Source: Syntrophaceae bacterium | GTDB lineage: Bacteria; Desulfobacterota; SM23-61 | Assembly (NCBI GenBank): GCA_013388675.1 | Contig: JACAEW010000237.1 | Span: forward strand, 1 to 34,788 | Direction of reading: 5' to 3' | Length of the DNA: 34,788 nucleotides | Part shown: one piece after another, positions 1-34,788 of the stretch | Position numbering within the stretch: position 1 is the first letter of the stretch | How the letters are laid out: each line of letters begins with the position of its first letter | Position numbers and translations under genes: made by a program | Notes under the pieces: generated by a model | Databases searched by the model: none | What the model was told of the DNA's origin: nothing | The model's input: the letters and a program-made list of their open reading frames with translations, nothing else

Positions 1-313
1 GGTAGAGGAAAAGCAAAGCGCTTAGTGCCTGGTTCTGCGTCGAGGCACTTACTTTTTCTTTGACCGCCAGATGGGTGAGGTAGGCGTTGATTTCGGGCTC
101 GGCCATCTCCGCGGGATGCCTTTTGTTGTGGAAGAATATAAACAGCTTAACCCAATGGCTGTAGCTCTGCTCGGTCCTTCGGCTGTAATGGCGGGAACGC
201 AGGGCTTCACTTAGGCGATCGAGGAGCTTCGGCTTTTGAGCGGGCGCAGGGGCAATTCGCGGGTATCGACCTAGTGGATTGGAGAGAATGGGTGCGGAGT
301 CAGCCTCTGGCAT
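1..313 (-). CDS. Integron-type tyrosine recombinase, N-terminal part (cut by window edge)
   Basis: An open frame on the minus strand runs to the window edge (about 104 codons). It translates to the N-terminal SAM-like/core-binding domain of an integron integrase. Diagnostic stretches are LLDRLSEALRSRHYSRRTEQ, then SHWVKLFIFFHNKRHPAEM, then YLTHLAV and STQNQALSALLFLY, which match the IntI/XerC-D branch closely. The catalytic R-H-R-Y residues and the IntI-specific extra helix lie outside the window, so activity cannot be judged. Two ATGs exist (319 and 313). The AGGGAGGA ribosome site is properly spaced only from the second, so I use 313. It lies 66 bases downstream of the polymerase gene on the same strand, with a promoter-like sequence between them. 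No attI or attC site is visible. A solitary IntI-like recombinase without cassettes is possible. Confidence 0.85.
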   Translation of the reverse strand, partial: MPEADSAPILSNPLGRYPRIAPAPAQKPKLLDRLSEALRSRHYSRRTEQSYSHWVKLFIFFHNKRHPAEMAEPEINAYLTHLAVKEKVSASTQNQALSALLFLY

Positions 314-345
314 GGGCATTCCTCCCTTCTTGCAACCGATTGAAA

Positions 346-373
346 ATTATCATGTTTCCTCCTCATCTGTCAA
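346..373 (-). promoter_or_regulatory. Candidate sigma-70 promoter for the integrase gene
   Basis: On the minus strand TTGACA (373-368) is followed after 16 bases by GATAAT (351-346). It lies just after the polymerase stop codon and about 30 bases upstream of the integrase start. The spacer contains GATGAG, which resembles half of the palindrome in the lexA promoter, but no full palindrome is present, so LexA control is not supported by sequence alone. Confidence 0.55.
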
Positions 374-379
374 GTTTCT

Positions 380-2557
380 TCAGAATCCTGGATTCTCCAC
401 GATTTCTTCAGCCGCCTTTTCGAGAAGTTCCCGGTATTTCTCTTCATCGTAAATGTCGTCGGCGCTCAGAAAAGGATAAGCGCGGACTCGGTTTTCTTTG
501 TTTTTCGCGGCGGCGTCTTTGATCAGGTAGTGAACCTTCTCTCCGGGGTGGATCTCGATGCCTGCATCGTCCAGCTGCTTGAGGGCCAGGGAGGTGAGGT
601 TGTCCACCTTGTATTCATTCACTTTCTGGCGGACGCTTTTGGCCACGAGCAGGTCTTTGTGCTTCAGGTCTCCGGTCTCCAAACGGGTTAGGTAGCTTGC
701 CAGGACTTCGCGTACTTCTCCGCTTCTCTCCCGGTATTCCTGACTGTTCGCACAGGTACTGAGAAGGCGGAGCATCTCCTCCTGGGCTTCCTTGATCAGG
801 GGGGGGGTATCGTCCCGGCGGAAGGCCAGGCCGCGGGCTTTCAGCTCTCCGTTCTCGAAGGTCCCGAAGTAGCGGGTCGCCACGGGGGTATTTTTCCTAA
901 CCTTGGAGGGCAGGAAGACGACCCATTTGTAGATTCCCTCCAGCTCGATGGGCACGTCGGCCGCCTTCCCGATCTCGGCGCAGAGGTCCAGGACCTCAGA
1001 CCTCGTCATCCCCGGTTTCGTGATCCAGACGGCGTCGGTCAGGGCATGGAGCACCCGGAACCCCCGGGCTTCGCTGAGCTCCTTGGCCTGGAGCAGCTTT
1101 TCCCGCCCGTAGGCCGTCACCGCCTCGTGAGCCTCGATCCGTCCGAAGCGCGCGTTGCGATACCCCAGGTAGCCGAAGCAGACCACCAGGAGCCACTTGA
1201 GGGTTGTCTGTTTTCGGGAATAGATTTCCTTTTCAAATCCTTTGGCCGTCTTCTTCTTCGACCGGAAGTACCTCCGTCGCTCCAGGATGGGCCGCAGGGT
1301 CCGGGGAACCAGTCCTTCCCTCTTCTCGCAGATGTTGTAGCCTGCCTCGGGGACCTTGGGCCGGGGGCAGCAGTCGCACAGGATCGTTTCGGCGGAGATG
1401 TTGTGCCGCACCATGATCGTGGGATACATGGAGGAGTAGTCGATCTCGGCCACGCTGTCGTGCATGCCCATCACCGGCTGGTAGGTGAGCCCGCCCTTGT
1501 CCGCCACCAGGAGGTCCCAGGCGGTCTTGAACCTCTCCGGCTCGCCCTTGCGCCAGGGGACGAGAATCCGGTCCTGGAGGGCGCGGTCGAGCTGCATGGA
1601 GCTGATCGCCGTGCCCGAGCCCCGCCTTGCCAGGCGCTGGATGGGGATCTTGGAGAGCCGGGCCGCTTCGATGATTCCCTCAAAACCGGTGGCCGAGTAG
1701 AAAAACGAATTCTCCCGGTCGATGTGCAGCCGGCCGAAGAAGGGATAGTCCGGGGCATTATAGACGATCTGCCCGTAGGTGAAGTAGGAGCGCCCCTGGG
1801 CCACGATGGCCCGGCGGATGGGCGTTGGCTCCCGGTCGAGGGGCAGAGGGATGCGCCATCTGTCGGAGAGCCGGAGAAGAGAAGGAAGGATGAAGGAGTC
1901 TCCGTGGTCGGTGAGGATGAGGTCGGGATCGTGGCGCTGGAGAAGGCGGCCCAGTTCCCGGAGCAGGTCTTCCGGCGGTCCCGGCTCAAATACGAGCGTC
2001 TTCCCGTCGCAGCGGACCGCGAGGGTGTTCCCTTTGCCCAGGGGCAGGAGGTGGCTTCCCTCCACGGAGATTTCCATGATGGACAAATCCGGAACCGCAT
2101 ACTCCAGGTCCCAGGGGGATTCCAGGGGACGGACGTCCTGCACCTGGTCCCCCTCACATTCCACCCCGCAGCGCCCCAGGGGAAAGATGCCCCGGCTGTA
2201 CAGATAATACTGGGCCAGGGGGATGTCGCAGTTGAAGAAGGAGACCGTCTCTTCCAGCGAGGGGAGCTTGCGCAGCAGGGCGGGGAGCCGGCCGTAGTCG
2301 GAGAGTTCCAGGGCGAGGACTTCGATTTCTTCCCCGCTCCAGAATTCCACCTTCCGGTCCCAGAAGGAGCCGGCGGCAAAGCCTTTCCGCACCGCGCCTT
2401 CGGCCAGCTTCTCCAGAATCCTTCTCTTTCCCGCGGCGTAGATGGGGAAGCGGAAGGGGTCCTCGAAGCGGAGGAGTTTCCCTGCTTCCGTGCGTATCCA
2501 CAGGACCATGCGGTCGTGGAGGGGATAGACGTCCAGGAGCCAGCCGGTGAATTCCAT
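380..2557 (-). CDS. Family-B DNA polymerase, PolB2-like, with degenerate exonuclease
   Basis: This 725-residue protein has the family-B polymerase layout. Motif A is DYSSMYPTIM (D373), motif B is the LKWLLVVCFGYLGYRNARFG segment near 453-472, and motif C is HALTDAVWI near 504-512. The usual DTD of motif C is reduced to one aspartate (D508). The usual KGxxxxRRD element is present as KARGLAFRRDDTP. The 3'-5' exonuclease looks inactive: Exo I reads SVE instead of DIE, and Exo II reads HGDSFILP instead of NGDxFDLP. A cysteine cluster (CDCC and a later C) follows motif A and could bind metal. The pattern resembles archaeal PolB2/Dpo2 and its bacterial relatives, some of which are linked to error-tolerant synthesis. 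I chose the ATG at 2557; an upstream TTG at 2581 is less likely. The gene lies between a small conserved gene and an integrase, downstream of lexA, which suggests a damage-tolerance role. It is not the main replicase or a standard proofreading PolII. Confidence 0.85.
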   Translation of the reverse strand: MEFTGWLLDVYPLHDRMVLWIRTEAGKLLRFEDPFRFPIYAAGKRRILEKLAEGAVRKGFAAGSFWDRKVEFWSGEEIEVLALELSDYGRLPALLRKLPSLEETVSFFNCDIPLAQYYLYSRGIFPLGRCGVECEGDQVQDVRPLESPWDLEYAVPDLSIMEISVEGSHLLPLGKGNTLAVRCDGKTLVFEPGPPEDLLRELGRLLQRHDPDLILTDHGDSFILPSLLRLSDRWRIPLPLDREPTPIRRAIVAQGRSYFTYGQIVYNAPDYPFFGRLHIDRENSFFYSATGFEGIIEAARLSKIPIQRLARRGSGTAISSMQLDRALQDRILVPWRKGEPERFKTAWDLLVADKGGLTYQPVMGMHDSVAEIDYSSMYPTIMVRHNISAETILCDCCPRPKVPEAGYNICEKREGLVPRTLRPILERRRYFRSKKKTAKGFEKEIYSRKQTTLKWLLVVCFGYLGYRNARFGRIEAHEAVTAYGREKLLQAKELSEARGFRVLHALTDAVWITKPGMTRSEVLDLCAEIGKAADVPIELEGIYKWVVFLPSKVRKNTPVATRYFGTFENGELKARGLAFRRDDTPPLIKEAQEEMLRLLSTCANSQEYRERSGEVREVLASYLTRLETGDLKHKDLLVAKSVRQKVNEYKVDNLTSLALKQLDDAGIEIHPGEKVHYLIKDAAAKNKENRVRAYPFLSADDIYDEEKYRELLEKAAEEIVENPGF

Positions 2558-2604
2558 AAAAAAGTGCCTTAATTGCCTCAAGTGCGCTCAAGTGCCTTAA
2601 ATAA

Positions 2605-2813
2605 AAAAAATCGTAATTGTTTAGCCACACGAGAAAAGAGTTCCCAATATGTCAGGAATCCAGAAATCCCCCTTGATCCCCCTTTTTCAAAGGGGGAAAT
2701 TCGCTTTTCTTTCTCTGAATCAATCAAAAAAGCTCTCCTCCCTTTGAGAAAGGGAGGACGGGAGGGATTTATGGGGAAGCCTTTTTAAATAGCTAAACAG
2801 CCGCAAAAAATCG
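2605..2813. mobile_element. 191-bp MITE-like element, copy 1, with 9-bp target duplication
   Basis: The element (2614-2804) is flanked by the direct repeat AAAAAATCG at 2605-2613 and 2805-2813. Its ends carry TGTTTAGC and its inverse GCTAAACA. Inside are two hairpins, CCCCCTTTTTCAAAGGGGG and CTCCCTTTGAGAAAGGGAG. A second copy of the same 191-bp length lies at 21272-21462, with its own different 9-bp flanking repeat. By hand alignment the copies differ at about 24 positions. It encodes no protein and must have been mobilised in trans. Confidence 0.8.
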
Positions 2814-2826
2814 AAAAATTTGGAAT

Positions 2827-3153
2827 TCAGGATTTGGGATTCGTTTCGGATTTCGATATTCGGATTTCGGATTTCATCGCTTCATTTTCGTCCCCGGCAC
2901 TCCCATTCCCTGCTTTCAACTTCTCCTGGAGCTCGGCAATGAGTTTCTCGTGTTCCAGGCAGATGGAAAGGAGGATCGACTCCATCGGCCAGGGATGGGA
3001 GGTGTAGGCCGCGGCCTGGACGTGCAGCTTGGCCCGGTCGAAGAGGCGGTCGAAGGCCTCCTGGTCTTCCTTGCGCAGGGCCCGGCGGAATTTTTTCCAC
3101 TCCTCGTACTCCCGTTCCAAGACCTGGCTGAAGGGTAAAACGGTGCGGCCCAT
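2827..3153 (-). CDS. Small conserved protein of PolB2-type operons (MGRTVLPF family)
   Basis: This 108-residue acidic/basic helical protein begins MGRTVLPFSQ. Its conserved-looking core includes EWKKFRRALRKEDQEAFDRL and a later MESILLSICLEHEKLIAELQ. I recall similar short proteins (MGRTxP...FRRALRxxDQxxFDRLF) in archaea next to family-B polymerases, but I cannot name a function. The start at 3153 has a well-placed GGAGG; a longer frame up to 3231 only reads into repeat sequence. The last residues (about MKSEIRISKSETNPKS) are encoded by a dispersed AT-rich repeat and look like a recent, non-conserved tail. The protein sits between the RecA-like gene and the polymerase, so it may be an adaptor of the polymerase complex; that is inference. 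Confidence 0.75.
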   Translation of the reverse strand: MGRTVLPFSQVLEREYEEWKKFRRALRKEDQEAFDRLFDRAKLHVQAAAYTSHPWPMESILLSICLEHEKLIAELQEKLKAGNGSAGDENEAMKSEIRISKSETNPKS

Positions 3154-3170
3154 GGGACCTCCAAAGACAG

Positions 3171-3250
3171 ATGTCAAATGCGGATTGCGGAATTCGGAAT
3201 GCGGAATAACCCCCACCCTCGCCTCCCCCACAAGGGGGAAGGGTTGCGAG
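3171..3250. repeat. Dispersed repeats: GGAATTCGGAATGCGG unit plus a CCCCCAC/GGGGG hairpin unit
   Basis: Positions 3171-3207 hold the AAATGCGGATTGCGGAATTC-type unit, also seen at 30692-30715 and inverted at 30838-30863. Positions 3211-3250 hold a CTCCCCCACAAGGGGGAAGG hairpin. They lie in the space between the RecA-like gene and the small gene. Confidence 0.6.
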
Positions 3251-3261
3251 GGGCTGATAGC

Positions 3262-3924
3262 TTATGTTAATTTTTTAAACTCTTCAAAAACCCCCCACGG
3301 CCGCCGCAGGGTCAGGGGCGGTTTGTCCAGGATGACCTGCAGGGTGTCGGCGGAGGATTTCAGCTTCAGGACCGCGTCGGAAAAACGGATCAAATCCTTT
3401 AAAAGAAAGCCGCGGCGCTGGTTGAAGCCGGAGAAGGACTGGCTCATGAGGAAGAAAACGCCCTTGCGGCTCATCTCCTCCACTTTGGCCATCGTCCTCC
3501 GGAAGAGAAGCGCAGCCTCCTCCCCGGGCACGTCTTCGTCGAAGAAGACGGTACAGGGGCCCAGAAAGACGACCAAGGCAGGAACCCCGGCAGGGATGAA
3601 CGGTTCCAGGCGCTTGCGGATGAGGGTGGCCAACTGATGGCAGGTGAAGGCCCGGGCCACTGAGATTTTCTTCAAAAGCTCATCCGGCGGAAAACCTTCT
3701 TTCCGGGCAAACTTGGAGACCACGTAGGGGTCGAAGGAGTTGGCCCCGTCGGCCACCAGGACCCGGAACCCCAGCGAGGCCGCAAAGGCGGCAAGGTACA
3801 CCGTTAGGTCCGCCGGCCGCTCCCCCACGATGAGCGCCTTTCGCACCGGCTTGCCGGAGGGAAAGCCGGGAACTTCCAGAAGAGGAAAGAAATCCTCCCC
3901 CGCCTTTTGAATCTCTTTTTCCAT
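3262..3924 (-). CDS. RecA/RadA-superfamily-like protein with lost P-loop
   Basis: The 220-residue protein carries a Rad51/RadA-like core. The segment SFDPYVVSKFARKEGFPP (about 63-80), followed by ISVARAFTCHQL (about 87-98), matches the RadA pattern TFDPxRV...VARAFTxxQ. A Walker B-like strand, ALVVFLGP, lies near 116-123, and FFLMSQSF near 157-164 matches the strand that ends in TNQ in RadA. The expected Walker A GxxxxGK[ST] is replaced by IVGERPADLT (32-41), with no lysine, and the Walker B aspartate is missing. ATP hydrolysis is therefore unlikely. ImuA and SulA-like proteins of SOS mutagenesis cassettes are also RecA-like, so an accessory role for the neighbouring polymerase is plausible. 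It lies between lexA and the small gene on the same strand. Confidence 0.75.
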   Translation of the reverse strand: MEKEIQKAGEDFFPLLEVPGFPSGKPVRKALIVGERPADLTVYLAAFAASLGFRVLVADGANSFDPYVVSKFARKEGFPPDELLKKISVARAFTCHQLATLIRKRLEPFIPAGVPALVVFLGPCTVFFDEDVPGEEAALLFRRTMAKVEEMSRKGVFFLMSQSFSGFNQRRGFLLKDLIRFSDAVLKLKSSADTLQVILDKPPLTLRRPWGVFEEFKKLT

Positions 3925-3998
3925 GACTGAAAAGGACCCGCAGAGCCAGCGGAGAACGCAGAAAATATCAAAAATCCAAAAACGTCAAGAGCCAGCCT

Positions 3999-4021
3999 GG
4001 GGCGATCCACCGGGTCGCCCC
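3999..4021. repeat. Palindromic repeat (GGGGCGA...TCGCCCC)
   Basis: A 7-bp inverted repeat with a 9-base loop lies in the 131-base gap between lexA and the RecA-like gene. It belongs to the GTAGGGGC family found several times in the window. On the minus strand it is not followed by a T tract, so it is probably not an intrinsic terminator and the genes may be co-transcribed. Confidence 0.55.
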
Positions 4022-4055
4022 TACAATTTTTTCATCTTTTGTAAAAAGGAGCCGT

Positions 4056-4658
4056 TCACAGTTTCCGGTACGCCACTCCGACCACCTTGCCTAAGATGCG
4101 GAGATTTTTGCTTCCCCTTTTTACCCGAATGGGGGGCATGGCCGGGTTGTCCGAACGTAGCACGACGGATTCTCTCTCCTTGAAAACCCTCTTCACCGTA
4201 ACTTCCCCTTCGATCATGGCCAGGACGATGGTGCCGTCGTCGGCGGAATCGGCCTGTTTCACCAGGAGGTAATCCTGGGGCAGGATGGTCGGGGTCATGC
4301 TCATCCCTTCCCGGTCCACCCGCACCATGAAGAGGCCCGACCCCTTGGCCCACTCTTCCGGGACGGGGACCGCTCCCTCAATATTTTCAATGGCTTCCAG
4401 GGGAGGCCCGGCGGCAACCTTCCCGACCACCGGGACCTGCCGCACCGAGGAAAAGGGGCGGAAAACCTGGATCCCCCGGGACTTGGAGGAGCGGGTCAGA
4501 CTTCCTTTTTTTTCCAGGGCCCGCAGGTGGTCGATGGCCGCCCGGTAATCGATCCGGAAATGCCCGGCGATCTCCCGCACCGTGGGCGGATAACCCTCTT
4601 TTGCCCTAAAGGCCTGGATAAAATTAAGGATTTCTCTTTGCCTCGGGGTGAGAACCAT
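4056..4658 (-). CDS. lexA: LexA repressor
   Basis: This 200-residue protein has the full LexA layout. The N-terminal winged helix begins MVLTPRQREILNFIQAF and has the recognition-helix region DYRAAIDHLRALEKKG. Autocleavage would occur at A83-G84 within VGKVAAGPP. The catalytic dyad is S120 (in REGMSMTP) and K156 (in GEVTVKRVF). LexA represses damage-response genes until activated RecA stimulates its self-cleavage. The DNA-contact helix differs from that of E. coli, so a non-E. coli operator is expected. The start ATG follows AAGGAGGTC. The gene heads a minus-strand series that continues into the RecA-like, small, polymerase and integrase genes. Its promoter with a palindrome is at 4877-4905, leaving a leader of about 215 bases. 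Confidence 0.96.
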   Translation of the reverse strand: MVLTPRQREILNFIQAFRAKEGYPPTVREIAGHFRIDYRAAIDHLRALEKKGSLTRSSKSRGIQVFRPFSSVRQVPVVGKVAAGPPLEAIENIEGAVPVPEEWAKGSGLFMVRVDREGMSMTPTILPQDYLLVKQADSADDGTIVLAMIEGEVTVKRVFKERESVVLRSDNPAMPPIRVKRGSKNLRILGKVVGVAYRKL

Positions 4659-4671
4659 CTATGACCTCCTT

Positions 4672-4722
4672 AAATCCCCCCTGCGCCCCCCTTTTTCAAA
4701 GGGGGGAAGAACGGGGGGATTT
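4672..4722. repeat. AAATCCCCCC...GGGGGGATTT nested palindrome in the lexA leader
   Basis: The outer arms AAATCCCCCC (4672-4681) and GGGGGGATTT (4713-4722) enclose a second hairpin, CCCCCCTTTTTCAAAGGGGGG less its last base (4686-4706). It resembles the core of the 191-bp element but lacks its ends. In the lexA transcript it would fold just upstream of the ribosome site. Confidence 0.65.
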
Positions 4723-4876
4723 CTGAAAACGTTTTGCTCTCAGGGTAAACGTAGCGAAATATGGGAGTTTTTCAAAAAACTAAAGTGCTACGAAATCCGA
4801 AACAAATTCAAACATTTTGAATCTTGAGCATTGGAATTTATTGGGAATCTGGATTCTGGAATTTGAACTTTATTTC

Positions 4877-4905
4877 AATATACTCATCATTTGATGAGTT
4901 GTCAA
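4877..4905 (-). promoter_or_regulatory. Sigma-70 promoter of lexA
   Basis: On the minus strand a perfect TTGACA (4905-4900) is followed after exactly 17 bases by TATATT (4882-4877). It is the strongest promoter match in the lexA upstream region and points toward lexA. Confidence 0.8.
4882..4899. promoter_or_regulatory. Candidate LexA operator (perfect 8-2-8 palindrome)
   Basis: The sequence ACTCATCATTTGATGAGT is a perfect inverted repeat with a 2-base centre. It fills the spacer between the -35 and -10 boxes of the lexA promoter, the expected place for an autoregulatory operator. It is not the E. coli CTG-N10-CAG nor the Gram-positive GAAC-N4-GTTC box. Assignment to LexA is inference from position and symmetry. 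Confidence 0.65.
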
Positions 4906-4917
4906 GAGAATTTTTAA

Positions 4918-4993
4918 GGCGCCCGGCCGGGCGCCCCTACCTGTCACCAAAACCATAGGACGGCCATCATGCCTTGGGCGTGACCGCCCCTAC
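4918..4993. repeat. GC-rich palindromes of the GTAGGGGC family
   Basis: A perfect 18-bp palindrome, GGCGCCCGGCCGGGCGCC (4918-4935), is followed by CCTAC and, at about 4976-4993, by a second GGGCG...CGCCCCTAC unit. They lie between the divergent lexA and rubrerythrin genes. The remainder of 4659-5085 is otherwise AT-rich non-coding sequence with degenerate GGAATTTG-type repeats. Confidence 0.6.
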
Positions 4994-5085
4994 GGAATCG
5001 AAAAAGGAACATGCGGAAAATCATAGGGTGGGTTAAAATGACCAGGATAGAATTTTACGAACCATCAAAACAAGGAGGAAGAAGC

Positions 5086-5658
5086 ATGGAATTCAAGGGA
5101 AGCAAGACGGAGAAGAATTTGCTGGCCGCTTTTGCCGGCGAATCGCAGGCCCGCAATCGATATACTTTCTTCGCCAGCGAGGCCAAGAAGGCGGGGTATG
5201 AACAGATCGCCGCCATCTTCCTGGACACGGCGGACAATGAAAAGGAACACGCCAAGATGTTCTTCAAGCTCCTCAAGGGCGGAGAAGCAACCATCACCGC
5301 CGGGTATCCTGCGGGGGTGATCGGAGACCTGGCCGCCAATCTGAAGGCCGCCGCGGACGGGGAAAATTTTGAATGGACGACCCTTTACAACAATTTTGCG
5401 GAGACGGCCAAACAGGAAGGGTTCATGGACGCCTGCCAGACCTTCACCCAGATTTCCAAGGCGGAGAAGTACCATGAGGCCCGGTACCGGGCGCTGCTGA
5501 AGAACGTGCAGGAAGGAAAAGTCTTCAAGAAGGACGCATCGACAAAATGGCACTGCCGGAACTGCGGCTACGTGCACGAAGGGAAGGAAGCCCTGGACAA
5601 ATGCCCGGTGTGCGCCCATCCGCGGGCGTTCTTTGAGGTGCTGGCGGAGAACTATTAA
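5086..5658 (+). CDS. Rubrerythrin
   Basis: This 190-residue protein is a peroxide-reducing di-iron protein of anaerobes and microaerophiles. The four-helix domain carries the expected iron ligands at E19, E52, H55, E93, E96, E127 and H130. The C-terminal rubredoxin domain has C157-x2-C160 and C173-x2-C176. Electrons normally pass from a rubredoxin or NAD(P)H-dependent reductase to the di-iron site, where H2O2 is reduced to water. The start at 5086 follows AAGGAGGAAGAAGC; an in-frame extension to 5011 is unsupported. It is divergent from lexA and flanked by palindromic repeats, so it is probably a single-gene unit. Its presence points to an anaerobic or oxygen-sensitive lifestyle. Confidence 0.95.
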   Translation: MEFKGSKTEKNLLAAFAGESQARNRYTFFASEAKKAGYEQIAAIFLDTADNEKEHAKMFFKLLKGGEATITAGYPAGVIGDLAANLKAAADGENFEWTTLYNNFAETAKQEGFMDACQTFTQISKAEKYHEARYRALLKNVQEGKVFKKDASTKWHCRNCGYVHEGKEALDKCPVCAHPRAFFEVLAENY

Positions 5659-5696
5659 ACGCGGTCCGATCCCGGAGTACAGCCACCGGCAAAATT

Positions 5697-5726
5697 CGTA
5701 GGGGCAATTCATGAATTGCCCCTACG
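5697..5726. repeat. Perfect 30-bp palindrome between convergent genes
   Basis: The arms begin CGTAGGGGCAATTCA and are exactly mirrored with no loop. It lies between the rubrerythrin stop (5658) and the ybeY stop (5756), where it may serve as a bidirectional transcription barrier, although no T tract is present. Related GTAGGGGC units occur near 4021, 4930, 4990 and 13727. Confidence 0.75.
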
Positions 5727-5755
5727 GGGTCCATTTCGGACATTTCTCCAATGCC

Positions 5756-6220
5756 CTAGGGTCTTCTCGGGGAGGAAGAGCCTTTTAGCAAACCCCACAG
5801 CTCCCCTTCTTTGGCCTCCATCTTTGCCCGGTCCTCATCGCTTTTCTCATGATCATAACCCGCAAGATGAAGCATTCCGTGGATCAGGAGGAAGAGGACC
5901 TCATCTTCGGCTTTCTTCCCGACCTCTGCGGCGTCCCGTCTCGCCGTCTCGACGGAGAGGACCACGTCCCCCAGTATCCTAGCCCGGATCGATGGGGGGA
6001 TTCCGTCCAACATGGGAAAAGAAATAACATTGGTCGGGCGGTTACGGCGGAAATACTGGCGGTTCAGCCGGGCGATCTCCGAGTCATCCACCAGCACCAC
6101 GGTGAGCTCATACCCTTCATACCCAAGGGCCTTCAGGATTCTGCGGGCCGCCGCCCCGATCTTTCGTCGGTCCACGGGCACCCGGTCTTGGCGGTTGAGG
6201 ACGGAGATTTTCGAGGACAA
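5756..6220 (-). CDS. ybeY: Endoribonuclease YbeY (16S rRNA maturation)
   Basis: The 154-residue protein has the zinc signature HGMLHLAGYDH with H114, H118 and H124, preceded by the conserved region PTNVISFPM near 62-70. YbeY is a metal-dependent RNase involved in 16S rRNA 3'-end maturation and ribosome quality control. The start lies 6 bases after the phoH stop, so the two genes are translated from one message. The HD-domain gene often found between phoH and ybeY is absent here. The length is typical of the family. Confidence 0.95.
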   Translation of the reverse strand: MSSKISVLNRQDRVPVDRRKIGAAARRILKALGYEGYELTVVLVDDSEIARLNRQYFRRNRPTNVISFPMLDGIPPSIRARILGDVVLSVETARRDAAEVGKKAEDEVLFLLIHGMLHLAGYDHEKSDEDRAKMEAKEGELWGLLKGSSSPRRP

Positions 6221-6226
6221 AGGCGG

Positions 6227-7264
6227 TTAATCTCCCCCCTCTTCTTTGCCCTCACCTCCATACAGAGGAAGAGAAAAAGCGGCGGCATTCTTTTTGGCCG
6301 CCTGGCTCTCGTAGGCGCGAATGATGTCCTGAACGAGAGGATGGCGGACCACGTCGATCTCGGTGAAGAAACTGAAGTGGATCCCTTCGATACCCTGGAG
6401 GATATTGCGGGCCTCGATCAGCCCGGACATCTTTCCGGTGGGCAGATCGATCTGCGTGACATCCCCGGTAATCACCGCCTTGGAGCCGTAACCCAGGCGG
6501 GTCAGAAACATCTTCATCTGTTCGGACGTGGTATTCTGCGCTTCATCCAGGATCACAAAGGAGTCATTCAGCGTCCGGCCCCGCATGAAAGCCAGGGGAG
6601 CCACTTCGATCACCCCTTTTTCCAGCATGCGCGACGCGGTCTCAAAATCCATCATGTCATGGAGCGCATCGTAGAGGGGGCGCAGGTACGGGTTGACCTT
6701 TTCCAGAAGGTCCCCGGGAAGGAATCCCAGCTTTTCCCCCGCCTCCACCGCAGGACGGGTCAGGATGATCCGGTCCACTTCCTTCTTGGTCAGCGAAGCG
6801 ACGCCCATGGCCATGGCCAGGTAAGTTTTTCCGGTCCCGGCCGGTCCGATGCTGAAAACAATGTCATGGGCCCGGATGGCATCGATGTAGCGCTTCTGGG
6901 CCAGGCTCTTGGGAGTGATAAAGCGGCGCCGGGCGGAAATAAAGACGGTGTCCAGGAAAATATCTTTCAGTTTGGCCGAATGATTGCCGGAGAGAATCCG
7001 GACCGCGGAAACGACGTCGTTGGGATAAAGAGGGTGGCCGCGACGCAGGATATCGTAGAGTTCGGTGAGGACTTTTTCCGCCAGGCCAACGTTGATCGGA
7101 TCGCCCGAGAGGGCGATCGTGTTCCCCCGGGCATGAATCCTGACCCCCAGGCTCTTTTCGATGAGTTTCAGATGGGCGTCGTTCTCTCCGAAGAGAAGCT
7201 TGACCGTGGCCGGGTCCTCAAAATTTACCCGGCGGGGTGGAGATTCTTCGGATTTTTCTTTCAA
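6227..7264 (-). CDS. PhoH-like ATPase (YbeZ type)
   Basis: The 345-residue protein has a KH-like N-terminal part and a P-loop domain with Walker A GPAGTGKT (140-147) and Walker B FVILDEAQ (236-243). PhoH/YbeZ proteins are RNA-associated ATPases often paired with YbeY; here ybeY follows immediately. The C-terminal tail (after about residue 325) is low in conservation and glycine/glutamate-rich. A promoter and a leader hairpin lie upstream on the minus strand (7406-7434 and 7334-7356). Confidence 0.93.
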
Positions 7265-7333
7265 ATCGGGTTCATCTCCTCCTTTCCCCGAAAAATGGTT
7301 TTAACGTCTCCGATCCCGCTCCCCCAAAGCAAA

Positions 7334-7356
7334 ATGCCCTCATCCGCTGAGGGCAT
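7334..7356 (-). promoter_or_regulatory. Leader hairpin upstream of phoH
   Basis: A perfect 9-bp stem (ATGCCCTCA / TGAGGGCAT) with a 5-base loop lies between the candidate phoH promoter and the phoH start. On the minus strand it is followed by TTTTGCTTT, a weak T-rich tail. It could be an attenuator or a terminator remnant. Confidence 0.45.
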
Positions 7357-7405
7357 CCAGCTAAAAAGAATCGGGGAAATGAGCGTAAGTCTCGCCACGA
7401 ACCAT

Positions 7406-7434
7406 TCTATATCATACAAATCGGTGTTCTTCAA
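7406..7434 (-). promoter_or_regulatory. Candidate promoter for phoH-ybeY
   Basis: TTGAAG (7434-7429) and TATAGA (7411-7406) are separated by 17 bases on the minus strand. It points to phoH, about 140 bases away, with the hairpin in between. Confidence 0.5.
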
Positions 7435-7469
7435 CAATTTTCTTGAAACCGGCGGGGGAGCGTCATACC

Positions 7470-8348
7470 ATGGATGAAAAAAGTGGCAATACTCCTAAAT
7501 GCCCAAAATTCAAAATGCCGAAAGTATCCATAAGTATGGCCGGGAAAAAGAAATACACCGTGGATGATCTTCTGAAGATCATGGCCAAACTCCGGAGCGC
7601 CTCCGGGTGCCCCTGGGACCGGGAACAAACCGAGAATTCCCTGAAAAAGTATCTCCTCGAAGAATCCTACGAAGTGCTCGAAGCCATCGAATCCGGGACC
7701 CCCGGGGAGTTGAAGGAGGAGCTGGCCGATCTCCTTTTGCAGATTGTTTTTCTATCCCGGATCGCCGAGGAAAAGAAGGAATTCAATTTTCCCGGCGTCG
7801 TCCAGGACCTTGCGGAAAAGCTCATCCGCCGTCACCCTCACGTCTTTCCTTCCCCCGACCGGCCCCGCCCCAATCCCAGGAGCGCGGGGGAGGTGCTCAA
7901 GGTCTGGGGCATGGTTAAAGAATCGGAGGGGAAATACGCGAAAAGAAACTCCCTCCTGGATGGAATCCCCCTGGCCCTTCCGGCCTTGGAACGGGCCCGG
8001 CGGATGTCGGAAAGAGCCTCCCGGGTGGGCTTTGACTGGCCGGACTCGGGAGCGGTCTGGGAAAAAGTGAAGGAAGAGCTCCGGGAATTGAAAAAAGCCG
8101 AAAGGTCCCCCTCCCCCCGGCGAGTGGAAGAAGAACTCGGGGACCTCCTTTTCACCCTCGTCAATTGGGCTCGTTTTAAAGGCATCTCCGCCGAAGAGGC
8201 CCTGCGCAAGGCCAACCGGCGCTTTGCCCGAAGGTTCTTTCGGGTGGAGAAGGGTTTGCGTCAGAAAGGAAAACGGCTTCAGGATTCGACTCTGGAGGAG
8301 ATGGACGAGCTGTGGAATGAAGCCAAAAGGCTGAAAGGCGGGAGTTGA
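7470..8348 (+). CDS. mazG: Nucleoside triphosphate pyrophosphohydrolase, MazG family
   Basis: The 292-residue protein contains two MazG domains. The first shows GCPWDREQT, LLEESYEVLEAI and ELKEELADLL; the second shows VEEELGDLLFTLVNWARF. These carry the E-E-x-x-E and E-x-x-D metal-binding patterns of the all-alpha NTP pyrophosphatases. MazG cleaves NTPs to NMP and PPi and helps control abnormal nucleotides and (p)ppGpp-linked stress. I place the start at 7470 because GGGGGAG lies 9 bases upstream. An ATG at 7536 (MAGKKKYTV) marks the beginning of recognisable homology, and the intervening residues (such as KCPKFKMPK) derive from repeat-like sequence. The gene converges on pth and shares a terminator with it. 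Confidence 0.92.
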   Translation: MDEKSGNTPKCPKFKMPKVSISMAGKKKYTVDDLLKIMAKLRSASGCPWDREQTENSLKKYLLEESYEVLEAIESGTPGELKEELADLLLQIVFLSRIAEEKKEFNFPGVVQDLAEKLIRRHPHVFPSPDRPRPNPRSAGEVLKVWGMVKESEGKYAKRNSLLDGIPLALPALERARRMSERASRVGFDWPDSGAVWEKVKEELRELKKAERSPSPRRVEEELGDLLFTLVNWARFKGISAEEALRKANRRFARRFFRVEKGLRQKGKRLQDSTLEEMDELWNEAKRLKGGS

Positions 8349-8402
8349 GAGTTGGGAGGTGAGAAAGGTTCACCTTTTTACACCTCACACCTCACAACTC
8401 TC
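8347..8402. terminator. Convergent terminator between mazG and pth
   Basis: The arms GAGAGTTG...GAGGTGAG and CTCAC...CACCTCACAACTCTC form a long imperfect stem around a loop containing CCTTTTT. It spans the junction of the two convergent genes and probably acts in both directions. Confidence 0.55.
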
Positions 8403-8974
8403 TACTCTCTGTCTTTATGAAACCGGTTCATGGCCGCCTGGGGTCCCTCGAGGATCAGAGTTTCCAGGGCCTCTGCGTTCCTCTCAATCATCCCTTTGAA
8501 TTCTTCCCTTTTCTCTCCGGTTAGGGGCTCCAGGACGAAGTCGGCAGGGTCCTGGGATGGTCTTTCGGGCCGCCCGATCCCTATTTTGAACCGGACGAAA
8601 CCCCCCGTCCCCAAGGCCTCCATGATGGAGCGGATCCCCTTATGACCGCCGTCCCCCCCCCGGAGACGGATTCGGACTTTTCCCCAAGGAAGGTCCAGGT
8701 CGTCGTGGAGGACGATTGCGTCCTGCGGCTCGATCTTAAAAAAATGGAGAAGCCGCTGAGCGGCTTCTCCAGAGAGGTTCATGAAGGTCTGGGGCTTCGC
8801 CAGGATCGCCTCTTGGGGCCCGATTCTTCCCCAGCCGTAGAGGGAGTTCATACCCCGGCGGGAGATTTCAATCCCGTGCCTCTTGGCCAAACAGTCGAGG
8901 AGAAGGAAGCCCACGTTGTGCCTTGTCCAGGAATAGCTGCGCCCGGGATTTCCCAGGCCCAAAATGAGCTTCAC
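8402..8974 (-). CDS. pth: Peptidyl-tRNA hydrolase
   Basis: The 190-residue protein releases tRNA from peptidyl-tRNAs dropped by the ribosome. Expected residues are visible: N9 in GLGNPG, catalytic H19 in RHNVGF, N66 in QTFMNLSG and the HDDLDLP segment near 90. The asparagine usually found in GGHNG is lysine here (GGHKG, K112), a variation I believe occurs in other lineages. The gene ends a series that includes prs and rplY, the common ctc/rplY-pth pairing. The rplY stop lies about 20 bases upstream. Confidence 0.96.
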   Translation of the reverse strand: MKLILGLGNPGRSYSWTRHNVGFLLLDCLAKRHGIEISRRGMNSLYGWGRIGPQEAILAKPQTFMNLSGEAAQRLLHFFKIEPQDAIVLHDDLDLPWGKVRIRLRGGDGGHKGIRSIMEALGTGGFVRFKIGIGRPERPSQDPADFVLEPLTGEKREEFKGMIERNAEALETLILEGPQAAMNRFHKDRE

Positions 8975-8994
8975 TCCGCCCCCTCAGCTCCACG

Positions 8995-9732
8995 CTACTT
9001 CTTGGGCTCCTTGGCCTCCTTGGCTTCCTTGGCCTCTTTGCCCGCCTTGGCCCCCGGTTCGGCCACCTCCGGCTCCTCCTTCTTCTCGCCGATTCGCTCG
9101 GGCTGAGCAATCTCCCGCTCGCCCTCCGGAGCGGAAACGATCTGCTCGTACTTGGCCTCGGAGATGGGCGGCACCACGCTCGCCACCGTGAAGTTCTGAT
9201 CGGTCACGAATTCAAACTTCTCCGGAGGAGCCAGGTCCCGCACATGCAGGGAATCGCCGATTTTCAGGGCGCTCACATCGACGTCCAAAAATTCGGGAAT
9301 CTCCGTGGGCAGACAACGCACCCGGATGTCCCGCATGGCCTGCTGCTGGATCCCGCCCAGCTTGACCCCTTCGGGCTTTCCCACCAGCCGGATGGGAATG
9401 TCCACCTCGATCTTCTGGTCCATGGCCACGGCGTAAAAATCCGCGTGAAGATAAGACTGGCTGAGGGGATGAACCTGCAGGTCTTTCAGCATGACCACCG
9501 GGTTGCCCACCCGGTCGCTTCCCGGCCCTTTGATTTTCAACCCGATGAGGGTGTTCTCCCGGGCCCCGCTGGTCAGGATCTTCTTCAATTCTTCGGGCTT
9601 GACCGCCAGGTGGAAGGTTTCCCTCTTCGGGCCGTACAGGACCGCCGGGATCTTTCCCTCCCGGCGAATGCGGCGGGCCGCTCCTTTTCCTTTTTCGCCC
9701 CGCAGAGCGACCTCGAGTTCTCTCTGTTGCAT
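8995..9732 (-). CDS. rplY: 50S ribosomal protein bL25, long (CTC) form
   Basis: The 245-residue protein is the TL5/CTC form of bL25, which binds 5S rRNA. The N-terminal domain has ARRIRREGKIPAVLYG near 19-34, and the beta-rich CTC domain includes PIRLVGKPEGVKLGG. The C-terminal tail is long, charged and repetitive, with KEAKEAKEAKEPKK at the very end, encoded by 9-bp tandem repeats at about 9003-9045. The gene starts 10 bases after the prs stop, and pth follows. Confidence 0.94.
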   Translation of the reverse strand: MQQRELEVALRGEKGKGAARRIRREGKIPAVLYGPKRETFHLAVKPEELKKILTSGARENTLIGLKIKGPGSDRVGNPVVMLKDLQVHPLSQSYLHADFYAVAMDQKIEVDIPIRLVGKPEGVKLGGIQQQAMRDIRVRCLPTEIPEFLDVDVSALKIGDSLHVRDLAPPEKFEFVTDQNFTVASVVPPISEAKYEQIVSAPEGEREIAQPERIGEKKEEPEVAEPGAKAGKEAKEAKEAKEPKK

Positions 9733-9742
9733 GACTCCTCCC

Positions 9743-10681
9743 TTACACGAATAGGGAACTCACTGAATCGTTGCAGTGAATCCGCTGAATGGCATCCGCG
9801 AGCAATTTGGCCACGGATAAAACCTTGAATTTCGGCTTCGCCGCCGCCTCCGGCCGGAGCGGAATGGTGTTGGTGACCACCACCTCCTGAATGATCGAAT
9901 CGCTCAACCGTTGCAAAGCCGGTCCCGAAAGAACGGGGTGGACGCAGCAGGCGTAGACTCCCTGGGCCCCTTTGCTCTTCAGGGCTGACGCCGCTTCCAC
10001 GATGGTCCCTGCGGTATCCACGATGTCATCCAGGATCACCGCATGCAAACCTTTCACTTCTCCGATCAGGTTCATGAATTTAGCCAAATTCGGACTGTCG
10101 CGCCGTTTGTCGATGATGGCCAAGCCGGCCTTCAGCCTTTTGGCAAATGCCCGGGCCCGTTCCACTCCCCCGGCGTCGGGAGAAACGATCACCATGTCCC
10201 CGGGAAATCGAGTCCGGATATAATCCAGCAGGACCGGAGCGGCAAAGAGATGGTCCACCGGGATGTTGAAAAACCCCTGGATCTGACCGGCGTGCAAGTC
10301 CATGGTCAGAACCCGGTGCGCCCCGGCGGCGGTGATCAAATCCGCCACCAGCTTGGCGGTGATGGGCGCCCGGGGGGACACCTTCCGGTCCTGGCGGGCA
10401 TACCCGTAGTAGGGAAGAACGGCCGTGATCCGGTTGGCCGAGGCCCGTTTCATGGCATCGATCATGATCAGAAGTTCCATCAAATGGGTGTTTCCCGGCG
10501 TGCATGTTGACTGGACAATGAAGACATCCATCCCCCGGACGCTCTCCCCGATGTCCACCAGGATCTCCCCGTCGCTGAAGGTCTTGACGTCCGCCTCTCC
10601 CAGGGAGGTTCCCAAAATATGGGTTATCTCCCTGGCCAGGGGAATATTGGAATTCCCCGAGAAAACCCTCATGTGGTCCAC
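9743..10681 (-). CDS. prs: Ribose-phosphate pyrophosphokinase (PRPP synthetase)
   Basis: The 312-residue enzyme makes PRPP from ribose 5-phosphate and ATP for nucleotide, histidine, tryptophan and NAD synthesis. Class I features are visible: [13 protein letters not shown] at the start, the [14 protein letters not shown] catalytic region, [12 protein letters not shown], and the PRPP loop [13 protein letters not shown] choose the GTG at 10681 (VDHMRVFSG) because GGAGG lies 8 bases upstream; the ATG at 10672 is the alternative. A longer frame reaching 10798 would read through the tRNA-Gln gene and is not real. It sits between tRNA-Gln and rplY. Confidence 0.95.
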
Positions 10682-10719
10682 TTCTTTTTCCTCCCGGAAA
10701 CGGGTTTTCCAAAAAAACC

Positions 10720-10794
10720 TGGCTGGGGCGGGAGGATTCGAACCTCCGAATGCGGGTTCCAAAGACCCGTGTCTTACCGCTTGACGACGCCCCA
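10720..10794 (-). tRNA. tRNA-Gln (anticodon TTG)
   Basis: The 75-base gene folds as a cloverleaf. The acceptor stem TGGGGCG pairs with CGCCCCA, followed by a G discriminator and an encoded CCA (10722-10720). The anticodon arm is CGGGT-CTTTGGA-ACCCG, giving anticodon TTG for glutamine codon CAA. The T arm contains GGTTCGAATCC. It lies between ispE and prs on the same strand, so it must be processed out of the operon transcript or have a promoter inside ispE. Confidence 0.96.
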
Positions 10795-10894
10795 GCAAAA
10801 ATATCGGGAATCCAGAAGTCAGGAGTCAGAAGGCCAAATGAAAAAGCGGGGGGCTTTCGTTCGACTTCCGGCTCCCGAATTCTGAATTCTATTT

Positions 10895-11734
10895 TCAAAT
10901 TCCCCGGGCAAGCATGAATTTCCAGCCTTCCGGGAGATCGAGCTTCTTACCTGCGGTCTCGGCCTCCTCTTCGGACGGAAAAAGACCGAAGGTCACCGGT
11001 CCGCTACCCGACATGAGGGCTCCGCGCGCTCCCAATCGGAGCAATTCCTCCTTTTTCCGCCCAATTTCAGGATACCTGGAAAGGGCCGGAATTTCCAGGT
11101 CGTTTTTCAGGACCGGAAGAAGCTCCCCCCAAGTAACATAGCGATTCTTCAGAAGGGTCGCTTCTTTCCTTTTTCCCCCGGTCAGGCGATCGAAGGACTC
11201 ATAAGCCCAGGGGGTTGAAATCCGGAAAGGGGGAACGAGGAGCAAAAAAAACAAACCCTCCGGCATCCTGACGGCAGTCAATATCTCGCCCTTCCCCCGG
11301 GCCAAGGCCGGTCTTTGGAAGAGGAAAAAGGGGACGTCCGCCCCCAGCCTGCTCCCCAGGACCAGGAGGGAGTCCGGATCGAGTCTCTTCGGGGAAAGAT
11401 CGTTCAGAGTCAGAAGAACGGCCGCGGCGTTGCCGCTCCCCCCCCCCAGGCCGGCGGCCACGGGAATTCTCTTCTTGATTCGGATTTCCAGATTGTCCGG
11501 GACCGCGGTTTCGCGGCAGAAAAGCTGAGCCGCCCGCCAGGCGAGGTTTTCCGGCCCTCCGGGAATCGTTTCTCCTTCCGTAAACAGCCGGATTCCCCGG
11601 CCTCCCGGAAGAATCTCCATCTCGTCGAAGAGGCCGATCGGCGCCATGAGGCTCTGAATTTCGTGGTAGCCGTCGGCCCGTTTCTCCAGAACCTCCAGAT
11701 GGAGATTGACCTTTGCCGGCGAAAAGACCCTCAT
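10895..11734 (-). CDS. ispE: 4-diphosphocytidyl-2-C-methyl-D-erythritol kinase
   Basis: The 279-residue GHMP kinase phosphorylates CDP-ME in the MEP route to isoprenoids. The start SPAKVNLHLEV holds the catalytic lysine K8. The ATP loop PVAAGLGGGSGNAAA is at 91-105, GADVPFFLF carries the catalytic aspartate, and ALMSGSGPVTFGLF forms the third GHMP motif. The start lies 2 bases after the htrA stop, and tRNA-Gln follows about 100 bases downstream. Confidence 0.95.
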   Translation of the reverse strand: MRVFSPAKVNLHLEVLEKRADGYHEIQSLMAPIGLFDEMEILPGGRGIRLFTEGETIPGGPENLAWRAAQLFCRETAVPDNLEIRIKKRIPVAAGLGGGSGNAAAVLLTLNDLSPKRLDPDSLLVLGSRLGADVPFFLFQRPALARGKGEILTAVRMPEGLFFLLLVPPFRISTPWAYESFDRLTGGKRKEATLLKNRYVTWGELLPVLKNDLEIPALSRYPEIGRKKEELLRLGARGALMSGSGPVTFGLFPSEEEAETAGKKLDLPEGWKFMLARGI

Positions 11735-11736
11735 TC

Positions 11737-13260
11737 CTACTTGTTCGACCGGAACGCCAGGTACAGGTTCCGCTCCCCGCGCTTCACCAGCAGGCGGACC
11801 ATTTCATCCTTTTTCACCTTCGCCAAGGCGCTTTGATAGTCGCTGAGCTTCCGAATCGGCTGCCCGTTGATTTCCTGGATGATATCGCCCCTCTGCACTC
11901 CGGCTTCATCCGCGGGGCTTCCCGATTCCACCTGGCTCACGATCACTCCCCCGGGCTCCCGGAGCCGAAGCTGCCGGGCCATCTCCGGGGTGATTTCCTG
12001 GACGCTCATGCCGAGTTCGACCTGGGCCTTCTCCTCGGTGGCGGCGGCGGCCTCTTCTTTCAGCTCGCCCACCTTCAGCTTCACCTTCAGCGGTTTCCCC
12101 TCCCGCAGGACCTCGACCTCCACATCCTTTCCCACCGGAGTGGCGGCCACCATGCGGGGCAATTCGTTCATCTCGTGAATTTCTTTTCCGTCGAACTTGG
12201 TGATCACATCCCCGCGGCGAATTCCCGCAGCCTCAGCCGCCCCCCCGGCAATCACATCGGCCACCAGCGCCCCCTCGCCCTTTTCCAAACCGAAAGACTT
12301 GGCCAGTTCCGGGGTCATCTTCTGGACGTACACTCCGATCCCGCCGCGGGTCACCTTCCCTCTCTTCTTCAACTGGGGGATGATCTCCTTGGCCACGTTG
12401 ATGGGAATGGCGAAGCCGATCCCCTGGCCTGTAGCCACGATCGCCGTGTTGATTCCCACCACTTCGCCGTTGATATTGAAGAGGGGGCCGCCGCTATTCC
12501 CGGGGTTGATGGAGGCGTCGGTCTGGATGAAATCATCGTACGGGCCGGTGCCGATGATCCGGCCCTTGGCGCTGACGATTCCCACGGTCACCGTGTGGGA
12601 AAGGCCGAAGGGATTCCCGATGGCCATCACCCACTCGCCGATTTCCACCTTTTCCGAATCCCCCAGCTCCACCACCGGAAGGTCGTTCCAAGCCTTGATC
12701 TTGATCAGGGCCAAGTCGGTTTTTGCATCCCGCCCGATGATTTCGGCATCATATTCCTTATCCGTGGCCAAGCGCACCCTGATTTCCGTGGCCCCTTCGA
12801 TCACGTGATTGTTGGTAATGATATGGCCTTCCTTGTCGATGATAAAGCCGGAGCCCAGGGAGCGCTGGACGAAGTCCCGCTGGGGAATTTCGCCGAAAAA
12901 GCGGTTGAAAAACTCTTCTCCGAAGAAGTCCCGGAACAGGTCCCTTTCCCGGGAAGGCGGGTTGAACTGGCGGAAGACCCGGCCCCCGCCTTTGACCACC
13001 TTCTTCGTGCTGATGTTCACCACTCCCGGTTTGACCCGCTTGGTCAGCTCCACGAAAAGGCCGGGAGAGATCGCCGAAGGAGTGGCCGCCACAGGGACCG
13101 GTTTAGCGCCCATCAACTCCACCGGGCTGGACTGGGAACGGGTCGGAAAAAGCGAGGCCAGGCCAAGCCCTGCCCCCACTCCCACCAGAGCTATCAGGAT
13201 TACGCTAACCAGCCCGAACCGCCGGGAGGTCGGCTCCAATCGTTCATGCTGCAAGGCCAT
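11737..13260 (-). CDS. DegP/HtrA-type serine protease with two PDZ domains
   Basis: The 507-residue protein is a membrane-anchored or periplasmic chaperone-protease. A hydrophobic segment at about 15-38 serves as signal or anchor. The trypsin-like domain has the catalytic triad H152 (TNNHVIEG), D182 (KTDLALIK) and S256 (NPGNSGGPL). PDZ domains occupy about 300-385 and 410-500, each with a GIRRGD/GVQRGD-type core. Such proteases degrade or refold misfolded envelope proteins. The start at 13260 follows GGGGGAAAAATC. A second HtrA of similar layout is encoded at 26267-27691. Confidence 0.95.
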   Translation of the reverse strand: MALQHERLEPTSRRFGLVSVILIALVGVGAGLGLASLFPTRSQSSPVELMGAKPVPVAATPSAISPGLFVELTKRVKPGVVNISTKKVVKGGGRVFRQFNPPSRERDLFRDFFGEEFFNRFFGEIPQRDFVQRSLGSGFIIDKEGHIITNNHVIEGATEIRVRLATDKEYDAEIIGRDAKTDLALIKIKAWNDLPVVELGDSEKVEIGEWVMAIGNPFGLSHTVTVGIVSAKGRIIGTGPYDDFIQTDASINPGNSGGPLFNINGEVVGINTAIVATGQGIGFAIPINVAKEIIPQLKKRGKVTRGGIGVYVQKMTPELAKSFGLEKGEGALVADVIAGGAAEAAGIRRGDVITKFDGKEIHEMNELPRMVAATPVGKDVEVEVLREGKPLKVKLKVGELKEEAAAATEEKAQVELGMSVQEITPEMARQLRLREPGGVIVSQVESGSPADEAGVQRGDIIQEINGQPIRKLSDYQSALAKVKKDEMVRLLVKRGERNLYLAFRSNK

Positions 13261-13286
13261 GATTTTTCCCCCTACCCTCTTTGGGC

Positions 13287-13700
13287 CTATCCTTTTTTGG
13301 CCTCCCGAACGTACCTCCAGCGGAGGTCGGCCAACAAGTGCTCCAGCATCTTTTCTTCGTCCGCCGAAAGGTTCCCTTTGGTCTTCTCCATGAGGATGCC
13401 CAAGAGATCGATCGTCTGCTTGGCCAAGGGGAGTTGCTTGTCCGGCTTCCGGGTCACCGGGTCCGGAACCTCTCCCAAGTGGACGAGGGCGGAGGTCCCC
13501 AGCGACAGGACAAAAGATGAGAAGGAGACCTCCGGCAGCTCGGTTGCCGCCGGGTCACGGCCGTCCCGGATGCCCTTCGCCCCTTCCGCCGTGGAAGTCG
13601 GTTCCCCCTTTGGGGGTCCTTCCGGTTGCCTGCCTTCCGTTTGGGTGGAAACTCTCCGGTCCCGGATGGTAAATCCTTTTTTGTCCTCCCCGCTTTCCAT
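13287..13700 (-). CDS. DUF1844 family protein
   Basis: The 137-residue protein has a variable polar N-terminal half and a conserved C-terminal part. That part includes SFSSFVLSLGTSALVHLGEV, then PLAKQTIDLLGILMEKTKGN and ADEEKMLEHLLADLRWRYV, typical of DUF1844. Its function is unknown; no transmembrane segment or catalytic motif is clear. I use the ATG at 13700, preceded by AGGGGG; the longer frame extends into repeat sequence at 13722-13756. It lies directly upstream of htrA. Confidence 0.85.
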   Translation of the reverse strand: MESGEDKKGFTIRDRRVSTQTEGRQPEGPPKGEPTSTAEGAKGIRDGRDPAATELPEVSFSSFVLSLGTSALVHLGEVPDPVTRKPDKQLPLAKQTIDLLGILMEKTKGNLSADEEKMLEHLLADLRWRYVREAKKG

Positions 13701-13721
13701 GGTGCCCCCTAAAACCGTTCG

Positions 13722-13756
13722 GGTCTGTAGGGGCACGCCGCAGCGTGCTCCTACTG
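13722..13756. repeat. GTAGGGGCACGC...GCGTGCTCCTAC palindrome
   Basis: GTAGGGGCACGC and its near-mirror GCGTGCTCCTAC flank CGCA between the phosphatidyltransferase stop and the DUF1844 start. It is another member of the dispersed palindrome family found around lexA and rubrerythrin. Confidence 0.55.
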
Positions 13757-13761
13757 CTCTA

Positions 13762-14358
13762 TCACTGGGTTTTCTCCCTTTCTCTCATCTGCCGCCAGGT
13801 GTAATGGACCCGCTGAATCACCGTGACGTTCGTGAAAACGGCCAGAATCCACAGGACGACGGGCATGACCGATTGAATCGCCGCCCCCAAAAAAATCAGC
13901 AGGACCCGCTCGGGCCTCTCCATGAATCCTACGTTGCACTTGGGAATCAAGGTCTCCGCCCGGGCGCGGGTATAAGGGATCAGGGCCGTCCCCATAAGGG
14001 CCGCCCCCACGAGAACCTGGTATACAATCAGCCGCTCGCGCGAGTAAAAGATCATCAACCCCACGAGGAGGCTCAGGTCCGAATACCGGTCCAGGACCGA
14101 GTCCAGGAAAGACCCGAAAGCGCTGGTTTGGCGGCAATTCCGGGCCACCGCCCCGTCCAGAATATCGAAGAAACCGGCCAGGACGATGAGACTGCACCCC
14201 TGAAGCCATTCCCCCACGGCCAAGGCCCACGCCGCAAGGAGGTTCAACCCCAGACCGATGAAGGTGAGGGTGTTGGGGCGCAGGCCCAGGCGTTGAGCGA
14301 GCTTGGAAGTGCCTTGCAGAAACGGATCGAGGCCGTCCCCGATCAGGGCTTTGAGCAT
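13762..14358 (-). CDS. CDP-alcohol phosphatidyltransferase, probably phosphatidylinositol phosphate synthase
   Basis: The 198-residue integral membrane enzyme carries the full CDP-alcohol phosphotransferase signature: D65-x2-D68-G69-x2-A72-R73, G82, D86 and D90. Several hydrophobic helices follow. These enzymes transfer a phospho-lipid group from CDP-diacylglycerol to an alcohol. The preceding gene makes inositol 3-phosphate and ends about 15 bases upstream, so the likely acceptor is inositol phosphate. Phosphatidylglycerophosphate synthase is the main alternative. Substrate assignment is inference from context. Confidence 0.85.
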   Translation of the reverse strand: MLKALIGDGLDPFLQGTSKLAQRLGLRPNTLTFIGLGLNLLAAWALAVGEWLQGCSLIVLAGFFDILDGAVARNCRQTSAFGSFLDSVLDRYSDLSLLVGLMIFYSRERLIVYQVLVGAALMGTALIPYTRARAETLIPKCNVGFMERPERVLLIFLGAAIQSVMPVVLWILAVFTNVTVIQRVHYTWRQMREREKTQ

Positions 14359-14373
14359 AGACGGATGCGCTTC

Positions 14374-15468
14374 CTATCTCTCCCGACGGCCCTGGATGAA
14401 GGCCTCCAGTCTTTGCCGAGCTTCCTGGTCTGGAATCTGTTCGGGCGGGTGCTTCATGGTATAAGCTGAAACCGAAGGCAGGGGGCCCCCGATTTTGCGT
14501 TTTCTGGCCAGCTGGCAGCAGCGAATGGCATCGATGGTCACCCCGGCGCTGTTGGGAGAGTCCTCCACGGAAAGGCGGAGTTCCAAGTTCAGGGGGACGC
14601 CCCCGAATCCCCGGCCTTCGATCCGCAGGAAGCAGACCTTGTTATCCTTCTGCCAGGGAATGTAATCGCTCGGCCCGATATGGATATTGCCGTTCTCCAA
14701 GGGAGGATCCAGGATGGCTTGTACCGCTTCGGTCTTGGAAATCTTCTTGGACTGCAGCCGGGCGTGATTCAACATATTGAGGAAATCCGTGTTTCCCCCC
14801 ACGTTCAACTGATAGGTCCGGTCCACCTTGACTCCCCGGTCCACGAAAAGCTGGGTGAGAGCCCGGTGGAGAATGGTGGCCCCCAGTTGGGCTTTTACGT
14901 CGTCGCCGACCACGGGAATCTGTCGCTCGGCGAACTTACGGCCCCATTCGGGTGAGGAGACGATGAAAACCGGCATGCAGTTGATGAGACTGACCCCGGT
15001 GTTCAAGCAACAGTCGGCATAGAACCGGGCGGCCTTCTCCGACCCCACGGGAAGGTAGTTGAGAAGAATCTCCACGCCGTTGTCCCGCAGGACCTTCTCC
15101 ACATTGCAGGGTTTTTCATCGGCCAGGACGAAGGTTTGGTCTTCGGGATAACCCTTCATGTGGGGGGAAATCCCATCCAGGGGTTCTCCCATTTGAACGA
15201 TGGTTTTGGAGTTGGTGACCCGGGGCATGATCTCCCAGGTGCAGTTGGGTTTGGCATAAATGGCTTCCCCCAGGGGCCGGCCGACCTTCCGTTGGTCCAC
15301 GTCGAAGGCCGCCACCACTTCCAGGTCCCCGGGCTGGTAACCCCCCAGATCAAAATGCATCAACCCCAACTTTTCCGCACCCTCTTGGGTTTGGTAATAT
15401 TCAATACCTTGAATCAGGGAGCTTGCGCAATTACCCACGCCCACAATCGCCAGCCTGATCTTCTCCAT
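14374..15468 (-). CDS. ino1: Inositol-3-phosphate synthase
   Basis: The 364-residue protein converts glucose 6-phosphate to myo-inositol 3-phosphate using NAD. The N-terminal Rossmann motif is IVGVGNCASSLIQG. Further family segments are NYLPVGSEKAARFYADCCL, VVGDDVKAQLGATILHR, NVGGNTDFLNML and GPSDYIPWQKDNK. The length fits the short bacterial/archaeal class rather than the eukaryotic one of over 500 residues. It is followed directly by a CDP-alcohol phosphotransferase, which suggests inositol phospholipid synthesis. Confidence 0.93.
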   Translation of the reverse strand: MEKIRLAIVGVGNCASSLIQGIEYYQTQEGAEKLGLMHFDLGGYQPGDLEVVAAFDVDQRKVGRPLGEAIYAKPNCTWEIMPRVTNSKTIVQMGEPLDGISPHMKGYPEDQTFVLADEKPCNVEKVLRDNGVEILLNYLPVGSEKAARFYADCCLNTGVSLINCMPVFIVSSPEWGRKFAERQIPVVGDDVKAQLGATILHRALTQLFVDRGVKVDRTYQLNVGGNTDFLNMLNHARLQSKKISKTEAVQAILDPPLENGNIHIGPSDYIPWQKDNKVCFLRIEGRGFGGVPLNLELRLSVEDSPNSAGVTIDAIRCCQLARKRKIGGPLPSVSAYTMKHPPEQIPDQEARQRLEAFIQGRRER

Positions 15469-15555
15469 TGCTTCAGCCCCTATGGAATAATCTAGACCTC
15501 GCCGTTTTCCGAGGGGAGAAGGCCCCCCCGGACTTTTCGACGCCGGCCCCGGGGT

Positions 15556-17814
15556 TCAACGGTCCCAGGTTACGGCTACGTGACCCTCCCGAACGTCGAT
15601 GGAAAAGCGAGACCCCTCCTGCCAATGCAGGGTTAGGGGGATCTTCACCTGTTCGTCAATCCGTCTTTTCAAAAAACGGGCGCCGTATTTGAGGCTGAAC
15701 CCGCTTGCGGCCAGGGTTTTCAGCGCCTCTTCGGTAAATTGCAGGGACTTCCCGTACGGGAGGAGGCTTTTCTGGACGGCCCCCAGATACCGCCGGGCGA
15801 TCTCCTCCACCTCCTCTTCGGTCAAAGGGGAAAAGACCACGATGTCATCGATGCGGTTGAGAAATTCGGGGGAGAAATGACTCTCCGCTTCTTTCATCAC
15901 CGCCTTTTTCACGGTGGCCAGGTGCTGGGAATCCACCAGGAAGCCCATGGGCTTGGTGAAACGCTTGAACTCGTCCGACCCCAGGTTGGAGGTCATGATG
16001 AGGACCGTATCGCTGAAATAGACCTTGCGGCCGCGCCCGTCGGTCAGGAAGCCCTCATCGAAGACCTGGAGGAATAGGTTGAGCACGTCGGGATGGGCCT
16101 TCTCCACCTCATCCAGGAGAACCACCGTGTAGGGGTTATCCCGAATTTGATTGGTCAGGACTCCTCCCCTTTCCGAACCCACGATTCCCCGGGGCATGCC
16201 GATCAGCTTATCCACCGAGATGGCCGAGTCCCGGTATTCGGACATGTCCAGCCGAACCATCTTCCTTTCTTCTCCGAAGAGAAACTCGGCCAGGGATTTG
16301 GCCAGCTCGGTCTTTCCCACCCCTGTCGGTCCCAAGAAGAGAAGGACTCCGTCGGGCCTTTCGAACCGCTCTTTCAAGGGACCCTTATTCAGGCGCAGGT
16401 TCCGGGCCACGGCCGAAATGGCCTCCCGCTGCCCCACCACCCGCTGGGCCAGGGCCTCCTCCAGCTCTTTGAACCGATGGGTCGTGTCCCGGTAGACCAT
16501 CTCCTGGGGAATCCGCGTCTCTTGGGAGATGATCCGGATGACATCCTCCGGCCCCACCGGCCGGGGGAGGTCTTCCATTTCCACCTTGACCGAGGCGGTG
16601 TCCAGCCAGTTGATGGCCTTATCGGGAAGGCGCAGGTTATGCTGGTACCGGGGCGCCATGGACAGGGCGGTTTCGATCGCTTCGTCGGCAATCTGAACGG
16701 AGTAGTTTTTCTCCAGCCGGGGCCGGATCCCCCGCAAAATCTCCCGCGCTTCGTTCACCGAGGGCTCCTGGACGGTTACGATGCGGAACCTGCGGGCCAG
16801 GGCTTCATCCTCGGCGATGTGGGTTTTATACTCGCTCGCCGTGGTGGCGCCGATGATCTGGACCTCGCCCCGGGCCAGGGATGACTTGAAGATGGTAGCC
16901 GCGTCCGTGGGAACCCCCATGGCCGTGCCCGCTCCGATCAGCGTGTGAGCTTCATCGACGAAAAGAATGATGTTATGCCGCCGTTTCACCTCTTTGATCA
17001 CGTTTTCGATCCGGTCTTCGAACATCCCCCGGAACATGGTCCCGGCCACCAGGGTGTTCATCTGCAGGTTGACGATCTGGAAGTTCCGCAGGCGCTTGGG
17101 AACGGCCTCCGGAGAGAGCTCCAGCTTGGCCGCCAGGCCTTCCACCAGGGCGGTCTTCCCCACCCCCGGTTCCCCCAGGATCATGACCGAGTTGGGACGG
17201 TCCCGGTGGCAGAGGATCTCCATCATCTGACGGATTTCTCCGTCCCTTCCGATGATCGGAGGAAGTTTGCCCAACCGGGCCAGTTTGTTCAGGTTCACTC
17301 CGAAATTATTGAGATACGGGGGAAGGTCGTAGCGCTTTTTGAAGTCTTCGCTTTTTTCGTCGATAACCTTGGTCTCCACCGAGATGAGACGGGTGGCGGT
17401 GTTGGGTTCAACCCCCATGCCCCGCAGGATGCGGACCGGGATGTTTTGCCCTTCCTGGAAGATGGCCTTGAGGAGGTCGGCAGTTTCGATCACCTTGCGG
17501 CCGGAGTTGATCGCCGAATCCCAGGCCAGCTTGAAGATGGTTTTGGTTGAAGGAGGAACCTTCATTCCCCCTCCCCAGACCTGTTTGGAGGAGTTCAGGT
17601 ACTCCCTCAGGGAGAGAACTACTTCCCGGGGGCTGAAATTCAACTTCTCGGCGATTTCTGCGAAGAGGTTGCTTTCCACCTCGGTGATGGCCAGGAAGAT
17701 ATGCTCCACCCCCAGGTAATGATGCTGCCGCTTCTGCGACTCTTGAATCGCCGAAGCCAAAACCTTGTGGGCCTTCTCCGAAAGATAATCCTTATAATTG
17801 CTCAGGTCGATCAT
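15556..17814 (-). CDS. Clp-type AAA+ unfoldase, ClpA/ClpC-like
   Basis: The 752-residue protein has an N-terminal Clp repeat domain (about 1-145) and two AAA+ modules. The first has Walker A GEPGVGKT (about 214-221) and Walker B ILFVDEAH (283-290). The second has GPTGVGKT (495-502) and [13 protein letters not shown]. The long coiled-coil middle domain of ClpB is missing, so this is a ClpA/ClpC-class protein. The KPMGFLV segment (621-627) sits where the [LIV]-G-[FL] ClpP-binding loop occurs, so partnership with ClpP is plausible. The gene starts 23 bases after the DnaJ-like gene, giving a chaperone-unfoldase pair. No clpP is in the window. Confidence 0.9.
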   Translation of the reverse strand: MIDLSNYKDYLSEKAHKVLASAIQESQKRQHHYLGVEHIFLAITEVESNLFAEIAEKLNFSPREVVLSLREYLNSSKQVWGGGMKVPPSTKTIFKLAWDSAINSGRKVIETADLLKAIFQEGQNIPVRILRGMGVEPNTATRLISVETKVIDEKSEDFKKRYDLPPYLNNFGVNLNKLARLGKLPPIIGRDGEIRQMMEILCHRDRPNSVMILGEPGVGKTALVEGLAAKLELSPEAVPKRLRNFQIVNLQMNTLVAGTMFRGMFEDRIENVIKEVKRRHNIILFVDEAHTLIGAGTAMGVPTDAATIFKSSLARGEVQIIGATTASEYKTHIAEDEALARRFRIVTVQEPSVNEAREILRGIRPRLEKNYSVQIADEAIETALSMAPRYQHNLRLPDKAINWLDTASVKVEMEDLPRPVGPEDVIRIISQETRIPQEMVYRDTTHRFKELEEALAQRVVGQREAISAVARNLRLNKGPLKERFERPDGVLLFLGPTGVGKTELAKSLAEFLFGEERKMVRLDMSEYRDSAISVDKLIGMPRGIVGSERGGVLTNQIRDNPYTVVLLDEVEKAHPDVLNLFLQVFDEGFLTDGRGRKVYFSDTVLIMTSNLGSDEFKRFTKPMGFLVDSQHLATVKKAVMKEAESHFSPEFLNRIDDIVVFSPLTEEEVEEIARRYLGAVQKSLLPYGKSLQFTEEALKTLAASGFSLKYGARFLKRRIDEQVKIPLTLHWQEGSRFSIDVREGHVAVTWDR

Positions 17815-17837
17815 AAAAAAATCCGGGGAAGAATGCC

Positions 17838-18953
17838 CTATGGATCCCTTTCAAGCTTCCTTTGGACCCTTTCGCGCCCGGCGGGATGGGCCGGAAAGCG
17901 ATGCCGTAACCCTTCCAATAACTCCCTCGATTCCTTGTCCACTATCCGGGGGACCCAAATTTGGGGGCATAAAACCAAGTCGCCCCGCCCGTCTCCCGCA
18001 AGCCTTGGAACCCCCTCCTGGGGGATTCGAATTTCCTCCCCGCCCTGGATGCCGGGCGGAACTTTGACCTTGATTTTTCCCTCCAGAGAGGGAACTTCCA
18101 CTTCCGCTCCCAGGGCAGCTTCCCAGAAGGCCAAAGGAAGCTCCAGATAAAGGTCTTCGCCCCTTCTCTCCCAGATGGGGTGCTTTTTCACCCGGATTTC
18201 GGCCACTAAATCGCCCCTTGGTCCTCCGTTTTTTCCCTCATGCCCCATGCGGCAGAGATAAAGGCGACAGCGGTCGTCCACCCCCGGCGGGACCGAAATG
18301 GAAACCCAAGCGGATTGCTGGACCCGGCCCTTACCGGAGCAGGTTTTGCAGGGCTGGAGGAAAATTCTCCCGGTTCCCCCGCAGCGCTCACATCCCAGGG
18401 CGAAAGCCGAGGGAGCAAGGCCCACCTGGATTTGGCCGGCGCCCCCGCAACGACCGCATACCTCCCGGGGCCCCGCGGCAAGAAATCCCTCCCCGCCACA
18501 AACCGGGCAAGGATTTTCCTTCAGAATCTGAACTTTCCTCGTTACCCCCCGGGCGGCGCTGACCAGGTCGATTTCCAGGGTGAAATGGATATCCCTCCCT
18601 TTCTCGGCCACCTGGAAAAGTCCCGGGGTTCCTCCCCTAAACTCCTGCTCCCAGAAATCCTCGAAACCTTCCAGGCTGTTGTCTTCATCCCCTTCGTCCG
18701 GCCCCTCATCCCAGAAGCTCTCCTGAAGGGGGAAATCAACTCCTAACCGGTCGTATCTTTCCCTTCTTGTTTTATCGGAAAGTATTTCATAGGCCTCCAA
18801 AATCTCTTTAAACCGAAAATCTGCTGTCCGATTGCCCGGAAGGGGGGCGGTCTGATAGGTGCGGGCCAGCTTCTGGTATGCTTTCTCGATCTCTTCTTCG
18901 GTTGCGCCTCTCCGAATTCCCAAAATGTCGTAATAATCTTTTCTGGATGCCAT
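17838..18953 (-). CDS. DnaJ-like protein with HPD replaced by QTA
   Basis: The 371-residue protein has the DnaJ layout. The J-domain starts KDYYDILGIRRGATEEEIEK and ends EAYEILSDKTRRERYDRLGV. A zinc-finger domain has four CxxCxGxG units (C149/C152, C166/C169, C188/C191, C202/C205). A C-terminal substrate domain includes RVQQSAWVSISVPPGVDDR. The invariant HPD loop that stimulates DnaK ATPase is absent: residues 33-41 read YQTAPLPGN in place of YHPDRNPGN. No single-base frameshift restores it. The glycine/phenylalanine linker is replaced by an acidic stretch (about 80-100). It may bind substrate without activating DnaK, or use another partner. It precedes the Clp unfoldase gene and lies downstream of, but separately terminated from, dnaK. 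Confidence 0.9.
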   Translation of the reverse strand: MASRKDYYDILGIRRGATEEEIEKAYQKLARTYQTAPLPGNRTADFRFKEILEAYEILSDKTRRERYDRLGVDFPLQESFWDEGPDEGDEDNSLEGFEDFWEQEFRGGTPGLFQVAEKGRDIHFTLEIDLVSAARGVTRKVQILKENPCPVCGGEGFLAAGPREVCGRCGGAGQIQVGLAPSAFALGCERCGGTGRIFLQPCKTCSGKGRVQQSAWVSISVPPGVDDRCRLYLCRMGHEGKNGGPRGDLVAEIRVKKHPIWERRGEDLYLELPLAFWEAALGAEVEVPSLEGKIKVKVPPGIQGGEEIRIPQEGVPRLAGDGRGDLVLCPQIWVPRIVDKESRELLEGLRHRFPAHPAGRERVQRKLERDP

Positions 18954-18956
18954 GGA

Positions 18957-19002
18957 TAAAAAACCCGGTCATTCTGCGGGAGAATGACCTTCCCGGTTTT
19001 TT
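18957..19002. terminator. Terminator-like hairpin in the leader of the DnaJ-like gene
   Basis: GGTCATTCT (18967-18975) pairs with AGAATGACC (18981-18989) around GCGGG. Outer AAAAAACC and GGTTTTTT arms extend the stem and give T tracts on both strands. It begins 4 bases upstream of the DnaJ-like start codon and lies downstream of a candidate promoter, so it could attenuate transcription of that gene. Confidence 0.65.
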
Positions 19003-19031
19003 ATATACCATAAGGAGGCTTTTCTTTTCAA
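19002..19031 (-). promoter_or_regulatory. Candidate promoter for the DnaJ-like gene
   Basis: TTGAAA (19031-19026) precedes TATATA (19007-19002) by 18 bases on the minus strand. The -35 region read as CTTGAAA also matches the sigma-32 consensus, but the sigma-32 -10 box (CCCCAT type) is only loosely matched by CCTTATGG. It lies between the dnaK terminator and the leader hairpin. Confidence 0.5.
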
Positions 19032-19118
19032 GACAAAAGATGGAGGGCAAAAAGAATTGCCAACGGCCGCTCTGCAGAGCTGAGTATCTGCCCTATGGAA
19101 AAGATTCCCCTGAAGGGA

Positions 19119-19146
19119 TAAAAAGGGGGTCTTGTCGAGACCCCCT
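19119..19146 (-). terminator. Intrinsic terminator of dnaK
   Basis: AGGGGGTCT (19124-19132) and AGACCCCCT (19138-19146) form a perfect 9-bp stem with a 5-base loop. On the minus strand it is followed by TTTTTATCCC. It begins 8 bases after the dnaK stop. Confidence 0.88.
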
Positions 19147-19153
19147 GGACTGG

Positions 19154-21046
19154 TTACTTTTTTTCTTCGAATTCCGCGTCCACCACGTCGTCATCCGGCT
19201 TTCCCGCTTGAGGGCCCGTGGGCCCTGCGCCGGGTTTTTGTTTGGAAGCGGTCTGCTGGTACATGATCTCGGCGAGGCGATGGGAAGCCTTGGTCAAGAT
19301 CTCCATCTTCTCCCGAATCCGGGTCGTTTCTCCCGCCTGAATGGCCTCTTTGGCATCCTTGAGCGCCGCTTCGATGGCGTTCACTTCATTGACCGGGATT
19401 TTATCCCGGTGCTCGCTCAGGGTTTTCTCGGTCTGGTAAACCAGGGTGTCGGCCTGGTTACGCAACTCCACTTCCTGGCGGCGCCGCTTGTCCTCGGCCG
19501 TATGGGCCTCGGCATCTTTCACCATCTTTTCAACTTCATCCTTGCTCAGGCCGCTGGAAGCGGTAATCGTAATGGCTTGTTGCTTTCCCGTCGCATTATC
19601 CTTGGCGGACACGTTGAGGATGCCGTTGGCATCGATGTCGAAAGTCACTTCGATCTGGGGAATTCCACGGGGAGCCGGGGGGATTCCCATGAGATGGAAT
19701 TTGCCCAAGGTCCGGTTGTCCCGGGCCATATCCCGTTCGCCCTGGAGAACATGGATTTCCACGCTCGTCTGGTTGTCCGCTGCGGTGGAAAAGATTTCGC
19801 TCTTCCGGGTCGGAATCGTCGTATTCCGGTCGATCAGCCGGGTCATGACCCCGCCCAGCGTTTCGATTCCCAGGGACAGGGGGGTCACATCCAGGAGAAG
19901 AACGTCTTTTACCTCTCCCCCCAGGACTCCGGCCTGGACCGCGGCCCCCATGGCCACCACTTCGTCCGGGTTGACCCCCTTGTGGGGCTCTTTACCGAAA
20001 AACTGGCGCACCAACTCCTGAACCTTGGGGATCCGGGTGGAGCCTCCCACCAGAACGACCTCGTCGATCTTGCTGGGTTTGATCCCCGCATCCTCCAGGG
20101 CCTGCTTGCAGGGGGGAAGGGATTTTTCCAAAAGGTCCATGACCAGGGACTCGAACTTTCCCCGGGTTAGTTTCACGTTCATGTGCTTGGGGCCGGAAGC
20201 GTCGGCGGTGATGAAGGGAAGATTGATCTCCGTCTCCATGGTGGAGGAAAGCTCGATCTTGGCCTTCTCCGCTGCCTCCTTCAACCTTTGCAGGGCCATT
20301 AAGTCCTTGCTGAGGTCGATCCCCTGGTCTTTCTTAAATTCCGCCACGAGCCAGTCGATGATCCTCTGGTCCAGGTTGTCCCCGCCCAAGTGAGTGTCCC
20401 CGTTGGTGGATTTGACTTCCACCACGTTGTCCCCCACTTCCAGGATGGAGATGTCGAAGGTCCCCCCCCCGAAATCGTAAACGGCGATGGTCTCATCCTT
20501 TTTCTTATCCAAGCCGTAAGCCAGGGCGGCGGCCGTGGGCTCATTGATAATCCTGCGGACATTCAAACCGGCGATGACTCCGGCGTCCTTGGTGGCCTGG
20601 CGCTGGCTGTCGTTAAAATAAGCGGGGACGGTAATGACCGCATCGGTCACCTTCTCCCCCAAATAGTCTTCAGCCGATTTTTTGAGCTTCTGGAGGATCA
20701 GAGCGGAAATCTCCGGCGGGGAGTATTCCTTATCCCTGATCTTCACCCGGGCCGCGCCGCTCCCGTCCTGAATTACCTTGTAGGGAACCATTTTCATTTC
20801 CTCGGTCACTTCGTTGTAGCGCCGGCCCATGAATCTCTTTATGGAGTAAACCGTATTTTCCGGGTTGGTGACCGCCTGCCTCTTGGCCACCTGCCCCACC
20901 AAACGGTTTCCATCCTTGGTAAAGGCCACCACCGAAGGGGTCAACCTGCTTCCCTCTTCATTGATGATAACCTTGGGGTCGCCCCCTTCCATCACGGCAA
21001 CGACGGAGTTCGTCGTCCCGAGGTCAATTCCGATAATCTTTGCCAT
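19154..21046 (-). CDS. dnaK: Chaperone protein DnaK (Hsp70)
   Basis: The 630-residue protein is a canonical Hsp70. The ATPase domain has [13 protein letters not shown] at the start, [20 protein letters not shown] and [15 protein letters not shown], with [14 protein letters not shown] as phosphate 2. The substrate domain follows [14 protein letters not shown], and the C-terminus ends in the acidic [13 protein letters not shown]. It is full length with no lost motif. It has its own terminator at 19119-19146 and a candidate promoter at 21115-21143. No grpE gene adjoins it here, and the nearby DnaJ-like protein lacks HPD, so a canonical DnaJ probably lies elsewhere. Confidence 0.98.
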
Positions 21047-21114
21047 TGCCTTCTCCTTTAACCCGTTGATTGGTGTTTTTATGCCCGAAAAATCAATTCA
21101 TTAAGCTTATTCAA

Positions 21115-21143
21115 AACTTAATCATTCATCGGACTCCTGTCAA
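21115..21143 (-). promoter_or_regulatory. Candidate promoter for dnaK
   Basis: TTGACA (21143-21138) is followed after 17 bases by TAAGTT (21120-21115) on the minus strand, about 70 bases upstream of dnaK. The -35 sits within CCTTGACA. No CIRCE element is visible, consistent with sigma-32 style rather than HrcA control. Confidence 0.5.
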
Positions 21144-21262
21144 GGAAAGCCACCGTGCATGCCCGAAGATAAATTACCTTTTGGGGCTTTGATTCCTTCC
21201 GACAATCAATCGTCCCCCCCGTATGGCCCCAAAGAAAATATCTCCGCCGGGAGACAAAATCC

Positions 21263-21471
21263 AATTATTTGTAACTGTTTAGCCACAAGAGAAAAGAGCT
21301 CCCAAAATGCGAGGAATGCTAGAAATCCCCCTTGATCCCCCTTTTTCAAAGGGGGAAATTCGCTTTTATTTCTCTGCATCATCCAAAAAAAACTCCTCCC
21401 TTTGAAAAAGGGAGGACGGGAGGGATTTTTAGAGAAGCCTTTTTAAATGGCTGAAAAGTCACAATTATTTG
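21263..21471. mobile_element. 191-bp MITE-like element, copy 2, with 9-bp target duplication
   Basis: The element (21272-21462) is flanked by AATTATTTG at 21263-21271 and 21463-21471. It begins TAACTGTTTAGCCAC and ends GGCTGAAAAGTCAC, matching copy 1 (2614-2804) in length, orientation and internal hairpins. Its right terminal repeat is more degraded than that of copy 1. It sits between clpB and dnaK, in a non-coding gap of about 600 bases. Confidence 0.8.
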
Positions 21472-21484
21472 AACCCAGCCCTTG

Positions 21485-21525
21485 GCGGGACTGGACCCCG
21501 GCTTTCACCGGGGTGACGTTTATTA
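21485..21525. repeat. CCCCGG...CCGGGG hairpin repeat
   Basis: CTGGACCCCGGCTTTCACCG continues to GGGTGACG and forms a hairpin with stem ACCCCGG/CCGGGGT. It matches a widespread proteobacterial repeat type (CTGGATTCCCGCTTTCGCGG plus mirror). The rest of 21526-21599 shows nothing recognisable. Confidence 0.5.
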
Positions 21526-21599
21526 AGAATTTTCGTGACACCCTCAATATAAAGAAATTCCTTTTTTTGGGGCAAGGTCCCAGCGCGGAGGGGACGGCG

Positions 21600-21645
21600 A
21601 AAAAAAAGGGCCCTCCAAAGTATCCCCGTCCCCGTTCCCCGTCCC
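21600..21645 (-). other. G-quadruplex motif followed by T tract after clpB
   Basis: On the clpB coding strand four G runs, GGG-AC-GGGG-AAC-GGGG-AC-GGGG (21645-21624), start 5 bases after the stop. They are followed by GGAGGGCCC and eight T residues (21607-21600). No ordinary long stem-loop terminator is present in this place. Confidence 0.55.
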
Positions 21646-21650
21646 GTTCT

Positions 21651-24281
<2,631 letters not shown>

Positions 24282-24621
24282 CTTTTTTTCCTTCCTGCGA
24301 GTGCTATGGATGAATGATGCCTGAATATACGGCTCGAAAGTTTAGGCCGGGTTTAAAACCCTTCCTTACAACCTGCCCCCTAATCCACTTTAAATATCTT
24401 TAGAAGCACCTTTATGGGAGTCGCCGAATGAAGGTGTCGGGAAATCAATTTTGATGATCTAGTAAAAAATCGAAAATAGGCCCTCCCCCTCGATGGGGGA
24501 GGGTCAGGGTGGGGGTGATAAATAGAATAATTTGAATCACCTATCGAACCCCCTCCCCTTAATCCCCTCCCACCAGGGGAGGGGAAATATTACTTTTTAT
24601 GAGTTCATCAATTTTTCCTAG
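24282..24621. other. Non-coding gap between hsp20 and clpB, with repeats
   Basis: No coding region is evident in these 340 bases. Positions 24481-24503 form a CCCTCCCCCT/GGGGGAGGG hairpin, and 24563-24585 form a CCCCTCC...GGGGAGGGG hairpin; both are common dispersed palindromes. I see no convincing clpB promoter here, although AT-rich stretches around 24330-24415 could contain one. Confidence 0.5.
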
Positions 24622-24650
24622 AAAAAAAAGGGGGGCTTTCGCCCCCCTCC
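24622..24650 (-). terminator. Intrinsic terminator of hsp20
   Basis: GGGGGGC (24630-24636) and GCCCCCC (24641-24647) form a 7-bp GC stem with a TTTC loop. On the minus strand it is followed by eight T residues. It lies 13 bases after the hsp20 stop. Confidence 0.88.
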
Positions 24651-24662
24651 GGGATCGAGTGT

Positions 24663-25112
24663 TTAACCAACGTCCACTTTGATCTGCTTCGGCTTGGCCT
24701 CTTCCGCTTTGGGGATGGTAATTTCCAGGACCCCGTCTTTGAAGCGGGCCTTGACCTTCTCCTGTTGGACCGTGCTGGGCAGGGTGAAGGCCCGCATGAA
24801 AGAGCCATAAGTCCGTTCCATACGATGATAGCTTTCTTCCTTCACTTCCTTCTCCAGCTTCTTCTCACCCTTCAGGGTCAGGGTGTTATCTTTGACTTCC
24901 AGGGAAAGATTCTCCTTTGTCACCCCGGGAAGCTCGACGTTTAGAACCAGGGATTCCTTGGTTTCGTAAATATCGACCGCCGGAACCCAATTCCCCTGGG
25001 CCATCTCTTCCTCCGCCCATGGGGCCCGGGTCCTGAAATCAGACACCAGACGGTTCATTCTTTCCTGCAGAGCCGACATCTCCCGAAAAGGGTCCCATCG
25101 AATCAGCGCCAT
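24663..25112 (-). CDS. Small heat shock protein Hsp20
   Basis: The 149-residue protein contains an alpha-crystallin domain (about 42-135), with NVELPGVTKENLSLEVKDN, GEKKLEKEVKEESYHRMERT and the closing KDGVLEITIPK motif. Such proteins hold unfolding clients for DnaK/ClpB. The N-terminus ALIRWDPFREM is typical of the bacterial class. It forms a single-gene unit with its own promoter (25164-25192) and terminator (24622-24650). Confidence 0.96.
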   Translation of the reverse strand: MALIRWDPFREMSALQERMNRLVSDFRTRAPWAEEEMAQGNWVPAVDIYETKESLVLNVELPGVTKENLSLEVKDNTLTLKGEKKLEKEVKEESYHRMERTYGSFMRAFTLPSTVQQEKVKARFKDGVLEITIPKAEEAKPKQIKVDVG

Positions 25113-25163
25113 GGTTTGATCTCCTTTCTTATGGATTTAAACGGCTTCAATCGATTCATTGAA

Positions 25164-25192
25164 AAAGTAAGCACGCCTCCTTTCGTTGTCAA
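25164..25192 (-). promoter_or_regulatory. Candidate promoter for hsp20
   Basis: TTGACA (25192-25187) and TACTTT (25169-25164) are separated by 17 bases on the minus strand, about 50 bases upstream of the start. The -10 is weak, so a heat-shock sigma may also contribute. The rest of the gap to rpoH (25193-25292) shows no clear element. Confidence 0.5.
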
Positions 25193-25292
25193 CCCCGGGA
25201 ACGCATTACTTCGACCCCCGGGTCGACGGCGTTGCCTTCAAGGCAGGAGAAACGAATGGAGGGACCGACGGGAACGAAAGGGGGGAGAAATC

Positions 25293-26270
25293 TTAAGGAG
25301 CCTTTTTTTCTTTGCCCACCTTTTTGAGCCAGAACTGGACATCTTCCAGGTCGGGAAACTCCCCTTGCAGGAAGACCCGGAGTTTGTCCACAACCCTTTT
25401 TTCGATCTGACGGGCTCGTTCCCGGGAAATTTTCAGCTGGTCTCCGGCTTCCTGCAGGGTGACGGGTTCATCGGCCAGGAGGCGGTTTTTCAGGAGGAAG
25501 GCCTCTTTGGGCCTCAGCCCCTGGGTGAACTCGTCGATCTTATTTCCAAGAATTTCGTTGAACTGGGTATCGGCAACGGTTTTTTCCAGCGTATCTCCCG
25601 CCGGGAGGATATCCATGTAGGTCTGGCGGCCGTTTCCTTCCAGGGGGGCGTTCAGCGAGAGGTCCCCGCCTTCCAGCCGCTGGTTCATTTCGCTCACTTC
25701 CTCCTTGGACACGTTCAAAGCCCCGGCCAGCAGCTTCGGTCCGGGGTCAAAGCCCATGGCCTCCAGGCGTCCCTTCTCCTTCTTCAGCCGGAAGAAGAGT
25801 TTCCGCTGGGCCTGGGTCGTCCCGATCTTCACCAGGCTCCAATTATCGATCAGGAATTTGAGGATATAGGCGCGGATCCACCACGAGGCATAGGAGGAAA
25901 GCTTCACCTCCCGGTAAGGGTCGAACTTCTTCACCGCCTGCATGAGGCCCAGGTTCCCTTCCTGGATCAAGTCAAGGAGGTTGCTGTAGGCTCGCTGGTA
26001 TTCGAAGGCAATTTTCACCACCAGCCGCAGATTGGACACCACCAACCGCAGGGCCGCGCTGCGGTCCTTTTCCTCCCTCCACTTCCGGGCCAGAGCTCTT
26101 TCCTCCTCCCGGGTAAGGAGGGGGAACTTGCGGACCTCCCAAAGGTATCTTTTCAAGGGATCGAAGACCTCGACGGGCCCCGATTTTTCCGCCACGACCA
26201 GGTCTTTGGGCTCGGCCGGCAGTAGGTCTTGAGGAAGGAGGAGGTCTTTTTCCGTATCGCTTTCCTTCAT
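25293..26270 (-). CDS. rpoH: RNA polymerase heat-shock sigma factor, RpoH type
   Basis: The 325-residue protein has sigma regions 1.2, 2 and 4. Region 2 includes NLRLVVKIAFEYQRAYSNLL, DLIQEGNLGLMQAVKKFDP and SSYASWWIRAYILKFL. It is followed by the RpoH box QRKLFFRLKK, which separates sigma-32 from sigma-70. Region 4.2 has VTLQEAGDQLKISRERARQI. The start at 26270 overlaps the stop of the upstream HtrA gene by 4 bases (ATGA), implying translational coupling; longer readings of the frame run over the htrA gene. Its likely targets are heat-shock genes such as dnaK, clpB and hsp20 in this same block. Confidence 0.93.
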   Translation of the reverse strand: MKESDTEKDLLLPQDLLPAEPKDLVVAEKSGPVEVFDPLKRYLWEVRKFPLLTREEERALARKWREEKDRSAALRLVVSNLRLVVKIAFEYQRAYSNLLDLIQEGNLGLMQAVKKFDPYREVKLSSYASWWIRAYILKFLIDNWSLVKIGTTQAQRKLFFRLKKEKGRLEAMGFDPGPKLLAGALNVSKEEVSEMNQRLEGGDLSLNAPLEGNGRQTYMDILPAGDTLEKTVADTQFNEILGNKIDEFTQGLRPKEAFLLKNRLLADEPVTLQEAGDQLKISRERARQIEKRVVDKLRVFLQGEFPDLEDVQFWLKKVGKEKKAP

Positions 26271-27691
26271 TGAACTCCCACGGTGAGATAGCCTGTTTCC
26301 CCCGTTCGCCAATCCCGCACCAGGAGTAAAACCTCCTGCCCAGGGGGTAGATTTTCCACGATCCGCTGATAATCTTTCGGCCCCCGCAGGGGCTGCTGGT
26401 TGATCTGATAAATGATATCCCCCACCTCCAGTCCGGCCCGGGCGGCCGGGCCTTGGGGATCGACCCGGGCCACCAAAACTCCGTCGCGGAAGCTCAACCG
26501 CCGTTTGCGCGCCTCGAGGACGGAAATCTCCTTCACCTCCATCCCCAGACGGCCCTCGATTTCCAGCGCTGCCGCACGCGCCGAAGGAAGGTAGGCCTCC
26601 ACCACCGCCTGGGCATTGAGGGTCTCGCCTTTGCGCACGAGGCCGATGTCCACCCTCTTCCCCGGGCGGGTCCCGGCCAGGCGATTGCGCAACTCGTTGG
26701 CGTTTTCCACGGCCACCCCGTCCAGGCTCACGATCACGTCCCCCCGCCGGATGCCCGCCTTTTCCGCCGGCCCCCCCTTCGTTACATCGGACACCAGCGC
26801 TCCTTTGGGAATCTTCAGGTTCAGACTCCGGGCCAGCGAAGGAGTCACCTCTTGGAGGCTCAGCCCCAACCACCCGCGGGTGACCTTGCCGGTCTTGATG
26901 AGGGACTCGGCCACGGCCGCCGCCATGTTGCTGGGGATGGCGAACCCGATTCCTTCAAACCCGCCGGATTCGGAGACGATGGCCGCATTGACCCCGATAA
27001 CCTCTCCCCACAGGCTGAGCAAAGGGCCGCCGCTGTTCCCCGGGTTGATGGCCGCGTCGGTCTGGATAAAATCCTGGTAGCTGGAAGGGTCCAAGATGCC
27101 CGCACGGTGCTTGGCGCTGATGATCCCGGCGGTTACCGTCTGCTCCAGCCCGCGGGGGTTGCCGATGGCCACGACCCACTCCCCCACCCGCAGCTTGTCC
27201 GAGTCCCCGAATTTTAGATAAGGAATGTTCTTTGGCGGTTGGAACTTGATCACCGCCAGGTCGGTCTTGGGGTCGGCCCCGACGATTTTCGCCTCGAACG
27301 CTTCGCCCGATCCCATTTTAACCTGAATCTTCGCCGCTCCCGCGACCACATGGTTGTTGGTCACGATATGGCCTTCTGGGTCGATAATCATTCCCGTCCC
27401 AATTCCCCGCACCTCCCTCGGGTCGATTCGGGGCCTCGGGGGAGTTCCGAAGAAAAAGCGGAAAAAAGGGTCTCCCTCGAAGGGAAAGACCGGCGATGGG
27501 ACCTGGACCCTCTGGGTCACCTCGATGTGGACCACGGCGGGCATGGCCTTCTGGGCCACCTCGGCGATGGCCGTAGTCAGGTCGGGGAAATTGGCTTTCT
27601 GGGCTTCCGCCCCCGTTAATGACAGGCCCAATAGCCCGCCCGGAATGAGCAGAAGGGCGGTCCATGCTTTTTTTCGGTTGAACCAAGCCAT
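26267..27691 (-). CDS. Second DegP/HtrA serine protease, coupled to rpoH
   Basis: The 474-residue protein has a signal peptide ending near LTGAEAQ (about residue 31). Its trypsin-like domain carries H114 (TNNHVVAG), D144 (KTDLAVIK) and S220 (NPGNSGGPL). Two PDZ domains (about 270-355 and 385-465) contain GIRRGDVIVSLDG and GLEVGDIIYQINQQPL. It is an envelope quality-control protease. Its stop overlaps the rpoH start, so an envelope protease and the cytoplasmic heat-shock sigma are made together. It is distinct from the HtrA at 11737-13260, which lacks a cleavable-looking signal. Confidence 0.95.
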   Translation of the reverse strand: MAWFNRKKAWTALLLIPGGLLGLSLTGAEAQKANFPDLTTAIAEVAQKAMPAVVHIEVTQRVQVPSPVFPFEGDPFFRFFFGTPPRPRIDPREVRGIGTGMIIDPEGHIVTNNHVVAGAAKIQVKMGSGEAFEAKIVGADPKTDLAVIKFQPPKNIPYLKFGDSDKLRVGEWVVAIGNPRGLEQTVTAGIISAKHRAGILDPSSYQDFIQTDAAINPGNSGGPLLSLWGEVIGVNAAIVSESGGFEGIGFAIPSNMAAAVAESLIKTGKVTRGWLGLSLQEVTPSLARSLNLKIPKGALVSDVTKGGPAEKAGIRRGDVIVSLDGVAVENANELRNRLAGTRPGKRVDIGLVRKGETLNAQAVVEAYLPSARAAALEIEGRLGMEVKEISVLEARKRRLSFRDGVLVARVDPQGPAARAGLEVGDIIYQINQQPLRGPKDYQRIVENLPPGQEVLLLVRDWRTGETGYLTVGVQ

Positions 27692-27871
27692 AGCTTAGAG
27701 CGGCTCTGAGCGAATGACAAGCATCCCTGCCCCCGAATTGGGCCGGGGATTCACTTCCCCACTCCGAAGGCGGAGCGCTATGCGGGGAAAGTTTAAAAAA
27801 TTCCTGGATTTGTAAATCATTCTATTCCCCCCCCGATTGAATGTCAAATGGCCCTGCCCAGGCTCCATCTA
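27692..27871. other. Divergent intergenic region between htrA and ychF
   Basis: About 180 bases without coding potential. It must contain the htrA-rpoH promoter on the minus strand, but I see no strong consensus match. A GGCCGGGGA-type GC-rich stretch lies near 27740-27755, and CGAAGGCGGAGCG near 27765. Confidence 0.4.
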
Positions 27872-27900
27872 TTGCTCGACCCTTCTCTTTTCAGTATAAT
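27872..27900 (+). promoter_or_regulatory. Sigma-70 promoter of ychF
   Basis: TTGCTC (27872-27877) and a perfect TATAAT (27895-27900) are separated by 17 bases, about 40 bases upstream of the ychF start. Confidence 0.75.
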
Positions 27901-27941
27901 GTTCCAGGAAATTACCCGCCGATCAGGCCCGGGAGGAAATC

Positions 27942-29033
27942 TTGGGATTCGTATGCGGCATCATCGGCCTTCCCAATGCCGGGAAATCCACCCTTTTCAA
28001 CGCCCTTAGCTCGGCCAAGGCCCACGTGGCCAGCTACCCTTTTTGCACCATCGAGCCCAACCAGGGAATCGTTCCCGTTCCCGATGAAAGGCTGCAAAAG
28101 CTCGCTCAAATTCTGAAACCCGAAAAGGTCACCCCTACGATCCTGGAATTCTGGGATATCGCCGGCCTGGTAAAAGGGGCCAGCAAAGGGGAAGGGCTGG
28201 GAAACCAATTCCTGGGACACATCCGCAACGTGGACGCCCTGGTCCACGTGGTCCGCTGTTTCGAGGCGGAAAGCGTAACCCATGTTTACGCCACTCTGGA
28301 CCCCAAGCGGGATATCGAGATCGTCCAGACCGAACTCATCCTGGCCGACCTTCAGACCGTGGAAAAGCATCTCAGCAAAGCCCTCCACCAGGCGAAAGTG
28401 GGGGACAAAAAATCCTCCGCCGAAGTGCCGGTCCTTAAGGCCATTCAGGATCGGCTGGCCAGGGGAAGCCCGGCGGCCGGTCTGGCCTTTTCCGAAGAGG
28501 GTCAGAGGGTCTTCCGCTCATTGGAGCTTCTCACCGCCAAACCGGTCTTGTATGTGGCCAATGCCAGCGAGAAAGAGCTGAAGGAGCGCCGCTGGATTCC
28601 TCCGGTGGAAGAACTGGCGGCGCGCGAGAAAGCTCCCGTAGTGGTCCTCTGCGGCGATTTGGAGGCCGAGATGGCCGAACTCTCCCCCGCCGAGCGGGAT
28701 GAGTTCCTTAGCGACATGGGACTCCAGGACCCCGCCCTGAATCAACTCATCCGGGTGGGGTACGGCCTGCTGGACCTGATCACCTTCTACACCACCGTCG
28801 GGCCGGAACTCCGCGCCTGGACCGTTCCCCGCGGAACATCGGTCCCCCAGGCGGCGGGGAAAATCCATACGGATATGGAGCGGGGGTTCATCCGCGCGGA
28901 GGTCATCTCCTTCGACGAATTCGTCGCCGCCGGTTCCTCGGCTGCGGCCAAGGAAAAGGGGTTGATCCGGGTCGAGGGAAAAGAGTACCGCGTCCAGGAC
29001 GGCGATATCCTGCATATCCGGTTCCATGTCTGA
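27942..29033 (+). CDS. ychF: Ribosome-associated ATPase YchF (OLA1/Obg family)
   Basis: The 363-residue P-loop protein has G1 GLPNAGKST (9-17), the G3-type region DIAGLVKGASKGEGLGNQFL and a C-terminal TGS domain (about 278-360). The segment YVANASEKEL matches the altered G4 position of YchF, which prefers ATP over GTP. YchF binds ribosomes and affects stress responses. The start is TTG at 27942, fixed by GGGAGG 7 bases upstream and by homology at the first residues (GFVCGIIGLPN). It is the first gene of the plus-strand series and overlaps the next gene by 8 bases. Confidence 0.96.
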   Translation: MGFVCGIIGLPNAGKSTLFNALSSAKAHVASYPFCTIEPNQGIVPVPDERLQKLAQILKPEKVTPTILEFWDIAGLVKGASKGEGLGNQFLGHIRNVDALVHVVRCFEAESVTHVYATLDPKRDIEIVQTELILADLQTVEKHLSKALHQAKVGDKKSSAEVPVLKAIQDRLARGSPAAGLAFSEEGQRVFRSLELLTAKPVLYVANASEKELKERRWIPPVEELAAREKAPVVVLCGDLEAEMAELSPAERDEFLSDMGLQDPALNQLIRVGYGLLDLITFYTTVGPELRAWTVPRGTSVPQAAGKIHTDMERGFIRAEVISFDEFVAAGSSAAAKEKGLIRVEGKEYRVQDGDILHIRFHV

Positions 29034-29931
29034 AACCCGCTCCTCGCTTTCGAACCCCCTGCGCGCCGCAATCGTCCTCCCCGCGGGGCTGGCGGCCATG
29101 TCCTTTGCCTCCATCCTCATCCGCTTTTGCGATGCCCCTCCCCTGGTGATCGCCGCCTACCGCCTGACCCTGGCAACCTCGATCCTTCTCCTCCTGGCCC
29201 TGCCGACAACCCTCCGCGAGTCCCGCCGTTTGACCCGGAAGGAGATTTTTCCCTCCATGGGCGCAGGCCTATTTCTCTGTTTCCATTTCGCCTTCTGGAT
29301 CACTTCGCTGAAGTACACGACCGTGGCCAGCTCGGTGATCTTTGTGACCACGAACCCCATATTTGTGGCCATCGCCTCCGCCTTCATCCTCGGGGAAAAA
29401 ATATCCCCGGCCCTGTTTCTTTCCATCCTCCTGGCCGTAGTCGGCGGAATGGTCATCGGCTGGGGTGACCTGGGAAAAGGCCAGGACCCGGTTTACGGAG
29501 ATTTTCTCTCCCTCCTGGGAGCGGTCATGGCCAGCGGCTTACTCCTGGTGGGCAGGAGAGTGCGCCAGAAGGTCAGCCTTACAACTTATATAACCCATGT
29601 TTACGGGGTGGCCGCTGTTTCCCTGGTCCTTCTGGCTTTCCTCAACGGGGATGCTTTATTCGGCCACTCGCCCAAAGACTACCTGCTCTTCCTGCTCCTG
29701 GCCGTGGGACCGCAACTGATCGGGCATTCCTCCCTCAACTGGGCCTTGAGGTTTTTTCCCGCCACCCTGGTGGCGGTGTTCATCCTGGGAGAACCGATCG
29801 GGGCAGCCCTCCTGGCTTATTTCATCCTGGGGGAAAGCCCCGGAGTCGGCCTTCTTGTTGGAGGTGCCATGGTTCTTCTCGGCATTTACCTGTCGGTGAG
29901 GCAAGAGAGGCGGCTGGGGAAAAATTCATGA
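29026..29931 (+). CDS. DMT/EamA family transporter
   Basis: The 301-residue protein has about ten hydrophobic helices arranged as two EamA repeats. Recognisable segments are TTVASSVIFVTTNPIFVAIA in the first repeat, with AFILGEKIS, and GHSSLNWALRFFPATLVAVF in the second, with GEPIGAALLAYFILGESPG. Such carriers export or import metabolites across the inner membrane; the substrate cannot be read from sequence. Its start overlaps the ychF stop by 8 bases and its stop overlaps the next start by 4 bases, so the three genes are tightly coupled. Confidence 0.92.
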   Translation: MSETRSSLSNPLRAAIVLPAGLAAMSFASILIRFCDAPPLVIAAYRLTLATSILLLLALPTTLRESRRLTRKEIFPSMGAGLFLCFHFAFWITSLKYTTVASSVIFVTTNPIFVAIASAFILGEKISPALFLSILLAVVGGMVIGWGDLGKGQDPVYGDFLSLLGAVMASGLLLVGRRVRQKVSLTTYITHVYGVAAVSLVLLAFLNGDALFGHSPKDYLLFLLLAVGPQLIGHSSLNWALRFFPATLVAVFILGEPIGAALLAYFILGESPGVGLLVGGAMVLLGIYLSVRQERRLGKNS

Positions 29932-30689
29932 GGAATGGGAAATTCGCAATGGGAATTGCGGAGGGGGGGAAAGCCTCTTGCCTTCCATCCAGGGCCTTCG
30001 GCTTTTGGCCATGTTTTCCTCTACCTGCCCTGCGGTCTTCTCGGTTGATCTTTGTTTTTTGGGTTCTCCTTCTTCTTTTGGCCGCCTGCGCACCCAAGAA
30101 AATCACCTACCCCCCCTATGAACCGGGGAAAGAAATCCGCTACCGGGAAACCGGGATCGCTTCCTGGTACGGGGAAGATTTCCACGGGCGGAAAACGGCC
30201 AATGGGGAAACCTACGACATGCACGCCATGACCGCAGCCCACCGAACGCTGCCCTTCAACACCCGGGTTCGGGTCACCAACCTGGATAACGGCCGGAAGA
30301 CGGAGCTACGAATCAACGACCGCGGTCCCTTTGTCCCCGGACGGATTATCGATTTGTCCCGGAGCGGAGCGAAAGAGCTCGAAATGCTGGGACCGGGAAC
30401 GGCGAAAGTGCTCGTGGAAGCAGTCGGATTTGCCCCGGGAGCGGCCCTTTCACTCGAAGGAACCTATTCGATCCAATTGGGAGCTTTTCTGGAGAGAGAT
30501 AATGCCTACCGGTTCCGGGAGGACCTGGCCAAACGACATCCCCACGTGCGCGTGGTCCTGTGGGAAACCCACACCAAACGGTTCTACCGCGTCCGCCTGG
30601 GCGCCTTCCGCACCGAAGAACAGGCCCGGCGCTACCAGGAAAACCTGAGGAAGGAAAGCCTGAGCGGCTTCGTCGTGCGGGAAGACTGA
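29928..30689 (+). CDS. rlpA: RlpA-like septal lytic transglycosylase lipoprotein with SPOR domain
   Basis: The 253-residue protein has a long N-terminus ending in a lipobox LAAC (C54), followed by the RlpA double-psi beta-barrel. The barrel has GIASWYGEDFHGRKTANGE and the catalytic-type RINDRGPFVPGRIIDLS. A C-terminal SPOR domain (about 178-253, starting YSIQLGAF) targets denuded septal peptidoglycan. RlpA cleaves naked glycan strands during cell division. The ATG at 29928 overlaps the upstream stop by 4 bases, but the first ~36 residues precede the hydrophobic signal and are partly encoded by repeat sequence, so translation may begin later. Confidence 0.92.
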   Translation: MRNGKFAMGIAEGGKASCLPSRAFGFWPCFPLPALRSSRLIFVFWVLLLLLAACAPKKITYPPYEPGKEIRYRETGIASWYGEDFHGRKTANGETYDMHAMTAAHRTLPFNTRVRVTNLDNGRKTELRINDRGPFVPGRIIDLSRSGAKELEMLGPGTAKVLVEAVGFAPGAALSLEGTYSIQLGAFLERDNAYRFREDLAKRHPHVRVVLWETHTKRFYRVRLGAFRTEEQARRYQENLRKESLSGFVVRED

Positions 30690-30913
30690 TTGAAATGCGG
30701 AATTCGGAATGCGGATTTTGGAATAAATATACGATCCTTCGTCTAATGAAACGGAGGTCTGCGCAGAGAAATGATGAATCTTTTTTGAATCCTGAGAATC
30801 TGATTTTGTCTACATCCAAATATCTCGTTTTTCCCGCATTCCCCATTCCGCATTCCGCATTTGATCGGGGTCCTTTTCTCCGCCCCTTTCTTGTGATATA
30901 TTTTCTTAAAAAA
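30690..30913. repeat. Intergenic region flanked by inverted GGAATGCGG repeats
   Basis: AAATGCGGAATTCGGAATGC (from 30693) at the left and GCATTCCGCATTCCGCATTT-type sequence (30838-30863) at the right form an inverted pair around about 120 AT-rich bases. No coding region is supported. A GATATATTTT stretch near 30895 could hold the -10 of a promoter for the M16 genes, but no good -35 is seen. Confidence 0.55.
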
Positions 30914-30928
30914 ATGGGAGCGTCGGAA

Positions 30929-32431
30929 GTGAATCTTTTTCCCAAGCGCAAGAGTTTTCCGGTCCTGATCCTGCTTTTCCTGCTTCCCGCTTCGGCCTTT
31001 TCCTTTTCCCTGGAGGGGCGGGTCAAGGAGTTCACCCTGGATAACGGGATGAAGGTGTTGATGCTGGAGCGCCGCCAATCCCCGACCCTCTCTTTCTACA
31101 TCCGGTTTCGCGTGGGCGCAGTGGATGAAAATGTGGGGGCCACCGGGACCGCCCACCTCCTGGAACACATGCTCTTCAAGGGAACCCGAACCCTGGGGAC
31201 CAAGAACTACGCCGAAGAGGAAAAAGTCCTGAGCCGCCTGGATTCCGTGGTTGCCACCCTCGAGGCGGAAAGAGCCAAAGGAGAGAAAGCGGACAAGGAT
31301 TTTCTCCGACACCTGGAAGAGACCTTTCAGAAGCTCCAGGCCGAACATAAAAAATGGGTGGTCAAGGATGAGATCGAGCGGGTTTACTCCGAAAACGGCG
31401 CAGTCGGGTTCAATGCCTTTACCAGCCAGGATAGCACGGCTTACGTGGTCAGCCTCCCCTCCAACCGACTCGAGCTGTGGGCGCGGATCGAATCGGACCG
31501 CTTGTTGAACCCCGTGCTGCGGGAATTCTACTCGGAACGGGATGTGGTCATGGAGGAGCGCCGCCGGACCTACGATTCCAAGCCGGAGCGAAAGATGATG
31601 GAGCATTTCCTGGCCGCTTCCTTCATCGCCCACCCGTATGGTCGGCCGATCATCGGATGGGCCTCCGATATCCAGAGCCTGGATAGGCAGGCCACGGAGG
31701 AGTTCTTCCGCACCTTCTATTCCCCGGCCAACACTACCCTGGCCATCGTGGGGGATATGAATCCGGAAGAGGCCTTGCCCCTAATCAAGAAATACTTCGA
31801 AAGGATCCCCCGGCAGGTCCTTCCTCCTCCCTTGAAAACCCGGGAGCCAGAGCAGGCCGGGGAGCGGCGCATCCAGGTGGAGGCCGATGCCAACCCCGAA
31901 TTGATCATGGGATTTCACAAGCCCAACTCCCCCCACCCGGATGACGCCGTGTGCGAAATCATCGAAGGGGTCCTGAGCTACGGCCGAACCTCCCGCCTCT
32001 ACCGCCGCCTTGTGGAAGGGGAGAAAATCGCCGTCAGCGCTTCGGCCTCCAACGGTTTTCCCGGAGAGCGCTATCCCAACCTCTTTATTCTCTCCGGGAC
32101 GCCGCGCCACCCCCACTCCCTGGCGGAACTGGAAAAGGCCTTGCTCGAGGAGTTGGAACGTTTGAAGAAAGAACCGGTCGCCCTCCCCGAGCTGCAAAAA
32201 ATCAGAAACCAGATTCAGACCTCTTTTCTCCGGAATCTCGATTCCAATTCCAGCCTGGCCTACTGGCTCTCGTATGGCCAGTCTCTTTTCGGGACCTGGC
32301 GCTACGTCACCGATCGCATCCAGGCGTATGAGAAGGTGACCCCGGAAGATGTGCGCCGGGTGGCCCAAAAATACTTCATCCCGCGAAATCGAACCGTAGC
32401 CACCCTGGTAAAGCCGTCCCCGACTCCTTGA
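30929..32431 (+). CDS. M16 family zinc metallopeptidase, active type
   Basis: The 500-residue protein starts with a signal peptide (KRKSFPVLILLFLLPASAFS). The inverted zinc motif H76-L-L-E79-H80 lies in GTAHLLEHMLFKGT, followed by the family region GAVGFNAFTSQDSTAYVVSL. The C-terminal half carries the pitrilysin/MPP-like domain with SYGRTSRLYRRLVEGEK. These peptidases act in the periplasm on small peptides or misfolded fragments. I choose the GTG at 30929 because GGGAG lies 8 bases upstream; the ATG at 30914 lacks a ribosome site. It is paired with a non-catalytic partner immediately downstream. Confidence 0.9.
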   Translation: MNLFPKRKSFPVLILLFLLPASAFSFSLEGRVKEFTLDNGMKVLMLERRQSPTLSFYIRFRVGAVDENVGATGTAHLLEHMLFKGTRTLGTKNYAEEEKVLSRLDSVVATLEAERAKGEKADKDFLRHLEETFQKLQAEHKKWVVKDEIERVYSENGAVGFNAFTSQDSTAYVVSLPSNRLELWARIESDRLLNPVLREFYSERDVVMEERRRTYDSKPERKMMEHFLAASFIAHPYGRPIIGWASDIQSLDRQATEEFFRTFYSPANTTLAIVGDMNPEEALPLIKKYFERIPRQVLPPPLKTREPEQAGERRIQVEADANPELIMGFHKPNSPHPDDAVCEIIEGVLSYGRTSRLYRRLVEGEKIAVSASASNGFPGERYPNLFILSGTPRHPHSLAELEKALLEELERLKKEPVALPELQKIRNQIQTSFLRNLDSNSSLAYWLSYGQSLFGTWRYVTDRIQAYEKVTPEDVRRVAQKYFIPRNRTVATLVKPSPTP

Positions 32432-32451
32432 TTCAGAGGAAAAGAGAACCT

Positions 32452-33888
32452 ATGAAGCGCCGGACACTTGGTTTTTTTCTCATCCTTCTTTTCTTTTTGG
32501 GCCTGATCGGCGGAGGGGCAAACGCCCAGGAGGATGACCTCCTCAAGCACCCCCGGGACATGAAATTTCCCCCCCTCTCCTTCCATCCGCCCAAAGCCGA
32601 TCGCACGGTGCTATCCAACGGGATCGTGGTTTACTTCCTGGAAAACCCGGAACTCCCCCTGATCCGGATTTCCGCCCTGATCCGCACCGGCTCCATCCAG
32701 GACCCGCCCGGCAAAAGCGGGCTGGCCCGCTTGACCGCCGGGGTCATGCGCAACGGGGGCGCCGAGGGCCGGCCTTTCAAGGAAATCAACGAGACCCTGG
32801 AAGCGTTGGCGGCGCAAATCGAGTTTTCCATGGAAATGGAGTCGGGAAGCGGTTACCTTTTCGCCCGGAAACAGGATTTTCCCAGCGTCCTGCCCATTTT
32901 TGCCGATCTCCTCATGTGGCCCTCCTTCGACCCCGGCCAGCTCGACTTGGCCAAGAAGGCGGAGATCGAAGCCATCCGGCGGCAAAACGACAACCCGGAG
33001 GAGATCGCCTACCGGGAATTCCGCAGGGCCCTCTACCGGGGCAATGCCCGGGGCCGGACTCCCACCGTAGAATCCATCGAGAGCATCAAACGAGAAGACC
33101 TGATCGTTTTTCACCGGAAGTATTTTCACCCCACCACGCTTTTCCTGGGAGTTTCCGGAGACTTCAAAAAGGAGGAAATGATCCCCCTCCTGGAAAAAAC
33201 TTTCGGAAGCTGGAACCGCTCTCTTGTAGAAATCCCGGCCATCGACCTTCCCTCCCCCCAGGGGGAGAAATCCATCTACCTTGCGCCCAAGGACATTCCC
33301 GCCTCGACGATCCTTTTGGGACACCTTTCCCTCCCCCAGAGCCATCCGGATTACTTTCCCTTCAAGGTATTGAACTTCATCCTCGGAGGGGGAGGTTTTA
33401 ACTCCCGCCTCACCCAGGAGGTCCGCTCCAACCGGGGCTTGGCCTACAGCGTGGGAAGCTTCTACAGCGGCCGGGTGGGATACGGGGTTTTCGGGGCCCT
33501 CTGCCAGACCCAGGCCGCCACCACTCACCAAGCCATATCTCTGCTTTATGAAATCATCGGGGGGATGAAGGACAAGCCGCCCACGCCGGAAGAGGTCGAG
33601 TGGGCCAAGAGCACCCTGATCAACCAGTTCATCTTTTCCTTCTCTTCTTCGGCGGCCGTCGTCGGGCAGCAGATGAGGCTCGAATACGACGGCCTCTCCG
33701 ATGACTATCTCGAAAAATACCGGGAGAGGGTGGCTTCGGTGACCGTAGCCGACCTGGAGCGGGCCGCCCGGGAACACCTCCATCCGGAAAAATCCGTCCT
33801 GGTCGTCGTGGGCCGGGAAGAGGGTTTCGAAAAGCCCCTCTCCTCCTTCGGAACCGTCACCCGCATCGAGTTAAAATCCTCTCCGTAA
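32452..33888 (+). CDS. M16 family peptidase homologue lacking the zinc motif
   Basis: The 478-residue protein has a signal peptide ending near GGGANAQ. It aligns with M16 peptidases (SGLARLTAGVMRNGGAEGR, FILGGGGFNSRLTQEVRSNR, GLAYSVGSFYSGRVGYGVF). Where HxxEH should stand it reads RLTAGVM, so it cannot bind zinc as the active subunit does. It retains the RGLAYSV region that completes the partner's active site in heterodimeric M16B enzymes. The ATG at 32452 lies 20 bases after the upstream stop. It probably forms a heterodimer with the preceding protein; that is inference from family knowledge. Confidence 0.9.
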   Translation: MKRRTLGFFLILLFFLGLIGGGANAQEDDLLKHPRDMKFPPLSFHPPKADRTVLSNGIVVYFLENPELPLIRISALIRTGSIQDPPGKSGLARLTAGVMRNGGAEGRPFKEINETLEALAAQIEFSMEMESGSGYLFARKQDFPSVLPIFADLLMWPSFDPGQLDLAKKAEIEAIRRQNDNPEEIAYREFRRALYRGNARGRTPTVESIESIKREDLIVFHRKYFHPTTLFLGVSGDFKKEEMIPLLEKTFGSWNRSLVEIPAIDLPSPQGEKSIYLAPKDIPASTILLGHLSLPQSHPDYFPFKVLNFILGGGGFNSRLTQEVRSNRGLAYSVGSFYSGRVGYGVFGALCQTQAATTHQAISLLYEIIGGMKDKPPTPEEVEWAKSTLINQFIFSFSSSAAVVGQQMRLEYDGLSDDYLEKYRERVASVTVADLERAAREHLHPEKSVLVVVGREEGFEKPLSSFGTVTRIELKSSP

Positions 33889-33898
33889 AGGGAGAAAA

Positions 33899-34788
33899 AT
33901 GAAAATCCTCCTGATCCAGCCTCCCTACCCTTTTTCCGAGTTCCCCAAGCCCTCCTCGGCCCTTATGTCCCTGGGCACGATCCTGGGACGGGAGGGGAAG
34001 GAGGTGGAAGTCCTGGACCTCCTGTCCACCCGTTACTCTACCGATAAGATCGACTCCCGTTTGGCCCGTTTCCAGCCCGATGTGATCGGGATCACGAGCG
34101 TGACCATGAACTTTCCCCTGGCCGTTCAGACCCTTCAGTACTGCAAGGAGAAAATGCCCCAAACCACGGCCGTCATGGGGGGACCCCACGTGACCTTTAC
34201 CGACGAGGAAACGCTCCGCCGATTCCCCGGGGTGGACATCATCGTCCGGGGGGAGGGCGAGGCCACGGCCCGGGAGCTGATCCAGGCCCTGGAAAAGGGC
34301 GAGAGCCTGGAAAGGGTCAAGGGCCTGACCTTTCGGCGGAATGGAAAGCTCCAAAGGACCGAAGACCGTCCCTTCATCCCGGACCTGGATGTCCTCCCCA
34401 TTCCCGACCGGACCCTCTTTCCCCTCTCCCGTTATTTGGCCATGCGCGTCCCGGCCAGCATTCTTTCCAGCCGGGGCTGTCCCATGGACTGTTCTTTCTG
34501 CGTCGGCCATCGCATGACCGGCCGCAAGGGCCGCTTTCGCAACCCCTTGCGGGTCGTGGACGAGATCGAAGCTGCCCTGCTTCTGGGCTTCGAAGAAGTC
34601 TGCATCGACGACGACCTGTTCACCCGCAAGCGCAGTCATGTTTACACCATCTGCGACGAAATCCTTCGCCGCGGATTAAAGATAAACCTGTACATCTTCG
34701 CCCGGGTGGACACGGTGGATGCCCCCCTTCTGAAAAAATTACGAGAGGCGGGCTGCCGGATGATCTGCTTCGGCCTGGAGAGCGGCAA
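33899..34788 (+). CDS. B12-binding radical SAM protein, N-terminal part (cut by window edge)
   Basis: An open frame begins at ATG 33899, 10 bases after the M16 stop and behind AAGGGAGAAAA, and runs off the window (about 296 codons). The first 130 residues form a cobalamin-binding-like domain (MKILLIQPPYPF, PDVIGITSVTM, VMGGPHVTF, DIIVRGEGEAT). A radical SAM domain follows, with C194-P-M-D-C198-S-F-C201 in SSRGCPMDCSFC to bind the 4Fe-4S cluster, and later FARVDTVD and CFGLESG. Substrate and reaction are not predictable. It may be co-transcribed with the M16 pair, though no functional link is evident. Confidence 0.92.
   Translation, partial: MKILLIQPPYPFSEFPKPSSALMSLGTILGREGKEVEVLDLLSTRYSTDKIDSRLARFQPDVIGITSVTMNFPLAVQTLQYCKEKMPQTTAVMGGPHVTFTDEETLRRFPGVDIIVRGEGEATARELIQALEKGESLERVKGLTFRRNGKLQRTEDRPFIPDLDVLPIPDRTLFPLSRYLAMRVPASILSSRGCPMDCSFCVGHRMTGRKGRFRNPLRVVDEIEAALLLGFEEVCIDDDLFTRKRSHVYTICDEILRRGLKINLYIFARVDTVDAPLLKKLREAGCRMICFGLESG

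Follow-up and report, generated by a model that had tools for sequence, protein, structure and literature searches.

The four-gene operon lexA-iRadA-PPB2-PolB2 has already been reported in Leptospirillum (Makarova 2014, PMC4104785), where the operon of L. ferriphilum is LFML04_0990-0993 (PMC4104785, PMC11791011). The iRadA-PPB2-PolB2 complex has also been modelled, lexA has been found to be enriched in the neighbourhood of the bacterial operons, and a single archaea-to-bacteria transfer has been reported (Timinskas 2025, PMC11791011). Archaeal Dpo2, an extender polymerase of translesion synthesis, is induced by damage and is required for targeted mutagenesis (PMC7390963, PMC8764526). Related arrangements are built on other polymerases: in the Pseudomonas putida lexA2-imuA-imuB-dnaE2 cassette, a second or dedicated LexA leads and controls a translesion-synthesis operon of its own that also encodes a RecA-like partner (PMC3901139), and in UmuD'2C-RecA (Pol V), which is under SOS control, the polymerase is joined by a recombinase and a small accessory subunit, a parallel to the PolB2 systems that has been drawn before (PMC11791011). 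In addition, SOS-controlled integron integrases are known (PMC3108266).

Here we analysed a stretch of 34,788 nucleotides (the window) that starts at base 1 of contig C39 in a Syntrophaceae draft genome of 5.0 Mb and 353 contigs (G000). Its first 4.9 kb contain five minus-strand genes encoding LexA, a RadA-like protein, a small protein beginning MGRTVLPF, a family-B polymerase and an integrase (Table 1), and this co-directional layout is as given in a preliminary description of the DNA. The first four genes match the L. ferriphilum operon in number and order, and both loci have the MGRT arm, an inactivated RadA, a substituted DxD motif and lexA at the head, whereas the window adds a visible operator and LexA co-variation and, in its family, an unrelated integrase follows. 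The P. putida cassette resembles the window in its dedicated LexA and RecA-like partner but differs in its polymerase, which is DnaE2 and not family B, in having ImuB, and in that the RecA-like gene of the window is RadA-derived; ImuB and DnaE2 are absent from the window operon, as is any Y-family or C-family gene. Pol V differs in using a Y-family polymerase, the host RecA and cleaved UmuD as the accessory protein. SOS-controlled chromosomal integrons (PMC3108266) likewise place a TIGR02249-type integrase beside a LexA-controlled gene, but in the window the integrase promoter lacks a LexA operator, the gene is incomplete and neither attI nor attC is present.

Judged from its sequence, the locus is very probably a bacterial PolB2 mutasome operon with a private SOS switch, serving error-prone lesion bypass. 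The preliminary description had proposed a LexA-headed mutagenesis cassette on a family-B polymerase, with a trio of RecA-like protein, small protein and PolB2 of archaeal type. Both proposals are supported by the recurrence of the trio with lexA across relatives, and both were already in print (PMC4104785, PMC11791011). Searches of the open-access literature gave no paper describing the operator, the arrangement with two LexA proteins or the link to the integrase. Resolution of the LexA switch to single bases, and regulons that appear to have one site each, would be additions to the known operon type.

Table 1. Features of the lexA-PolB2 locus, in positions of the window.
Feature	Position	Strand	Basis or remark
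Probable LexA operator ACTCATCAAATGATGAGT	4882..4899	-	perfect 18-bp palindrome filling the lexA promoter spacer
lexA promoter TTGACA-17-TATATT	4877..4905	-	promoter kept at lexA of PolB2 operons in relatives
lexA, PolB2-linked	4056..4658	-	TIGR00498, PF00717, PF01726
iRadA, RadA/Rad51 homologue without Walker A motif	3262..3924	-	profile and predicted fold
PPB2, small helical protein with MGRT N-terminal arm	2827..3153	-	relatives and profile
Repeat-derived hairpin and T run in PPB2/PolB2 gap, possible attenuator	2736..2758	-	10-bp hairpin
PolB2 family-B DNA polymerase	380..2557	-	PF00136, 2.8e-32; L506-T507-D508
Integrase promoter-like site TTGACA-16-GATAAT, without LexA operator	346..373	-	sequence pattern
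Integron-type tyrosine recombinase, N-terminal 106 aa, cut by contig end	2..319	-	TIGR02249, 2.7e-27

Conservation was assessed in the 18 genomes having PolB2 and enough upstream sequence. lexA lies next to PolB2 in 17 (G000, G001-G003, G005-G008, G013, G015, G016, G023, G025, G042, G060, G078 and G094; not G062), and the full order lexA-iRadA-PPB2-PolB2 is present in 16, so that the recurrence of the trio and its adjacency to lexA, which the preliminary description had put forward as a check, are both found. Among the 99 relatives sampled, 20 gave PolB2-like matches, and the weakest of these matches may be other family-B polymerases. The order iRadA-PPB2-PolB2 seen in the window is the only one reported in bacteria (PMC11791011). 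In G078 (L123, about 4347-7156), lexA directly adjoins PolB2, and profiles detected neither iRadA nor PPB2. Leptospira phages (LE1-type, KF114879; L171, 4180-7445) also have the genes ordered iRadA-PPB2-PolB2, with a PolB2 that is 37% identical over 99% of length; the annotation there gives hypothetical proteins and a DNA polymerase family B; in viral contigs, no PolB2 was confirmed.

The intergenic gaps within the four-gene set of the window are long (131, 108 and 269 bp), and the hairpin at 2758-2736 could reduce read-through from PPB2 into PolB2 in this genome; the count of terminator-like hairpin sites across the region is not above that in shuffled sequences. Given the long gaps and the terminator-like hairpin before PolB2, co-transcription of lexA-iRadA-PPB2-PolB2 is therefore not certain. 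A rubrerythrin gene (5011-5658) is divergent from lexA, and rubrerythrin is also found beside lexA in G014 (L165).

The LexA of the window matches TIGR00498 at 171 bits (cut-off 111 bits) and keeps the features of self-cleavage, namely the Ala83-Gly84 site, Ser120 and Lys156. The gene does have its own promoter, as first described, and the spacer of that promoter holds the perfect palindrome. In five window-family genomes the promoter-operator block is identical (identity 1.0 inside, about 0.34 in the 60-odd flanking bases on each side), and the corresponding block of the sister families, TTGACA-ACTAAACAAATGTATAGTAT, compared across nine genomes, has an identity of 0.96 inside versus 0.30 outside. 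The operators of the window and sister families differ in both half-sites at matching positions, and helix 3 of LexA reads GHF(G/R)IDYRAAxDHL in the former versus EHFxIYPRAxFDHL in the latter. One further family has CCATACAAATGTATGG at the lexA promoter spacer and the helix KINLGTVQDHL, and another has ACTATTCTTCTGTATAGT and GIQPRAAADHL. Operator and helix 3 vary together among these four groups, with the operator always within the promoter spacer. Such co-variation would be expected if the linked LexA directly regulated its own promoter, and the 18-bp palindrome is the probable LexA operator of the PolB2-linked lexA.

A whole-genome motif search of G000 found the operator once at up to two mismatches, at lexA, and none elsewhere, the integrase promoter included. 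Seven sister-family genomes likewise have the PolB2 operator once each, at lexA (two mismatches or fewer). A scan of G000 for E. coli-type LexA boxes gave fewer matches than its reversed control. Several candidate sites were set aside: two-mismatch matches in contigs C108, C167 and C290 were judged to be chance because they misfit the fuller operator pattern, a second perfect operator in G013 (C309) lies on a near-identical contig end and is the same locus, and a second operator in G014 (C191) belongs to the lexA of a split operon.

In six sister genomes (G001, G003-G006 and G008; L028-L033), there is a further lexA, first gene of a lexA-dinB pair, whose product has another helix 3; the operator of this second LexA, GTCTACANNTGTAGAC, was found in five of the six, once each, upstream of that lexA. 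Sequence comparison thus points to two LexA-headed translesion operons side by side in these genomes, with the PolB2-linked and dinB-linked operators each found only at their own lexA. In a LexA tree, the PolB2-linked LexA proteins of the window and sister families are separated, at moderate support (92/95), from those linked to dinB; those of G042 and G078 fall outside the main PolB2-linked group. It is conceivable, at somewhat less than even chances, that the SOS network has been split into private switches, LexA-DinB and LexA-PolB2, each LexA controlling only its own translesion-polymerase operon, and that only the PolB2 switch is left in the window family, where the LexA regulon would consist of the archaeal-type mutasome and, in one relative, an IS91-type transposon.

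Rather unlikely, in our assessment, is that the PolB2-linked LexA is a general SOS repressor with many targets, the PolB2 operon among them. No other LexA was detected in G000 (a draft genome, in which a second lexA may have been missed), a broader SOS response would be expected in a cell of this kind, and weaker sites could have escaped operator searches that allowed at most two to three mismatches. The single operator of G000 argues against such a repressor, as do the recA promoters examined, in which none of the three tested operator types occurs. Moreover, the homologous LexA of the sister families coexists with a second LexA, and the operator of the homologous LexA was likewise found only once.

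Beyond the polymerase operons, an IS91-type transposase gene in G015 (PF04986, PF14319; ORF 2-1321, minus strand) shows the TTGACA-operator-TATA layout with one mismatch (L170, 1361-1378), and two truncated copies of the start region of that transposase are present in G015 and G014 (L168 and L169, near 1501). The transposon in G015 may, to judge from this layout, be under the control of the PolB2-linked LexA. A 2026 study showed that LexA controls the related ISCR elements (PMC13393415).

The private switch would govern three proteins whose identities could be assigned. A single-sequence search with the RadA-like protein gave weak matches only (RadA, 5.6e-4), and a profile of 14 homologues matched RadA structures with an E-value of 1e-8. 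Its AlphaFold model (mean pLDDT 79, about 90 in the core) matched DMC1/Rad51/RadA folds with an E-value of about 2e-10 in structure comparison, and the Walker A motif is absent from every homologue examined. The "RecA-like" protein is, by profile and predicted fold, an inactivated RadA/Rad51 homologue (iRadA) with a degraded ATP-binding site. The MGRTVLPF gene is shorter than the listed GTG open reading frame, and its N-terminus is kept in all complete relatives. A PPB2 profile finds the gene before PolB2 both on a plasmid of the haloarchaeon Haladaptatus (3e-14) and in the Leptospira phage (9e-20), and the small MGRT protein is identified by these matches as PPB2. The best NCBIfam match of the polymerase is type B polymerase PRK05761.1-2, with a score under the cut-off; its closest PDB sequences are archaeal PolB, and its nearest named relatives come from Syntrophaceae and other deltaproteobacterial draft genomes. 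No canonical beta-clamp motif was evident by eye in PolB2 or iRadA. By homology, the trio is the iRadA-PPB2-PolB2 mutasome operon. In sister families, the fingers region of PolB2 has a variable insert resembling translated interspersed repeats (for example, PSPLVGEGE) at alignment columns of about 430-490 (L001-L008), which is absent from the window PolB2.

The PolB2 family was first proposed to be catalytically dead, with a structural or regulatory role only (Rogozin 2008, cited in PMC4104785). The window protein has features that would fit, since LTD replaces DTD in the aligned DxD motif, the first aspartate having become Leu506, and the exonuclease is reported to be inactivated in all PolB2 (PMC12926913). 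We nevertheless find a dead enzyme improbable: Sulfolobus islandicus Dpo2 works as an extender polymerase despite a similar DxD substitution (PMC8764526), and Asp373 of motif A and the remaining Asp508 of motif C are invariant in the alignment.

We favour a mutasome under a private SOS switch because of the conserved order of the trio and lexA, the conservation of the operator, its co-variation with helix 3, the Ala-Gly site and Ser/Lys residues kept in LexA, the hallmarks of PolB2 and iRadA, and the literature on Dpo2 and on the modelled three-protein complex. In undamaged cells, LexA would occupy the palindrome that separates the -35 and -10 elements and block RNA polymerase. Upon damage, activated RecA would trigger self-cleavage of LexA, as expected from the literature on this family, and the promoter would open. 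iRadA, PPB2 and PolB2 would then be made and may come together as an error-prone complex able to extend primers beyond lesions, until fresh LexA turns the operon off again. The downstream integrase would stand apart as a gene with a promoter of its own that has been inherited next to the operon in the window family.

Until now, lexA and bacterial PolB2 operons were linked by gene-neighbourhood enrichment; the present sequences show the switch base by base. Because operator and reading helix of LexA change in step from family to family, damage control of the bacterial PolB2 mutasome becomes directly testable in vitro. If the single-site regulons are true, these would be lineages in which the LexA response shrank to mutagenesis alone.

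The integrase starts 61 bp after PolB2, and in the window 106 codons are left before the contig ends. Related integrase genes follow PolB2 within 1.6 kb, in the same orientation, in G013, G014, G015 and G016; all four are internally deleted remnants from which the catalytic middle is gone. That the five genes form one SOS-controlled unit coupling mutagenesis to integron recombination is highly implausible, for although the genes are co-directional, an integrase or remnant follows PolB2 in all five family genomes having that stretch, and such integrases can be under SOS control elsewhere (PMC3108266), the integrase has a promoter-like site of its own without an operator, its copies have decayed, similar remnants are dispersed elsewhere, and no integrase adjoins PolB2 in the relatives' loci examined outside the window family. 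Of the five-gene locus in the preliminary description, strand and position hold, but co-directional genes need not be one transcription unit, given the integrase's own promoter-like site; adjacency to intI, which it had named as a check, is consistent within the family and fails outside it, and we rejected the integrase as an operon member. The adjacency to the PolB2 operon is real and was most simply inherited within the family, but it does not show functional coupling.

Deleted integron-integrase genes, with about 45 N-terminal and 50 C-terminal residues and the promoter kept, are dispersed in the relatives (L111-L114; L139, L147). The only attC-like hairpin follows the integrase remnant in G014 (L112; folding z -6.4); its R box, GGCTAAC, departs from the attC consensus used in a pattern search that matched nothing, and folding supports the site. 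In G015, PolB2 and the integrase remnant are separated by a gene (L113, 8606-9937) for a DNA methylase that has a nuclease-like tail (PF01555, PF00565), and in G016 (L114) the 3' end of a DNA methylase gene is cut off by the remnant.
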